Positions 1 through 64,000 of a stretch of 64,000 nt of DNA are shown in pieces (position 1 is the first letter of the stretch; every line of letters begins with the position of its first letter). Under the pieces are notes generated by a model. That model was given only the letters and a program-made list of their open reading frames with translations, made no database searches and was not told where the DNA came from. A program made the position numbers and the translations under genes. The DNA comes from Lachnospiraceae bacterium (GTDB lineage: Bacteria > Bacillota > Clostridia > Lachnospirales > Lachnospiraceae): positions 1-64,000 of the forward strand of contig JAQXGF010000094.1 in the NCBI GenBank assembly GCA_029006155.1. Direction: 5' to 3'.

Positions 1-177
1 GGCCACATCGGAGCCGACCTGATCACACTGGCCTCCATGCTCCGGATTCCGGTCACGATGCACAACGTACCGGAAGAAGCGATCTTCCGCCCGCACGTAT
101 GGGCATCCTTCGGGACAAAGGATCTGGAAGCGGCCGATCTGGCTGCGTGCCGGGCATATGGGCCGAGGTACCGCTAA
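1..177 (+). CDS. C-terminal fragment of a CDS truncated by the window edge, product unknown
   Basis: Frame 1 reads [58 protein letters not shown] with the stop at 175-177. Confidence 0.5.
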
Positions 178-235
178 AAAAGAAAGAAAAAGAACAGACA
201 GAGGGCGCAGGTTGCAATAGACCTGCGCCCGTGTT

Positions 236-1225
236 TTAGTCAATCAAATCATTCTGAAACCGCGACAGATGCTCATACGGCAGGATCAGCCGTCCGCGGT
301 AGAGGCCGCAGCCGTCGTTGATCAGGCTGTTGTTCATGGCGGAGAACATGTTGACATCGAGCTTGGAAAGGTCGAGCTGGAGCAGTTGCATGCCGCGCTC
401 GTAGGCTTCGTCGAAGTAGATGTTTTCTCCGACCGGAACGGCGTCTCTTCTGGCGCGCTCATTTTCCTGACGCTTTTCATAGCCGAGATGGTTGGCCGGG
501 CCGATTTCAGCGATGTCGTCCATACGTTTGGTGCGCAGCTGCACTTCCATGTAGGAGCGGGAGCTGTTGTCATAAAAGGTGATATGGAGCGACTGGTAGC
601 CGTAGACATTCTGTTCGCAGATGTAGTCCCGGTAATAGGGTCTGGCATCGTCGTTCAGCAGTGGAGAGGTGCTCTCCTTTACTCCATTTGCAGGCTCGAC
701 GGTGAAGCCGCGCTCTTCTAAGAAGGATGGAAGGACATTTGCGATCTCATACAGATACTTTAGTTCCTGCGCTTCCCGGTCTTCTTCGCGCTCTAAATGG
801 CAGCGCGGCATGGAAATGACGATCCGGTAGGCGATGAAATCCCGGAAACAGCTCAGACGGTTTTTCAGCTCTGAGAGCGGCGGATAGGTATCATGCTGTG
901 TATAATAATCGTAAATAAATTCGACGATATAGCCGTTGAATTTTTCTTCCGCCCGGATGAGGGACTTGATCCGCCCCTTGAATGTGAAGGCGAGGAAGGG
1001 ATATTCCCGTGCCATATATTTGTAGAACTCCCGGATCTGCTGCGACTGAGCAGTCAGGAAATCATTGTGTTCGAGCAGCTCCCGGATCTGGAGGAGAAAA
1101 TTGCAGTGCACAAGGTCGATCTCGTTGCGGGTCCTGCGTGCTTCTTTTCGTAAATCTTCAATGTATTTTTGCAGAATCCGGAGCAGAGTGTCTCCGGAGT
1201 AGAGGTAATCGTTTAGTGTAATCAT
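236..1225 (-). CDS. RelA/SpoT synthetase-domain protein (stand-alone (p)ppGpp synthetase-like)
   Basis: 329 aa; RIKSLIRAEEK, RDFIAYRIV and GYQSLHITF...MEVQLRTKRMDDIAEIGPANHLGYEKR motifs typical of the RelA/SpoT nucleotidyltransferase domain; no HD hydrolase or TGS/ACT regions. Confidence 0.75.
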   Translation of the reverse strand: MITLNDYLYSGDTLLRILQKYIEDLRKEARRTRNEIDLVHCNFLLQIRELLEHNDFLTAQSQQIREFYKYMAREYPFLAFTFKGRIKSLIRAEEKFNGYIVEFIYDYYTQHDTYPPLSELKNRLSCFRDFIAYRIVISMPRCHLEREEDREAQELKYLYEIANVLPSFLEERGFTVEPANGVKESTSPLLNDDARPYYRDYICEQNVYGYQSLHITFYDNSSRSYMEVQLRTKRMDDIAEIGPANHLGYEKRQENERARRDAVPVGENIYFDEAYERGMQLLQLDLSKLDVNMFSAMNNSLINDGCGLYRGRLILPYEHLSRFQNDLID

Positions 1226-1315
1226 AAGAGGAACTCCTGTTTTGAAATTTTCGTGGAGTAGTTATCCACCTAATCATTATTTTAGCAGAATTAAGGAGAA
1301 ACCCGCAAGTAGTTT

Positions 1316-1519
1316 TAACGAGCCAAGCAAGTCCCCTGCTTCAATTGCGCGGAGCAATAAGCAGTGGGTTGGGACTTGCTTGTATCAGGAGGAGTGCAAA
1401 CTCCTTCTGATAAGCTGCGAAGCAGCTGCTCGGTTATGACATATCATAAGGAGGGACCCGCTTGCGGGAGGATTCCTTATGATCCTACAAGTAGCGAAGC
1501 GGATTGCGAATATCTGCTT
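1316..1519 (+). repeat. R1 complex palindromic intergenic repeat, copy A (module 1 1316-1436, module 2 1437-1519)
   Basis: Near-identical to 1766-1970; nested inverted repeats TAACGAGC..GCTCGGTTA, CAAGCAAGTCCC..GGGACTTGCTTG, TATCAGGAGGAG..CTCCTTCTGATA, AGCTGCGAAGCAGCT, ATCATAAGGA..TCCTTATGAT. Confidence 0.85.
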
Positions 1520-1579
1520 TTAACCGAATCAAGCCACTCCTGATAAGCTGCGAAGCGGATTGCGAATATCCGCTTTGAC
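1520..1579 (+). repeat. R1 partial copy A2 (internally deleted)
   Basis: taaccgaatcaagccactcctgataagctgcgaagcggattgcgaatatccgctttgac; same modules as R1, large hairpin missing. Confidence 0.75.
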
Positions 1580-1593
1580 AAGAGAATAAACGA

Positions 1594-1622
1594 TTGACAA
1601 TGTATACCAGAATGACTATCAT
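1594..1622 (+). promoter_or_regulatory. Sigma-A-type promoter TTGACA-17-TATCAT
   Basis: TTGACA 1594-1599, 17-nt spacer, TATCAT 1617-1622. Confidence 0.5.
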
Positions 1623-1629
1623 TACGGTG

Positions 1630-1664
1630 AAAAGGCAGTTCTTTTAAAAGAGGCGCTGCCTTTT
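1630..1664 (+). terminator. Intrinsic terminator-like hairpin
   Basis: AAAAGGCAG ttcttttaaaagaggcg CTGCCTTTT followed by atgtatttt. Confidence 0.6.
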
Positions 1665-1765
1665 ATGTATTTTATCGTTACCACTTATCTCCGTAGCGTT
1701 GCTGCGGGGAGTGACGGCTGCGAGCAACGAGCCAGGTATGTTTCCGTTGTCCGCAGAGAAATATT

Positions 1766-2046
1766 TAACCGAATCAAGCAAGTCCCCTGCTTCAATTGCG
1801 CAAAGCAATAAGCAGTGGGTTGGGACTTGCTTGTATCAGGAGTGGTGCAAGCCACTCCTGATAAGCTGCGAAGCAGCATTCGGTTATGACATATCATAAG
1901 GAGGGACCCGCTTGCGGGAGGATTCCTTATGATCCTACAAGTAGCGAAGCGGATTGCGAATATCCACTTGACCCGAAGGAAGCAAGTAGCAAAGCCAGCC
2001 CCGTCAGCAGAGCAGCAGGGATGGAGTGCGAATATCCGCTTTGACC
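1766..2046 (+). repeat. R1 complex palindromic repeat, copy B with variant tail
   Basis: 1766-1970 matches copy A; the tail 1971-2046 carries caagtagcaaagccagcccc...gcagggatggagtgcgaatatccgctttgac, similar to 9581-9632. Confidence 0.85.
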
Positions 2047-2082
2047 TTGCAGCGCAAATTACAGAAAGATGAGGAATATATC

Positions 2083-2748
2083 ATGGAAAGACAGTTTCCG
2101 GAATTTTCAGCAGTATTATTTGATATGGATGGCGTGATCTTTGACACAGAGAAGGTCGTCATAGCATGTTGGCAGGAGGTGGCAAAAAAGTATGGGATCC
2201 CACATATCGAGGAGACTTGCCGGAAGTGCCTCGGGCTGAATCAGGAGGCGACGGTGCGCATTTTTCTGGATACCTATGGAGAGAATTTTCCATATGCGGC
2301 ATATAAGCAGGAAATGCGGGAACTGTTTTTCGGACCGTATTATGAGCAGAGTCTGACCGTGAAAAAAGGTGGCCGGGAGTTGCTCGCAGCTTTAAAGGGG
2401 GCGCACATTCCGGTCGCTCTGGCGACTTCGACAGCGCAGGCGAGCGTCTTAAAAGAGCTGCAGGACGCGGGTATTCGCGATTATTTCGATCAGGTCATCT
2501 GCGGCGATATGGTCAGCCACAGCAAGCCGCACCCGGAAATATTTCTCACCGCGTGCGCAGCGCTCGGAGCGCAGCCGGAAAAGACGATCGTGATCGAGGA
2601 TTCCTACAATGGCATTCGCGCTGCACACGCAGGCGGTATGATGCCCGTCATGGTGCCGGATCTGCTGCAGCCGACCGGGGAGATCGAACAGATGACGATG
2701 GCGGTGTGCGAGAGTTTGCTGGAAGTGAAGGAAAGAATGAGATTATAA
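2083..2748 (+). CDS. HAD-superfamily hydrolase (beta-phosphoglucomutase/phosphatase-like)
   Basis: MERQFPEFSAVLFDMDGVIFDTEKV (DxDG motif), KPHPEIFLTA, VIEDSYNGIRAAHAGGM; start trimmed from 2026 to 2083. Confidence 0.85.
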   Translation: MERQFPEFSAVLFDMDGVIFDTEKVVIACWQEVAKKYGIPHIEETCRKCLGLNQEATVRIFLDTYGENFPYAAYKQEMRELFFGPYYEQSLTVKKGGRELLAALKGAHIPVALATSTAQASVLKELQDAGIRDYFDQVICGDMVSHSKPHPEIFLTACAALGAQPEKTIVIEDSYNGIRAAHAGGMMPVMVPDLLQPTGEIEQMTMAVCESLLEVKERMRL

Positions 2749-2950
2749 AAATAAATAGTTGCATTTTCTTATAATTTATGTATAATTAAAGAGGATTATA
2801 AAAAAGGAAGGATGCTACATGTATAAAGTAGAAATTTGCAGTTTATCGTGTTTATGGAACTGCAATGACAGTAGAGCCTTTGATTTTAGAAAATGGTGAG
2901 TTCTCAATATAGGAACGATTGACAGGTGCATAATAATAACATATAATAAA

Positions 2951-2994
2951 TGTACTAAAAAGCGTACTGTTTTAGGTACAGAAAGAGGTATGGC
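2951..2994 (+). promoter_or_regulatory. Candidate autoregulatory operator of the yefM/yoeB-type pair
   Basis: tGTACtaaaaaGCGTACtgttttaGGTACA: repeated GTAC-core half-sites just upstream of the antitoxin gene. Confidence 0.45.
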
Positions 2995-3297
2995 ATGATA
3001 GCAACAAGACAAATGGATATTAGAGCCAACTTAAAGAAATATTTTGATTATGCCTTTAATGGTGAACCGGTAATCGTTTCACGTAAAGAAAATAAAAATG
3101 TTGTAGTTATTTCTGAAAAGGAATACAATGATTTGCTAAAAGCAAAAAGGAATGCGGAATACCTTGAAAAACTGGCCAGAAGTCATGAGGAACTCGAACA
3201 GGGCAAAACCATTTCTTTTTCCATGGAAGAGCTGAAAGCAATGGAAAGTGATAACTGGAAGCCAACACAGAAAATTATAGATTTTATGGGAAAGTAG
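2995..3297 (+). CDS. yefM: YefM/Phd-family antitoxin
   Basis: MIATRQMDIRANLKKYFDYAFNGEPVIVSRKENKNVVVISEKEYNDL; small gene upstream of a YoeB-like ORF. Confidence 0.85.
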   Translation: MIATRQMDIRANLKKYFDYAFNGEPVIVSRKENKNVVVISEKEYNDLLKAKRNAEYLEKLARSHEELEQGKTISFSMEELKAMESDNWKPTQKIIDFMGK

Positions 3298-3300
3298 CAT

Positions 3301-3564
3301 ATGAATGATTTCACTTTTACGACACAGGGGTTTCAGGACTATTTATACTGGCAGGTGCAGGATAGAAAGACATTAAAGAAAATTAATGTACTTTTGGAAG
3401 ATATAAAGCGTAATGGGGCATTGACTGGAATCAGAAAGCCGGAGAAATTAAAGAATCGTCCTGAATATTCGAGGAGAATAGACGAATATAACAGATTAGT
3501 ATATGAGATAGATGAATTGCAGAACATCAAAATTATTTCTTGTAAGGGACATTATGAAGACTAG
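3301..3564 (+). CDS. yoeB: Txe/YoeB-family mRNA interferase toxin
   Basis: 87 aa; FTTQGFQDYLYWQVQDRKTLKKINVLLEDIKRN...GIRKPEKLKN...YSRRIDEYNRLVYEI...IISCKGHYED. Confidence 0.9.
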   Translation: MNDFTFTTQGFQDYLYWQVQDRKTLKKINVLLEDIKRNGALTGIRKPEKLKNRPEYSRRIDEYNRLVYEIDELQNIKIISCKGHYED

Positions 3565-3721
3565 AATAAAAATGCTGTGACTTTTGGTATTTGTTCAGAT
3601 GCGATTGTGGCAGGAGTGCGCATGAAAAGTGATAACTGAATCGTGCCACACTTAGAGAGGCCCATGTCAGCAAATGCCTTATCTGGCATGCAGCGGAAGA
3701 TTGCATGCCTGCTCCGAACAT

Positions 3722-3759
3722 AAAAAAGACCGGAAACCTTGATTTTATCAGTGTTTCCA
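3722..3759 (-). terminator. Terminator downstream of tRNA-Pro copy 1
   Basis: GGAAAC/GTTTCC stem followed on the minus strand by GGTCTTTTTTA. Confidence 0.6.
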
Positions 3760-3776
3760 GCAATTTTTGTAAGGAG

Positions 3777-3850
3777 TCGATGCGACAGGATTTGAACCTG
3801 CGACCTCTGCGTCCCGAACGCAGCGCTCTACCAAGCTGAGCCACGCATCG
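3777..3850 (-). tRNA. tRNA-Pro (anticodon CGG)
   Basis: Minus strand CGATGCG TG GCTC AGCTTGGTA GAGC G CTGCG TTCGGGA CGCAG AGGTC GCAGG TTCAAAT CCTGT CGCATCG A; complete cloverleaf, anticodon CGG. Confidence 0.95.
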
Positions 3851-3875
3851 ATATATAATTGTAAAGCAGTTTGAT

Positions 3876-3913
3876 TGAAAAAGACCGGAAACTAAAAACT
3901 TAAATGTTTCCGG
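3876..3913 (-). terminator. Terminator downstream of tRNA-Pro copy 2
   Basis: CCGGAAAC...GTTTCCGG stem followed on the minus strand by TCTTTTTC. Confidence 0.65.
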
Positions 3914-3929
3914 TGCCCCTGCCAAGGAG

Positions 3930-4003
3930 TCGATGCGACAGGATTTGAACCTGCGACCTCTGCGTCCCGAACGCAGCGCTCTACCAAGCTGAGCCACGCA
4001 TCG
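3930..4003 (-). tRNA. tRNA-Pro (anticodon CGG), second copy
   Basis: Identical 74-nt tRNA sequence to 3777-3850. Confidence 0.95.
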
Positions 4004-4314
4004 ATAATAATTGTGAAGCACTCTGTGTTTCAGCCTGTTTAGTATAGCATTGGAAACTCAAAAATGCAAGCGCTTTTTTTGAAAAAACTTAAAGTTTTTC
4101 TATTTTCAGGAAAAAGTGATAAAATCAGAAAATTTATAAAGAGCAAAGAAGTAAAGTATTTGAAAAATATGTAGAAAGCAGAGCAGTAATTCCTGACGGT
4201 TCTATCGGAATATGTTAAAATAGAGTGGATGAATGTGCCGGGCGAAAATACAGAAGGAACCGCGGGGACAGCGGGGGGAAACGTGATAACAAAAATGAAA
4301 GCAGGAGGGGTGAC

Positions 4315-5718
4315 ATGCAATATTATCTGGCAATTGACATTGGGGCATCCAGCGGACGGCATGTGCTGGGCTGGATCAAGGATGGAAAGCTTCGGCTGGA
4401 AGAGGTGTATCGGTTTGAGAACGGGATGCAAAAGAAGGACGGGCATCTCATATGGGATACGAAGCGGCTGTTTGCAGAGATCCTGACGGGGATGAGGCGC
4501 TGCAAGGAGATCGGAAAGATTCCGGCGAGCGTCGGTGTCGATACGTGGGCGGTGGATTATGTACTGCTTGACGAGAAGGAGGAACTGCTCGGGGAGGCAT
4601 ATGGCTACCGGGATAGCCGTACGCAGGGGATGGATGAGCTGGTGTACCAGCATATTCCAGAGGCGGAACTGTATGCCATTACCGGGATTCAGAAGCAGCC
4701 ATTTAATACGATCTACCAGCTGATGGCGGTGAAACAGCAGCACCCGGAATATCTGAAGCAGGCGAGGACGTTTCTGATGCTTCCGGACTATTTTCATTTT
4801 CTGCTGATGGGTAAAAAGGTGCAGGAGTATACGAACGCTACGTCGACTCAGCTCGTAAACGCGCATACAAACGAGTGGGATCGGGCGCTTTTGAGACGGC
4901 TGGGATATCCGGAAAAGCTGTTTGGAGCGCTTGCGATGCCGGGAACGACCGTTGGATGGCTGAAAAAAGAGATCGAAGCGGAAGTCGGCTATGCGTGTCA
5001 GGTTGTGCTTCCGGCGACGCATGACACGGGTTCAGCAGTGCTGGCAGTGCCGTCGCAAAAGGAGGATACGCTGTATATCAGCTCCGGTACCTGGTCCTTG
5101 ATCGGTGTGGAGCAGAAGGAGCCGATCTGTACGGAGGCGAGCCGACAGGCGAATTTTACAAATGAAGGCGGCTATGCATACCGGTATCGCTATTTGAAAA
5201 ATATCATGGGGCTGTGGATGATCCAGTCGGTGCGGCGGGAACTGCCGGAGCACTATTCGTTTTCGGAGCTCTGCGATCTGGCGAGGGAGAGTCAGACATT
5301 TCCATCGCGGGTGGATGTCAATGCGGATGTATTTCTCGCACCGGAGTCAATGACGGAAGCGATTCAGCAGGAATGTGCACGTACCATGCAGCCAATGCCA
5401 CAGACGCCGGGTGAGCTGGCGGCAGTCATTTACCAGAGTCTGGCAGAGAGCTATGCGGCGGCGATCAAAGAGCTGGAGCAGCTGACTGATACCCATTACG
5501 AGGAGATCCACATCGTAGGTGGCGGAAGCAATGCGGCGTACTTAAATGAGCTGACGGCAGAAAAATCCGGCCTGCGTGTGCTGGCCGGCCCGGCAGAGGC
5601 GACGGCGATCGGCAATCTCGCGGCACAGATGATTGCGGCGGGAGTGTTTGCAGATTACCGGGAAGCGCGGACATGCATTCTACAGTCTTGTGAGATGAAG
5701 TATTACGGGGAAAGTTAA
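4315..5718 (+). CDS. rhaB: Rhamnulokinase
   Basis: MQYYLAIDIGASSGRHVLGWIKDGKL...VGVDTWAVDYVLLD...HDTGSAVLAVP...SSGTWSLIGVE; adjacent to rhaA and rhaD; RBS-spaced ATG at 4315. Confidence 0.93.
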   Translation: MQYYLAIDIGASSGRHVLGWIKDGKLRLEEVYRFENGMQKKDGHLIWDTKRLFAEILTGMRRCKEIGKIPASVGVDTWAVDYVLLDEKEELLGEAYGYRDSRTQGMDELVYQHIPEAELYAITGIQKQPFNTIYQLMAVKQQHPEYLKQARTFLMLPDYFHFLLMGKKVQEYTNATSTQLVNAHTNEWDRALLRRLGYPEKLFGALAMPGTTVGWLKKEIEAEVGYACQVVLPATHDTGSAVLAVPSQKEDTLYISSGTWSLIGVEQKEPICTEASRQANFTNEGGYAYRYRYLKNIMGLWMIQSVRRELPEHYSFSELCDLARESQTFPSRVDVNADVFLAPESMTEAIQQECARTMQPMPQTPGELAAVIYQSLAESYAAAIKELEQLTDTHYEEIHIVGGGSNAAYLNELTAEKSGLRVLAGPAEATAIGNLAAQMIAAGVFADYREARTCILQSCEMKYYGES

Positions 5719-5735
5719 AGTGGATATTTGCAATT

Positions 5736-5824
5736 TAACCGAATCAAGCCACTCCTGATAAGCTGCGAAGCAGCTATTCGGTTAATGAGCAAGTAGCGAA
5801 GCGGATTGCGAATATCCGCTTGAC
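5736..5824 (+). repeat. R1 repeat, copy C, in the rhaB-rhaA intergenic gap
   Basis: taaccgaatcaagccactcctgataagctgcgaagcagctattcggttaatgagcaagtagcgaagcggattgcgaatatccgcttgac. Confidence 0.85.
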
Positions 5825-5933
5825 ATAACGCTTCCAATGAGAAAGGACAGGCGGAATATTCACTGAAAGTTCGTGAACGTTACAGTTTTATAAAGGCAAA
5901 AGCCTATGAAAAAAGAAAGTGGGGACAGATACG

Positions 5934-7190
5934 ATGACAACAACCGAACGCTACGAAGCGGCAAAAGAACTTTACAAGGAGATTGGCGTCGATACCGATG
6001 CGGCGCTGGAGACATTGAAGAACATTCCGATTTCTCTGCACTGCTGGCAGGGAGACGATGTCGGCGGATTTGACCAGAGAGGCCCACTGACCGGAGGAAT
6101 CCAGGCGACCGGAAATTATCCGGGAAAGGCACGGACACCGGAGGAGCTGATGGCAGATATCGATGAGGTGCTGGCACTCGCACCGGGGGCGGCCAAACTG
6201 AATTTGCATGCCTCCTATGCGATTTTTAAGGACGGGGAATTTGCAGACCGGGATGCGCTGCTTCCGGAGCACTTTTCAAAATGGGTGGAGTTTGCCCGCG
6301 AGCGTGGACTGGGGCTGGACTTTAATCCGACGCTGTTTTCGCATCCGATGGTAAAGGACAACCTGACCTTATCCAGCCCGGATGAGGAGGTACGAGCCTT
6401 CTGGATCCGGCACTGTCAGGCGTGTATTAGGATCTCTGAATATTTTGCAAAGGAACTGGGACAGCCCTGCCTGATGAATATCTGGATTCCGGATGGGTAT
6501 AAGGATATTCCGGCGGACCGGCTGTCACCGCGGGCAAGATTCAAAGAGGCACTTGATCAGATCCTTTCGATCCCTTATGATAAAGAAAACGTGCTCGTCA
6601 GCCTTGAATCGAAAGTATTTGGCATCGGACTGGAGTCCTATACGGTCGGTTCTTCTGAATTTACGGTCAATTATGCGGCAAGCCGCGGGATCCTTCTACT
6701 GATGGATAATGGCCATTATCATCCGACAGAGGTCGTATCAGATAAAATTTCTTCGATGCTGCTGTTTTTCCCGAAGTTGGCCTTACATGTCACAAGACCG
6801 GTGCGCTGGGATTCAGACCATGTCGTATTATTTGACGATGAGACGAAAGAGATCGCAAAAGAGATCGTGCGGAACGATGCGCTGGACCGGGTGCTGATCG
6901 GGCTGGACTTTTTCGATGCGAGCATCAACCGGATCGCGGCGTGGACGGTCGGCATGCGCAGTATGAGAAAAGCGCTGCTCTATGCGCTGCTTTGCCCGAA
7001 TGCACATCTGACGACGCTTCAGCAGGAAGGAAGGCTGACCGAGGTACTGATGCTGCAGGAGGAATTAAAGACGATGCCGTTTGGGGCAGTATGGGATCGG
7101 TTCTGCGAAAGCTGTGGCGCACCGGTGCGCAGTGCGTGGTATGAGAAGGTACAGGCGTATGAGAAGGACGTGCTGGTGAAACGTATCTAA
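5934..7190 (+). CDS. rhaA: L-rhamnose isomerase
   Basis: [47 protein letters not shown]...[16 protein letters not shown]...DNGHYHPTE. Confidence 0.95.
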
Positions 7191-7204
7191 ACAGGAGGAT
7201 TGTT

Positions 7205-8050
7205 ATGGAAATCACAGAAATCAGCTTTGTCCGGGGCTTTATCCGGATGTGCAATGATGGTTGGGAACAGGGCTGGCATGAGCGCAACGGAGGAAATCTT
7301 TCCTACCGCTTAAAGCCGGAAGAGGTGGAGGAAGTCCGTCCGTTCCTTCAAATGGACGGTGAGTGGAAGGAGATCGGGACACGTGTGCCGAAGCTGGCCG
7401 GAGAATATTTTATGGTGACTGGAAGTGGAAAATATTTCAGGAATGTAATCCTTGATCCGGCGGATTCAGCCTGCATTCTGGAAGTCGATGAGACAGGAAA
7501 CAAATACCGTATCTGCTGGGGACTGGTGCATGGCGGGCGCCCGACGAGTGAGCTGCCGAGCCATCTGATGAACCATGAGGTAAAAAAAGAAGTGTCCGGA
7601 GGGAAGCATCGGGTCATTTACCATGCGCATCCGGCAAATGTGATCGCGCTGACGTTTGTGCTGCCACTTACGGATGAAGTATTTACGCGGGAACTATGGG
7701 AGATGGCGACGGAGTGTCCGGTCGTATTTCCATCCGGGATCGGTGTCGTCGGCTGGATGGTGCCGGGCGGAAGAGAGATCGCGGTGGCGACCAGTGAGCT
7801 GATGAAGCAGTACGATGTCGCGATCTGGGCACATCACGGCATGTTCTGTTCCGGAGAGGATTTCGATCTGACGTTTGGCCTGATGCATACGGTGGAGAAG
7901 GCGGCGGAAATTCTCGTCAAGGTCTATTCTATGACCGGTGTGAAGCGCCAGACGATCACACCGCAGGACTTCCGTGACCTGGCGCGGGACTTCCACGTGA
8001 CCCTGCCGGAGAAGTTTCTCTACGAAAAAAACAGTCCGGAGCGTCCGTAG
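7205..8050 (+). CDS. rhaD: Rhamnulose-1-phosphate aldolase
   Basis: GWHERNGGNLSYRL...HGGRPTSELPSHL...VIYHAHPANVIALTF...WAHHGMFCSGEDFDLTFGLMHTVEKAAEI. Confidence 0.94.
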   Translation: MEITEISFVRGFIRMCNDGWEQGWHERNGGNLSYRLKPEEVEEVRPFLQMDGEWKEIGTRVPKLAGEYFMVTGSGKYFRNVILDPADSACILEVDETGNKYRICWGLVHGGRPTSELPSHLMNHEVKKEVSGGKHRVIYHAHPANVIALTFVLPLTDEVFTRELWEMATECPVVFPSGIGVVGWMVPGGREIAVATSELMKQYDVAIWAHHGMFCSGEDFDLTFGLMHTVEKAAEILVKVYSMTGVKRQTITPQDFRDLARDFHVTLPEKFLYEKNSPERP

Positions 8051-8140
8051 CAGATGCCGCCTCCAGGATGATTGACAGCAGAAAGACGGTTATGTTAGAA
8101 TCTCACCAGTGGCGAAAGGAAGTCAAATAAAATTGGAGGA

Positions 8141-8638
8141 GTGCATATGAACAGCATGGTACAGGCATATACAGAAGAAGATCTTCCGGAGATGGTCCGG
8201 ATCTGGAATGAGGTCGTGGAGGACGGTGTGGCATTTCCACAGGAGGAACTGCTCGATCTTGAGAGCGGACGTGCTTTCTTTGCGGCCCAGACCTACAGCG
8301 CGGTAGCGAAAGATTCAGAGAGCGGGAAGGTATACGGGCTTTATATTTTGCATCCAAATAATGTCGGACGGTGCGGGCATATCGCAAATGCGAGCTATGC
8401 GGTGTCGCGTGACACACGCGGGCTGCATATCGGGGAAAAACTGGTATCGGATTGCCTTGTGCAGGCGAAGAAACATGGATTTTTGATCCTGCAGTTTAAC
8501 GCAGTGGTAGCGACGAACATCCATGCGCGTCATCTGTATGAGCGGCTCGGATTTCTTCCGCTCGGGACGATCCCGAAGGGCTTTCGCATGAAAGACGGCC
8601 ATTATGAAGATATCTGTCCGTATTACCACGAGCTGTAA
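8141..8638 (+). CDS. GNAT-family N-acetyltransferase
   Basis: GHIANASYAVSRDTRGLHIGEKLVSDCLVQAKKHGFLILQFNAVVATNIHARHLYERLGF. Confidence 0.85.
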   Translation: MHMNSMVQAYTEEDLPEMVRIWNEVVEDGVAFPQEELLDLESGRAFFAAQTYSAVAKDSESGKVYGLYILHPNNVGRCGHIANASYAVSRDTRGLHIGEKLVSDCLVQAKKHGFLILQFNAVVATNIHARHLYERLGFLPLGTIPKGFRMKDGHYEDICPYYHEL

Positions 8639-8647
8639 GGAGGACAC

Positions 8648-9496
8648 ATGCAGGCAGAGGTAATGCTGAAAAAAGTCATGGATTATCTGGGTGGACATCT
8701 TCCGGGAGTTGCGGAGCTGATCGTGAAGATCATCATCTGCGCCCTGATCTATGTGATCGGGAAGAAGCTGATCGCGAAGTTGGTGCGCATTGTGCGGGCG
8801 ATGCTGGATAAGAGCCATGTGTCACCGGGAGCGGCGACCTTTGTGGTATCCATGCTGAAAATCATTCTCTATCTGACGCTGATTCTGGGGATTGCGATGC
8901 AGTTCGGACTGAAAGAGTCGTCGGTGGCGGCACTGGTAGCATCCGGCGGCGTGGCGATCGGCCTTGCTTTGCAGGGCGGCCTGTCCAATCTCGCCGGTGG
9001 GTTTTTGATTCTTTTGTTTCAGCCGTTTCAGATCGGTGATTACATCATTACCCAGGGGCAGGAGGGGACGGTACAGAAGATCGAGATCCTCTATACGACG
9101 CTTCACACGATCGACAACCGCAAGGTCATCGTGCCAAACGGCAATCTGGCCAACAATGTGATCGTAAATGTGACGGCGGCAGACCGACGCAAGCTGGAGA
9201 TCACGGTCGGGATTTCCTATGACGATTCGATCCAGAAGGCAAAAGGAGTCCTGCAGCGGCTGCTTGCGGAGCATCCGCTGGTGCTGCACGATCAGGAGGC
9301 ACAGGTATTTGTCGCGGAATTAGGGGACAGCAGTGTCGTGATTGGCTTTCGCTGCTGGGTGAAGACGGATCAGTATTTTCCGGCTCTGTGGCAGCTGAAT
9401 GAGCAGATCAAAGAAGCGTTTGATGAGGCGGGCATCCATATCCCCTATCAGCAGATGGATGTACATATGAACGCAGACAAGCATTCTTCCCGTTGA
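8648..9496 (+). CDS. Small-conductance mechanosensitive channel (MscS family)
   Basis: SSVAALVASGGVAIGLALQGGLSNLAGGFLILLFQPFQIGDYI...VPNGNLANNVIVN. Confidence 0.93.
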   Translation: MQAEVMLKKVMDYLGGHLPGVAELIVKIIICALIYVIGKKLIAKLVRIVRAMLDKSHVSPGAATFVVSMLKIILYLTLILGIAMQFGLKESSVAALVASGGVAIGLALQGGLSNLAGGFLILLFQPFQIGDYIITQGQEGTVQKIEILYTTLHTIDNRKVIVPNGNLANNVIVNVTAADRRKLEITVGISYDDSIQKAKGVLQRLLAEHPLVLHDQEAQVFVAELGDSSVVIGFRCWVKTDQYFPALWQLNEQIKEAFDEAGIHIPYQQMDVHMNADKHSSR

Positions 9497-9520
9497 CAGA
9501 TCGCGAGACGACTGCGTTCA

Positions 9521-9632
9521 TGACATATCATAAGGAGGGGCCCGTTTGCGGGAAGATTCCTTATGATCTTACAAGTAACGAAGCTGGACCCCGCAGCAAG
9601 GCTGCAGGGATAGATTGCGAATGTCCGCTTTA
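9521..9632 (+). repeat. R1 repeat, copy D (module 2 with variant tail)
   Basis: tgacatatcataaggaggggcccgtttgcgggaagattccttatgatcttacaagtaacgaagc...attgcgaatgtccgctt. Confidence 0.8.
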
Positions 9633-9763
9633 CACAGGAGTAGAGAAAAATCAGGTGTGGGCTGCAGGCTGGAATGGCCTGCGGCCTTCTTTACAATTTG
9701 AAGAAAATCGGTATAATAGGGATAGCAATTCATAGTTCACCAGAAAGGAATTACTATTTATAT

Positions 9764-10819
9764 ATGAAGAAATGGAACATTGTCATCGCTGCGGCTGCCG
9801 TATCGGTACTGCTTGGCGGCTGTGCGATGGGCGGCGCGACCGGAGATAAGACCACGCAGGGCGTACAGGCGTTAGAGAGCGGGGATTATACGCAGGCGCA
9901 GCAGCTGTTTACGGAGGCGCTGCAAAATGGCGAGCAGGAGATGCTGGCATACCGGGGGCTCGGACTGTCCTGCATGGGACTCGCGCAGTACGAGGATGCG
10001 GAGCGTGCCTTTACTTCTGCGCTTTCGGCAGCCGACGATAAAATGCCGGAAAACAAGCTGGATCTGCGGCTGTATCTGGCTGCGGCGCAGTATCGCCTGG
10101 AAGAGTATGAAAAAGCAGTGGATACATGTACGACCCTGCTGGAGGAAGCATCCGATGGAAATGAAGATGCCTATTATCTGCGTGGAGCCAGTGAGCTGCA
10201 CGAGGGCAATACGGATGATGCCAAAAAAGATTTTGACCGTGCAGTAGCACTTGATCCGTCAGACTACGATCTGTATCTGAATATTTATGAGACGTACAGC
10301 CAGATGAACCTCTCCGGCGTTGGCGGGGATTATCTGCAGAGTGCCCTGAGTATCCAGGGAGAAGAGCTGGAGGATTATTACAATCGCGGACGTATTTACT
10401 ATTACCTGGAAAGCTACGATCAGGCCCAGAGTCAGCTGATTGTCCCGGTGGAGCAAAAATATGAGCCGGCTATGGATCTGATCGGCCGGGTGTACCTGGC
10501 GCAGGGAGATTATGCGCACGCGAAAGATATATACAGTCAGATGCAGACAGAATTCGGAGAAAGTGTGGGCAGCTATAACGGGCTGGCGCTCTGTGCGATT
10601 GCAGATGAGGACTATGACGGGGCCTTGTCCTACATCAGCCAGGGACTGGCACTCGACGGGAAGGAAGGCAAGCAGGATCTGTATTTCAATGAGATCGTAG
10701 CCTATGAAAAAAAGCTGGACTTTGCGACGGCAAAGACAAAGGCAGAGGCGTATGTTGCCAGCTATCCGGCAGATGAGGCGGGGCAGAAGGAATGGACCTT
10801 CCTGTCGACAAGAGAATAA
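9764..10819 (+). CDS. TPR-repeat lipoprotein
   Basis: MKKWNIVIAAAAVSVLLGGCAMGG lipobox followed by repeated TPR-type helices (ALESGDYTQAQQLFTEAL..., YYLRGASELHEGNTDDAKKDFDRAVALDPSD). Confidence 0.85.
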   Translation: MKKWNIVIAAAAVSVLLGGCAMGGATGDKTTQGVQALESGDYTQAQQLFTEALQNGEQEMLAYRGLGLSCMGLAQYEDAERAFTSALSAADDKMPENKLDLRLYLAAAQYRLEEYEKAVDTCTTLLEEASDGNEDAYYLRGASELHEGNTDDAKKDFDRAVALDPSDYDLYLNIYETYSQMNLSGVGGDYLQSALSIQGEELEDYYNRGRIYYYLESYDQAQSQLIVPVEQKYEPAMDLIGRVYLAQGDYAHAKDIYSQMQTEFGESVGSYNGLALCAIADEDYDGALSYISQGLALDGKEGKQDLYFNEIVAYEKKLDFATAKTKAEAYVASYPADEAGQKEWTFLSTRE

Positions 10820-10836
10820 AAAGTGAGGAAAAGAGT

Positions 10837-12072
10837 TTGATCGAATTAAACGAAATTCAGGAGCGGGTGCTGCTGCTCGGTGTACAGGAGGCAGACGGGG
10901 ATGACACGGAAGAGTCTGTCCGCGAGTTGGGAGAACTGGCGGCCACGGCAGGGGCGCAGGTGGCAGGCAGTGTGATCCAGCGGCGGGAGAGTATTCACCC
11001 TGGGACCTATCTTGGAAAAGGAAAGCTCGATGAGGTGCGTGCGCTTCTGTGGGAGACGGAAGCGACCGGCGTGATCTGCGACGATGAACTGAGCCCGGCT
11101 CAGCTGAATAATCTGCAGCAGGAGCTGGACTGCAAGGTCATGGACCGGACATTGCTCATTCTGGATATTTTTGCAAAGCATGCGACTTCCAGCGAGGGCA
11201 AGCTGCAGGTCGAGCTGGCGCAGCTGCGTTATCGTGCGGCCCGTCTGACCGGCCTTGGCAATTCCCTGTCACGTCTGGGAGGCGGTATCGGCACGCGCGG
11301 CCCAGGTGAGAAAAAGCTGGAGATGGACCGACGTCTGATCCGGACACGTATCAGCCGCCTGAAACAGGAGCTGGAAGAGGTCATCCGGCATCGGGACCTG
11401 ATCCGTGTGCAGAGGAAAAAATCGGAGCAGAAGATCGTGGCGCTCGTCGGCTACACGTCGGTCGGAAAATCGGCGCTGTTCAATGCGCTGACGAATGCCG
11501 GTGTGCTCGAGGATGCAAAGCTGTTCGCGACGCTCGATACGACGACGCGAGGCGTGAAGCTCTCCGGCAAGCAGGAGATCCTTTTGACCGATACGGTCGG
11601 CTTTATCCGGAAGCTGCCGCATCACCTCGTGGAGGCATTCAAAAGTACACTGGAAGAAGCCTGCTGTGCGGATATCCTGATTCATGTCGTAGATGCATCC
11701 AGCCCACAGATGGAGATTCAGATGGGCGTCGTCTACGAGACTTTACAGGAGCTCGGCGCAGGCGATAAGCCGGTCATTACGGTGTTCAATAAGCAGGATC
11801 TGCTGACGGAAAAGCGTACCTGCCGGGATCATCATGCGGAAGTATGTATTCCGGCATCGGCAAAGCTGGGTGAGGGACTGGACGACATCCGGCACGCGAT
11901 CGAGGAGATTCTGCGTGAGCAGAAGATCTATATCGAGCGCTTATATCCGTACGAGAAGGCGGGCCTGATCCAGCTGATCCGGAAAAAAGGAGAGCTGCTG
12001 ACCGAAGAATACCGGGCGGACGGCATTTACGTACAGGCGTATGTATCAAAGGAAATTTATATGAAGATCTGA
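10837..12072 (+). CDS. hflX: GTPase HflX (probable TTG start)
   Basis: GTYLGKGKLDEVR...CDDELSPAQLNNLQ...GGIGTRGPGEKKLEMDRRLI...GYTSVGKSALFNALT...DTVGFIRKLPHHLVEAFKSTLEE. Confidence 0.95.
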   Translation: MIELNEIQERVLLLGVQEADGDDTEESVRELGELAATAGAQVAGSVIQRRESIHPGTYLGKGKLDEVRALLWETEATGVICDDELSPAQLNNLQQELDCKVMDRTLLILDIFAKHATSSEGKLQVELAQLRYRAARLTGLGNSLSRLGGGIGTRGPGEKKLEMDRRLIRTRISRLKQELEEVIRHRDLIRVQRKKSEQKIVALVGYTSVGKSALFNALTNAGVLEDAKLFATLDTTTRGVKLSGKQEILLTDTVGFIRKLPHHLVEAFKSTLEEACCADILIHVVDASSPQMEIQMGVVYETLQELGAGDKPVITVFNKQDLLTEKRTCRDHHAEVCIPASAKLGEGLDDIRHAIEEILREQKIYIERLYPYEKAGLIQLIRKKGELLTEEYRADGIYVQAYVSKEIYMKI

Positions 12073-12136
12073 CCTGAATGAGCATGCTCACTGGAATATT
12101 TTTGCGTGAAAGATTTTTAGACATGGCATGGACGGA

Positions 12137-12166
12137 TGGAGCGTATGGCGAATATCCGCTTTGACT
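12137..12166 (+). repeat. R1-derived 3' terminal fragment, copy E
   Basis: ggagcgtatggcgaatatccgctttgac, 16 nt before the cls ATG. Confidence 0.5.
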
Positions 12167-12181
12167 GGTCAGGGGGAGAAG

Positions 12182-13813
12182 ATGAAAAACCATTTTCAAA
12201 ATGTGGATCTGCGTGATATCCGCGACCTGAAGGACGCATCCATCAACAAGGGAAAACGCGGAATCAAGCATATCGTATTCGGACGGACCGGACTGCTGCT
12301 CGGGTTCATTCTGCTGCAGGTGTTGCTGTTGTTTGTCGGACTGAACGTGCTGGCAAAGTATGTATATGTATTTTTTGGCAGCTATCTGGCATTCGGGCTT
12401 GTGATTTTGCTCATCATCCTGAACCGCACGGAGAATCCGACGTTTCAGCTGGCATGGGCTTCGCTTGTGCTGCTCTTCCCGGTCGTTGGCGGGCTGATGT
12501 ATCTGTATTGTGAGCTTCAGCCCGGAACGGCGCTGCTCTCCGCACGTATTGCGGAGCTTGATAAAGAGACGGCGAGCATGCTCACACAGGAGCCGGAGGT
12601 GCTCACGGAGCTTGGCACGAAAGATTACCGGATGGCACAGCTGGCCAATTATGTCCGAAAGAACGGCTATCCGACTTATCGGAATACAGAAGTAAACTAT
12701 TTTCCGGGTGGAGAATCCTTTTTTGAGGAATTGCTGTTGCAGCTTCAAAAGGCGCAGAAGTTTATCTTCCTGGAATATTTTATTATCGCAGAAGGGATGA
12801 TGTGGGATCAGGTGCTGCAGATCCTGAAACAAAAAGTAGAGGAAGGCGTTGAGGTACGCGTACTCTACGACGGTACGAATGAGCTGTTTAACCTCTCCTA
12901 CCAGTATCCGAACTATCTGTGTGGGATGGGGATTCGCTGCAAGGTGTTCTCGCCGGTATATCCGATATTTTCGACACATTACAATAACCGGGATCACCGC
13001 AAGATCGTCGTGATCGATGGAAAGGTGGCATTCACCGGAGGCATCAATCTTGCAGATGAGTATATCAATGTAAAGGAACGTTTCGGACACTGGAAGGACG
13101 CAGGACTGATGCTCACCGGTGAAGCGGTCCGGACGTTTACCGTCATGTTTCTGAAAATGTGGGATCTGACCGAAAAGACGGAGAATATGGCATTGTATCT
13201 GAAGCCGGATCTGCAGCCCGCACCGGAGGACCATGCGGTACAGCCTTATCAGGAAGCAAATGCGGAGGGATTTGTCCTCCCCTATGGGGAGAATCCGTTT
13301 GCACCGGATCGCACAGCGGAACGGGTTTATCTGGAAATCCTGAACTGCGCGACCAGGTATGTGCACATCATGACACCGTATCTGGTGCCGGATCAGGAGC
13401 TTTTGCAGGCTTTATGCTATGCAGCAAAGCGTGGTGTGGATGTGAAGCTGATCCTGCCGCATATCCCGGATAAAAAGTATGCATTTGCACTGGCGCACTC
13501 CTATTATAAGCGCCTGATGAAGGCTGGTGTGCGGATCTATGAGTATACGCCGGGATTTGTCCATGCGAAGGTGTTTGTGAGTGATGATATCCGCGCAGTT
13601 GTCGGTGCGATCAATCTTGACTTCCGAAGCCTCTATCTGCATTTTGAGTGTGCGGCACTTTTGTATGGGATGCCGGAGATTCAGGCGATCGAGGACGACA
13701 TCCGTTCGACACTCCCGAAGTGTCAGCTTGTGACACCATTCGACGTGCGTCATGATAAATGGACGCGCAGGGTCGTCGGGCAGCTGATGCGGCTTGTGGC
13801 ACCGCTGATATGA
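12182..13813 (+). CDS. cls: Cardiolipin synthase (two-PLD)
   Basis: HYNNRDHRKIVVIDGKVAFTGGINLADEY and FVHAKVFVSDDIRAVVGAINLDFRSLYLHFE HKD motifs, N-terminal TM segments. Confidence 0.93.
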   Translation: MKNHFQNVDLRDIRDLKDASINKGKRGIKHIVFGRTGLLLGFILLQVLLLFVGLNVLAKYVYVFFGSYLAFGLVILLIILNRTENPTFQLAWASLVLLFPVVGGLMYLYCELQPGTALLSARIAELDKETASMLTQEPEVLTELGTKDYRMAQLANYVRKNGYPTYRNTEVNYFPGGESFFEELLLQLQKAQKFIFLEYFIIAEGMMWDQVLQILKQKVEEGVEVRVLYDGTNELFNLSYQYPNYLCGMGIRCKVFSPVYPIFSTHYNNRDHRKIVVIDGKVAFTGGINLADEYINVKERFGHWKDAGLMLTGEAVRTFTVMFLKMWDLTEKTENMALYLKPDLQPAPEDHAVQPYQEANAEGFVLPYGENPFAPDRTAERVYLEILNCATRYVHIMTPYLVPDQELLQALCYAAKRGVDVKLILPHIPDKKYAFALAHSYYKRLMKAGVRIYEYTPGFVHAKVFVSDDIRAVVGAINLDFRSLYLHFECAALLYGMPEIQAIEDDIRSTLPKCQLVTPFDVRHDKWTRRVVGQLMRLVAPLI

Positions 13814-13895
13814 TACAAGGGTCAAAAGGTCATGCGTTTCATGCTTGCATGACATCATGATTTATTGACCCGCAAAATACCGTTTGCCCCAACAT
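13811..13895 (+). repeat. R2 palindromic repeat, copy a (short form)
   Basis: tgatacaagggtcaaaaggtcatgcgtttcatgcttgcatgacatcatgatttattgacccgcaaaataccgtttgccccaacatc; GGGTCAA..TTGACCC arms; its first 3 nt are the cls stop. Confidence 0.85.
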
Positions 13896-13926
13896 CTTGC
13901 TATAGAAATATAATGGAGACAGATTT

Positions 13927-15537
13927 ATGTGGAAAGACCGAATAGAACAGACCGAAGCACTGCGCCGCAGCCATTACTTGGGCGGCGGACAGGCACGGAT
14001 TGACAAACAACATGCGAAGGGAAAGCTGACAGCGCTGGAACGGATTCAATATTTGCTGGATGAAGGGTCGTTTCATCCGACCGGAAGTCTCCACGCGACG
14101 CGGGAGGACAGTGCATCCCTTCTGAAAGAAACATTTCTTGGAGACGGCGTCATTACCGGATGGGGAACGATCCATGGCAGAAAGGTGTGTGTGGCATCCG
14201 AAGATTTCACGGTGATTGGCGGGACGCTCGGAGAGGTGCATGCCGAGAAAATCTGTCGGATTCAGGATCTGGCCTATGATATGCGCGTACCGATGATTCT
14301 GCTCAACGACAGCGGTGGAGCCAGGATCGAGGAGGGGATCCTTTCCTTAAGTGGCTATGGCGGTATTTTTCAGCGTCATGTAAAGGCGTCGGGTGTGATT
14401 CCGCAGATCGCGGCGATCTTGGGACCTTGTTCCGGCGGTGCGAGCTATTCCCCGGCGCTCTGCGACTTTGTCTTTATGGTAAAGGATCTGAGCAAGATGT
14501 GCCTGACCGGGCCGGCGGTGGTCGAGTCGGTGCTCGGCATTAAGACGACGCTGGATGAGCTTGGCGGGAGTGAGGTGCACGGAAAAAAGAGCGGGGTGGC
14601 ACACGTCGTGTGTGAGGATGAAAAGTCCTGCCTCGATGAGATCCGCACGCTTCTGACGTATCTTCCGCAGAACTGCAGCAAAGAGGCAAAGGCAGAGCTG
14701 GATGCCTTACATCAGACACCGAAGGAAACCAATGGATGGCTGGCCGGGATCTTTCATCGCGCGGAGCCGACAAGAGTTCCGGTGCGTTTTGAGGAACTCG
14801 TGCCGGATAATTCCAGACGTGCTTACGATGTGCACGCCGTGATTGACAATCTGCTGCTCAACGACAGCTTTTATGAGATTTTCCGGGAGTTTGCGCCGAA
14901 TGCGGTCGTCGGATTTGGTGTGCTGGATCATCGGGTGATCGGAATCGTCGCGAATCAGCCGATGTATCTGGGCGGAGCGATTGATTATGATGCGGCTGAT
15001 AAGATGGCGCGGTTCATCCGTTTTTGCGACTGCTTCCGCATTCCGCTTCTGACGCTTGTAGATGTCCCGGCCTTTTTTCCGGGGCCACAGCAGGAGCAGA
15101 ATGGAATCATCCGGCATGGGGCGAAGATCCTCTATGCATTTTCTGAGGCCACGGTGCCGAAGGTGACGTTGATTATGCGAAAGGCTTACGGAGGCGCGTT
15201 TATCGCGATGAACTGTAAGATGATGAGCGCGGATGTGGTCTATGCGTGGCCGATCGCGGAGATCGCCGTGATGGGAGCCGAGGGTGCGGTGCGGATCATC
15301 GACCGACATCGGATCGAGCAGGCAGAAGATCCGCAAAAGGAATATGAAGCATGCAAGCAGGCGTATGAGGAGCAGTTTTCGAATCCGTTTATCGCGGCGC
15401 GCAAAGGCTATGTGGATGAGGTGATCCTCCCGGAGGAGACGACGGCGCGCCTGACGGAGACGTTTCGCTTCCTTGCGGATAAGTACGCGGAGGAGATGCC
15501 TTCTGCGGTGCGCAAACATGGAAATATGCCGTTATAG
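13927..15537 (+). CDS. Acyl-CoA carboxylase/decarboxylase carboxyltransferase subunit (MmdA/PccB family)
   Basis: ILLNDSGGARIEEGILSLSGYGGIF...PCSGGASYSPALCDFVFMV...LVDVPAFFPGPQQEQNGIIRHGAKILYAFSEATVPKVTLIMRKAYGGAFIAMNCKMMSAD. Confidence 0.9.
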   Translation: MWKDRIEQTEALRRSHYLGGGQARIDKQHAKGKLTALERIQYLLDEGSFHPTGSLHATREDSASLLKETFLGDGVITGWGTIHGRKVCVASEDFTVIGGTLGEVHAEKICRIQDLAYDMRVPMILLNDSGGARIEEGILSLSGYGGIFQRHVKASGVIPQIAAILGPCSGGASYSPALCDFVFMVKDLSKMCLTGPAVVESVLGIKTTLDELGGSEVHGKKSGVAHVVCEDEKSCLDEIRTLLTYLPQNCSKEAKAELDALHQTPKETNGWLAGIFHRAEPTRVPVRFEELVPDNSRRAYDVHAVIDNLLLNDSFYEIFREFAPNAVVGFGVLDHRVIGIVANQPMYLGGAIDYDAADKMARFIRFCDCFRIPLLTLVDVPAFFPGPQQEQNGIIRHGAKILYAFSEATVPKVTLIMRKAYGGAFIAMNCKMMSADVVYAWPIAEIAVMGAEGAVRIIDRHRIEQAEDPQKEYEACKQAYEEQFSNPFIAARKGYVDEVILPEETTARLTETFRFLADKYAEEMPSAVRKHGNMPL

Positions 15538-15610
15538 CAGTACACAATCATAACCGAAAACCGCTAAGTGGACGAACACGTTCTGCTTGGCCTTTGTACA
15601 GGAGAAACAG

Positions 15611-17038
15611 ATGATATTTTCAACCTACCAATTTATTTTTCTTTTCTTACCGGTGACTTTTTGCGGATATTTTCTGCTGAACCGGTTCCGCTATTATTCG
15701 ATTGCAAAGATCTGGCTTGTGCTTGCATCGCTGTATTTTTACGGGCAGGGCAGCCCGGATTTCTTTCCGTTCTTCCTTGGAAGCGTCGTCGGCAACTATA
15801 TTGTCGGCACGAGCCTCGTCCGTATGGATGGCGAGCAGAAGACGCAGCGCAAACTGTTGCTGCTGATCGGCATTCTGGCAAATGTCGGACTGCTTGGCTA
15901 TTACAAATACACCGATTTCTTTATTGAGAACTGGAACTTTTTAAGCGGCAGCGATTATGCTTTAAAGCACATCGTCCTGCCGATCGGTATTTCCTTCTTC
16001 ACCTTCCAGCTGATCGCATTTCTGGTGGATTCGTACCGCGGGGAGACGAAGGAATATGACATGATCAACTATCTGCTGTTCATCACCTTCTTCCCGCAGC
16101 TGATCGTCGGACCGATCATCCATCACGCCGAGGTCGTTCCGCAGTTTGAGGATGAGGGGAATCTGAAGCTGAATCCGGAACATGTGGCAGCCGGACTGTT
16201 TCTCTTTTCGATCGGCTGTGCGAAGAAGATCCTGCTGGCAGACCCGCTGACGACGGACGCGCAGGCATTTTTCGGCAATATTACCGATTCCCTGCCGATG
16301 ATCGGCTCATGGTTCCATTCGATTGAGTACACGGTGTCGTATTATTTCGACCTTTCCGGCTATGCGGATATGGCAATCGGACTGGGAATGATGTTCAACA
16401 TCGTGATTCCGCACAACTTTGATTCACCGTACAAGGCACGGAACTTCCAGGACTACTGGAGACGGTGGCATATGACGCTGTCCCGCTTCCTGAGCAACTA
16501 TATTTTCCGCTCGGTCTATAAAAAGGGAACGAAATGGCGCAACTACTATGTGGCGACGCTGGCGACCTTCTTCGTATCCGGCTTCTGGCACGGCGCAGGC
16601 TGGACCTTTGTCGTATGGGGACTGGTCAATGGCTTCTTCGTCTGCACGGCGAGCTGGATGAAGCGGAAAGGGAAACGTTTTCCGACCCCGCTGGCGTATC
16701 TTCTGACTGCACTTGGTGTCGTGGCGGCACGCGTGCTGTTTGTCGCGAATACCTTTACCGATGCATGGAACGTTTATCGCGGAATGTTGAATGTTTCTTC
16801 CCTGGAGCACAGTGTGTACGGTGTACTCCGGCAGGGCTGGGGATTTGTAAAGGCAAATGGGAGATGTACGGTACTGCTGCTCATCGGCCTGTTCATCTGC
16901 TGGTTCCTTCCGAACTCCAAGACCATGCAGGAAAAATTCCGTCCGACCTGGAAGACCGCCCTTTACGCTGCGATCCTCCTCATCGCCTGCATCACACAGA
17001 TGAACCAGGTAGTACAGTTTTTATACTTTCAATTTTGA
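15611..17038 (+). CDS. MBOAT-family O-acyltransferase (AlgI/DltB-like)
   Basis: MIFSTYQFIFLFLPVTFCGYFLL...FPQLIVGPIIHHAEVVPQF...YADMAIGLGMMFNIVIPHNFDSPYKARNFQDYWRRWHMTLSRFL...SGFWHGAGWTFVVWG. Confidence 0.93.
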   Translation: MIFSTYQFIFLFLPVTFCGYFLLNRFRYYSIAKIWLVLASLYFYGQGSPDFFPFFLGSVVGNYIVGTSLVRMDGEQKTQRKLLLLIGILANVGLLGYYKYTDFFIENWNFLSGSDYALKHIVLPIGISFFTFQLIAFLVDSYRGETKEYDMINYLLFITFFPQLIVGPIIHHAEVVPQFEDEGNLKLNPEHVAAGLFLFSIGCAKKILLADPLTTDAQAFFGNITDSLPMIGSWFHSIEYTVSYYFDLSGYADMAIGLGMMFNIVIPHNFDSPYKARNFQDYWRRWHMTLSRFLSNYIFRSVYKKGTKWRNYYVATLATFFVSGFWHGAGWTFVVWGLVNGFFVCTASWMKRKGKRFPTPLAYLLTALGVVAARVLFVANTFTDAWNVYRGMLNVSSLEHSVYGVLRQGWGFVKANGRCTVLLLIGLFICWFLPNSKTMQEKFRPTWKTALYAAILLIACITQMNQVVQFLYFQF

Positions 17039-17045
17039 TCACCAG

Positions 17046-17116
17046 TTTCGAGCGGCAGAAAAGTGCCAGGATGGCGAAGAGCCCTGCAAGGGCGGTCTGT
17101 GGATTAACGCTCGAAA
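17046..17116. repeat. Structured intergenic inverted repeat
   Basis: TTTCGAGCG...AGCCCTGCaaGGGC...CGCTCGAAA. Confidence 0.55.
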
Positions 17117-17133
17117 CGTCCGCATTATAATGA

Positions 17134-18288
17134 ATGGAGAACACAATGAAAAAAGGCAAACAATGGCTGATCCTCTTTTTTGCAGTCGTCGCAGTCGGTA
17201 CGGCCGCTTTCATGGCGGTCAACTACACGATCGATCCGACCGGATATTTTTCCGTAGAGCGCGGAGCCGGAGAAGTCGATGCAAACGGCTATACCCGTGC
17301 TGCGAAAAGTAAATATATTAAGAAGCATAAGGATGAATACAATGCAGTCGTGCTCGGCGGATCGAAATCCGGTGTCCTGAGCACGGAGCTGCTCTCGGAA
17401 TACACCGGGAAAAATTATTATAATTTCTATTTTGCATATGGATGCTTTTCCGACTTTCTCACATATGCGCGCTACCTGATCGAGACTGCGGATATCGATG
17501 AGATCACCCTTCATCTGAGCAGCATCGAAGTGCAGCAGTATGACCGCTCCTCCACGAATGAGATTTATGAGGTGCCGGCGGTCGTGGATGGCAATGCCAT
17601 CGATCTGCTGCTTGAGAATCTGAACTATCTGTGCCGGAACATTAATTCTACCGTTTCCTATGCGATGGAAGGCAAAGAAAATCTGGAGAAGGGCATGGAT
17701 AACCTGAGCACAGGAGAGCGGAATTACAGCTATCCGTACAGTCTGATGGATGAGGACGCGGATGCGTATGTCGACAAATATGTCCTGCCGCGTTATACGA
17801 AGAGTCTGAAGAACCTATTTGATGGCAAGGATCCGAGTGCCCCGGCGATCAATGACAACATCGCGGCGATGAAACAGATCAAGGAGCTCTGCGAGGAAAA
17901 CGGTGTGACTTTGAAGGTGGTGATCGGACCGACCTTCCTTGCGGAGATGTATAAGTTCGAAGGGCAGGAGTACTACAATTACCTGCGCGAGCTGGTGCAG
18001 ATCACCGATATCTGGGATTTCTCCGGATTTCTTTTGGAGAACCGGAATCCGTACAATTTTGTGAATGAAGGCCATTATAAAAATGTGGTCGCAGATCTCA
18101 TGGTCAATATCATGTATGGCAAGACCGAGCGGGACGGCTTTGGCATCCTGCTGACGAAGGACAACATCGAGGACTACCTTGCGAAGCGTCAGGCAGACTA
18201 TGAAGAGCTAAAGCAGGAGTATGAGGCGACCGGAAACGTGGCACTCGAGACAGCGGATAATGCGAGCTACATTTCATCCGCAAAGTAG
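17134..18288 (+). CDS. Membrane-anchored protein partner of the MBOAT transferase (DltD/AlgX-like SGNH role inferred)
   Basis: N-terminal TM segment (MKKGKQWLILFFAVVAVGTAAFMAVNYTIDPTGYF), VVLGGSKSGVLSTELL (GGSxS-type block), immediately downstream of the MBOAT gene. Confidence 0.6.
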   Translation: MENTMKKGKQWLILFFAVVAVGTAAFMAVNYTIDPTGYFSVERGAGEVDANGYTRAAKSKYIKKHKDEYNAVVLGGSKSGVLSTELLSEYTGKNYYNFYFAYGCFSDFLTYARYLIETADIDEITLHLSSIEVQQYDRSSTNEIYEVPAVVDGNAIDLLLENLNYLCRNINSTVSYAMEGKENLEKGMDNLSTGERNYSYPYSLMDEDADAYVDKYVLPRYTKSLKNLFDGKDPSAPAINDNIAAMKQIKELCEENGVTLKVVIGPTFLAEMYKFEGQEYYNYLRELVQITDIWDFSGFLLENRNPYNFVNEGHYKNVVADLMVNIMYGKTERDGFGILLTKDNIEDYLAKRQADYEELKQEYEATGNVALETADNASYISSAK

Positions 18289-18299
18289 GACTTAACTGA

Positions 18300-18343
18300 A
18301 AAAAATACGTCGGAAATCCTGTTGCGGTTTCCGACGTATTTTT
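18300..18343. terminator. Bidirectional intrinsic terminator
   Basis: AAAAATACGTCGGAAA tcctgttgcgg TTTCCGACGTATTTTTA between convergent genes. Confidence 0.85.
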
Positions 18344-18363
18344 ATGCCTGATAAGCGAATCTT

Positions 18364-19149
18364 TTAATTGAGCAGAGACAGCTTCTGCAGCGCCTGCTCG
18401 GCAATCATCGTCTCCATATGCTCGGCGAAGTGCGCATCCAGACCCGGTGTATAGCGTCCCATATCTGCATATTCAGAGAGAATGTTGCAGACTTTGTTGA
18501 ACTGCTCGGCTGTGCTGTCCGCTTTGCGGAGAATCAGATAATAACTGCCATTCTCCGGGTTTTTATACAGGGCATTCGGGCCATTGTAGATGGAGCCGAG
18601 TACCGCGGATACGTGGATGGCGTCATCCAGCGTGCGGAAAATATAAAAACGGGTGAGATTCTGCAGTTCTTCATCATCGAGGAGCTCCGAAGATGCAGGC
18701 TGCTCTTTGGCAGTCTCCTTTGCAGGAGCCGTGTTGCTGTTCTCACGGGCCGCATGCTTTTTCGCCTCCGAAATCCGGCGGATCAGCCCAAGCACATCGT
18801 CTGCCCCCTCGATCTTATCCTTCAGATCCGGGAAAGTGGTATCGGAAGCCTTTGCATCGGCCTCCGGAGAGAAGCGTGCAAAACGGGTGTCGAGTTCTTC
18901 CGGATCGTCCACCTTTGTGATGATGAGCACCACGGTCTCCATGGATACTGGAATCGCCTCTACGACAAGCGGCATATTTTCTGCCTCAAAGCCAAAGTCC
19001 TCGGCTGCCTGCTGCATCATATCCTGAAACAGCGCCTTGGCCTTGTCAGAACCGTAAGCAAGTTCGCTGAGCTTGATCTCGCGGCTGGCCAGATCTTCTT
19101 TGGTCAGCGTACAGCGAATCTGCCGGTCATTGATTTTTTCGATTTTCAT
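18364..19149 (-). CDS. mecA: Adaptor protein MecA
   Basis: MKIEKINDRQIRCTLTKEDLASREIKLSELAYGSDKAKALFQDMMQQAAEDFGFE plus C-terminal MecA domain (FRTLDDAIHVSAVLGSIYNGPNALYKNPENGSYYLIL). Confidence 0.88.
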   Translation of the reverse strand: MKIEKINDRQIRCTLTKEDLASREIKLSELAYGSDKAKALFQDMMQQAAEDFGFEAENMPLVVEAIPVSMETVVLIITKVDDPEELDTRFARFSPEADAKASDTTFPDLKDKIEGADDVLGLIRRISEAKKHAARENSNTAPAKETAKEQPASSELLDDEELQNLTRFYIFRTLDDAIHVSAVLGSIYNGPNALYKNPENGSYYLILRKADSTAEQFNKVCNILSEYADMGRYTPGLDAHFAEHMETMIAEQALQKLSLLN

Positions 19150-19260
19150 GTTATCACATCCTTACTTTTGGGAAATCCCCTACATTATCAGTATACACAT
19201 ATTTCCTTCGATCTGTAAAGAGAATCGAAAAATACAGCGTTGAAAAAGATGGAAAAACGC

Positions 19261-19289
19261 TTGCAATTAACACACATATTATATATAAT
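19261..19289 (+). promoter_or_regulatory. Consensus-like promoter TTGCAA-17-TATAAT
   Basis: TTGCAA 19261-19266, 17-nt spacer, TATAAT 19284-19289. Confidence 0.6.
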
Positions 19290-19307
19290 TAATAACAGAA
19301 AGGATAT

Positions 19308-19436
19308 ATGGAAAATTCATTGGACTTCTTACGGAAAGGAGGATTATTCTGGTCATCATCTTGTTTATCGCTGTACTTCCCAGCCATATATCCCTTCAGA
19401 ACACCTTTTACGCATTATAATCAATTTCTATATTGA
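19308..19436 (+). CDS. Candidate small ORF, 42 aa
   Basis: MENSLDFLRKGGLFWSSSCLSLYFPAIYPFRTPFTHYNQFLY*; AAAGGA RBS and strong promoter directly upstream; below the ORF-track length cutoff. Confidence 0.35.
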   Translation: MENSLDFLRKGGLFWSSSCLSLYFPAIYPFRTPFTHYNQFLY

Positions 19437-19756
19437 ACGCAAGTGAAATCAGAGGAAATCTGCGGACATTGCAAAAATATATCACGACATCTCCTTTTAT
19501 GGGACGGGCAGGATCGAATGTCGCCTGCGCCGTCCAGGGAATGCACAGATCCGCCAGAAAAATGATCAGCTGCACAGGGGAAAATGACGGGAGACCGACC
19601 AAAAAGAAGAAAGGAAACAGCGTTCAAACTGCGATTCCTCCGAATGCATTTTCTTATTTTTTTATAAATATCCCCTGAAATTAATGACGATTGTCAAAAG
19701 AACTGCTATAATCACAGGAACTGTGGAAAGCATTCAGGATAAGGGGAGGTACAGCG

Positions 19757-21457
19757 ATGACAGATAAAAGAAAACGTTTCCGCTTTTTTGCGGCGCTGCT
19801 TGCCGGAATCGGGGTTCTGGCAATTTTTATTGTCTGCGTGGTGAAGTTTATGCCGACCAGAAAGCACATGACGTCGGAAGAGTATTTCGGGCAGCTCGGG
19901 GAGACAGAAGCTGCGGTGGTTGTAGAGGATCACATTGCGCAGGAGCGGGCGCTGATTCAGGATGGAAATGTTTATATTGATTATACACTTGTGGAGCGGG
20001 AACTGAATTCCCGGTTTTACTGGGATGCATCCGCATCGCTTCTGTTATTTACGACGCCGACGCAGACGTTTGAGATTGCGCCGAATACCTCCTCCTATAC
20101 GATTGACGGGGAGAGTTTTGATGCGGGCTATGATATTTTGCGCACGACATCTTCCGGGATGTTTCTGGCGATGAATTTCATGCAGCAGTATTCGGATCTT
20201 GCCTGCACGGTTTATGACACGCCGTCCAGAATCGTCATCACGTATGGAAGTGAAGAAGTCACGACGGCAGAGCTGAAGGGCGATACGGCGGTGCGCTACC
20301 GTGGTGGCATCAAGAGTCCGATCATCACGGATGCGAACGGTGGAAGTATCGTGACTGTGCTCGATCAGATGGATAAATGGTCACAGATTCTCACAGCGGA
20401 CGGCTATATCGGCTATGTGAAGAACAGCCGTTTAAAAGGGATCGCGACGACTACGCGGGATACCGTCTATGCGTCACCGGACTACACGAGCATTCATATG
20501 GACGGCAAGGTCAATCTCGTATGGCATCAGATCAATTACGCAGAGATGAACAGTGAATTTGCCTCGGACACAGAGTCCGTGACCGGTGTGAATGTGATCT
20601 CGCCGACCTGGTATTTCCTGCAGAACAATGAGGGGGATATCGAGTCCTTTGCCGATGCCTCCTATGTGGAAGCTGCACATGCAAAAGGGATGCAGGTGTG
20701 GGCACTCATCAGTAATTTCAGCGAGGATGTGAGCACTTCGACGCTGCTGGCTTCACGTACGGCCCGCCAGAAGGTGCAGAATTATCTGGTGAGTCAGGCG
20801 CAGGAGCTTGGATTTGATGGGATCAATATTGACTTTGAAGGCATTGCGCAGGAGGCAGGCTATGCTTACGTGCAGTTCATGCGTGAGCTGTCGATCCTGT
20901 GCCGGAAGAACGGCATTGTCCTCTCTGTAGATGTCCCGGTGCCGATGGACTTTTCGAAACATTATGACCGCAAGGAGCTCGGCACGGTATGTGACTACGT
21001 GATCATGATGGGCTACGACGAGCACTATGCAGGGTCTGATCTCGTCGGCAGTGTGGCGTCGATGGACTTCGAGCGCACGGGTATCGAGAATTCCCTGACG
21101 GAGGTGCCGAAGGAGAAGCTGATCAGCGCGATCCCATTCTACACGCGGCTGTGGTATACGCAGACGGCGGAGGATGGTTCGACGAGTGTGACGAGCGAGG
21201 CACTTGGCATGGAAAGTGCTCAGCAGAAGCTCACGGAAAATGGTGTGACATCGACCTACGATGAGGCGACAGAGCAGCAGTACGCCGAGTGGACCGATGC
21301 AGAGGGGCGCTTCTGCCAGGTATGGCTGGAAGATCCGGATTCTGTCACGAAGCGCGCATCACTCGTAAAAGCGTACGATCTGGGCGGTATCGCTGAGTGG
21401 GTGCTTGGCAACCAGCAGGACTGGGTATGGGAGATTATTTCTGCAAATATTGGATAG
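19757..21457 (+). CDS. Membrane-anchored GH18 glycosidase with SH3-like domain (SleL/YaaH-like)
   Basis: N-terminal TM; DQMDKWSQILTADGYIGYVKNSRLKG (SH3); LGFDGINIDFEGI GH18 DxxDxE-type motif; VIMMGYDEHY. Confidence 0.87.
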   Translation: MTDKRKRFRFFAALLAGIGVLAIFIVCVVKFMPTRKHMTSEEYFGQLGETEAAVVVEDHIAQERALIQDGNVYIDYTLVERELNSRFYWDASASLLLFTTPTQTFEIAPNTSSYTIDGESFDAGYDILRTTSSGMFLAMNFMQQYSDLACTVYDTPSRIVITYGSEEVTTAELKGDTAVRYRGGIKSPIITDANGGSIVTVLDQMDKWSQILTADGYIGYVKNSRLKGIATTTRDTVYASPDYTSIHMDGKVNLVWHQINYAEMNSEFASDTESVTGVNVISPTWYFLQNNEGDIESFADASYVEAAHAKGMQVWALISNFSEDVSTSTLLASRTARQKVQNYLVSQAQELGFDGINIDFEGIAQEAGYAYVQFMRELSILCRKNGIVLSVDVPVPMDFSKHYDRKELGTVCDYVIMMGYDEHYAGSDLVGSVASMDFERTGIENSLTEVPKEKLISAIPFYTRLWYTQTAEDGSTSVTSEALGMESAQQKLTENGVTSTYDEATEQQYAEWTDAEGRFCQVWLEDPDSVTKRASLVKAYDLGGIAEWVLGNQQDWVWEIISANIG

Positions 21458-21557
21458 CGGAATGTTCACTTTACATGGGAGAGAGCAGCAGGGCTGAGGA
21501 TGGCCAGGCTGCTTTCTTTTGATTACTGGCGATTTCTCCCGAAAATTACGCCTGTAC

Positions 21558-21586
21558 TTGCATGGCACCCGGAAATGCATTATAAT
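21558..21586 (+). promoter_or_regulatory. Promoter TTGCAT-17-TATAAT of the PLP/GT2/ATP-grasp operon
   Basis: TTGCAT 21558-21563, 17-nt spacer, TATAAT 21581-21586. Confidence 0.55.
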
Positions 21587-21632
21587 TAACAAATGGGCTT
21601 TTACCACGAAAAAGAACGGAGTGTACAGAAAA

Positions 21633-22607
21633 ATGACAGCGACCGTAATTCAAAAACTGAAGTTGGACGCCGGTAGCGGCAATGAGATCTATGTGAAGCG
21701 GGATGATCTGCTTCCATTTTCCATCGGAGGCAATAAGGTGCGGATTTCCGAAGCCTTTTATGCGGACATGCAGGCGAAGGGCTGTGATACGATGATCATC
21801 TATGGCAGCCGGCATTCGAATCTTTGCAGGGTGCTGTCGAATCTCTGCTGCAGCCGTGGGACGGACTGTGTGATGATCTGTTCCCATGAGGCGGACGAAG
21901 AGGCAGCGGCGACGAATAATACGGCGCTGATCGAATGGGCAGGCGCGAAAGTCGTCAACTGCACAAAGCAGGAGATCGCGCAGACGGTCGAGCGCGTGAT
22001 GAATGAGATTCAGGAGCGCGGCGGGAAGCCTTATTATATTTATGGAAATAAATTCGGAGTCGGAAATGAAGGAACGGCGGCTACTGCCTACGCGGATGCC
22101 TATGCGGAGATTCAGGCGTATGAGAAGGAGTGCGGTCAGCAATTTGACTATATTATCTGTCCGTCCGGCACCGGCGCGACCCAGACCGGGCTGATCTGCG
22201 GGCATCTGCGATCAGGCGATCAGAAAAAGATCCTCGGCATTATGATTTCCTCCCGTGAGACAAAGCGGGCACATCAGGTGATCGAGGAAGGCATCCGGGA
22301 CTATTTTGAAAAGCATAAGTTTGCACTTCCGAAGGACTATGCGTCGGAAATTCACTTGCTGGATCAGTACCGGCAGGAGGGCTACGGCAAATACGACGCA
22401 CGGATTGAGGCGTGCATTAAGGAGCAGTACCGAGTGAACAGCCTTCCGCTGGACCCGATCTACACCGGAAAAGCATTCTGGGGCATGCAGGAGTATTTAA
22501 AGACCGCAGGCATCACGGACAGCCGGATTTTGTTCCTGCATACCGGCGGGACACCGCTATTCTTTGATTATGTGATTCAAACAGTTCAGCGCAGCAGCGA
22601 AATCTGA
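21633..22607 (+). CDS. PLP-dependent deaminase/desulfhydrase (ACC deaminase / D-cysteine desulfhydrase fold)
   Basis: IYVKRDDLLPFSIGGNKVRISEAFYADMQAKGCDTMIIYGSRHSNLCRVLSNLCCSRG...CPSGTGATQTGLICG...FLHTGGTPLFF. Confidence 0.85.
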   Translation: MTATVIQKLKLDAGSGNEIYVKRDDLLPFSIGGNKVRISEAFYADMQAKGCDTMIIYGSRHSNLCRVLSNLCCSRGTDCVMICSHEADEEAAATNNTALIEWAGAKVVNCTKQEIAQTVERVMNEIQERGGKPYYIYGNKFGVGNEGTAATAYADAYAEIQAYEKECGQQFDYIICPSGTGATQTGLICGHLRSGDQKKILGIMISSRETKRAHQVIEEGIRDYFEKHKFALPKDYASEIHLLDQYRQEGYGKYDARIEACIKEQYRVNSLPLDPIYTGKAFWGMQEYLKTAGITDSRILFLHTGGTPLFFDYVIQTVQRSSEI

Positions 22608-22699
22608 AGGCAGATTGCAGGAAATTTATTTTCTGCAAGCTGTATTTAGATTTCGGGATGGGTGGAACGCCCATAATAGAAAAACCTGGGAGATGTAAC

Positions 22700-23710
22700 A
22701 TGTTAATTTCAGTCGTAATTCCCTGCTATTATTCAGAGAAGACGATCCGCAAGGTCGTTGAGCTCGTAATGGCAGAGTTTGAAAAAAATGATGGCTATGA
22801 ATGTGAATTTGTGCTCGTCAACGACGGCTCGACGGATCACACGTTTGAGGAGATCCAGAAACTCGGTGCACAATACCCGAATGTGTGTGGCGTCAATCTG
22901 ATGCGCAATTTCGGACAGCACAATGCACTCATGGCAGCCCTGCACTATGCAAAGGGCGATTATGTACTCGGTATGGATGATGATCTGCAGACGCATCCGT
23001 CCCAGATGTTCAAGCTGATCCACAAGATCGAGGAGGGCTATGATCTGGTCTACGGCGTCTATCCGCAGAAGAAAAATTCATGGATGAAAAATCTCACGAG
23101 CAAGATCAATGAGGTGACTTCCCGTGTGATGCTGAACCGCCCAAAAGAGATCGTATCGAGCAATTTCTGGATCATCACCCGTGCGGTGCAAAAGGAGGTC
23201 GTCAAGTATGACAGCTTCAATCCATACATCGACGGCATTTTTTACCGGGTGACGCACCGGATCGGGAACGTGCCGGTCGAGCACTTCAAACGGGAAGTCG
23301 GTACGTCCGGCTATACATTAAAAAAGTTGATCAACCTCTGGCTGCGCTACTGGAATTTCTCGGTGATCCCGCTTCGGATCTCGTTTTTCCTCGGTCTGTT
23401 TTCCGGGCTGGCAGGCGTGATCATTGCGGTGCTCATCGTGGTAAATAAAATCATTTACCCGGATGTACCGGTTGGCTGGTCATCGACCTTATGCGTGATG
23501 GTCGTGCTGTTTGGCCTCGTGCTCATGGTGCTCGGCGTCATCGGAGAGTACCTCGGAAAAATCATCCTGATTCTGAACAATACCCCGCAGTACATTGTGC
23601 GCGAGACGGTCAATTCCGACGCGGCGGCATCCGAGAAGGTGCGGACACTGATTCATGCAGCAGCGAGCGAGGCGGCAGCAGAGACGGAAGAAGAGCCGGA
23701 CGAACGGTAA
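22700..23710 (+). CDS. GT2 glycosyltransferase, ArnC/GtrB/DPM-like (polyprenyl-phosphate transferase)
   Basis: ISVVIPCYYSEKTIRKVVELVM...FVLVNDGSTDHTFEEI...GDYVLGMDDDLQTHPSQM; two C-terminal TM helices. Confidence 0.9.
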   Translation: MLISVVIPCYYSEKTIRKVVELVMAEFEKNDGYECEFVLVNDGSTDHTFEEIQKLGAQYPNVCGVNLMRNFGQHNALMAALHYAKGDYVLGMDDDLQTHPSQMFKLIHKIEEGYDLVYGVYPQKKNSWMKNLTSKINEVTSRVMLNRPKEIVSSNFWIITRAVQKEVVKYDSFNPYIDGIFYRVTHRIGNVPVEHFKREVGTSGYTLKKLINLWLRYWNFSVIPLRISFFLGLFSGLAGVIIAVLIVVNKIIYPDVPVGWSSTLCVMVVLFGLVLMVLGVIGEYLGKIILILNNTPQYIVRETVNSDAAASEKVRTLIHAAASEAAAETEEEPDER

Positions 23711-23725
23711 CAGGAGGAAGACAAA

Positions 23726-24937
23726 TTGAGAAAAATTATGATACTCGGCGCCAGCATTTATCAGGTGCCCCTCATAAAGACGGCAAAACGGCTCGGGCTG
23801 TACACGATCGTGGCGAGTATTCCGGGGGAATATCCGGGCTTTGCTGTCGCGGATAAAGTATATGAGATCAACACGACCGATAAAGAAGCGATCTGCCGGG
23901 TATGCGAGGAAGAACAGGTCGATGGCATCTGTACGACCGGGACGGATGTGGCAGTGGCGACGATCGGCTATGTCTGCGAGCGGCTGCATCTGGCCGGGCT
24001 TTCCGAGCAGGCCGCGATGCTGGCGACGGACAAGGCAAAAATGAAAGAGGCGTTCCGGAAAGGCGGGGTCTCTGCGTCGGCATTTTACCGGGCAGAGAGC
24101 TATGAGGAAGCATGTGCGGCTGCAGAAGCGCTCGGCTATCCGGTCGTCGTGAAGCGGGTCGACAGCTCCGGAAGCCGTGGGATCACGATTGTCAGGGAGC
24201 CATCGCAGCTGCGCGAAGCCTACGACAATGCGCTGGATCGTTCCAGAAAGCCCTATGTGCTCGTCGAGGAGATGCTCGGCGGCACGGAGATCGGCGTGGA
24301 TGGGATGGTACAAAATGGCGAGCTCGTCTTTTTAGCCCCGCATGAGAAATTTGTCTATCATACCGATAAGATCACGATCCCGGCGGGACACGGATTTCCG
24401 TATCGGGGTTCCGAAAAAGTACTGTCAGAGATCGAACGGCAGATGCGGCTGGCTGTGCAGGCGCTGGGACTCGATAACTGTTCGGTCAATGCGGATGTGT
24501 TCGTCGATGGAGATAAGGTATCGATCATCGAGATTGGCGGACGTACCGGGGCGACGTGTATCCCGGAGCTGATTTCCATGTACTACGGCTTTGATTTTTA
24601 TGAGAAAATCCTGCAGAACGCACTCGGACAGCCGGTGCAGTTTGAAGCGGAGAAGCAGGGCGTTTTCTGCATGGCAAAGCTTCTGATGAGTCCGGTAAAC
24701 GGCGTGATCACGCAGATTCAGGAAAAGTGGCTGCAGAAGCTGCGGGATAAAGGCATCGTCATCGCGCTGGATTTCCCCGTGGGACACGCGGTGGAGGCCA
24801 TGGAGAATGGCACGACACGGATCGGGCATGTGGTCGCGGAGGCGGACAGCGTGGAAGCGTTGGACAATATTGTCCGTAAAGTATACCGCTGCATTTTTGT
24901 AGATGGGACGTCACTGGAGGAATTATGGAGAAAGTAA
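23726..24937 (+). CDS. ATP-grasp superfamily ligase
   Basis: VVVKRVDSSGSRGITIVREPSQLREAYDNAL...PYVLVEEMLGGTEIGVDGMV...NADVFVDGDKVSIIEIGGRTGATCIPEL. Confidence 0.9.
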   Translation: MRKIMILGASIYQVPLIKTAKRLGLYTIVASIPGEYPGFAVADKVYEINTTDKEAICRVCEEEQVDGICTTGTDVAVATIGYVCERLHLAGLSEQAAMLATDKAKMKEAFRKGGVSASAFYRAESYEEACAAAEALGYPVVVKRVDSSGSRGITIVREPSQLREAYDNALDRSRKPYVLVEEMLGGTEIGVDGMVQNGELVFLAPHEKFVYHTDKITIPAGHGFPYRGSEKVLSEIERQMRLAVQALGLDNCSVNADVFVDGDKVSIIEIGGRTGATCIPELISMYYGFDFYEKILQNALGQPVQFEAEKQGVFCMAKLLMSPVNGVITQIQEKWLQKLRDKGIVIALDFPVGHAVEAMENGTTRIGHVVAEADSVEALDNIVRKVYRCIFVDGTSLEELWRK

Positions 24938-25296
24938 AAGATTATCTGTTTTTGCATCTGTGTGTGGCGCTGTTTTCCTTCACAAGTGTATTTTCCAAGA
25001 TGGCGTCGATCCAGTACAACCGTGGCGGTCTTGCGAATCCGCTTCTGTATGTGTTTGTATTTCTGATGTTTTTTGTCTGCTTCGCATATGCCATCTGCTG
25101 GCAGAAGATCATCAAGCGCTTTGACTTAAACATCGGCTATGCGAACCGGAGTGTTTACCTGCTCTGGAGCCAGATCTGGGCGGTGTTTCTGTTCGGGGAG
25201 CATCTGACGATGCGCAACGTGATCGGGATCGCGATCGTGCTCACCGGAGTCGTCATCGTATCTTTAAGTGCAGAGCAAAAAGAAGAAGGAGAATGA
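24925..25296 (+). CDS. Small EmrE/EamA-like four-TM protein (ArnE/F-like half 1)
   Basis: 123 aa, hydrophobic; overlaps the ATP-grasp stop by 13 nt; ...VFLFGEHLTMRNVIGIAIVLTGVVIVSLSAEQ. Confidence 0.8.
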   Translation: MEKVKDYLFLHLCVALFSFTSVFSKMASIQYNRGGLANPLLYVFVFLMFFVCFAYAICWQKIIKRFDLNIGYANRSVYLLWSQIWAVFLFGEHLTMRNVIGIAIVLTGVVIVSLSAEQKEEGE

Positions 25297-25634
25297 GCAT
25301 GCTTCCTTATTTATTACTGATGTTTGCGGCGACCTTTTTTTCCGCGATCTCGCAGGTGCTGCTGAAGCAGAGCGCCGGGAAGACCTATAAGAGTGTCATT
25401 TATGAATATCTGAACTGGCGGGTCATCGTGGCGTATGGCATTTCGTTTTCGGTGCTTCTGCTCAATACGTATGCCTATACGGTCGTGCCGATGAAGTACG
25501 GTGCGGTCATCGATACATTCACGTATGTGTTTGTCATGGTGCTGTCGTATCTGATTCTGAAAGAACATTTCACACGCGGGCAGCTGATCGGCAATCTGGT
25601 CATCATCGCCGGGGTACTGGTCTATACCCTGTAA
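25293..25634 (+). CDS. Small EmrE/EamA-like four-TM protein (ArnE/F-like half 2)
   Basis: MSMLPYLLLMFAATFFSAISQVLLKQSAGKTYKS...YLILKEHFTRGQLIGNLVIIAGVLVYTL; ATGA overlap with the previous gene. Confidence 0.85.
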   Translation: MSMLPYLLLMFAATFFSAISQVLLKQSAGKTYKSVIYEYLNWRVIVAYGISFSVLLLNTYAYTVVPMKYGAVIDTFTYVFVMVLSYLILKEHFTRGQLIGNLVIIAGVLVYTL

Positions 25635-25661
25635 AACGCGCATACACTGGATAAAAAGTGT

Positions 25662-26492
25662 ATGGAGTACGCCATGCAGGAACACGAACAACTACATAAT
25701 ATGGAAAAAAGAGCAGCCGTGATTCTTCTGTTTCTGGCTGCTTTTTTGGCGGGAGGAATTCTGGCACAGATCCGGGAACGGTTTGTGCACGCGGCAGGGA
25801 CGGAGAACTGGGGGTTGAGTTTTCAGCAGGAGGGGCAGCGGCCGGTGGCGAATGCGACCGTGGAGGAGCTGGCCGCCTATGATGCGTGGTATGCGCAGGA
25901 TACCGAAGAAAAGGTGATTTATCTGACGTTTGACTGCGGGTATGAGAATGGAAATACCGGAAAGATTCTGGAGGCGCTGAAAAAACACAACGCCCCGGCG
26001 ACCTTTTTTGCAGTCGGAAATTTTCTGAAAGATAATCCGGAGCTTGTCAAACAGATCGTATCAGAAGGGCATACGGTCGGCAATCACACGATGCACCACC
26101 CGGACATGTCGCAGATCTCTGATCTGGATTCCTTTCAGAAAGAGATAGAAGGCGTGGAAGCGCTGTACCGGGAGATCACCGGACAGGAGATGACGAAATA
26201 TTATCGTCCGCCGCAGGGAAAATACAGCACGGAGAACCTGAAGATGGCGCAGCAGCTCGGATATCAGACGTTTTTCTGGAGCCTTGCCTATGTGGACTGG
26301 TATCAGGATCAGCAGCCGACGAAGGAGGAGGCATTTTCCAAACTTTTGCCACGCATCCATCCAGGTGCGATCGTACTGCTGCATAATACATCGTCGACAA
26401 ATGGGAATATTCTGGATGAGCTGCTTGCGAAGTGGGAGGAGCAGGGATATACGTTCCACAGCCTGGAAGAGCTGAAAAAGGAAAGCTTGTAA
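25662..26492 (+). CDS. pdaA: PdaA-like polysaccharide deacetylase
   Basis: NWGLSFQQEGQRPVANATVEELAAYDAWYAQDTEEKVIYLTFDCGYENGNTGKILEALKKHNAPATFFAVGNFL...HTVGNHTMHHPDM. Confidence 0.9.
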   Translation: MEYAMQEHEQLHNMEKRAAVILLFLAAFLAGGILAQIRERFVHAAGTENWGLSFQQEGQRPVANATVEELAAYDAWYAQDTEEKVIYLTFDCGYENGNTGKILEALKKHNAPATFFAVGNFLKDNPELVKQIVSEGHTVGNHTMHHPDMSQISDLDSFQKEIEGVEALYREITGQEMTKYYRPPQGKYSTENLKMAQQLGYQTFFWSLAYVDWYQDQQPTKEEAFSKLLPRIHPGAIVLLHNTSSTNGNILDELLAKWEEQGYTFHSLEELKKESL

Positions 26493-26559
26493 AAGAGGAA
26501 ACGGTATGGTACGATTGCGGAAGTGATTTTCTATTTTATTTATAGAAGAACGTTCAACG

Positions 26560-26608
26560 ATCCCCGAAGCGACCAGTGGATCATGTGGAAAATTCCGCTA
26601 TCGGGGAT
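26560..26608. repeat. Inverted repeat/hairpin
   Basis: ATCCCCGA...TCGGGGAT arms between pdaA and the threonine aldolase gene. Confidence 0.4.
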
Positions 26609-26653
26609 AAGTGGTGTGGATAAGCAAGGATGAGATATAGGAGACGAAAGAAA

Positions 26654-27700
26654 ATGGAAAAAATAAGATTTGCATGTGATTATAGTGAAGGCGCAGCACC
26701 GGAGATCTTACACCGGCTGACGGAGACGAATCTGGAGCAGACGCCGGGCTATGGAGAGGATCGTTACTGTGAGGCGGCGCGGGCAAAGATCCGCGCGCTC
26801 TGTGGACAGAAGGATGCAGAGGTGCAGTTTCTCGTGGGCGGCACGCAGACGAACATGACCGTGATCGCGTCGATTCTGCGGCCGCATCAGGGTGTGCTCG
26901 CGGCGGATACCGGGCATATCAATGTCCATGAGACCGGAGCGATCGAGGCGACCGGACATAAGGTGCTGCCGCTTCCTTCTGAAAATGGAAAGATCCGGGC
27001 GGAACAGATTCAGGAAGCGTGGCATGCCCACTGGACAAATGAGAGCCATGAGCATCTCGTACAGCCGGGTATGGTCTACATTTCCTTCCCGACGGAGTAC
27101 GGAACGTTGTATACGAAGGAAGAACTGACCGCGCTCTACCGGGTGTGCCGGGAATGTCATCTGCCACTGTTTATCGACGGTGCACGCCTCGGGTATGGGC
27201 TGATGTCTCCGAAAAACGATGTGACGTTGCAGGAACTGGCCGCGCTTTGCGATGTATTCTATATCGGCGGGACAAAGTGCGGTGCGCTTTTTGGAGAAGC
27301 GGTGGTCATCACGGATCTGCAGCTGGCACGGGATTTTCGCTATCTGATCAAGCAGCGCGGTGGCATGCTCGCCAAGGGTCGCCTGCTCGGCATTCAGTTT
27401 GATACGCTGCTGACCGATGATCTGTATTTTAAGCTTGCGAAGCAGGCGGACCGTCTGGCGTTGCGCATCCGGAAGGCATTTCTGGAGAAGGGCTACCCGC
27501 TTCTGATGGACTCGTGGACGAATCAGCAGTTCCCGGTGCTGCCGGATGAGGTGGCGGACCGGTTCGCGGAGCAGTTTGCGTTCGAAGTCTGGGAGCGTGT
27601 GGATGAGACGCACTGTGCGGTACGGTTCTGCACGAGCTGGGCGACGACGGAAGAGCAGGTGGATGCACTGGTGGCGGCGATTCAGGGAGAAAAAGAATGA
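26654..27700 (+). CDS. Low-specificity threonine aldolase
   Basis: RFACDYSEGAAPEIL...FLVGGTQTNMTVIASILRPHQGVLAADTGHINVHETGAIEATGHKVLPLP...LFIDGARLGYGLMS...YIGGTKCGALFGEAVV. Confidence 0.92.
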   Translation: MEKIRFACDYSEGAAPEILHRLTETNLEQTPGYGEDRYCEAARAKIRALCGQKDAEVQFLVGGTQTNMTVIASILRPHQGVLAADTGHINVHETGAIEATGHKVLPLPSENGKIRAEQIQEAWHAHWTNESHEHLVQPGMVYISFPTEYGTLYTKEELTALYRVCRECHLPLFIDGARLGYGLMSPKNDVTLQELAALCDVFYIGGTKCGALFGEAVVITDLQLARDFRYLIKQRGGMLAKGRLLGIQFDTLLTDDLYFKLAKQADRLALRIRKAFLEKGYPLLMDSWTNQQFPVLPDEVADRFAEQFAFEVWERVDETHCAVRFCTSWATTEEQVDALVAAIQGEKE

Positions 27701-29136
27701 ACCGATCAAAAGAAGCGGATCCGAGTCTGGCTGACCGCCTGATTACATATGGACAATCCGCCGCCTATCCCTTCCATATGCCAGGCCACAAGCGGCAGTT
27801 CCACCCGTTTTTTGATCCATATACGATGGACATCACAGAAATCTATGGATTTGACAACCTGCATCACGCGGAAGGGATTTTGCTGGAAGCACAGCAGCGC
27901 GCAGCGTATCTCTATCATGCCTCCGAGACTTTCTATCTCGTAAATGGCAGCACCTGCGGAATTCTTGCGGCAGTGGCAGCCGCGACAAAGCGCGGAGGGA
28001 AGATCCTGATGGCGCGGAACTGCCACAAGGCGGCCTATCACGCAGCACTTCTGAATGATCTGGAAGTATCCTATCTCTATCCGGCGGCAGACATGACGCG
28101 CGGCTTGAGCGGCGCGATCGACCCGGATGAGGTAGAAGAGATGCTCAAGAAGGATGCGTCGCTTCGCACGGTGCTCATCACCTCGCCGACTTATGACGGT
28201 GTGTGCTCAGATGTGAGGCGTATTGCTGAGATTGTGCATCAGCATGACGGAATTCTGATCGTGGATGAAGCGCACGGTGCTCATTTTGGGATGCACCCGT
28301 ATTTTCCTGAGCACGCGCTTTCCTGCGGCGCGGATCTGGTCATCAACAGTGTGCACAAGACGCTGCCGTCTCTGACGCAGACGGCGCTTCTTCATGTACA
28401 GGGGACGCGCGTAGATCGGGAGCGGCTGAAAAGTTTTCTTGGCATTTATCAGACGAGCAGCCCGAGCTACGTGCTCATGGCCGGAATCGATGCCTGCGTG
28501 CGGCTGCTGCTTGAGCACGGAACAGAGCTGTTTGATGCATTTGCAAAAAGGCTGGAGCGATTGCGTGCTCAGCTTTCGGATCTGCAGGTTCTGGAGCTGA
28601 TCCGAGGGACAGAGCCAAAGCTGCAGGCATATGACTACGACCGCTCAAAAATACTGATCGCGACGCAGCGAAGCAGCCTTTCCGGATCGGAGCTGTCAGA
28701 AATTCTGCGCAGCCAGTATCAGCTCGAGATGGAGATGGATTCGGAGCACTATGTGACAGCGATCACGACGATCGCGGATACGGAGGAAGGGCTGGATCGG
28801 CTGGCAGAGGCGCTGATCCGCATTGACGCCGGTCTGGAACGACGGCCAGAGCAGATGGCGCAGCCACTTGCAATGTGGAAAAACGAGGCAGTGCTGCGCA
28901 TCCAGGAGGCAGTAGATGCAGGGAAAAAGAGCCTGCCGCTTGTCCAAAGTGAAGGAACCGTCTCAGCAGAATTTGTCTATCTGTATCCGCCGGGCATTCC
29001 GCTTCTGGTGCCGGGAGAACGCATCAGCGGCGAATTGCTCGAAAAGCTGCTGCAGTACCGGGCAGATGGATTTGCGCTGGAGGGAATGGCGGACTACCGG
29101 GGAGAAGAAATCCGAGTTGTGGACATGCAGCGCTAA
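27697..29136 (+). CDS. Orn/Lys/Arg decarboxylase family PLP enzyme
   Basis: YPFHMPGHKRQ...DITEIYGFDNLHHAEGIL...YLVNGSTCGILAAVAAATKRGGKILMARNCHKAAYHAALL...VDEAHGAHFGMHPYFP...SVHKTLPSLTQTALLH. Confidence 0.93.
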   Translation: MNRSKEADPSLADRLITYGQSAAYPFHMPGHKRQFHPFFDPYTMDITEIYGFDNLHHAEGILLEAQQRAAYLYHASETFYLVNGSTCGILAAVAAATKRGGKILMARNCHKAAYHAALLNDLEVSYLYPAADMTRGLSGAIDPDEVEEMLKKDASLRTVLITSPTYDGVCSDVRRIAEIVHQHDGILIVDEAHGAHFGMHPYFPEHALSCGADLVINSVHKTLPSLTQTALLHVQGTRVDRERLKSFLGIYQTSSPSYVLMAGIDACVRLLLEHGTELFDAFAKRLERLRAQLSDLQVLELIRGTEPKLQAYDYDRSKILIATQRSSLSGSELSEILRSQYQLEMEMDSEHYVTAITTIADTEEGLDRLAEALIRIDAGLERRPEQMAQPLAMWKNEAVLRIQEAVDAGKKSLPLVQSEGTVSAEFVYLYPPGIPLLVPGERISGELLEKLLQYRADGFALEGMADYRGEEIRVVDMQR

Positions 29137-29230
29137 AATGTAAATATTCTGTTGGGTACATTACTCACAGAAGTAAGAATATAGAAATCCAAAATAAAAT
29201 CAAAAAAATGCACAAATTACAGGTAAGATT

Positions 29231-29827
29231 ATGGGAAACATTTTTTATATCATGGGAAAAAGCTCCTCCGGCAAAGATACAATTTATGAAAACCTGCTCG
29301 CAAGAGAATCTCTCCACCTCCATCCGCTCATCATGTACACGACGCGGCCGATCCGCACCGGGGAGACGGACGGTGTGCAGTATCATTTCGTGACGGAGGC
29401 GCAGTTGGAGGAGATGCAGCAGGCTGGAACGGTCATTGAGCTGCGCACGTATCAGACCGTGTACGGGCCGTGGTACTATTTTACGGCGGACAGTCCGGAA
29501 GTCTCGGATGCGGACGTCAACTATCTGGCACTCGGCACCCTGGAGTCGTTTCAGAAGATCCGGGAATATTATGGAAAAGAAAAGGTATATCCGATCTACA
29601 TTCAGGTGGAGGATGAGCTGCGGCTGCTGCGTGCGATCAAGCGGGAAAAGAAGCAGGAGCACCCGAATTTTAAGGAGGTATGTCGCAGATATCTCGCGGA
29701 TGAGGAAGATTTTTCCGAGGAAAAGCTTCAGGCCGTCGAGATCACACGGCGCTTTTTGAATAATGCCGACCGGGAGATCTGCATGGATGAGGTGGCGTCC
29801 TATATCGCAACGATACTGGAAAAGTAA
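29231..29827 (+). CDS. Guanylate kinase-like P-loop protein
   Basis: MGKSSSGKDTIYENLL P-loop, MYTTRPIRTGETDGVQYHFVTEAQLEEM guanylate-kinase-type motif. Confidence 0.85.
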   Translation: MGNIFYIMGKSSSGKDTIYENLLARESLHLHPLIMYTTRPIRTGETDGVQYHFVTEAQLEEMQQAGTVIELRTYQTVYGPWYYFTADSPEVSDADVNYLALGTLESFQKIREYYGKEKVYPIYIQVEDELRLLRAIKREKKQEHPNFKEVCRRYLADEEDFSEEKLQAVEITRRFLNNADREICMDEVASYIATILEK

Positions 29828-29880
29828 GCGATTCTGTGTTATACTGAATCAGATATACCAATGAAACGGAGGGGACGACG

Positions 29881-30879
29881 ATGGCAGGATTTAAAGATAT
29901 TATCGGGCATAAGCGTGAGATTGCGCATCTGACGAAGGCGATGGAGGCCGGAAAGGTGAGCCATGCCTATATATTCAGCGGGGCAAAGGGTACCGGGAAG
30001 CTGACGTTAGCCGATGCATTTGCGATGGCGCTGCAGTGTACGGGCGAAGGAGAGCGGCCATGTGGCAGCTGCCATTCCTGTCAGCAGGCAGCGAGCGGCA
30101 ATCATCCGGATATCATTCATCTCACACATGAGAAGCCGAACAGCATCGGTGTGGAGGATGTCCGCGAGCAGCTCGTAGGCGATGTACAGATCCGTCCCTA
30201 TAATGGAAAATACAAGATTTACATCATTCCGGAGGCAGAGAAGCTGACGGTGCAGGCGCAGAACGCGATCTTAAAGACGATCGAGGAGCCACCAGAATAT
30301 GCGGTGATCATTTTATTGACGACGAATGAGCAGAGCTTTCTCGATACGATCCGCTCCCGATGCGTACTGCTTCAGCTCAAGCCGGTGCCGGATGAGCAGG
30401 TAAAGGCATATCTGATGGAGCATCTGCAGATCCCGGACTACGAGGCGGATATCTGCTCGGCCTTCGCGCAGGGCAATATCGGAAAGGCGATCCGCCTGGC
30501 CTCTTCGGAGGATTTTAATTCCATCAAAGGATCGGCGATGCGCCTGATCCGGAACGCCGGGAAGATGGAGATCAGCGAGATCATTGAGTATGTAAAGGAA
30601 GTACAGGAATATAAAGTTTCGATCGAGGACTATCTGGATATTCTGGCGCTCTGGTATCGGGACATGGTATATTTCAAGGCGACGCGCGATATTAACGGCA
30701 TTATTTTCAAAGACGAGATCCGGACGATCCGTGAGACGGTACGGGTCTGCTCCTATGAGGGTGTCGAGGAGGTCATGAAGGCGATCGAGACCGCCAAGGC
30801 GCGCCTTGCCGCAAATGTTAATTTTGATCTGACAATGGAGCTTCTGTTCCTTGTCATAAAGGAGAACATACATGGTTAA
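29881..30879 (+). CDS. holB: DNA polymerase III subunit delta'
   Basis: FKDIIGHKREIAHLTKAMEAGKVSHAYIFSGAKGTGKLTLADAFAMALQC...CGSCHSCQQAASGNHPDIIHL...IEEPPEYAVIILLTTNEQSFLDTIRSRC. Confidence 0.95.
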   Translation: MAGFKDIIGHKREIAHLTKAMEAGKVSHAYIFSGAKGTGKLTLADAFAMALQCTGEGERPCGSCHSCQQAASGNHPDIIHLTHEKPNSIGVEDVREQLVGDVQIRPYNGKYKIYIIPEAEKLTVQAQNAILKTIEEPPEYAVIILLTTNEQSFLDTIRSRCVLLQLKPVPDEQVKAYLMEHLQIPDYEADICSAFAQGNIGKAIRLASSEDFNSIKGSAMRLIRNAGKMEISEIIEYVKEVQEYKVSIEDYLDILALWYRDMVYFKATRDINGIIFKDEIRTIRETVRVCSYEGVEEVMKAIETAKARLAANVNFDLTMELLFLVIKENIHG

Positions 30880-31822
30880 AATTGTAGGAGTGAGATTCAG
30901 AAATGCCGGGAAGGTCTATTACTTTGACCCGAAGGGCTATAAGATCAAGGCCGGAGATCATGTGATCGTGGAGACGGCGCGCGGAGTCGAGTATGGCACC
31001 GTGATCGGCGGGATCCGCGAGGTGACGGATGACCGGGTCGTGCAGCCGTTGAAGGCAGTCATCCGCGTGGCGACGCAGGAGGATGATCTGCGGGCAGAGA
31101 AGAGCCGTGCCAAGGAAAAAGATGCGATGCGCATCTGCAATGAGAAGATCCGTAAGCACAAGCTGGACATGAAGCTGATCGACGCGGAGTATACCTTTGA
31201 TAATAATAAAGTCCTGTTTTATTTTACCGCAGACGGGCGGATCGATTTCCGTGAGCTGGTAAAGGATCTGGCAGCCGTATTTAAGATGCGGATTGAGCTG
31301 CGGCAAATCGGTGTGCGGGATGAGACGAAGATTTTGGGCGGCATCGGGATCTGTGGCCGGGTGCTGTGCTGCAATTCCTTCCTCTCCGAGTTTGCACCGG
31401 TATCGATCAAGATGGCGAAAGAGCAGAACCTCTCCCTGAACCCGACAAAGATTTCCGGAGTCTGCGGACGTCTCATGTGCTGTCTGAAAAATGAGGAGGA
31501 TACGTATGAGTATCTGAACAGCAAGCTGCCGAACATCGGCGAGACAGTGACGACGGTCGAGGGCGTGCGCGGCGAGGTGCATAGTGTCAATGTGCTGCGC
31601 CAGCGGGTCAAGGTACTGGTCGATGCGGGAGATGAGAAAGAACTGCGGGAGTACGATGTCAATGAGCTGAAATTCAAGCCGAAGCGCCGCAAAGAAAAGG
31701 GCGGAAAAGGCGAGAGATCAGAGCGCGGGGAGCGGAGTGAAAAAGGAACCGGAGCAGACCGCGAGCTGAGGGAGCTGGAGGCACTGGAGAAAAAGGAAGG
31801 AAAATCAAAGCTCGATGACTGA
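30872..31822 (+). CDS. ricT: PSP1 C-terminal domain protein (RicT/YaaT-like)
   Basis: GVRFRNAGKVYYFDP...RGVEYGTVIGGIREV...YTFDNNKVLFYFTADGRIDFRELVKDLA...GRVLCCNSFLSEFAPVSIKMAKEQNLSLNPTKISGVCGRLMCCL. Confidence 0.93.
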   Translation: MVKIVGVRFRNAGKVYYFDPKGYKIKAGDHVIVETARGVEYGTVIGGIREVTDDRVVQPLKAVIRVATQEDDLRAEKSRAKEKDAMRICNEKIRKHKLDMKLIDAEYTFDNNKVLFYFTADGRIDFRELVKDLAAVFKMRIELRQIGVRDETKILGGIGICGRVLCCNSFLSEFAPVSIKMAKEQNLSLNPTKISGVCGRLMCCLKNEEDTYEYLNSKLPNIGETVTTVEGVRGEVHSVNVLRQRVKVLVDAGDEKELREYDVNELKFKPKRRKEKGGKGERSERGERSEKGTGADRELRELEALEKKEGKSKLDD

Positions 31823-32573
31823 AAAAAATCAGAATCTGACGATCGAACTAAAAGAGGGCGAGCGGATCGATGAGCTGCACCGCAATGGATACCGGATCAT
31901 TCAGAATGAGCGGCTGTTCTGTTTTGGAATGGATGCTGTGCTGCTCTCCGGGTTTGCGAAGGTGAAGGAGGGAGAGCGGGTGCTGGATCTGGGCACCGGC
32001 ACCGGCATCATCCCGATTTTGCTCGCTGCAAAGACAGAAGGGGAGCACTTTACCGGACTTGAGATCTCGAAGACGAGCGCGGATATGGCGCAGCGAAGTG
32101 TGGCCTTAAACGGACTGTCAGAGCGGATGGATGTCGTGCTGGGAGATATCAAAAAAGCCGGGGCGTTGTTTGCTCCGGCTTCCTTTGATGTCGTGACTTC
32201 GAATCCACCGTACATGACCGGCGGGCATGGATTAGTCAATCCGGATATGGAGAAGGCAGCGGCGAGACACGAAGTACTTTGTACACTGGAGGATGTTGTG
32301 AGCGCGGCGGCGAAGCTGGTACGCTCCGGCGGCCGGTTTTACATGGTACATCGCCCGTTTCGGCTGGTGGAGATCATCCGGGTGCTCTCCGCCCATCAGC
32401 TGGAACCAAAGCGGATGCAGCTGGTCTATCCATACGTAGACCGGGAGCCGAATATGGTCCTGATCGAGGCGGTACGGGGCGGCAGACCGCGGATGACCGT
32501 GGAGAAGCCGCTGATCGTATATGAGAAGCCTGGGGTATATACGAGTGAGATCACGGAGATATACGGATATTAG
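31815..32573 (+). CDS. trmN6: tRNA1(Val) (adenine-N6)-methyltransferase family (TrmN6/YabB-like)
   Basis: RIDELHRNGYRIIQNERLFCFGMDAVLLSGFA...VLDLGTGTGIIPILLAAK...DVVTSNPPYM. Confidence 0.9.
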   Translation: MTEKNQNLTIELKEGERIDELHRNGYRIIQNERLFCFGMDAVLLSGFAKVKEGERVLDLGTGTGIIPILLAAKTEGEHFTGLEISKTSADMAQRSVALNGLSERMDVVLGDIKKAGALFAPASFDVVTSNPPYMTGGHGLVNPDMEKAAARHEVLCTLEDVVSAAAKLVRSGGRFYMVHRPFRLVEIIRVLSAHQLEPKRMQLVYPYVDREPNMVLIEAVRGGRPRMTVEKPLIVYEKPGVYTSEITEIYGY

Positions 32574-32592
32574 AAAGAAAAGGGAGAATTTC

Positions 32593-33453
32593 ATGAGCGA
32601 GGAACGAGGAAAGCTGTATCTGTGCGCGACGCCGATCGGCAATCTGGAGGATATCACGATGCGGGTGCTCCGGATTTTGCAGGAGGTCGACCTGATTGCA
32701 GCGGAGGATACGCGCAACAGCCTGCGGCTGCTGAATCATTTTGACATCCATACGCCGATGACGAGCTATCATGAGTACAATAAGATCGAGAAGGCGCATA
32801 CGCTGATCGCGAAGCTTCTGGAGGGAAAAAATATCGCGCTGATCACAGATGCCGGGACACCGGGCATCTCCGATCCGGGGGAAGATCTCGTGCGGTTGTG
32901 CTATGAGGCCGGGGTGGAGGTGACATCCCTTCCGGGAGCGTGTGCCTGTGTGACCGCGCTCACGTTATCCGGACTTCCGACGCGTCGCTTCTGCTTTGAG
33001 GCATTTCTTCCGTCGGAGAAAAAAGAGCGGGCGCAGATTTTAGAAGAGCTGCAGACGGAGACGCGCACGACGATCATTTATGAAGCGCCACATCGATTGC
33101 TGCGGACACTTGGTGAGCTGCTGGATGTCCTTGGCAACCGTCGGATCACCGTCTGCCGCGAGCTGACGAAGAAACACGAGACCGCGTTTCAGACGACGTT
33201 ATCGGATGCGGTCGATTACTATACGGCGAACCCGCCGAGGGGCGAATGTGTCATTGTCATGGAAGGAAAGAGCCGCGCAGATCTGCAAAAGGAGGCGCAG
33301 ACACGCTGGGAGGAGCTTTCTGTACCGGAGCACGTAGCGCATTACATCGAGAGCGGGATGGATCGGAAAGAAGCGATGAAGCAGGCAGCGAAGGACCGCG
33401 GCGTGTCAAAGCGGGAGATTTATGCGGCGCTGCTGGAAGCAGAGCAGGAGTGA
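32593..33453 (+). CDS. rsmI: 16S rRNA (cytidine-2'-O)-methyltransferase
   Basis: GKLYLCATPIGNLEDITMRVLRILQEVDLIAAEDTRNSLRLLNHFDI...ALITDAGTPGISDPGEDLV...GLPTRRFCFEAFLPSEKKER. Confidence 0.96.
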   Translation: MSEERGKLYLCATPIGNLEDITMRVLRILQEVDLIAAEDTRNSLRLLNHFDIHTPMTSYHEYNKIEKAHTLIAKLLEGKNIALITDAGTPGISDPGEDLVRLCYEAGVEVTSLPGACACVTALTLSGLPTRRFCFEAFLPSEKKERAQILEELQTETRTTIIYEAPHRLLRTLGELLDVLGNRRITVCRELTKKHETAFQTTLSDAVDYYTANPPRGECVIVMEGKSRADLQKEAQTRWEELSVPEHVAHYIESGMDRKEAMKQAAKDRGVSKREIYAALLEAEQE

Positions 33454-33458
33454 AGCGT

Positions 33459-34094
33459 ATGGCAGAAATCAGCACAGGCAATTATGAAAAGCAGGTATAT
33501 ATCGCAAGAGAGCTTTTTCTGAAGTATGATCAGGAAAAGATGATTCGGAAGTTTGCTCTGGCGCATGATGCAGAATTTTTATATCTGGAGCTGCTGCATG
33601 AGCTCTGCCGGATTTCGCGGAGCACCGGGACGGTGGAACAGCAAAGAGGAGGCGTCTGGCATCAGTGCGCAAATTATGAGCTGGTGATGACGGTCTATGA
33701 TGTGCTCTGTTCCTCTGTGCCGCATCCGAAGCTTTCCGGGGAATGGACCCCACTTTACGGATTGCAGGCGACGATGAGCAGCCCGAATCAGGACAAGCTG
33801 TTCGGAAGCTATGGTGCGCGGTTTCAGGATCGGACCAGGCAGCTCTCACAGGCGTGCCGGACGCTTGGCGGGGAGATGCAGTCCGTGCCGAAGAGCGCGG
33901 ACGTCTGCAGCAGAATTCCGATATTGCCCTTTTTCCCGGTCATCTTTCAGTTCTGGGAGGGCGACGAGGAGTTTGCCCCGAAAATCATGATCTTGTGGGA
34001 TAAAAAGGCACTGGATTTTATGCATTTTGAAACACTTTATTATGTCATCGGGCTGCTGTTGCAGAGGCTTGCAGAACTCTGTGATAAAAATTGA
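33459..34094 (+). CDS. Conserved protein, DUF3786-like
   Basis: MAEISTGNYEKQVYIARELFLKYDQEKMIRKF...ATMSSPNQDKLFGSYGARFQDRTRQLSQACRTLGG...ADVCSRIPILPFFPVIFQFWEGDEEF. Confidence 0.7.
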   Translation: MAEISTGNYEKQVYIARELFLKYDQEKMIRKFALAHDAEFLYLELLHELCRISRSTGTVEQQRGGVWHQCANYELVMTVYDVLCSSVPHPKLSGEWTPLYGLQATMSSPNQDKLFGSYGARFQDRTRQLSQACRTLGGEMQSVPKSADVCSRIPILPFFPVIFQFWEGDEEFAPKIMILWDKKALDFMHFETLYYVIGLLLQRLAELCDKN

Positions 34095-34194
34095 TGGTTG
34101 CAAATTTTTGTGTGTAACAGGATGGAAATGAAATCTGTTACGTTGTCGCAAGAATGCGTCAGGGTAGCGTTTACTTTAAAGAGGAGGAGTACCT

Positions 34195-34974
34195 ATGAAT
34201 ACGATAGAGACATGTATTTTACCAGAACTTACCGCACTTACCGGCAAAATCGGATGCTATTATAAAAATCTGGTGACCGGGGAGACGTATACGTATCACG
34301 GCGATACGCCAGTAGTAGCGGCCAGCGTGATCAAGCTGTACGTCATGACGGAGGCATTTGCACAGATTGAGGCCGGAACACTGGCGATGGATCAGGAGAT
34401 CACGGTACACCGGAAAGACTGTGTTCCGTCCTGCGGTGTGCTGACGTATCTGCACGATGAGGTGAAAATGCAGGTGATTGACCTCATTACCCTGATGATC
34501 ATTGTCAGCGATAATACGGCGACGAATGTACTGATCGATCTGCTCGGCATTGACAATATCAACGCACGGATCCGTTCGCTTGGCTTTGAAAAGACGATTC
34601 TGAACCGGAAAATGTTCGACGAGGAGAAGGCAAAGCGCGGACTGCAGAACTACATCACAGCAGAAGAAGTCGGAGCGCTTCTTGAGATGATGTACCGCGG
34701 TACACTGATCAGCGAGGCAGCGAGTGCGCGCATGATTTCGATCCTGAAGGATCAGCGGCTGAACCATAAGATTCCATATCTGATCAAGCCGATGCCGCAG
34801 GCTCCGCAGATCGCACACAAGACCGGGGAAGATGATAATACGACGCACGACGCGGCGATCGTTTTTGCAAAAGAGCCGTTCATTCTCTGCATCTGCAGCA
34901 ACGATACCGATGTAACAAAACTGGAACCGGCGATGGGACGGATCGCGAAGCAGCTGCTGGATCTGCAAGATTGA
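34195..34974 (+). CDS. Class A beta-lactamase-fold serine hydrolase, no signal peptide
   Basis: AASVIKLYVMTEAF (SxxK), IIVSDNTATNVLIDLLG (SDN), IAHKTGEDDNTTHDAAIVF (KTG). Confidence 0.85.
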   Translation: MNTIETCILPELTALTGKIGCYYKNLVTGETYTYHGDTPVVAASVIKLYVMTEAFAQIEAGTLAMDQEITVHRKDCVPSCGVLTYLHDEVKMQVIDLITLMIIVSDNTATNVLIDLLGIDNINARIRSLGFEKTILNRKMFDEEKAKRGLQNYITAEEVGALLEMMYRGTLISEAASARMISILKDQRLNHKIPYLIKPMPQAPQIAHKTGEDDNTTHDAAIVFAKEPFILCICSNDTDVTKLEPAMGRIAKQLLDLQD

Positions 34975-34991
34975 TTGCGAATATTCGCTTG
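34972..34991 (+). repeat. R1-like 3' terminal fragment, copy F
   Basis: tgattgcgaatattcgctt overlapping the beta-lactamase-like stop codon. Confidence 0.4.
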
Positions 34992-35020
34992 CATTAGGAA
35001 CAGAAGAGGAGAGAAGAAGG

Positions 35021-36223
35021 ATGAGTATGGCAATCGTCACGCTCAAAAAGGGCGAGGGCCGCACTTTAAAAGCAGGCGGCGCATGGATTTATGACAATGA
35101 AATCGAAAGTGTGATGGGAAGCGCAGAGAACGGGGAGATCGTACTGGTGCATGATTTTGACGGCTATCCGCTTGGAAGGGGCTTTATCAACCAGAATTCC
35201 AAGATCCGGGTGCGGATGATGACCCGTCATATCGATCAGGAGATCGACCGGGAATTTCTGAAAATGCGGGTAAGAAATGCATGGGACTATCGAAAGACAA
35301 CGGTCGATACGTCCGCGTGCCGGGTGATTTTCGGAGAGGCGGATTTCCTTCCGGGTCTGGTCGTTGATAAATATGAGGATGTGCTCGTCGTAGAGTGTCT
35401 GGCACTTGGCATGGAAGCGTTTAAGGAAACGATCGTGGAGCTCTTAAAGGAAGTACTCGCAGAGGACGGCATTGAGATCCGCGGTGTGTACGAGCGAAGC
35501 GATGCAAACGAGCGGAAAAAAGAAGGACTGCCGAAGGTAAAAGACTTCATCGGAGCGCCATTTGATACGAATGTGGAGATCACGGAGAATGGCGTGCGCT
35601 ATCTGGTGGACGTGATAAATGGTCAGAAGACCGGCTTCTTCCTCGATCAGAAGTATAATCGACTGGCGATTCAGCGGCTCTGTAAGGGAAAGCGCGTGCT
35701 GGACTGCTTTACCCATATGGGCACCTTTGCCTTGAACGCAGGGATTGCAGGGGCTTTCGATGTGACCGGTCTGGATATTTCCGAGTATGCGATCCAGCAG
35801 GCAGAGGAAAATGCAAGGCGGAACCATCTGGAGGACACGGTCCATTTCCGCTGTGCAAATGTATTTGACGAACTGCCGCGCCTCTTCGAGCAGAAGGAAC
35901 AGTATGATGTCGTTATTCTGGATCCGCCTGCCTTCACAAAGTCCCGCGAGGCGACGAAAAATGCGATCAAAGGCTACCGCGAGATCAACATCAAAGGACT
36001 GAAGCTCGTCAAAGACGGTGGCTATCTGGCGACCTGTTCCTGCTCGCACTTCATGACGCAGGAGCTTCTGGCAAAGACCGTGCGCGAGGCGGCCCGTTCC
36101 GCACACAAGCGTCTCCGTCAGGTAGAATTCCGTACCCAGTCCCCGGATCACCCGATCCTGTGGGCAGCGGATGAGTCGTATTATTTGAAATTTTTTATTT
36201 TTCAGGTGGTGGATGAGAAGTAA
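35021..36223 (+). CDS. Class I SAM-dependent 23S rRNA methyltransferase (RlmI-like, PUA domain)
   Basis: LKKGEGRTLKAGGAWIYDNEIE...DVINGQKTGFFLDQKYNRLAIQRLCKGKRVLDCFTHMGTFALNAG...VVILDPPAFTKSR. Confidence 0.93.
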   Translation: MSMAIVTLKKGEGRTLKAGGAWIYDNEIESVMGSAENGEIVLVHDFDGYPLGRGFINQNSKIRVRMMTRHIDQEIDREFLKMRVRNAWDYRKTTVDTSACRVIFGEADFLPGLVVDKYEDVLVVECLALGMEAFKETIVELLKEVLAEDGIEIRGVYERSDANERKKEGLPKVKDFIGAPFDTNVEITENGVRYLVDVINGQKTGFFLDQKYNRLAIQRLCKGKRVLDCFTHMGTFALNAGIAGAFDVTGLDISEYAIQQAEENARRNHLEDTVHFRCANVFDELPRLFEQKEQYDVVILDPPAFTKSREATKNAIKGYREINIKGLKLVKDGGYLATCSCSHFMTQELLAKTVREAARSAHKRLRQVEFRTQSPDHPILWAADESYYLKFFIFQVVDEK

Positions 36224-36300
36224 GAGCTGAAAAATGGTGAATCTGCTGTAAAATACGATGCAGTGCTCGCGGAATTGCATGTTAAGAAGGAGATAGGCAT

Positions 36301-36831
36301 ATGGCGAGACCAATCAAGAAAAAAACAATGCTTCAAACAGAACGGCTCACATTAAAGCCATATTCTGGGCAGGATGCTGATGAACTGCTGGACATTCTTA
36401 CAATGCCGGAAGTTACAGACAACTTTATGGTACCAGAAATGGAATCACGGAGTTGTCAGGAAGAATTGGTACAAAAGTTGATTTCTTTCAGCCAGGTGGA
36501 AGATGATAAACATCTGGAATATGGCATTTATTTGAATGGGCAAATCATTGGCTTTGTCAATGACTGTGGAATTGAAGAGGATGAGATAGAAATCGGGTAT
36601 GTCGTCCATCCACGCTACCAAGGGCGAGGGTATGCAACAGAAGCGGTGCATGCGGTGATTACAGAGTTACGTGAAATGGGATTCCGAAAGATTGTCGCAG
36701 GCTATTTTTCAGAGAACACTGCGAGCCTTCGAGTGATGGAAAAGTGCGGGATGCGGCAGACAGACAAAGCCGAGAAAGAAGAATATCACGGGAAAAAACA
36801 CATCTGCAAGTATTGCGAACTTTGCTTTTGA
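36301..36831 (+). CDS. GNAT-family N-acetyltransferase (RimJ/RimL type)
   Basis: LQTERLTLKPYSGQDADELLDILTMPEV...EIGYVVHPRYQGRGYATEAVHAVITELREMGFRKIVAGYFSENTASLRVMEKCGMR. Confidence 0.88.
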   Translation: MARPIKKKTMLQTERLTLKPYSGQDADELLDILTMPEVTDNFMVPEMESRSCQEELVQKLISFSQVEDDKHLEYGIYLNGQIIGFVNDCGIEEDEIEIGYVVHPRYQGRGYATEAVHAVITELREMGFRKIVAGYFSENTASLRVMEKCGMRQTDKAEKEEYHGKKHICKYCELCF

Positions 36832-36898
36832 CAATAAGTTTAACAGGAAGGTAATAGTACACTTTGCATTAAAAAAGCAGAGAGGGGTTTAAAATGAT

Positions 36899-37327
36899 AT
36901 GGAAACGAAGCGACTGATTTTACGAAAATGGACAGAAGCAGATGCAGAAAATCTGTACAAATATGCAAAAGATCCGGATGTCGGGCCGGTCGCAGGATGG
37001 CCTCCACACAAGGACATCGAAGAAAGCAGAGCTGTCATCCGGGATGTATTCAATGGCGCAGAGTGCTATGCGATCTGTGAGAAAGAAACGAATCAGGCGA
37101 TCGGAGCCGTGGAATTAAAATTAAACGGCCATACCGATATGACGAACCGCGAGGATGAGTGCGAACTGGGATACTGGCTTGGAAAACCATTTTGGGGAAG
37201 AGGCTATGTGCCGGAGGCAGCAGCGGCGCTTCTGCAAAGAGGCTTTGAGGAAGATTTAGCACCGTTGATCAATGAAGTCCGGGTATGCCATGCCAGTAAG
37301 ATGACAAAAGCGCAGTGGAACATTTAG
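36899..37327 (+). pseudogene. GNAT-family acetyltransferase, probably internally deleted
   Basis: Normal GNAT start through YWLGKPFWGRGYVPEAAAALLQRGFEE, then directly a C-terminal DLAPLINEVRVCHASKMTKAQWNI; the usual residues between are missing. Confidence 0.55.
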
Positions 37328-37363
37328 AAGGTTTCATTTAGACCTGACTGCTAAAGAGTAGGA

Positions 37364-38044
37364 ATGAACATGCGTAAAAAGATAAGTGACTGGGAGCGGA
37401 TGGTCGCCGGCAAACTCTATAACCCTTCCAGCAAAGATATTGAAAAACAACACACGGAAGGGATGCGTCGCTGTGACCGCTTTAATAAGATATCGGTGCG
37501 ACGGGCAAAGGCGAAACAGCGTGCATTGGAAACGCTGATTCCATCGTCGAAGGGGAAAGAACTTGGTGTTTTTGCACCACTTTATTGCGAATATGGAGTG
37601 AATATTTATGTCGGGAAAGGTTGTTTTGTGAATTACAATTGTACGTTTTTGGATGTGGCACCGATTACGCTGGGAAATGGTGTCTGGCTTGGCGCGAATG
37701 TAACACTTGCAACACCGAATCATCCGTTTCTTGCAGAAGAGCGTCTGCCGGCGGATTATCCGGACGGGAATCATGACCTGGAATATGCTTCTCCGATCAC
37801 GATAGAGGATGGATGCTGGATCTGTTCTTCCGCAACGATCTGTGGTGGAGTGACCATAGGAAAAAACAGCATTGTTGCGGCGGGGGCAGTGGTAAACAGA
37901 GATGTTCCGCCAAACAGCATTGTAGCTGGTGTCCCGGCAAGAGTCATTCGCAAGATTGATGAGGAAGATCGGATCCATGTATGGGAAACCTACTGTAAAA
38001 ATGCATTCCCCGTCTCGGCAAGAAAGAAAGCAAAAGAATCGTGA
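37364..38044 (+). CDS. Maltose/galactoside O-acetyltransferase-like hexapeptide-repeat protein
   Basis: SDWERMVAGKLYNPSSKDI...CEYGVNIYVGKGCFVNYNCTFLDVAPITLGNGVWLGANVTLATPNHP...GVTIGKNSIVAAGAVVNRDVPPNSIVAGVPARVIRKI. Confidence 0.92.
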   Translation: MNMRKKISDWERMVAGKLYNPSSKDIEKQHTEGMRRCDRFNKISVRRAKAKQRALETLIPSSKGKELGVFAPLYCEYGVNIYVGKGCFVNYNCTFLDVAPITLGNGVWLGANVTLATPNHPFLAEERLPADYPDGNHDLEYASPITIEDGCWICSSATICGGVTIGKNSIVAAGAVVNRDVPPNSIVAGVPARVIRKIDEEDRIHVWETYCKNAFPVSARKKAKES

Positions 38045-38119
38045 TATTGTTCAGGAAGAAAAATGGAAACAGAAAATAAGAATGCGCTGTCTGGACGGAT
38101 TGCGTGATCGCAGGATTTT

Positions 38120-38530
38120 TTATAAAACAGGATTATAATATTTCGCAACGTGATCTCTGAATTTTTCAAAAAGCGGATAATAAACATGGATAATATCCTG
38201 AAATTTTTCCGCGGCGAGAGTACCGTCATAGTCATGAGCCAGTTGGTTGCGGGATTTTAACATCTGGATCCATCGGTCATCGTCGATGAGACCATTTGTA
38301 AATGCCTGCTGCAGCGTTTCTCGTGGGGAACCGGTCGCAAAATCCAGAATTTCCATTTTCTTGGTCAGAATATCTTTCATGACCTTCCAGGAGATGTCGA
38401 AGGTGAGACTGAAATTAAGGACGGTTCCTTCCAGTACAAAATCTGCTTTTGGGTTGGCCGTTTTACTTTTTGCGAGGTTGGAAAGACTTTTACAGAACGT
38501 ATTGTATCGATTAATAAATTTGTTTTCCAT
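38120..38530 (-). CDS. HEPN-like, nucleotidyltransferase substrate-binding protein (HI0074 family)
   Basis: NFSLTFDISWKVMKDILTK...SPRETLQQAFTNGLIDDDRWIQMLKSRNQLAHDYDGTLAAE. Confidence 0.88.
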   Translation of the reverse strand: MENKFINRYNTFCKSLSNLAKSKTANPKADFVLEGTVLNFSLTFDISWKVMKDILTKKMEILDFATGSPRETLQQAFTNGLIDDDRWIQMLKSRNQLAHDYDGTLAAEKFQDIIHVYYPLFEKFRDHVAKYYNPVL

Positions 38531-38792
38531 ACTTCTTGATATCCTCCAATAAATATTCATTTCTGATACTGTCAAAGTCAAAAATATCGATTTTTCGTAG
38601 TGTTTCGATCTGTTGCAGATCATCTTCCAGTTGCATCAGATTCTTGCAGCCGTATACGACAAAATCAATATCACTGGTAGGGGTAGCGGTGCCTGTGGCG
38701 AACGAGCCGAATAAATCGAGGCGCTGCACCCCATTCTTTTTACAAATCGCTGTAACTCTGTCTATAATTTCCGAAATCGGCATTACATTCAT
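38511..38792 (-). CDS. Minimal nucleotidyltransferase (MNT, HI0073 family)
   Basis: QRLDLFGSFATGTATPTSDIDFVVYG (GSxxxG...DxD); 3' end overlaps the HEPN start. Confidence 0.9.
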   Translation of the reverse strand: MNVMPISEIIDRVTAICKKNGVQRLDLFGSFATGTATPTSDIDFVVYGCKNLMQLEDDLQQIETLRKIDIFDFDSIRNEYLLEDIKKYGKQIY

Positions 38793-38940
38793 ACTATGAT
38801 AACGTCTCCTTCATTTAGAAGTTAAAGAGGATATTCACAATCCGCTTTAAAAAATATGATAGCAGTTTTTATAAGGGAAATCAATTCTAAAACCGGGCAA
38901 AACACAACCAAAGCAAAAAGAGCAAAAAGAGCAAAAAATC

Positions 38941-38971
38941 TTGACCTGAAGTTAGGTGCAGGGTGTATACT
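38941..38971 (+). promoter_or_regulatory. MerR-family-type promoter with 19-bp spacer
   Basis: TTGACC(38941-38946)-tgaagttaggtgcagggtg(19)-TATACT(38966-38971), CCTG-N10-CAGG arms inside the spacer. Confidence 0.65.
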
Positions 38972-39009
38972 ATCCGTTACATATGATTACGGAAAGGAAT
39001 GGATAGACT

Positions 39010-40104
39010 ATGGAATATCGGAAATTACCTCACGGCGAGGAAAGGATCAGTGTGATCGGCATGGGCTCTTCGGTGGTGGGAGAGCAGAAGGAAGCGGACA
39101 TTATCCGCACAGTGGAGTATGCGTTGGATGCGGGCATCAATTATTTTGATATGGCGGGCGGCCATGCCTCGATTTTTCCGGCATACGGAAAGGCTTTAAA
39201 GGGTAGACGAAAGGATGCAATGCTGCAGGTACATTTTGGCGCAGACTATACGACAGGAGAATACGGCTGGACGACGAATCTCGATCAGGTCAAACGGTCG
39301 GTGGACTGGCAATTGAAGCAGCTGCAGACGGATTATATCGATGTAGGATTTATCCACTGTCTGGATGAGGCATCCGATCTGGAAGCCTATGAAAAGCATG
39401 GCGTTTTGCAGTATATTCTGGATCTGAAAAGTCAGGGGGTAGTCTGTCATATCGGATTGTCTACCCACGCACCACAGCTGGCCAATCGGGTGCTGGACAT
39501 GCAGATTCTGGATATGATGATGTTTTCCATCAATCCGATGTATGATTTCGGGCAGGGAGACTTTGCCATCGGTGCGACCGGAGAGCGCATGGCGCTGTAT
39601 CGCCGCTGTGAAAAAGAGGGCGTAGGCATCTCCGTCATGAAGCCGTTTAACGCAGGACAGCTGCTGGATGCGAAAAAGTCTCCGTTCCATCAGGCGCTGA
39701 CACCGGCGCAGTGTATCCAGTATGCGCTGGACAAGCCGGGCGTGCTGACCGTTGTGGGAGGTCCGGGAAATGTAGAGCAGCTGCAGGAGATTCTGCGATT
39801 CAATGACACGACGCCGGAAGAGCGGGATTACTCCGTGATCGGTTCCTTTACCCCGGATGATTCCGTCGGAAAATGCGTATACTGCAGACATTGCCACCCG
39901 TGTCCAGCGGGGCTGGAGATCGCGTTGATCAATAAGTATTATGATCTGGCACAGCAGGGCGACATTCTGGCGAAAGAACATTATCTGACGCTGAACAAAC
40001 ATGCTTCGGACTGTATCGCCTGTGGACATTGTAATAAGCGGTGTCCGTTCCATGTGAAGCAGCAGGAGCGAATGGAGGAGATCCGGGCATATTTCGGAAA
40101 ATGA
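39010..40104 (+). CDS. Aldo/keto reductase with C-terminal 4Fe-4S domain
   Basis: YRKLPHGEERISVIGMGSSVVG...ALDAGINYFDMAGG...YIDVGFIHCLDE...CVYCRHCHPCPAGLEI...CIACGHCNKRCPFHV. Confidence 0.92.
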   Translation: MEYRKLPHGEERISVIGMGSSVVGEQKEADIIRTVEYALDAGINYFDMAGGHASIFPAYGKALKGRRKDAMLQVHFGADYTTGEYGWTTNLDQVKRSVDWQLKQLQTDYIDVGFIHCLDEASDLEAYEKHGVLQYILDLKSQGVVCHIGLSTHAPQLANRVLDMQILDMMMFSINPMYDFGQGDFAIGATGERMALYRRCEKEGVGISVMKPFNAGQLLDAKKSPFHQALTPAQCIQYALDKPGVLTVVGGPGNVEQLQEILRFNDTTPEERDYSVIGSFTPDDSVGKCVYCRHCHPCPAGLEIALINKYYDLAQQGDILAKEHYLTLNKHASDCIACGHCNKRCPFHVKQQERMEEIRAYFGK

Positions 40105-40125
40105 TAGGAAAAATGGAGGGCATAC

Positions 40126-42621
40126 ATGCGTGATACAGACAGTGCGCCCAAGCGGATCAAAATCCACGGCGCACGGGTACATAATCTGAAACAGATAAAC
40201 GTAGAGATTCCACTGAACCAGATCGTAGGGGTCGCCGGAGTCTCCGGTTCCGGGAAATCGTCTCTGGCGCTGGGCGTTGTGTATGCCGAAGGCTCCAGAC
40301 GGTATCTGGAATCGCTCTCTACTTATACCAGACGGCGGATGACCGGTGCGGCGAAGGCGCAGGTGGATGAGATTCTGTATGTGCCGGCGGCACTGGCGCT
40401 GCACCAGCGACCGGGTGTGCCGGGAATTCGCAGTACTTTTGGCACGGGGACAGAGCTGCTGAACAGCCTGCGTCTGATGTATTCCCGCCTGGCCAGCCAC
40501 AGATGTCCGAACGGGCATTATGTCGCGCCGACCTTAGCAGTGGCAGCAGAGCAGCCGATCTATTGTCCGGTATGTAACGAGCAGGTCATCCCGCCAAGTG
40601 CGGAGCAGCTGGCTTTTAACAGTCAGGGAGCCTGTCCGGAATGCAGCGGGACGGGACTGGTGCGAAGGGTAGATATGGATGCGCTTGTACCGGATGAATC
40701 GTTATCGATCGAAGAAGGAGCGGTACGCCCGTGGCAGACGCTGATGTGGTCGCTGATGAAGGACATTGCAAGGGATCTCGGGGTGCGGACGAATGTGCCG
40801 TTCCGGGAGCTGACCGAGAAAGAGCGGGAGATTGTCTTTCACGGGGCACCGGTCAAAAAGCATATGATTTATCAGAACAAGACGAGTGGTGCAGCCGGAG
40901 AGATGGATTTTACCTATTTTAATGCGGTATATACGGTAGAAAATGCACTTTCCAAAGTAAAAGACGAAAAAGGCATGAAGCGTGTGGAAAAGTTTCTCAA
41001 AGAGGATATCTGTCCATCCTGTCATGGAAGCCGGCTGAATGAGGCAGCCAGAGCGCCGAAGCTGCGTGGGCTGAGCTTAGATCAGGCATGCCAGATGACA
41101 CTTGCTGATCTGGTGGACTGGGTACGTGGCGTGCCGGAATCGCTACCGGAAGAGATGCGGCCTATGGCAGAGAGTATCTGCGAGTCATTTCTGACGGTGG
41201 CAAAGCGTCTGATGGATCTGGGGCTTGGCTATCTGACGCTGGACAGAGCGGCATCTACCTTATCTACCGGGGAGCGTCAGCGCATGCAGCTGGCCAGAGC
41301 GGTTAGAAATCGCACGACCGGAGTATTGTATGTGCTGGATGAGCCGTCGATCGGCCTTCATCCGTCCAATATTACCGGCCTTCACGGCGTGATGCACGAT
41401 CTGGTTGCGGATGGTAATTCGGTATTGCTGGTAGATCACGATACGCAGATCCTTTCGGAAGCGGACTGGATCATCGAGATGGGACCGGAAGCCGGAGCGG
41501 GAGGCGGTTATGTGATCGCGGAAGGTACGGTGCAGGAAATCGAGGCCAATCCGGTATCCATGATTGGGCCATTTCTGGCAGGAACGGCAGATCCCCATAT
41601 GAGGAACCGATGCAGGGCAGAAGAACTGTTCGCACAGGGCCGCATTCATATGTCCACGGATCGCGTCCATACCGTCAAACCGCTGGAGGTCGATATCCCA
41701 AAGGGCAGGCTGACGGTCGTCACCGGTGTCTCCGGTTCCGGGAAGACGACCCTGATTCTGGAAAGCCTTCTGCCAGCATTGGAAGCCGGCATTCAGGAAA
41801 CAAAGCTTCCGAAGCATGTCCGGAAGATACAGGCAGAGGGGATTGCACATGTAAAGCTGATCGATGCGACGCCGATCGGCATCAATGTGCGCTCTACGGT
41901 GGCGACTTATGCCAATGTGCACGATGAGCTGCGGAAAAAATTTGCCTGCACCGAGGATGCAAAGGCGCACGGATATAAAGCGGGAGACTTTTCTTATAAT
42001 ACAGGAAAGCTGCGCTGCCCGGTATGTGACTGTACGGGGCAAATCAGTCTTGATGTACAGTTTTTGCCGGATGTGGATATTCCATGCCCGGAGTGTGGGG
42101 GATCGCGTTACAGCAAAGCGGCAGAGGAAATTTATTATACGAATAAACGAAAAGAACGCTACAGCCTGCCACAGCTGATGGAGATGGATGTCAACACAGC
42201 GATTTCGGCCTGTGATGGACTGAAGACGGTGCAGCAACGGCTGGAGGTGCTGCAGCATCTGGGGCTGGGATATCTGACACTTGGAGAAGAGACACCAAGT
42301 CTTTCCGGCGGTGAGGCACAGCGCCTGAAGCTGGCGAGCGAGATGGGCAAAGGACAGGAAGACAGTGTGTTTATTTTCGACGAGCCAACGATCGGCCTTC
42401 ATCCACTGGATGTGCAGACACTTCTGCAGGTCTTTGAGACACTGGTACAAAATGGTGCGACTGTACTTGTGATCGAGCATGATCTGGATGTGATGCGAAA
42501 CGCCGATTACATCATTGACATGGGACCGGGTGGCGGCGAGGCTGGAGGACGCATCGTGGCGGTCGGCACTCCGGAGCAGATCCGGGAAAATGCGGAGAGT
42601 GTGACTGGACGGTATTTGTAA
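40126..42621 (+). CDS. UvrA-family tandem ABC ATPase, UvrA2-like (short form)
   Basis: GVAGVSGSGKSSLALGVVYAEGSRRYLESLSTYTRR; STGERQRMQLARAVRN; LDEPSIGLHPSN; second half GVSGSGKTTLILESLLP, SLSGGEAQRLKLASEMG; only about 40 aa between CPNGHYV and FNSQGACPECSGTG. Confidence 0.9.
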   Translation: MRDTDSAPKRIKIHGARVHNLKQINVEIPLNQIVGVAGVSGSGKSSLALGVVYAEGSRRYLESLSTYTRRRMTGAAKAQVDEILYVPAALALHQRPGVPGIRSTFGTGTELLNSLRLMYSRLASHRCPNGHYVAPTLAVAAEQPIYCPVCNEQVIPPSAEQLAFNSQGACPECSGTGLVRRVDMDALVPDESLSIEEGAVRPWQTLMWSLMKDIARDLGVRTNVPFRELTEKEREIVFHGAPVKKHMIYQNKTSGAAGEMDFTYFNAVYTVENALSKVKDEKGMKRVEKFLKEDICPSCHGSRLNEAARAPKLRGLSLDQACQMTLADLVDWVRGVPESLPEEMRPMAESICESFLTVAKRLMDLGLGYLTLDRAASTLSTGERQRMQLARAVRNRTTGVLYVLDEPSIGLHPSNITGLHGVMHDLVADGNSVLLVDHDTQILSEADWIIEMGPEAGAGGGYVIAEGTVQEIEANPVSMIGPFLAGTADPHMRNRCRAEELFAQGRIHMSTDRVHTVKPLEVDIPKGRLTVVTGVSGSGKTTLILESLLPALEAGIQETKLPKHVRKIQAEGIAHVKLIDATPIGINVRSTVATYANVHDELRKKFACTEDAKAHGYKAGDFSYNTGKLRCPVCDCTGQISLDVQFLPDVDIPCPECGGSRYSKAAEEIYYTNKRKERYSLPQLMEMDVNTAISACDGLKTVQQRLEVLQHLGLGYLTLGEETPSLSGGEAQRLKLASEMGKGQEDSVFIFDEPTIGLHPLDVQTLLQVFETLVQNGATVLVIEHDLDVMRNADYIIDMGPGGGEAGGRIVAVGTPEQIRENAESVTGRYL

Positions 42622-42663
42622 GTCAGACTCGCACAAGCGATATAACCAGAATGGGGTGATAGA

Positions 42664-42738
42664 ATGGAAAAGACGTTATATCATGGATCGCAAATCATTC
42701 TGGAACGACCGGGATATGGAAAAGGTGCAAGAAATGAA
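42664..42738 (+). pseudogene. 5' remnant of a DUF3990-like gene
   Basis: RBS ggggtgatag then MEKTLYHGSQIILERPGYGKGARNEF; LYHGS...P start resembles DUF3990 proteins but runs at once into unrelated sequence. Confidence 0.45.
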
Positions 42739-42750
42739 TTTCAGAGCAAT

Positions 42751-42779
42751 CGCCCGGTCATTCCACATATGACCGGGCG
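42751..42779 (-). terminator. Hairpin downstream of the ubiD-family gene
   Basis: CGCCCGGTCATtccacatATGACCGGGCG perfect inverted repeat. Confidence 0.55.
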
Positions 42780-42801
42780 ATGGTATTATCAGTGGAGAAT
42801 C

Positions 42802-44283
42802 TTACAGCACGCTCTTCCAATTCTCCATATCGATATCCATGAATTTGGCACGCGCGAAGCGCTCCTTCTGATCAAATGGTACGGTACAGTCAAAGATCGC
42901 CTTGCAGGCGATGCCTTGGGAGCGGATGTGCGGAGAGTACTCCGGGCTGTTGGATGGATCGAGCGGGTGACACTGGACGCCGGGGATCGGGATCAGGTCG
43001 AGATCAGCCTGAAAGCGTGTCGTCATCGCCCACATGACATCTTTCAGATCAAAACAGTCGACATCCTCATCGACCAGAAATACGTGCTTCAGTTCGGCAA
43101 AGGCGGAAAATGCGAGTAGTGCCGCCTGCCGCTGGCGTCCCTCATCCGAAGGGACGCTTTTTTTGAACTGAATGACGGCGATATATTTTCCACCGCCCGA
43201 AGAAGCGCAATAGACATTCTGAACTTTTCCGGGGTATGCCTTTTCGAGCATGGCAAGAATGCTGGCCTCGGTCGGGATTCCGGCCATGGAGACATGCTCT
43301 TCACTCGGCCCGATGCAGGTCTGCATGATCGGATTGCGGCGGGTCGTGACCGCTTTTACTTTGATGATCGGAAGCTCCGGGTTGGCCGGTCCGCAGTAGC
43401 CCGGAAACTCCGGCATGGCTTTTCCGGTGTTGGAATTCTGATCCTCGCGCACCCGTACATTTGGCAGGATTTCGCCCTCAATGACGTACTCTGCGTTTGC
43501 GATGGCGCGCTCGTGGATCGTCAGGCACTGGACGAGTTCGACGGGCTTTTGGCGGATGGCTCCGGCGGCTTGCAGTTCATCGTATCCGAGCGGCGTTGTC
43601 GGTGGCTCGAAGCAGGATGCGATCTCGATCGCAGGATCGACGCCGATGCTGATGGAGATCGGGAGCGGCTCGCCTTTTGCTTCCGCGAGTTCACGGAAAT
43701 ATCCGATGTGGCGGGCACCCGGCTGCAGGAAAATCGAGATTTCATCGCGCGACTGCAGGCACATCCGATGGATCGTCACGTCGGATTCGCCGGTATTCGG
43801 ATTGCTGGCATAGCACATGCCGAGTGTGATGTAAGGGCCGGCATCCTCCGGCGTGTTCGTCGGCGCCGGGAGAAGAGTACGGATGTCAAAATCCGGGTCT
43901 GATGCGAGATGTACGACTTCCTGACACTTCGCATCCGCATTTGGGATGACGACCGGTGGGATGGGATGTGTCACGGAATCCTTTAAGAGAAAGCCAAGTC
44001 GTTTTGGATCGCAGCCGAGCAGATGCCCGACGCGCGTACGGCTGGCGAGCAGCCCGATGACGACCTGTGCATCCGGGTGGCCTTTGATATTGCGAAAGAG
44101 CATAGCCGGCCCTTCTTTGGTAGGGCGTTCGACGGTACCGCCCGCGCCGACGTGCCGATATACGCCGGAGAGCTCAGCCATCGGATCGACCTCAATATCG
44201 GTCGTAAGAAGCTGATCCGGAAGCTCACGCAAAAGAGCGAGCGCGCTTCTTAAATCATGGACAGGGTGTGATGTTTGCGTCAT
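42802..44283 (-). CDS. UbiD-family (prenylated-FMN) decarboxylase
   Basis: DLRSALALLRELPDQLLTTDIEVDPMAELSGVYRHVG...MCYASNPNTGESDVTIHRMCLQSRDEISIF...FVGxID-type SIGVDPAIEIASC...EFPGYCG; next to UbiX. Confidence 0.93.
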   Translation of the reverse strand: MTQTSHPVHDLRSALALLRELPDQLLTTDIEVDPMAELSGVYRHVGAGGTVERPTKEGPAMLFRNIKGHPDAQVVIGLLASRTRVGHLLGCDPKRLGFLLKDSVTHPIPPVVIPNADAKCQEVVHLASDPDFDIRTLLPAPTNTPEDAGPYITLGMCYASNPNTGESDVTIHRMCLQSRDEISIFLQPGARHIGYFRELAEAKGEPLPISISIGVDPAIEIASCFEPPTTPLGYDELQAAGAIRQKPVELVQCLTIHERAIANAEYVIEGEILPNVRVREDQNSNTGKAMPEFPGYCGPANPELPIIKVKAVTTRRNPIMQTCIGPSEEHVSMAGIPTEASILAMLEKAYPGKVQNVYCASSGGGKYIAVIQFKKSVPSDEGRQRQAALLAFSAFAELKHVFLVDEDVDCFDLKDVMWAMTTRFQADLDLIPIPGVQCHPLDPSNSPEYSPHIRSQGIACKAIFDCTVPFDQKERFARAKFMDIDMENWKSVL

Positions 44284-44523
44284 GAGTGAATCCTCCTTTT
44301 AGTTTGAAAATATATTTCGATATTTTTCAATCTGAAAATGAAAATCGAAGATTATATGGAAGCCATATCTCGACAGTTCGCTGACAGGGCTTTGTTGTAC
44401 GGATATCTGCACATATCATACTAGAAATTTCCAAAAGAAGCAATCCCGGACAAAAAAGACTTGTTTCTCCGAAAGAGTGCAGGTATACTGAAAGGAGTGT
44501 AAAAATGAGATAGCAGAAAAGGA

Positions 44524-45624
44524 ATGGACAGTAGAATGGAACAGAGGAAACGGGTCATTGTAGGAGTAACAGGTGCGACAGGCGTGGAAATGAGCTATGA
44601 GCTGCTGCTGGCGCTGCGGAAGGCAGGCTGCGAGATTCATTTGATCGTGAGCAGCAGCGCGCAGATGACATGGGACTATGAAAGTCGAATACCACTTCAG
44701 CGAATGTATGATCTGGCAGATTTTGTATATCAGGAGGACGAACTGGATGCAGTGATTTCCAGTGGTTCTTTTGTGACAGATGGTATGATCCTGATGCCGT
44801 GCAGTATGAAAACGCTGGCCGGGATCGTGGCGGGCTATGCAGAGACACTGACCCTGCGTGCTGCGGATGTCTGCCTGAAAGAAGGGCGAAAGGTTGTGCT
44901 TGTGCCAAGGGAAATGCCACTTGGAAAAATCCATCTGCGAAATCTGAAGGAAGCGGCAGACTGTGGCTGTGCGATTATTCCGCCAATGCTGACCTTTTAT
45001 AACGGAGCAGAGACGGTCAGGGAACAGGTGCGGCATGTCGTCGGAAAAGTACTGCTGCAATTTCAGATCGATTATGATAAATTTGTCCCGTGGAAGAGCA
45101 CAACGGGTAAAAAATCAACGGGAGAGCGTATGATGCGTGACTATAGCATAGAAAACAGAAAGAACCGCCTGCAGGTTTCTTCCATGTCGGAGCGAATACC
45201 GGGAGGAGCGGCGGCTTCTGACAGTACAGAGCGTCAGACCGCTGCCGTGCGCCGCCGTTTCACCCACCAGCTTTCTTTTTCACAGATCGAGATTCAGGCA
45301 ACCAGAGTCGGATGTGACATACAGTTGCTTTTGCAGGGCGGCAGCAGCCCACACATCGGCTGCATGGTACTGGCGACTCCGCGCCCATCCCTGACCGGAG
45401 ATGGCAGCCGCAGTGCGACGGCTTCCGTGCTTAACGTCACCGGCCACAAGGATGAAGCTCTCTGCCGGTATCTGGCCGAAAAAGTCGCAGCCGCTGCAAA
45501 TGTCGTGGTTGTCTGTACCGGAGGCTTCCATATCGACGACATGACGCCAGAACAGATTCAGGAAGTACAGGTGGCGGTGAAACATATGGCGCAGGAAGTG
45601 CAGGCATGGGCGAGCAGGAAATAA
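44524..45624 (+). CDS. UbiX flavin prenyltransferase fused to an LpdD-like domain
   Basis: RVIVGVTGATGVEMSYELLLALRKAGCEIHLIVSSSAQ...MILMPCSMKTLAGIVAGYAETLTLRAADVCLKEGRKVVLVPREMPLGKIHLRNL, then GGSSPHIGCMVLATPRPSLTG...VLNVTGHKDEALCRYLAEKVAAAANVVVVCTGGFHIDDMTPEQIQEV. Confidence 0.88.
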   Translation: MDSRMEQRKRVIVGVTGATGVEMSYELLLALRKAGCEIHLIVSSSAQMTWDYESRIPLQRMYDLADFVYQEDELDAVISSGSFVTDGMILMPCSMKTLAGIVAGYAETLTLRAADVCLKEGRKVVLVPREMPLGKIHLRNLKEAADCGCAIIPPMLTFYNGAETVREQVRHVVGKVLLQFQIDYDKFVPWKSTTGKKSTGERMMRDYSIENRKNRLQVSSMSERIPGGAAASDSTERQTAAVRRRFTHQLSFSQIEIQATRVGCDIQLLLQGGSSPHIGCMVLATPRPSLTGDGSRSATASVLNVTGHKDEALCRYLAEKVAAAANVVVVCTGGFHIDDMTPEQIQEVQVAVKHMAQEVQAWASRK

Positions 45625-45752
45625 TACCGGTTATGATGGGGGAAGTCCTCTTTGGCTGATTATGCAGGAGAGGGCTTCTTTTTTACTGGGAATCTGTTAT
45701 AATGATAACAAATGTTTTGGGCAGAAAATCATGAAAGCGGAGGGATACAGAT

Positions 45753-47447
45753 ATGAAAAAAACAATTCAAAAACTTCCAATTGGAATTGAAAATTTTGAG
45801 AAGCTCCGTCAGGATGATTTTTATTATATCGATAAAACAGGATTGATCCGGGAGATCATTCAAAACTGGTCAGAAGTGACTTTGTTCACACGTCCAAGGA
45901 GATTTGGCAAGTCCCTGAATATGAGTATGCTGAAAAGCTTTTTTTCGGTAAAGGGCGACAAACAGATTTTTGAAGGACTGGAGATCACACGTGAAAAAGA
46001 ACTTTGCGAAGGGTATATGGGAAAGTTTCCGGTCATTTTGATCTCACTAAAGGGGATCAGCGCAGCTTCCTATGATGTGGCATACCGTTTGGCTGTCGGA
46101 ATGATCAATGAGGCGGCGGCCGGGCTGGAAGAGCTATCCGAGAGCAGCCATTTATCAGAGGAGGACCGAGAGGCGTTTCGGAGACTGCGCAGGCCAGATA
46201 TGGAGGAACCGGAGTTCCTAGGAAGCCTGCGACTCATGTCCCGTCTGCTTTATCGGCATTATGGGCAGCGGGCCATCATTTTGATTGATGAATACGACGT
46301 ACCGCTCGCAAAAGCCAGTGAGAATGGCTACTATGATGAGATGGTAAATCTGATGCGGGGCTTTTTGGGGCAGGCACTTAAATCCAATGAGAATCTGATG
46401 TTTGCAGTACTGACCGGGTGCATGCGGATTTCAAAGGAGAGCATTTTTACAGGGCTGAATAATTTTAATGTGCTTTCGGTAGCGGATGTGGAATTCGATG
46501 AGTACTTTGGCTTTACAGATGGGGAAGTGCGGCAGCTTCTGCAGGATTATGCTTTGTCTGGACATTATGAGGATATCCGGGAATGGTACGATGGTTATCG
46601 ATTTGGTAATGCGGAGGTCTATTGCCCCTGGGATGTAATTTGCCATTGCAGAAAGCTCTGTTCAGATCCGCAGATTTCTCCGCAAAACTACTGGATCAAT
46701 ACAAGCAGTAATGAGGTCGTCCGAAAATTCATCGAGAGATCAGATAATCAGACGACGAAGCGTGAGATCGAACGGCTCATCGCAGGTGATGAGATTGTAA
46801 AAGAGATCCATCAGGAACTCACCTATAAAGATATGTACGCATCCATCGAAAATATTTGGAGTGTACTGTTCATGACCGGTTATCTGACGCAGCGTGGGAA
46901 GCCAGATGGTGCCTTTTTCCGACTGGCGATTCCCAATATGGAAATCCGAAATATTTTCACTTCCCAGATCATGTCATTTTTCCGGGAAAAGGTAAAAAAG
47001 GATGGCGCAACGCTGGAACGGTTCTGCTATGCACTGGAGTATGGGGATGCTGCGACAGCGGAAGAATGTTTTACGGCTTATCTGAAAAAGACGATCAGCA
47101 TTCGAGACACATTTGTGCGGAAGAAAACGAAAGAAAATTTTTACCATGGCATGCTGCTCGGGATCCTTGGGTTAAAAGAAAACTGGGTCGTTTCTTCCAA
47201 CCGGGAGATGGGTGAGGGCTACAGCGATATCCTTGTAGAGACAGATTCAGAGCGGGGAATGATTCTGGAAATCAAATATGCGCACGATGGGAATCTGGAT
47301 CAGGCTTGCCAGGAGGCATTAGAACAGATCGAAACACGTCGTTATGCAGATGAACTGCAGGATGAGGGGATTGAGAAGATTTATAAGTATGGAATTGCGT
47401 GTTATCTGAAGAAGTGCAGGGTGGTGGTAGAAGGAGATGTCGGTTAA
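45753..47447 (+). CDS. Predicted AAA-ATPase with C-terminal PD-(D/E)XK-like nuclease domain (PF09820/PF08011 type)
   Basis: KLPIGIENFEKLRQDDFYYIDKTGLIREII...LFTRPRRFGKSLNMSMLKSFF...AIILIDEYDVPL...GYSDILVETDSERGMILEIKYA. Confidence 0.9.
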   Translation: MKKTIQKLPIGIENFEKLRQDDFYYIDKTGLIREIIQNWSEVTLFTRPRRFGKSLNMSMLKSFFSVKGDKQIFEGLEITREKELCEGYMGKFPVILISLKGISAASYDVAYRLAVGMINEAAAGLEELSESSHLSEEDREAFRRLRRPDMEEPEFLGSLRLMSRLLYRHYGQRAIILIDEYDVPLAKASENGYYDEMVNLMRGFLGQALKSNENLMFAVLTGCMRISKESIFTGLNNFNVLSVADVEFDEYFGFTDGEVRQLLQDYALSGHYEDIREWYDGYRFGNAEVYCPWDVICHCRKLCSDPQISPQNYWINTSSNEVVRKFIERSDNQTTKREIERLIAGDEIVKEIHQELTYKDMYASIENIWSVLFMTGYLTQRGKPDGAFFRLAIPNMEIRNIFTSQIMSFFREKVKKDGATLERFCYALEYGDAATAEECFTAYLKKTISIRDTFVRKKTKENFYHGMLLGILGLKENWVVSSNREMGEGYSDILVETDSERGMILEIKYAHDGNLDQACQEALEQIETRRYADELQDEGIEKIYKYGIACYLKKCRVVVEGDVG

Positions 47448-47479
47448 TATCATATTTCGGTATTCCAAACAGTAATTGA

Positions 47480-47537
47480 AAAGATCCCGCAAGGGTAAAG
47501 CTTGTCAGCCATTTACCCTGAGAAGGATCTTTTTTCT
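47480..47537 (+). terminator. Intrinsic terminator with nested hairpin
   Basis: AAAAGATCC cgcaa GGGTAAA...TTTACCC tgagaa GGATCTTTTTTC. Confidence 0.75.
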
Positions 47538-47568
47538 ATAAAGACTGAAATTTATTTTGAGCCGTGGT

Positions 47569-47670
47569 GTTTCCAGACTGGAGCGGGCCGCGGAAGCTTA
47601 TGCACGGATGGCGAGCGGAACGTGTGGAAAAGTGGCAGTGGTTTATCCGGAGACGGTGGATAAGGTATAA
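47569..47670 (+). pseudogene. C-terminal remnant of a zinc-type alcohol dehydrogenase/quinone reductase (MDR)
   Basis: ...GVSRLERAAEAYARMASGTCGKVAVVYPETVDKV*; resembles the conserved LeeaaeA...GKvvv C-terminus of the MDR family. Confidence 0.45.
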
Positions 47671-47725
47671 AACGGAATACGGCTTCCATCAGGCAGGAAT
47701 GAACAATCAAAAAAAGCACAATAAA

Positions 47726-47786
47726 AAGAAGAATCCATAAAAGGCGAAAGGAATTTCGGAATTCTTGCCTCGATTGGGTTCTTCTT
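47726..47786 (-). terminator. Terminator of the ABC-transporter operon
   Basis: AAGAAGAATCC...GGC gaaaGGAATTtcgGAATTCtt GCC...GGGTTCTTCTT; T-rich tail on the minus strand. Confidence 0.7.
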
Positions 47787-47829
47787 TTGTATAAACGATG
47801 TACTTGCAATGGGGGTGAACAGAATTGCC

Positions 47830-48573
47830 TTACAGCACTTTGTTTAAGAAGTCAATCGTCCGCGCTTCCTTCGGATTCAGCAGCACCTCCTGCGGGGTGC
47901 CTTCCTCGACGATGTAGCCGCCGTCCATGAAGAGGACGCGGTCTGCGACTTCGCGGGCGAAGCCCATCTCATGGGTCACGATGACCATCGTCATACCGTC
48001 TGCAGCGAGCTGCTTCATGACCTGCAGTACCTCGCCGACCATCTCCGGGTCGAGCGCGCTCGTCGGTTCGTCAAACAGCATGATGTCAGGATGCATGCAG
48101 AGCGCCCGGGCGATCGCAACACGCTGTTTCTGTCCGCCGGAGAGCTGTTCCGGATAGGCTTCTGCCTTGTCGTCCATTCCGACCTTCTTCAGCATGTGAA
48201 TGGCCTCCTGCTTTGCCTCCTCCTTCGTCGCTTTTTTCAGCTCGACCGGAGCAAGCATCAGGTTCTCCAGGACATTCATATGCGGAAAAAGATTAAAATG
48301 CTGAAATACCATGCCGACATTCTCGCGCACCTGATTGATGTTGACATGTTTATCGGTCAGGTCTGCACCGTCTACGGTGATCTCACCGCCGGTGATTTCT
48401 TCCAGCTTGTTCATGCAGCGAAGGAAGGTAGATTTGCCGCTGCCGGATGGCCCGATGATGACGACGACCTCGCCTTCGTGGATGTCGTTGGAAATATCCT
48501 TCAGAACTTCCAGCTTTCCGAAGCTCTTTTGCAGATGGGATACGTGAATTTTGACGTTTTTACTTTCGGCCAC
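47830..48573 (-). CDS. glnQ: Polar amino-acid ABC transporter ATP-binding protein
   Basis: [29 protein letters not shown]...[40 protein letters not shown]. Confidence 0.95.
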
Positions 48574-49231
48574 GGTTCAGCCTCCTCTCGAGTACCTTTG
48601 CTACCTTTGACAAAATCGTGATGATAATCAGATACATGATCGCTACGATGCCCCAGGTCTGGAAGGACATGTAAGTGATGGCAACGACGTTCTTTGCTGT
48701 GTTTACCAGTTCCGGGAAACCGATAACGGACAGGATCGATGTATCCTTTAAGGTGATGATGAACTGATTGATAATGCTCGGGATCATAGTACGGATCGCC
48801 TGCGGGAGTACGACGCGGACCATGGCGCGGGAATACGGAAGGCCAAGGCTTCTTGCCGCCTCCATCTGTCCGGGATCAACGGACTGGATACCGGCACGGA
48901 TGATCTCTGCCATGTAGGCGCCGCAGTTCAGAGCCAGACAGATCGTGCCGGCCTGCAAAGCGGTCAGGGTAAAATTGAAACCGAGCAGGGTGTTGCAGCA
49001 GTATGGAACACCGAAGAAAATGAAATAAGCAAGGACGATCATCGGCACACCGCGGATCAGATCGACAAACACGGATGCAATCACCCGGCAGGCTTTATTT
49101 CTCAGGACGCTTAAGAGTCCGAAAAACATACCGAGGATACACGCAAAAAAGAGGCCCCAGAGAGCCAGCAGAAGTGTTTGTCCCATTGCGGTCAGCAGAA
49201 GATTCCCATATTTGGTTATGATAACAGCCAT
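48560..49231 (-). CDS. Polar amino-acid ABC transporter permease
   Basis: [18 protein letters not shown]...[21 protein letters not shown]...[28 protein letters not shown]. Confidence 0.95.
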
Positions 49232-49343
49232 GAAAAGCTCCTTTCTGTTTGCTACATGCGCATGAACGCAACCACTTTGCCATTGCGTTCAAAAGCAGGG
49301 CTGATGCAAGAAAGCAGCAGCCCTGCGGGATCTTTGATGTGAA

Positions 49344-50189
49344 TTATTCGGTAACAGCCTCAGTTGCAGCTTCGGTCGCTGCCTCTGTAACACCTTCTGA
49401 TTCCTCCTCCGTCGGAACAGCATCTTCTCCGAGGTACTTTGCGATGATCTCATTGTAAGTACCGTCTGCCTTGATGTCAGCCAGACCTGCGTTGAACATA
49501 TCGAGCAGCTCTTTGCTGTCATCGCTGAAGATTGCGAAACCATACGGGGAACCTTCATTTTCAGAACCCTCTACGATCTCCAGATTGAGGTCTCCGTCCT
49601 TGATGGAAGAAGCCATGATCGGCGTATCCTCGAAGCAGGCAACGACCTGTCCGCCAAGGACTGCCTGATACATCGTCGGTGAATCTTCAAAAGAGGTAAT
49701 GGTAAATCCGTACTCATCCTTGAGGCTCTCTGCGTAAGCGGCACCCTGTGTACCGGTCTTTACGCCTACGTTCTTGCCCTTCAGGTCATCGAAGCTCTTA
49801 ATATCGGAGCCCTTCTGTACGGTCATGGACTGTGTTGCGGTGTAATAGCCATCTGAGAAAGTCCAGCCGCTCTCCTTACGCTCATCGGTAATGGAAGCGC
49901 CTGCGATCATTGCGTCAGCCTGCTTTGCCTGACAAGCGGCGATGGAAGCATCCCAGCCAAGGCTCTTCATCTCATAGGAGAAGCCCTGATCCTCTGCGAT
50001 GGCAGCTACGAGGTCGACGTCAATACCTACAAAATTTCCATCGGCATCGGTGTACTCGAACGGCTTGAATACCGTATCGGTAGCGATTACCCAGGTTTTG
50101 CCTGCTTCGGTCTCAGACTCTGCGAAAGCAGGTACGGTCATGCATCCGGCGATCAGTCCGGCAGCGAGGAATAAAGACATTTTTCTCAT
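49344..50189 (-). CDS. Amino-acid ABC transporter substrate-binding lipoprotein
   Basis: MRKMSLFLAAGLIAGCM lipobox; WVIATDTVFKPFEYTDADGNFVGIDVDLVAAIAEDQGFSYE. Confidence 0.93.
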   Translation of the reverse strand: MRKMSLFLAAGLIAGCMTVPAFAESETEAGKTWVIATDTVFKPFEYTDADGNFVGIDVDLVAAIAEDQGFSYEMKSLGWDASIAACQAKQADAMIAGASITDERKESGWTFSDGYYTATQSMTVQKGSDIKSFDDLKGKNVGVKTGTQGAAYAESLKDEYGFTITSFEDSPTMYQAVLGGQVVACFEDTPIMASSIKDGDLNLEIVEGSENEGSPYGFAIFSDDSKELLDMFNAGLADIKADGTYNEIIAKYLGEDAVPTEEESEGVTEAATEAATEAVTE

Positions 50190-50455
50190 AATATACACAC
50201 TCCTTTTTGTTTGCTGTAACGACTCAGCAGATCGTTGCATTGTTATGAAAAAAGGCATCAGCTTCGAAAAGCTGACGCCCTTGTCACTTGCCTAATTCTA
50301 GCACATGCACGTTTGGCCTGTCAAGCGTTACTTTGGTGCAGCAAAGAACCGGAAAACTGGAAAATTTGTTGTCTGTTGTGTGGCAGGAAGTGACGATAGA
50401 ATAGGCTCATCGATAAACAAACATCATGCAGATTCCGGCCCTGTATGGTGTCCGA

Positions 50456-52861
50456 TCAGTCGATTTTCAGGATCAGTTCCAGTACGCGCTTTGCGCAGTG
50501 TAAAAGTTCCGGGCGGCCCAGTTCGCCGAGTTCCATCGCATGACGGACGCGCTCCGGATAGCCATTGCCCATCTTGACATCGTTTCCGGCAAGAATCTCT
50601 TTGTAATGCTCGCCGCGGGTCCACCAGTCGGTCGTGACCATTCCGGTAAAGCCCCATTCGCCGCGCAGAATGTCTTCCAGTAATTCATGGCACTCGGAAG
50701 CGCGGTAGCCGTTGATGGCATTGTAGGAGGACATGATCGTCCATGGCTGTGATTCCTTTACGATCTGCTCGAAGCCCTTCAGGTAGATCATGCGGAGGGC
50801 ACGTTCGGATACACGGGAATCGCTGTGCTTGCGGTTTGTTTCTTTATTATTGACCGCGAAATGCTTGACCGATGCCGCGATGTGCTGAGACTGAATGCCA
50901 CGTACCATGGCGGCCCCCATTGTTCCGGCGATGAGAGGATCCTCGGAATAGTACTCAAAATTCCGCCCGCATAAAGGACTGCGGTGAATGTTGACGGCAG
51001 GGGTGAGCCATACGGCGAGATTGTTTTCCTTTACTTCCTCGGCGCCGGCGGTTCCGATGGCTTCTACAAGCTCCGGGTTCCAGGTGCAGGCCAGCAACGT
51101 CGCGCATGGCCATGCGGTCGTGCACACACCACACTTTGGAGCGATGCGCAGGCCGGCAGGTCCGTCGGCGGTCATGATGGAAGGCACGCCATATTCCGGA
51201 AGGTTGCCGAAGCCGAAGGTATTGGCGACTCCGGTGTTTGGCTGGCCACCGAGCAGATGGATCAGATCGTCATCCGAGAGCTGCGCCATAAAGTCATCCA
51301 GCGAGAGCGTTCCTTCTGCGACTTCGGAGAACTGCCGGGCGGTCACATGATAGAAAGCGTCGCTTTCTCTTGCACGGGTAGCAGGAAAACGGCCTTCCTC
51401 GGTGCCAGGTACCATTTTTTCAAAGGCACAGGCATTCATATCATGGCAGGGAGCAGTCGGAAGTGCTTCGAAGCTTCCATCACTTTTCAGGCGCTTTGGC
51501 AGGCTGGTCGGAACCAGATGTGCGGTCAGCTGACGGACGACCGTGTGTGCAGAAATCGTGAGGGTGAACTCTGCTTTTTCTGCAGTTCGGATGGAGGTGC
51601 CAAGGTAGAAGGTATAGCAGCCTTCTTCCATCACCCATGCAGATTTTGCGATCACGCCGAGATCGTCATAGACAGCCAGTTCTGATTGGTCCATGGAAAG
51701 CGTGAGAACCTGCAGCTCGCCCGGCTGCAGCAGGCGGGTCTTCTCGAAGGCACCAAGGGTACGTGCAGGTGCGTCAAGCAATCGGCCAGGTGTCTGGTAA
51801 TAGAGCTGGATGACTTCTTTTCCGGCACAGTGGCCAGTATTGAGGATTTCGACCTCCGCGCAGATCTGATGGTCTGTCTCGTACATGCGCCGGAGGGTAA
51901 CAGAAAAGTGCGTGTAGGATAGGCCATAGCCGAACGGATAGACGACACGCTCTGCCGCGCCCGGAATGGTCTCAAAATAGCGGTAGCCGACGTAAATGTC
52001 GTCCGTGTATTCCACATAGTCGAAGGAATCGTGGAAGCCTGCAGTCGATGGGTAATCGGCAAGATCTGCGGCAAAGGTATCGACGAGTTTACCGGATGGA
52101 TTGCCGCATCCGACGAGCAGCTCTGCCATTGCAAGACCGCCTTCCATACCGCCCTGCCAGCCAAGCAGTGCAGCGGTGATCTGCGGGTCATTTTTTACCC
52201 AGGTCAGATCGATGATACCGCCGATGTTCAGCACGACCACGATGTCAGAGAAACGTTCTTTGACCTTTGCGACAAGTGCTTTTTCTTCTCGGGTCAGATA
52301 GAAATCGCCGTCCGGAAAAATGCGGGCGGAGAGCTTTGGCATGGAAGTCTCATCGCCCCACGGGTTGAATTCGTTGTTGCACTCGATGGCAGAGCGGTCC
52401 CAGCCCTCGCCGGAAAAACGGCTGATGACGATCAGGGCGACATCGGCAAAAGCGCGGGCGGAATCTGCTAATGCATCGGAAAGTTCCGGCTCTCTTGTCA
52501 TGCCCGGCGCGAGTCCTTCTGCATACTGGCGTGCGACATCCGCGCGGTAAAAATCGCAGAGCGGCTCGTAGAGCTGGATGCCATCTTGCAGCTTCAGGCC
52601 ATCATAGAGATTGTGTACATAGGAGACGGTGACATCGCCGCTTCCCCCTCCACCTTTTACGTAATCGAAACTGCCCTTTCCGAACAGGGCGAGCCGGGTG
52701 CCTGCCTTTAGCGGGAGCAGCTGACGTTCATTTTTGAGCAGTACCATCCCTTCCTTTGCCGCTTCTTTGGAGAGCTGGATATGCTCTTTACTTGCAGTGA
52801 CGCGGCCGCTCTCTTTTAATGGAAGGTTTGGCTGATAATTGACTCTGGTCCACTTGTTCAT
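50456..52861 (-). CDS. Glycoside hydrolase family 3 beta-glucosidase-like
   Basis: MVLLKNERQLLPL...GYGLSYTHFSVTL...IMTADGPAGLRI...VKHFAVNNKETNRKHSDSRVSERALRMIYLKGFE. Confidence 0.92.
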   Translation of the reverse strand: MNKWTRVNYQPNLPLKESGRVTASKEHIQLSKEAAKEGMVLLKNERQLLPLKAGTRLALFGKGSFDYVKGGGGSGDVTVSYVHNLYDGLKLQDGIQLYEPLCDFYRADVARQYAEGLAPGMTREPELSDALADSARAFADVALIVISRFSGEGWDRSAIECNNEFNPWGDETSMPKLSARIFPDGDFYLTREEKALVAKVKERFSDIVVVLNIGGIIDLTWVKNDPQITAALLGWQGGMEGGLAMAELLVGCGNPSGKLVDTFAADLADYPSTAGFHDSFDYVEYTDDIYVGYRYFETIPGAAERVVYPFGYGLSYTHFSVTLRRMYETDHQICAEVEILNTGHCAGKEVIQLYYQTPGRLLDAPARTLGAFEKTRLLQPGELQVLTLSMDQSELAVYDDLGVIAKSAWVMEEGCYTFYLGTSIRTAEKAEFTLTISAHTVVRQLTAHLVPTSLPKRLKSDGSFEALPTAPCHDMNACAFEKMVPGTEEGRFPATRARESDAFYHVTARQFSEVAEGTLSLDDFMAQLSDDDLIHLLGGQPNTGVANTFGFGNLPEYGVPSIMTADGPAGLRIAPKCGVCTTAWPCATLLACTWNPELVEAIGTAGAEEVKENNLAVWLTPAVNIHRSPLCGRNFEYYSEDPLIAGTMGAAMVRGIQSQHIAASVKHFAVNNKETNRKHSDSRVSERALRMIYLKGFEQIVKESQPWTIMSSYNAINGYRASECHELLEDILRGEWGFTGMVTTDWWTRGEHYKEILAGNDVKMGNGYPERVRHAMELGELGRPELLHCAKRVLELILKID

Positions 52862-53008
52862 ACGGATCCTCCTTATAAAACAGATACTGTTATTTTAAGA
52901 TGGGACGGGCATTTTCACTAGATAGAATCTTGTGCTTTTTATAGGTCATTCTTGATATATTCAGAGGAATTCTGTAGAATAGAATCAGAAAAGGAGGCGG
53001 ATTTTGAT

Positions 53009-53875
53009 TTGGCGCTGCAAAATGATTTTGAACACGAACGGGTGCCGGAGGATGGGCGCATCCAGCTGCTGTTCGCGGATAACAAGGGCAGTGAGACTGT
53101 GCTTCCGGCGCACTGGCACGAGCATCTGGAGCTTCTGTATGTGACCGGAGGGAGCATTACGGCCTATGTCGATCAGGTGCGGTATGAGCTGGAGGCAGGA
53201 GACATCCTTTTGATTAATTCCAATGCGATCCATTATACACATACGCATGAAACGACGCGGTATTGCCTGCTGCAGATTCCGCCGGTTCATCTGCAGCGTA
53301 TGGCTGAGGACTGGCAGATGCTGCATTTTCAGGAATATTTTCCGGCGGGCGGGATGGATGACTGTCTTTGGAGCGGGCTTCGGGAGCTGTTTGAGGAAAT
53401 GAAACGGCTTCACACGGATCCGCAGCCGGGCAATCAGTTGCTGCTGTTATCCTGTCTGTACCGGATGCTTTATCTGCTTTTTACCGGAGCAGCAGATGTG
53501 GGGCGTTCCACAAACCGTGACCTGGAACGGATGAAGCGCTGTATGGAATACATCCGCAGTCATTATCAGGAGCCGATCACGCTCGCAGACGGAGCGGCGC
53601 TTCTGTCTGTGACACCGGAACATTTCTGCCGACTGTTTCGCAAATATACAGGCCAGACGTTTCACAGCTATGTCAGCCAGGTGCGGATGACCTGCTTTTA
53701 CCGGGATCTGATGCAGACGGATGAGACGGTCACGGCCTTGCTGGAGCGGCACGGGATCAGCGGATATAAAGTATTTTTGCGCAGATTTCGGGAATGCTAT
53801 GGGACATCCCCGCAGAAGTTGCGCAAAGCGTACAAACTGCCTCTTGACGCCGACCGGGGAAATGGTATAAGCTGA
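53009..53875 (+). CDS. AraC-family transcriptional regulator with cupin domain (probable TTG start)
   Basis: LPAHWHEHLELLYVTGGSITAYVDQVRYELEAGDILLINSNAIHYTH; C-terminal HTH (EPITLADGAALLSVTPEHFCRLFRKYTGQTFHSYVSQVRM); divergent from the GH3 gene. Confidence 0.87.
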   Translation: MALQNDFEHERVPEDGRIQLLFADNKGSETVLPAHWHEHLELLYVTGGSITAYVDQVRYELEAGDILLINSNAIHYTHTHETTRYCLLQIPPVHLQRMAEDWQMLHFQEYFPAGGMDDCLWSGLRELFEEMKRLHTDPQPGNQLLLLSCLYRMLYLLFTGAADVGRSTNRDLERMKRCMEYIRSHYQEPITLADGAALLSVTPEHFCRLFRKYTGQTFHSYVSQVRMTCFYRDLMQTDETVTALLERHGISGYKVFLRRFRECYGTSPQKLRKAYKLPLDADRGNGIS

Positions 53876-53935
53876 CTAGATCGCCTGAAAATTGACGCTT
53901 GGAAAGCGCGGGGTAGCAACCATATCGGTTGCAGA

Positions 53936-55306
53936 ATGAATATCAAGGAAAGGTTTCTATTTTGTATGAATCAGACATCTATTAACCGAAGTTTTACGAC
54001 ATGGTCGCTTCTGAAATTTGCGGCGCCGTCGATCATTATGATGGTGTTTATGTCCCTGTATACGATCGTGGACGGGATCTTTATCTCGCGCTTTGTCGGA
54101 AGCAGTGCGCTGTCCTCGTTGAACATTGTCTATCCGATGATCAATGTGGTGATTGCGATTGCGACGATGTTTGCGACCGGAGGCAACGCGATCGTCAGCC
54201 GGTATCTGGGGCAGGGACGGGAAAAACAGGCGCGTGAGGCGCTGACAGAATTTGTCGTACTTGGCGTGCTGATCAGCGCGGTATTTGCGGCACTTGTGAT
54301 TCTGTTTGAAGATCCGATCTGCCGCTTTCTCGGTGCAAATGATGCGTTGATGGCGGACTGTAAGACGTATCTGACGATCTCGCTGTTGTTTGCGCCGGCC
54401 TGTACGTTGCAGACCCTGTTCCAGTCGTACTTTGTCACGGCGTCCAGACCGGGACTTGGACTGTGGCTGACCGTTGCAGCCGGAATTTTAAATGCGGTGC
54501 TGGACTATGTGCTCATTGTACCGATTCCGCTTGGAATCGCGGGTGCGGCGCTGGCGACTGGATTCGGGCAGCTGCTTCCGGCCATCGTGGGATTGATCTT
54601 TTTTGCGATTCCGCGTAAGACATTGCGCTTCTGTCGCTTTTCTTTCCGGATGCGGGAGATCCGGGAGGCATGTATCAATGGCTCTTCGGAGATGATCGGT
54701 CAGATGGCGACAGCGATCACGACATTTTTATTTAACATCATTCTGATGCGGCTGGCAGGGTCGGACGGCGTCGCAGCGATGACGATCCTGTTCTACGGAC
54801 AATTTCTGTTTAATGCGTTTTATCTTGGATTTGCGATCGGGATCGCCCCGGTCGTCGGCTACCAGTATGGGGCCGGGAACAGCAGGGAGCTGCGGAAAAT
54901 TTATAAGATCTCATTTTTATTTACGATTATGTCTTCCGTCGCAATGACGGTAGCCTCCATCGTCCTCGCTACGCCGATCGTATCGGTGTTTACGAAGGAA
55001 CCGGGGACCTTTGCTTTGGCAGATGCCGGATTTAAGATCTTCGCAGTGAATTTCCTCTTCAGTGGTGTGAATCTCGTCTCCTCCGGATTTTTTACGGCAC
55101 TCTCAAACGGAAAGGCATCTGCCGGGATTTCGTTTGCACGGACGTTCCTGTTTATGGTAGGCTTTTTGCTGATCCTGCCACAGATCTTCGGTGTGACCGG
55201 AGCCTGGGTTGCGATCCCGGCGGCGGAGCTGGCGACATTGTTTTTGAGTGTTGGACTGCACCGGTACTATTTCTGGAGACCGGGGGAGCAGAATTATATC
55301 ATATGA
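53936..55306 (+). CDS. MATE-family efflux transporter
   Basis: LLKFAAPSIIMMVFMSLYTIVDGIFISRFVGSSALSSLNIVYPM...YLGQGREKQA...GYQYGAGN. Confidence 0.93.
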   Translation: MNIKERFLFCMNQTSINRSFTTWSLLKFAAPSIIMMVFMSLYTIVDGIFISRFVGSSALSSLNIVYPMINVVIAIATMFATGGNAIVSRYLGQGREKQAREALTEFVVLGVLISAVFAALVILFEDPICRFLGANDALMADCKTYLTISLLFAPACTLQTLFQSYFVTASRPGLGLWLTVAAGILNAVLDYVLIVPIPLGIAGAALATGFGQLLPAIVGLIFFAIPRKTLRFCRFSFRMREIREACINGSSEMIGQMATAITTFLFNIILMRLAGSDGVAAMTILFYGQFLFNAFYLGFAIGIAPVVGYQYGAGNSRELRKIYKISFLFTIMSSVAMTVASIVLATPIVSVFTKEPGTFALADAGFKIFAVNFLFSGVNLVSSGFFTALSNGKASAGISFARTFLFMVGFLLILPQIFGVTGAWVAIPAAELATLFLSVGLHRYYFWRPGEQNYII

Positions 55307-55392
55307 TACAAGGGTCAAAAGGACATGCGTTTCATGGTTGCATGAAAAAGCGTGACTTATTGACCCGCAAAATACCTTTTGACCCAAACATC
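55303..55392 (+). repeat. R2 palindromic repeat, copy b (short form, two competing 3' arms)
   Basis: atgatacAAGGGTCAAAAGGacatgcgtttcatggttgcatgaaaaagcgtgacttaTTGACCCgcaaaataCCTTTTGACCC; its TGA is the MATE stop. Confidence 0.85.
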
Positions 55393-55422
55393 ATAATATG
55401 ACATAGAAAGGAAGAAACGACT

Positions 55423-56400
55423 ATGTGTACAGCAGCAACCTACAAAAGCGCAGATTTCTACATGGGGCGGACACTCGACTATGAATTTTCTTATGGAGAG
55501 GAGATCACGGTGATGCCGAGAAAGTATCCGCTGACGTTCCGACATGGAGGAAAGACGGAGTCGCATTATGCGATCATTGGTATGGCGCATGTCGCTGGTG
55601 ATTATCCGCTTTATTATGATGCGGTCAATGAAAAGGGACTCGGCATGGCAGGGCTGAATTTTGTCGGGAATGCCGTCTATGCAGAGCCGGCAGAAGGGAA
55701 GCAGAACGTTGCGCAGTATGAATTTATTCCGTGGCTGCTCAGCCAGTGCGCGGATCTTTCTGAGGCAAAGCGTATGCTTGCGGGGATGAACCTGACCGCT
55801 ACGCCATTTTCGGAGCAGCTTCCGAGTGCGCAGCTGCACTGGATCATCGCGGATGCGACCGGCGCGATCGTGGTCGAGTCGATGGCGGATGGACTTCATA
55901 TTTATGAAAATCCGACCGGTGTGCTCACGAACAATCCACCATTCCCGCAGCAGCTCTTTGCGCTGAACAATTACATGCACCTGTCTGCAAAGCAGCCGGA
56001 GAATGCATTTTCGAACGAAATCCCGCTTACGACCTACAGCCGCGGCATGGGTGCGCTCGGACTGCCGGGTGATCTCTCCTCCATGTCACGATTCGCACGG
56101 GTCGCCTTTACGAGAGCCCATTCCGTCTCCGGCCCGTCCGAAGAAGAGAGCGTGGGACAATTCTTCCATATCCTCGGCTCGGTCGATCAGCAGAGAGGCT
56201 GCTGTGAGGTCGCAGAAGGAAAATACGAGATCACGATCTATACGTCCTGTTGGAATGCGACAAAGGGCATTTACTACTACACGACCTACACGAACCATCA
56301 GATCACCGCAGTGGACATGCACCGGGAGAATCTGGACGGTGAGGCGCTGGCTCGCTATCCGATGCTGGAGAACGAGGAGTTCCGGTGGCAGAATGCGTGA
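55423..56400 (+). CDS. Choloylglycine hydrolase family, bile-salt-hydrolase-like
   Basis: MCTAATYKSADFYMGRTLDYEFSYGEE (catalytic Cys2, Arg), GLGMAGLNF, GVLTNNPPF, TYSRGMGALGLPGDLSSMSRFAR. Confidence 0.9.
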   Translation: MCTAATYKSADFYMGRTLDYEFSYGEEITVMPRKYPLTFRHGGKTESHYAIIGMAHVAGDYPLYYDAVNEKGLGMAGLNFVGNAVYAEPAEGKQNVAQYEFIPWLLSQCADLSEAKRMLAGMNLTATPFSEQLPSAQLHWIIADATGAIVVESMADGLHIYENPTGVLTNNPPFPQQLFALNNYMHLSAKQPENAFSNEIPLTTYSRGMGALGLPGDLSSMSRFARVAFTRAHSVSGPSEEESVGQFFHILGSVDQQRGCCEVAEGKYEITIYTSCWNATKGIYYYTTYTNHQITAVDMHRENLDGEALARYPMLENEEFRWQNA

Positions 56401-56607
56401 TAGCCGCAGTGCATCTTCCAGGACGAAAATATTCGGTTAGGGTCATTTGCCAACCGTGCGGATTTGTATAGAAATGGACAAAAATTCGCTTGACGGAATC
56501 CAAGATGCCCGTGTATTCTTTAAGTAAGAGTGCAGTGTTGCATGGTCACTGGAACATGTGAAGCGACCAGTAGAGCTGCATCGGAATACTACGAGGAGGA
56601 ACAGAAG

Positions 56608-57732
56608 ATGGAGAAATCAACGGTTTATTTTACCGATTTCCGTTGTCCGGTCGGGACGAGCCAGCTTGATAAGCTGAAGAAGCTGTGTGTCGCGGCGGGC
56701 ATCAAGGATATCGACATGGATGGAAAATTTGTGGCGATCAAGATGCATTTTGGAGAGCTTGGCAATCTGGCATTTTTGCGTCCGAACTATGCGAAAGCAG
56801 TGGCAGATCTGTGTAAGGAGCAGGGCGGAAAGCCATTTCTGACAGACTGCAACACCCTTTATCCGGGAAGCAGAAAGAATGCGCTGGAGCATCTGGAGTG
56901 CGCGAACCTGAACGGATTCAACAGCATTTCCACCGGATGCCAGATTCTGATCGGAGACGGGTTGCGCGGAACGGATGAGGTCGAAGTGCCGGTCGTAAAC
57001 GGCGAGTACTGCAAGACGGCACTGATCGGACATGCGATCATGGATGCGGATATCTTTATCAGCCTGACCCATTTCAAAGGACACGAGGCGACCGGTTTTG
57101 GCGGTGCCCTGAAGAACATCGGTATGGGATGTGGAAGCCGTGCCGGAAAGATGCAGCAGCATGCGAGCGGAAAGCCGGCGATCAATACGGATGTCTGTCG
57201 TGGCTGCCGCCGCTGTGCCAAGGAGTGCGGAAGTGACGCGATCTCCTACGTCGATAAAAAAGCAGTCATTGACTATGACAAGTGTAAGGGATGCGGACGC
57301 TGTATCGGAGCCTGCAGCTTTGATGCAGTATACAATCCGAACAGCAGTGCGAACGAGCTGCTCGACCGCAAGATGGCTGAGTACGCGCAGGCTGTCTGTC
57401 ATGGCCGGCCGTGCTTCCATGTAGCACTCGTACAGGATATCAGCCCGAACTGCGACTGCCATGCGGATAATGACGCACCGATTCTTCCGGATATCGGAAT
57501 GTTCGCAAGCTTCGATCCGGTCGCACTGGATCAGGCGTGCGCGGATGCCTGTCTGGAAGCGACTCCGATCGCGAACAGTCAGCTGGGTGAGCACCTTGCA
57601 AGACCGGACTGGCACTGCCATCACGACCATTTCAAGGATTCGAATCCGAACATTGAGTGGGAAGCGACGTTGGATCAGGCGGAGAAGATCGGACTTGGCA
57701 CGCGGGAGTATGAGCTGAAACGTGTGAAGTAA
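56608..57732 (+). CDS. DUF362 protein with 2x 4Fe-4S ferredoxin motifs
   Basis: KMHFGELGNLAFLRP...HFKGHEATGFGGALKNIGMGCGSRAGK...CRGCRRCAKECGSDAI...CKGCGRCIGACSFDAV. Confidence 0.93.
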   Translation: MEKSTVYFTDFRCPVGTSQLDKLKKLCVAAGIKDIDMDGKFVAIKMHFGELGNLAFLRPNYAKAVADLCKEQGGKPFLTDCNTLYPGSRKNALEHLECANLNGFNSISTGCQILIGDGLRGTDEVEVPVVNGEYCKTALIGHAIMDADIFISLTHFKGHEATGFGGALKNIGMGCGSRAGKMQQHASGKPAINTDVCRGCRRCAKECGSDAISYVDKKAVIDYDKCKGCGRCIGACSFDAVYNPNSSANELLDRKMAEYAQAVCHGRPCFHVALVQDISPNCDCHADNDAPILPDIGMFASFDPVALDQACADACLEATPIANSQLGEHLARPDWHCHHDHFKDSNPNIEWEATLDQAEKIGLGTREYELKRVK

Positions 57733-57772
57733 AAACGATAAATGAGTAAATTTGCTCAGTTATAATAGAAGG

Positions 57773-57866
57773 AAAGAGCGTTGCCCTGTGTGCGTACCTT
57801 TATGTAGGACATGTATATTTCATGGTTCTATGTGAGAGTAGCACATGGAGGGACAGCGCTCTTTTT
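57773..57866 (+). ncRNA. Long structured terminator or small RNA candidate
   Basis: AAAGAGCG (57773-57780) pairs with CGCTCTTT (57857-57864) before a T-run; TATAAT at 57761-57766 just upstream. Confidence 0.35.
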
Positions 57867-57996
57867 GTTTATTTCTGAGAGTAACGAGCCGGATTACTCA
57901 TCCCTGCCAGATTTGTTTTATCAAAACCTCTGGATTTGCTTGACTGTCCAAACCGGAGCAGGTACTATAGAAGAAAATGGAAAAAGGAGCAAAACG

Positions 57997-59949
57997 ATGC
58001 GATTACATTCACTAAATTTGCAGGATATTTCGATTCAGGATCCGTTCTGGTCGAAGCACGTCGATCTGGTGCGGAACGCGATCATTCCGTATCAGTGGGA
58101 GGCGATGAACGACCGGATTCCGGATGCAGAATCCAGCCATTGTCTGGAGAATTTCAAGATCGCGGCGGGACGCGCAAAAGGCGAGTTCTACGGGGCAGTC
58201 TTTCAGGATACGGACGTGGCAAAGTGGCTGGAAGCAGTCGGATTTTCACTGGCCTGCTATCCGGACGCGGCACTGGAGGCGACGGCGGATGAGGTCATCG
58301 ACCTGATCGCGGATGCACAGTGTGAGGACGGCTACATCAATACCTACTTTACGATCAAGGAGCCGAATAAGCGTTGGACAGATCTGTGCGAGGGGCATGA
58401 GCTTTATACGGCCGGTCATCTGATGGAGGCTGCGGTCGCTTATTATGAGGGGACCGGAAAGCGGAAGCTGCTGGATTGTCTGTGCCGGTTCGCGGATCTG
58501 ATCTGCGACACATTTGGAACGGAAGAGGGCAAGATTCACGGCTATCCGGGCCATGAAGAGGTCGAGATCGGACTGATCAAGCTGGCACGCGTGACCGGCA
58601 ATCAGAAGTATCTGGATCAGGCCAAATATTTCATCGATGCCAGAGGCGTGGGCGAAAACTATTTCATGAAGGAAATGAGCCGTCCGGATTATAAAATGAT
58701 CTTCCCGGAATTTGCAGACTACACGCCGGCCTATTCCCAGTCGGACAAGCCGGTGCGGGAGCAGACGACGGCAGAAGGACATGCGGTACGTGCGGTCTAT
58801 CTGTACTGCGCGATGGCAGATCTGGCGGAGGCATATCAGGATGAAGGACTGCTGAAGGCGTGCAAGACCCTCTGGAATAATATTGTACAGAAGCGCATGT
58901 ATCTGACCGGCGGCATCGGTTCCTCTGGACATCTGGAGCGCTTCACGGTCGATTATGATCTGCCGAATGAGTACAATTATTCCGAGAGCTGCGCGTCAAT
59001 CGGACTCGCGCTGTTCGGACTGCGCATGAATCAGATCACGGGCGAGAGCCAGTACATGGATGTCGCAGAGCGTGCACTGTACAACACGGTGCTGGCCGGA
59101 ATCGCTTTGGACGGAAAGAGTTTCTTCTATGTAAATCCGCTTGAAGTGTGGCCGGTGGCCTGCATGGACGGTACCTCAAAGAAGCATGTGAAGCCGATCC
59201 GTCAGAAGTGGTTCGGAGTGGCCTGCTGCCCGCCGAATATTGCACGGACACTGGCATCCCTTGGCCAGTATGTCTATGCGGAGAATCCGGAGAAAAAGGA
59301 ACTCTATGTGAACCTGTTCGTCTCCAATGAGACGCAGCTGCACTGGGGCGATACACCGGTTTTGGTGAAGCTGCAGACGGAATTTCCGTGGGTCAATGCA
59401 TATACTCTGGAAGTGGATCATGTGCCGGCAGGCGGTATGGATCTGCTGCTCCGTGTGCCGGACTATGCGAAAGACTACAAGGTACAGGTCAGTGAATTAA
59501 ATGGAACGATCCACATGGTAACAGAGGTGACGGAAAAGGGCTACTGCCGTGTACATCTGGAAGAGGATGCGGAGGTACAGGTGACGTTTGCAGCACCGGC
59601 AAAATTCGTCTATGCGAATCCGCAGGTACGTGCCGATTCCGGAAAGACCGCGATCGTGCGCGGGCCGCTCGTGTACTGTCTGGAAGAGATCGACAATGGA
59701 GCGAACCTTCCGGCAATCTTTGTAGATACCGATGCGCCGCTTGCAGAAGAGCCGTCTGAGCTGTTCGGCGGAATCGTAACGGTGAAGGCGAAGGGAAAGA
59801 AGATCGTGGAGTCGTCCGTCTCCGACCGCCTCTATGGAGGGGAAAAGCCGAAGCTTGCGGATGTCGATCTGACGCTGATCCCGTATCCGTACTGGAACAA
59901 CCGGGGCGAAGGTGAGATGCTCGTGTGGATGAAAGAGCTGCATCCGTAA
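57997..59949 (+). CDS. GH127-family beta-L-arabinofuranosidase-like
   Basis: DPFWSKHVDLVRNAIIPYQWEAMND...DGYINTYFT...HELYTAGHLMEAAVAYYEGTGKRKLLD...YLTGGIGSSGHLERF...ESCASIGLALFGLRM...FGVACCPPNIARTLAS. Confidence 0.93.
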   Translation: MRLHSLNLQDISIQDPFWSKHVDLVRNAIIPYQWEAMNDRIPDAESSHCLENFKIAAGRAKGEFYGAVFQDTDVAKWLEAVGFSLACYPDAALEATADEVIDLIADAQCEDGYINTYFTIKEPNKRWTDLCEGHELYTAGHLMEAAVAYYEGTGKRKLLDCLCRFADLICDTFGTEEGKIHGYPGHEEVEIGLIKLARVTGNQKYLDQAKYFIDARGVGENYFMKEMSRPDYKMIFPEFADYTPAYSQSDKPVREQTTAEGHAVRAVYLYCAMADLAEAYQDEGLLKACKTLWNNIVQKRMYLTGGIGSSGHLERFTVDYDLPNEYNYSESCASIGLALFGLRMNQITGESQYMDVAERALYNTVLAGIALDGKSFFYVNPLEVWPVACMDGTSKKHVKPIRQKWFGVACCPPNIARTLASLGQYVYAENPEKKELYVNLFVSNETQLHWGDTPVLVKLQTEFPWVNAYTLEVDHVPAGGMDLLLRVPDYAKDYKVQVSELNGTIHMVTEVTEKGYCRVHLEEDAEVQVTFAAPAKFVYANPQVRADSGKTAIVRGPLVYCLEEIDNGANLPAIFVDTDAPLAEEPSELFGGIVTVKAKGKKIVESSVSDRLYGGEKPKLADVDLTLIPYPYWNNRGEGEMLVWMKELHP

Positions 59950-59953
59950 TAGA

Positions 59954-60117
59954 ATGATACAAGGGTCAAAAGGTCATGCGTTTCATGCTTGCATGAAAAA
60001 GCATGACTCATTGACCCGCAAAACACCGAAAAGTAGCCATTTTTCGTAGAAAAATGAGCGGATTTGAGGTGTTTTAGGATTGCGAGAGCATGAAATGCGA
60101 AGCAATCCGTGTATCAT
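59954..60117 (+). repeat. R2 palindromic repeat, copy c (long form, terminal inverted repeats ATGATAC/GTATCAT)
   Basis: GGGTCAA..TTGACCC, TTTCATGCttGCATGAAA, AAAACACC..GGTGTTTT, ATTTTTCgtaGAAAAAT, GGATTGC..GCAATCC nested inside ATGATAC..GTATCAT. Confidence 0.85.
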
Positions 60118-60293
60118 AGAATAAGAGAAAAATTGCGCGCAGTCAGAAGTTGTGATTCACCCATTGCCAGGCAAAGGGGGGATACGATGCTGACTGCGCG
60201 TTTTGCTGTCTTTGGCATAGTCGCAAATCGGGTAAAAGAGCAATGGAAAAACGAAAGAAAATTCGTTATACTACCGATAAGGAGGGGTGGAAA

Positions 60294-62369
60294 ATGACGA
60301 ACTATAGCTATACCAAAGATTATCTCACAAGGGACGGGCAGCCATGGTTCCCGGTGATGGGGGAATTCCATTACAGCCGTTATCCGGAAAATGACTGGCA
60401 GGAAGAGCTTTACAAAATGAAAGCAGGAGGCGTCGGGATCGTAGCGACCTATGTGATCTGGATTCACCATGAAGAGATCGAGGGGGAGTATGATTTTTCC
60501 GGGTCACGGGATCTGAGAAGGTTTGTGGAGCTGATTCAGAAATGTGGGCTGAAGCTGTTTTTACGGATTGGGCCGTGGTGTCATGGAGAGGTGCGAAATG
60601 GAGGATTTCCGGACTGGCTTTTGCAAAAAGGGCTGCCGCTGCGGACGGACGATGCGGGATATCTGAATCTGGTGAGGCGCTATTATGCAGAAATTGCACG
60701 GCAGGTAGATGGCCTGCTGGCAAAAGATGGCGGGCCAATCATCGGGATCCAGATCGAAAATGAGTACGGGCATTGCGGCGGGCAAAATGGCGAAGCAGGG
60801 GAGCAGCACATGCGGACGCTGACGGCGCTCGCCAGAGAAGTCGGGCTTGAAGTGCCGCTTTATACGGCAACCGGTTGGGGTGGAGCTGTGACAGGAGGGC
60901 TGCTGCCGGTGATGGGCGGCTACTGTGAGGCACCGTGGGATCAGAGGACGACGAAGCTGGAGCCAAATGAGAATTATATATTTACGAATGATCGCAGCGA
61001 TCCGAACATTGGCAGTGATTATGGGAAAAAGAATGGAATCACGTATGATATTACCGCGTTTCCGTATCTCATGGCGGAGCTTGGCGGCGGGCTTCAGGTG
61101 ACGCATCATCGCAGACCGGTCGCGCGGGCGAAGGATATCGGTGCGATGTCGCTGACAAAGCTTGGGAGCGGCGTGAATCTGCTTGGGTATTACATGTATC
61201 ACGGCGGGACGAACCCAAAAGGAAAGCGGACGACGCTGCAGGAGTCACGTGCGAGTGGATACCCGAATGATCTTCCAGTCTGGTCGTATGATTTTTCCGC
61301 GCCGATTCGGGAATATGGGCAGATGTCGGAGACCCTGAATGAGATAAAACTGCTGGCGCTGTTTTTACAGGACTTTGGCAGGGAGCTGTGTGAGATGAAC
61401 CCGGTATGGGACGGCACAGAAAAACAAAATCCGGAGGACTTCGGGGCACTTCGCACGGCGATCCGGAAAAAAGGCCGGCAGGGGTATTTGTTTGTCAATA
61501 ATTATCAGAGAAGTTATGCGATGAACGCGCATCTGCAGGAATGCCTTCGGGTCGAACTGGAGGGAGAGACGATCTGCTATCCGCCGAGGGATATTCAGGA
61601 TGGAGACTTTTTCTTTCTGCCATTTTATATGCCGGTTGGCGATGGCCTCTTAAAATCCGCCCTTGCGACACCGCTGTGTCGGATCCTGGATGGAGAGAAG
61701 CTGGTCTATCTGTTTTACACGGATACAGAACCGTGCTATGTATGGGAGAAACAGCCGTCCAACGCAGAGGTGTGGACGATTTCCAGAAAAATGGCGTTAC
61801 ATGTATGGCGGGCGGGAGCCGGGAAGGAATACGTGCTGATCACAGAAGAAAAAGTGATCGAGAAGGAAGACGGCTACACGCTGTTGATCCGAAACGGAGC
61901 GGATATCCGAAGCTATCCAGAGCTTCCGTCGCCGCCGGATGGATATGAGGCGGTAGGAAAGGACGGGGCCTTCTATTTATATAGAAGCAAAAATCGTGCA
62001 GCCTTCCAGCCAGTGTCAGTACCGTGGAGGCTAAAGAAGGACGAAAACGATAAGAAGCGTTACGAGATCGAACTTCCGGATGTTACGTGCCGGGACTGTT
62101 TCCTGCGCGTCGACTTTGCCGGGGATCAGGCAAAGCTGTTTGTGGACGGACAGGAAGCCGGCGACTGGTTCTATACCGGCGAGACGTGGGAAATCGGGAT
62201 GAAGCGGTTTGGATTCCCAAAGAAAGTGGAGATTGAGATCACTGCACTTTACGAGAACGCTCCCATCTTTCTGGAGACAAAGCCGGAATTTATGCAGGGA
62301 ACGGCATGCCGCCTGGAGCGGGCAGAAGTGGGGATTGAGCTTGCGGTGGAACTGGGAGGGATTCGATAA
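60294..62369 (+). CDS. GH35-family beta-galactosidase-like
   Basis: PWFPVMGEFHYSRYPENDWQEELYKMKAGGVGIVATYVIWIHHE...LRIGPWCHGEVRNGGFPDWL...GPIIGIQIENEYGH. Confidence 0.93.
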   Translation: MTNYSYTKDYLTRDGQPWFPVMGEFHYSRYPENDWQEELYKMKAGGVGIVATYVIWIHHEEIEGEYDFSGSRDLRRFVELIQKCGLKLFLRIGPWCHGEVRNGGFPDWLLQKGLPLRTDDAGYLNLVRRYYAEIARQVDGLLAKDGGPIIGIQIENEYGHCGGQNGEAGEQHMRTLTALAREVGLEVPLYTATGWGGAVTGGLLPVMGGYCEAPWDQRTTKLEPNENYIFTNDRSDPNIGSDYGKKNGITYDITAFPYLMAELGGGLQVTHHRRPVARAKDIGAMSLTKLGSGVNLLGYYMYHGGTNPKGKRTTLQESRASGYPNDLPVWSYDFSAPIREYGQMSETLNEIKLLALFLQDFGRELCEMNPVWDGTEKQNPEDFGALRTAIRKKGRQGYLFVNNYQRSYAMNAHLQECLRVELEGETICYPPRDIQDGDFFFLPFYMPVGDGLLKSALATPLCRILDGEKLVYLFYTDTEPCYVWEKQPSNAEVWTISRKMALHVWRAGAGKEYVLITEEKVIEKEDGYTLLIRNGADIRSYPELPSPPDGYEAVGKDGAFYLYRSKNRAAFQPVSVPWRLKKDENDKKRYEIELPDVTCRDCFLRVDFAGDQAKLFVDGQEAGDWFYTGETWEIGMKRFGFPKKVEIEITALYENAPIFLETKPEFMQGTACRLERAEVGIELAVELGGIR

Positions 62370-62464
62370 GAAAGACGAAACAGAGTGATGCTTTTTTCTC
62401 CGATGTGTGCTAAAATTGACGGACAAGCTTAAAATCACAGAAGAGGGAGTTTGACAGAAAGAAT

Positions 62465-63811
62465 ATGAACCGGAAAAAATCTATGGATATGCTTCACGGC
62501 ACGCTGTGGAACAAGATGCTGCTGTTCGCGCTGCCTCTTGCGGCGAGCAGTATTTTACAGCAGCTGTTCAACTCGGTGGATACGGCGGTCGTGGGAAGAT
62601 TTGCGAGCAGTCAGGCGCTGGCTGCGGTCGGGAGCAATGGCTCTCTGATTTCACTGATGATTAATCTGTTTATCGGGATTTCGCTTGGTGCGAATGTCGT
62701 GGTGGCCCGCTATATCGGGCAGGGGGCGAAGGAACGGATCAGTACGGCAGTACACACGGCGATCGTGGTGGCGGTACTCAGTGGATTTTTCGTCCTGATT
62801 TTCGGGCAGTTTATCGCACAGCCGGTGCTTCTTCTGATGGGGACGCCGGAGGACGTGATTGATCTCGCGGTGCAGTATCTGCGGATTTACCTGCTGGGGA
62901 TGCCATTTATCATGCTGTATGACTTCGGTGCGTCGATCCTGCGCAGCATCGGGGACAGCCAGAGGCCGCTGTACAGCCTGATCGCAGCAGGCATTGTCAA
63001 TACGATTCTGAACCTGATCCTGGTCATCGTATTTCACCTCGGTGTGGCAGGTGTGGCGATCGCGACGGTAGTTTCGAATATCGTCAGTTCGAGCATTGTG
63101 ATGTTTATTCTGTTTCACGAATCCGATCTGATCCGGGTGGAGCTGCGAAAGCTTACGATCAGTGGAACGGAATTGAAGGAAATGCTGAAGATCGGCATCC
63201 CGGCAGGATTGCAGGGAATGGTCTTTTCGCTTGCAAATGTCTGCATTCAGAGTACGATCAACAGCTTTGGTTCCAATGCGATCGCAGGCTCAGCGGCGGC
63301 GCTGAACTTTGAGTTTTTTGCTTACTTTATGGTCAATGCGTTTGCGCAGACGACCGTTACTTTCACGAGCCAGAACTATGGAGCCGGGGAGCATGCCAGA
63401 TGCCGGAAGATTTTCCGCACAGCCATGCTGCTTTCCGTCGTTTCTTGTGGCTGTCTTGCTTCGATTTTTGTACTTGGAAGAGACTTCTTCCTGCGCCTTT
63501 ACACGACAGACACCGCAGTACTTGGATTTGCAATGCAGCGGCTTCTGATCGTGACGACGCTGGAGCCATTGACCTCCACCTACGAGATCAGCGCAGGTGC
63601 GATGCGCGGCAGAGGGCATTCGCTGCTTCCGGCGGTCATCACTGTCTTTGGCTCGTGTGTGCTGCGTCTGATCTGGATCTCGACGGCCTGCCGACTGGTA
63701 CATGAGTTTTGGGTGCTGATGATCATTTACCCGATCTCGTGGGTCGTGACCGGTACGATGATGCTGCTTGCGTATGCACGGATGGAACGGAAGGAGAAGC
63801 AGAGGACCTGA
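62465..63811 (+). CDS. MATE-family efflux transporter
   Basis: LFALPLAASSILQQLFNSVDTAVVGRFASSQALAAVGSNGSLI...IGQGAKERIS...SQNYGAGEH. Confidence 0.94.
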   Translation: MNRKKSMDMLHGTLWNKMLLFALPLAASSILQQLFNSVDTAVVGRFASSQALAAVGSNGSLISLMINLFIGISLGANVVVARYIGQGAKERISTAVHTAIVVAVLSGFFVLIFGQFIAQPVLLLMGTPEDVIDLAVQYLRIYLLGMPFIMLYDFGASILRSIGDSQRPLYSLIAAGIVNTILNLILVIVFHLGVAGVAIATVVSNIVSSSIVMFILFHESDLIRVELRKLTISGTELKEMLKIGIPAGLQGMVFSLANVCIQSTINSFGSNAIAGSAAALNFEFFAYFMVNAFAQTTVTFTSQNYGAGEHARCRKIFRTAMLLSVVSCGCLASIFVLGRDFFLRLYTTDTAVLGFAMQRLLIVTTLEPLTSTYEISAGAMRGRGHSLLPAVITVFGSCVLRLIWISTACRLVHEFWVLMIIYPISWVVTGTMMLLAYARMERKEKQRT

Positions 63812-63813
63812 CA

Positions 63814-64000
63814 TCAGTGACGCTCTGCGTGTGTTCCACGAATCACTTCGATGCCACGATCTTCCAGCATCTGGCAGATCGCGGTGATCCGTGGGCATTC
63901 GTTTCCACTTCTGGTCAGGCGACAGACGCCGACGTGAACGGTCGTGATCTCCTCATGGACGAGGCGGTCGATTTTTTCCAGAATGCCTTTGTCGTCCTGC
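63814..64000 (-). CDS. C-terminal part of a CGGC-domain-like protein (runs off the window)
   Basis: Minus-strand reading QDDKGILEKIDRLVHEEITTVHVGVCRLTRSGNECPRITAICQMLEDRGIEVIRGTHAERH*. Confidence 0.6.
   Translation of the reverse strand, partial: QDDKGILEKIDRLVHEEITTVHVGVCRLTRSGNECPRITAICQMLEDRGIEVIRGTHAERH

What the first reader, a model, noticed from the sequence alone, without database searches (positions are those of the whole stretch)
42802..45624. UbiX-LpdD single-chain fusion, divergent from its UbiD decarboxylase
The ORF 44524-45624 is uninterrupted. It carries a complete UbiX flavin prenyltransferase (about residues 1-190), a linker, then a domain with GGSSPHIGCMVLA...GHKDEALCRYLAEKVAAAANVVVVCTGGFHIDD. 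That second domain resembles LpdD, the small third protein of lpdB/lpdC/lpdD-type gallate/protocatechuate decarboxylase loci. A UbiD-family decarboxylase lies divergently next to it. A fusion would tie prFMN synthesis directly to the accessory step for the UbiD apo-enzyme, suggesting that LpdD acts in cofactor hand-off. It also points to a hydroxybenzoate-type substrate.
Basis: partly seen in the sequence, partly recalled or inferred. Interest (0 to 1): 0.72.

Follow-up and report, generated by a model that had tools for sequence, protein, structure and literature searches.

The report
Fused cofactor maker and cofactor chaperone
A gut-type bacterium joins in one protein the enzyme that makes an unusual oxygen-sensitive flavin cofactor and the chaperone that carries it to a plant-phenol decarboxylase; both parts are known as separate proteins, and the joined form turned up in only two species out of about 174 surveyed genomes that have the chaperone.

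Summary
ORF 44524-45624 (366 aa) is one open frame: a UbiX flavin prenyltransferase (residues 9-191), a polar low-confidence linker (about 193-247), and an LpdD domain (248-364; Pfam PF21758, E 3e-31; PDB LpdD hits by sequence and by fold). The LpdD metal ligands His35/His61/Asp63 are kept as H277/H308/D310. A second, intact UbiX-linker-LpdD chain sits in another species of the genus (G420), also divergent from ubiD, with an unrelated linker, so the fusion is very unlikely to be a sequencing error. In about 174 LpdD-bearing genomes these are the only two; elsewhere ubiX and lpdD are often neighbouring, mostly overlapping genes. The window's genome has one UbiX, one LpdD and one UbiD, all here. 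The UbiD is closest to AroY protocatechuate decarboxylases; relatives, G420 included, carry a tannase beside these genes, pointing to gallate or protocatechuate. LpdD was published in 2024 as a prFMNH2-binding chaperone, so hand-off fits known biochemistry; direct channelling is inferred. Verdict: a real, rare new variant of a known kind. Side finds: single-chain LpdD-isopentenyl-diphosphate isomerase (prenyl-donor supply) and LpdD-tannase (substrate supply) in other genomes.

The parts
44524..45624 (+). UbiX-LpdD fusion gene (366 aa)
   Evidence: single ORF; two Pfam families
44548..45096 (+). UbiX flavin prenyltransferase domain (residues 9-191)
   Evidence: NF004685/TIGR00421 over cut-off; PDB 1sbz/6qlg
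45100..45264 (+). linker (residues 193-247), 73% polar, mostly low pLDDT; holds an SD-like AACGGGAGAGCGT before ATGATG at Met203
45265..45615 (+). LpdD (PF21758) prFMNH2-chaperone domain (residues 248-364); H277, H308, D310 = LpdD H35, H61, D63
42802..44283 (-). UbiD-family decarboxylase, AroY/VdcC-like (493 aa), the only UbiD found in the genome
44284..44523 (.). 240-bp divergent intergenic region between ubiD and the fusion gene; weak promoter-like matches on the ubiD side near 44309-44338, no Rfam hit

Best explanation
The gene encodes a bifunctional prFMNH2 synthase-chaperone. The N-terminal UbiX domain prenylates FMNH2 to prFMNH2. The tethered C-terminal LpdD domain, which is a dimer in its stand-alone form, captures the oxygen-sensitive product and delivers it to the apo form of the neighbouring UbiD enzyme, an AroY-like decarboxylase of gallate or protocatechuate (to pyrogallol or catechol). 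The fusion fixes the 1:1 ratio and closeness that many relatives get from adjacent or overlapping ubiX-lpdD genes. Shown here: the domains, the retained LpdD metal-site residues, recurrence in a second species, and the single-copy set in the genome. From the literature: LpdD binds prFMNH2 and helps activate UbiD. Inferred: that the fused domains keep these activities, tethered transfer, and the exact substrate.
For: Families and folds. LpdD ligands H35/H61/D63 kept as H277/H308/D310; the two His columns are conserved in 116 of 117 domains and the Asp column in 93. [quoted passage not shown] One UbiX, one LpdD and one UbiD in the genome. A second intact fusion with the same divergent layout in G420. 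Both domains are conserved in protein sequence while the linkers do not align. Of 49 ubiX-then-lpdD neighbour pairs, 33 overlap and the rest lie within 224 bp. UbiD best solved match is AroY, E about 1e-199. A tannase over its NCBIfam cut-off lies directly behind the G420 fusion and beside these genes in other relatives; in S. gallolyticus tanB and the gallate decarboxylase genes are close together and induced by methyl gallate (PMC4218992).
Against: No tannase over cut-off in the window's own genome (90% complete), so the gallate source is not shown. An internal start with a Shine-Dalgarno-like sequence at Met203 could also make free LpdD in the window species, though none is evident in G420. 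Identity to the characterised L. plantarum LpdD is low (17-19% in the structural alignments). No expression or biochemical data exist for a fusion.
Confidence: 0.75

Rival explanations
1. The fusion is functionally neutral: two neighbouring, often overlapping genes became one frame, and each domain works as it would alone; the linker is only a tether with no channelling.
For: Relatives have overlapping or adjacent ubiX and lpdD (L116 overlaps by 4 bp). The two linkers are unrelated in length and sequence (55 against 89 aa; 18% identity in a forced alignment). Fusions are rare and were seen in one genus only.
Against: Both fused copies keep a 55-89 residue open linker although lpdD lies in another frame than ubiX in close relatives with overlapping genes. 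LpdD also forms single chains with two other pathway-linked enzymes, which suggests that closeness is favoured.
Confidence: 0.4
2. Two products are made: the full fusion plus free LpdD from an internal start at Met203/Met204.
For: AACGGGAGAGCGT lies just before an in-frame ATGATG upstream of the LpdD domain.
Against: G420 shows no comparable site before the in-frame starts in its linker.
Confidence: 0.25
3. Sequencing or assembly artefact: two separate genes joined by a missed stop or an indel.
For: Draft genome in 150 contigs; nearly all relatives are unfused.
Against: An independent species carries an intact fusion with the same ubiD-divergent layout. The 55-codon linker has no stop in frame, while both other frames have stops there.
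Confidence: 0.04
4. The C-terminal domain acts as a protein-assembly chaperone, as its Pfam name suggests, and not as a cofactor carrier.
For: Pfam calls it a bacterial proteasome-assembling chaperone-like protein; human PAC3 and a human 20S proteasome assembly structure are fold hits.
Against: LpdD structures rank first for this domain; the LpdD metal-site residues are kept; the partners are ubiX and ubiD.
Confidence: 0.08

Closest known systems
L. plantarum LpdB/LpdC/LpdD (gallate decarboxylase with prFMNH2 chaperone; PMC10865409)
   Same: UbiX homologue, UbiD homologue and LpdD homologue; LpdD metal-site residues kept
   Different: here UbiX and LpdD are one chain and ubiD lies next to it divergently; in L. 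plantarum lpdC lies more than 1 Mb from lpdB/lpdD (PMC4218992)
S. gallolyticus SgdC/B/D with TanB (PMC4218992)
   Same: clustered decarboxylase genes; tannase nearby, as in G420
   Different: separate subunits; the window genome has no tannase hit over cut-off
AroY protocatechuate decarboxylase (5o3m, 5o3n, 5ny5)
   Same: closest solved relatives of the window UbiD
   Different: a stand-alone UbiD enzyme; whether AroY loci carry an LpdD was not examined here
VdcB/VdcC/VdcD hydroxyarylic acid decarboxylase
   Same: VdcB and VdcC models are the best NCBIfam matches
   Different: both stay below the VdcB/VdcC cut-offs; LpdD is reported to have no sequence similarity to VdcD (PMC8379154)
PhdC prFMN maturase (PMC13040415)
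   Same: accessory prFMN-handling protein encoded with UbiD and UbiX
   Different: a flavin-reductase-like catalyst, not the LpdD fold

Membership tests
UbiX flavin prenyltransferase | UbiX-family model over curated cut-off, full length | tested here: met
   NF004685 204 bits (cut-off 188), TIGR00421 188.5 (108.9)
UbiX flavin prenyltransferase | flavin prenyltransferase fold | tested here: met
   fold search best hits 6qlg and 1sbz, (model confidence moderate)
UbiX flavin prenyltransferase | dodecamer and FMN prenylation activity | not testable with these tools
   needs protein
LpdD prFMNH2 chaperone | PF21758 match over cut-off | tested here: met
   107.9 bits against 27
LpdD prFMNH2 chaperone | metal ligands H35, H61, D63 | tested here: met
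   H277, H308, D310
LpdD prFMNH2 chaperone | LpdD fold | tested here: met
   8pzh/8po5/8pzo/8p4w E about 1e-7 to 1e-6, target TM 0.65-0.78
LpdD prFMNH2 chaperone | binds reduced prFMN | not testable with these tools
   anaerobic biochemistry needed
AroY/LpdC-type UbiD | three UbiD domains, closest to hydroxybenzoate decarboxylases | tested here: met
VdcC (NF041204) | score over the model's curated cut-off | tested here: not met
   473 bits against 650
AroY/LpdC-type UbiD | decarboxylates gallate or protocatechuate | not testable with these tools
   assay needed; tannase context in relatives only

The most novel reading that the evidence does not exclude
LpdD is a hub around which anaerobes repeatedly build single-chain assembly lines for prFMN-dependent decarboxylation: UbiX-LpdD (cofactor synthesis), LpdD-IPP isomerase (prenyl-donor supply) and LpdD-tannase (substrate supply); the UbiX-LpdD form channels prFMNH2 directly into apo-UbiD without release.
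Probability: 0.3. Interest if true: 0.7.

Novelty: new variant of a known kind. Interest (0 to 1): 0.5.

Why it matters
How oxygen-labile prFMNH2 gets from UbiX to UbiD is a bottleneck for using UbiD enzymes, some of which cannot readily be made active in E. coli. A natural UbiX-LpdD fusion ties the chaperone genetically to the synthase and offers a one-gene reagent to test direct hand-off. It also marks a candidate gallate or protocatechuate decarboxylase in anaerobes related to gut clostridia.

Tried and rejected
An artefact was rejected because of the intact second fusion. G397 was considered as a third fusion and set aside: an internal TGA, a truncated LpdD and a UbiD without its N-terminal part. 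The long LpdD frames in G436, G960, G338 and G410 hold no second Pfam domain or shrink at the first start codon. A single origin of the two fusions could not be settled: UbiX joins them weakly (98/61) in the larger set but not in the smaller one, LpdD and UbiD trees place G420 nearer to the unfused G398, and a joint LpdD clade is not rejected (p-AU 0.355). No RNA family lies in the region. Genes beside the pair (UvrA-like, aldo/keto reductase, AAA-ATPase/PD-(D/E)XK, amino-acid ABC transporter) show no link. The text library gave no report of a UbiX-LpdD fusion; it lacks most subscription journals. Synonymous sites were at or near saturation, so dN/dS is not given as a ratio.

Full report
Observation. 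The frame 44524-45624 is open and encodes 366 residues. Pfam finds Flavoprotein (9-177) and PF21758 (254-363). UbiX models of NCBIfam are over cut-off, while the more specific VdcB model is not (238 against 290 bits). By sequence, PDB hits are UbiX structures and then L. plantarum LpdD. An AlphaFold2 model from five sequences (mean pLDDT 62.7) has a UbiX-like domain, a stretch 187-239 below 50, and a better predicted C-domain (ten-residue blocks mostly 66-88). Foldseek matches UbiX entries, then LpdD entries 8pzh, 8po5, 8pzo and 8p4w, and human proteasome-assembly chaperones.

LpdD chemistry. Published work shows that LpdD is a dimer that binds reduced prFMN only, carries a metal site of His35, His61 and Asp63, and helps activate UbiD (PMC10865409). 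The 8pzh chain numbering is two higher than the paper's, so H37/H63/D65 there are H35/H61/D63; they align with window H277, H308 and D310. The two His columns are conserved in 116 of 117 domains and the Asp column in 93.

Genome set. The genome (3.32 Mb, 90% complete) has one LpdD, one UbiD and one full UbiX, all in this pair of genes. The second, weak UbiX hit is below cut-off in a 404-residue frame, as expected for a CoaBC-type flavoprotein (inference).

Is the fusion real? In the genus, 25 of 47 genomes have a match to the fusion protein. G420 carries a 402-residue UbiX-linker-LpdD chain (L103:7233-8441) with ubiD on the other strand (UbiD 89% identical) and a tannase behind it. Pfam confirms both domains in that chain. 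The linkers are 55 and 89 residues, both 73% polar; the G420 linker has GC3 0.33 against 0.53-0.56 for its flanks, and the two do not align (18%). Between the two species the UbiX parts are 70% and the LpdD parts 55% identical, with dN 0.22 and 0.44 while synonymous sites are at or near saturation, so both domains are under constraint.

How rare? Surveys of the family (397 genomes), genus (47), class (391), phylum (399), the class of G1168 (43) and relatives of G420 (293) gave about 174 distinct genomes with PF21758, by my own count from the lists. Only G000 and G420 have UbiX and LpdD in one intact frame. In 117 LpdD loci read in detail, 61 have UbiX within 5 kb or fused. Of 49 same-strand ubiX-then-lpdD pairs, 33 overlap by 1-136 bp when the longest reading frame is taken, and the others are up to 224 bp apart. 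Close relatives G169 and G398 share the divergent ubiD layout but have separate genes; those of G169 overlap by 4 bp.

Origin. The trees do not agree on whether the fusion arose once or twice.

Substrate. The UbiD is nearest to AroY protocatechuate decarboxylases among solved structures and is VdcC-like but below that model's cut-off. Tannase-like proteins lie within 5 kb of lpdD in 13 of the 117 loci, and one further locus has a tannase in the same frame as LpdD. Five of the neighbouring tannases were checked, that of G420 included, and all are over the NCBIfam subtype B cut-off, as is the fused one. In S. gallolyticus, tanB and the gallate decarboxylase genes are close together and induced by methyl gallate (PMC4218992). 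The window genome has no tannase over cut-off. Gallate or protocatechuate is therefore likely but not shown.

Mechanism. Most likely the UbiX part makes prFMNH2 and the tethered LpdD part takes it up and loads apo-UbiD. Shown: architecture, conserved residues, copy number, recurrence. From papers: LpdD function. Inferred: tethered transfer, paired LpdD arms on a UbiX dodecamer, substrate. An internal Shine-Dalgarno-like start at Met203 may also give free LpdD in this species.

Novelty. Every part is known; the single-chain form was not found in the papers that could be searched. It is a new variant of a known kind.

Noticed in passing
L112:6179-7069 (G1168): LpdD in one 296-residue frame with a type 1 isopentenyl-diphosphate isomerase (TIGR02150 and NF002995 over cut-off), next to ubiX, a DASS-type transporter and a ubiD; the isomerase makes the precursor of UbiX's prenyl donor. 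L034 and L140 have the isomerase gene directly after lpdD. Nine other genomes of the G1168 family have no LpdD.
   Followed up: partly
L109:3620-6670 (G423): LpdD in one 1016-residue frame with a subtype B tannase (over cut-off) and a BD-FAE esterase, next to ubiX and ubiD; could be a true fusion or a lost stop in a draft genome.
   Followed up: partly
L104 (G397): The cluster looks broken: internal TGA in ubiX, truncated LpdD, UbiD without its N-terminal part, with a tannase behind.
   Followed up: partly
L034, L035, L129, L132, L136, L140, L112: A DASS-type sodium-coupled anion symporter gene recurs beside ubiX/lpdD/ubiD; a candidate uptake system for the aromatic acid.
   Followed up: no
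phylum survey loci (L161-L197): Many lpdD genes in distant Bacillota have no ubiX or UbiD within about 7 kb, so LpdD may have other roles or act in trans.
   Followed up: no
window 40126-42621: UvrA-like ABC ATPase of 831 residues next to an aldo/keto reductase with a 4Fe-4S domain; a possible UvrA paralogue.
   Followed up: no
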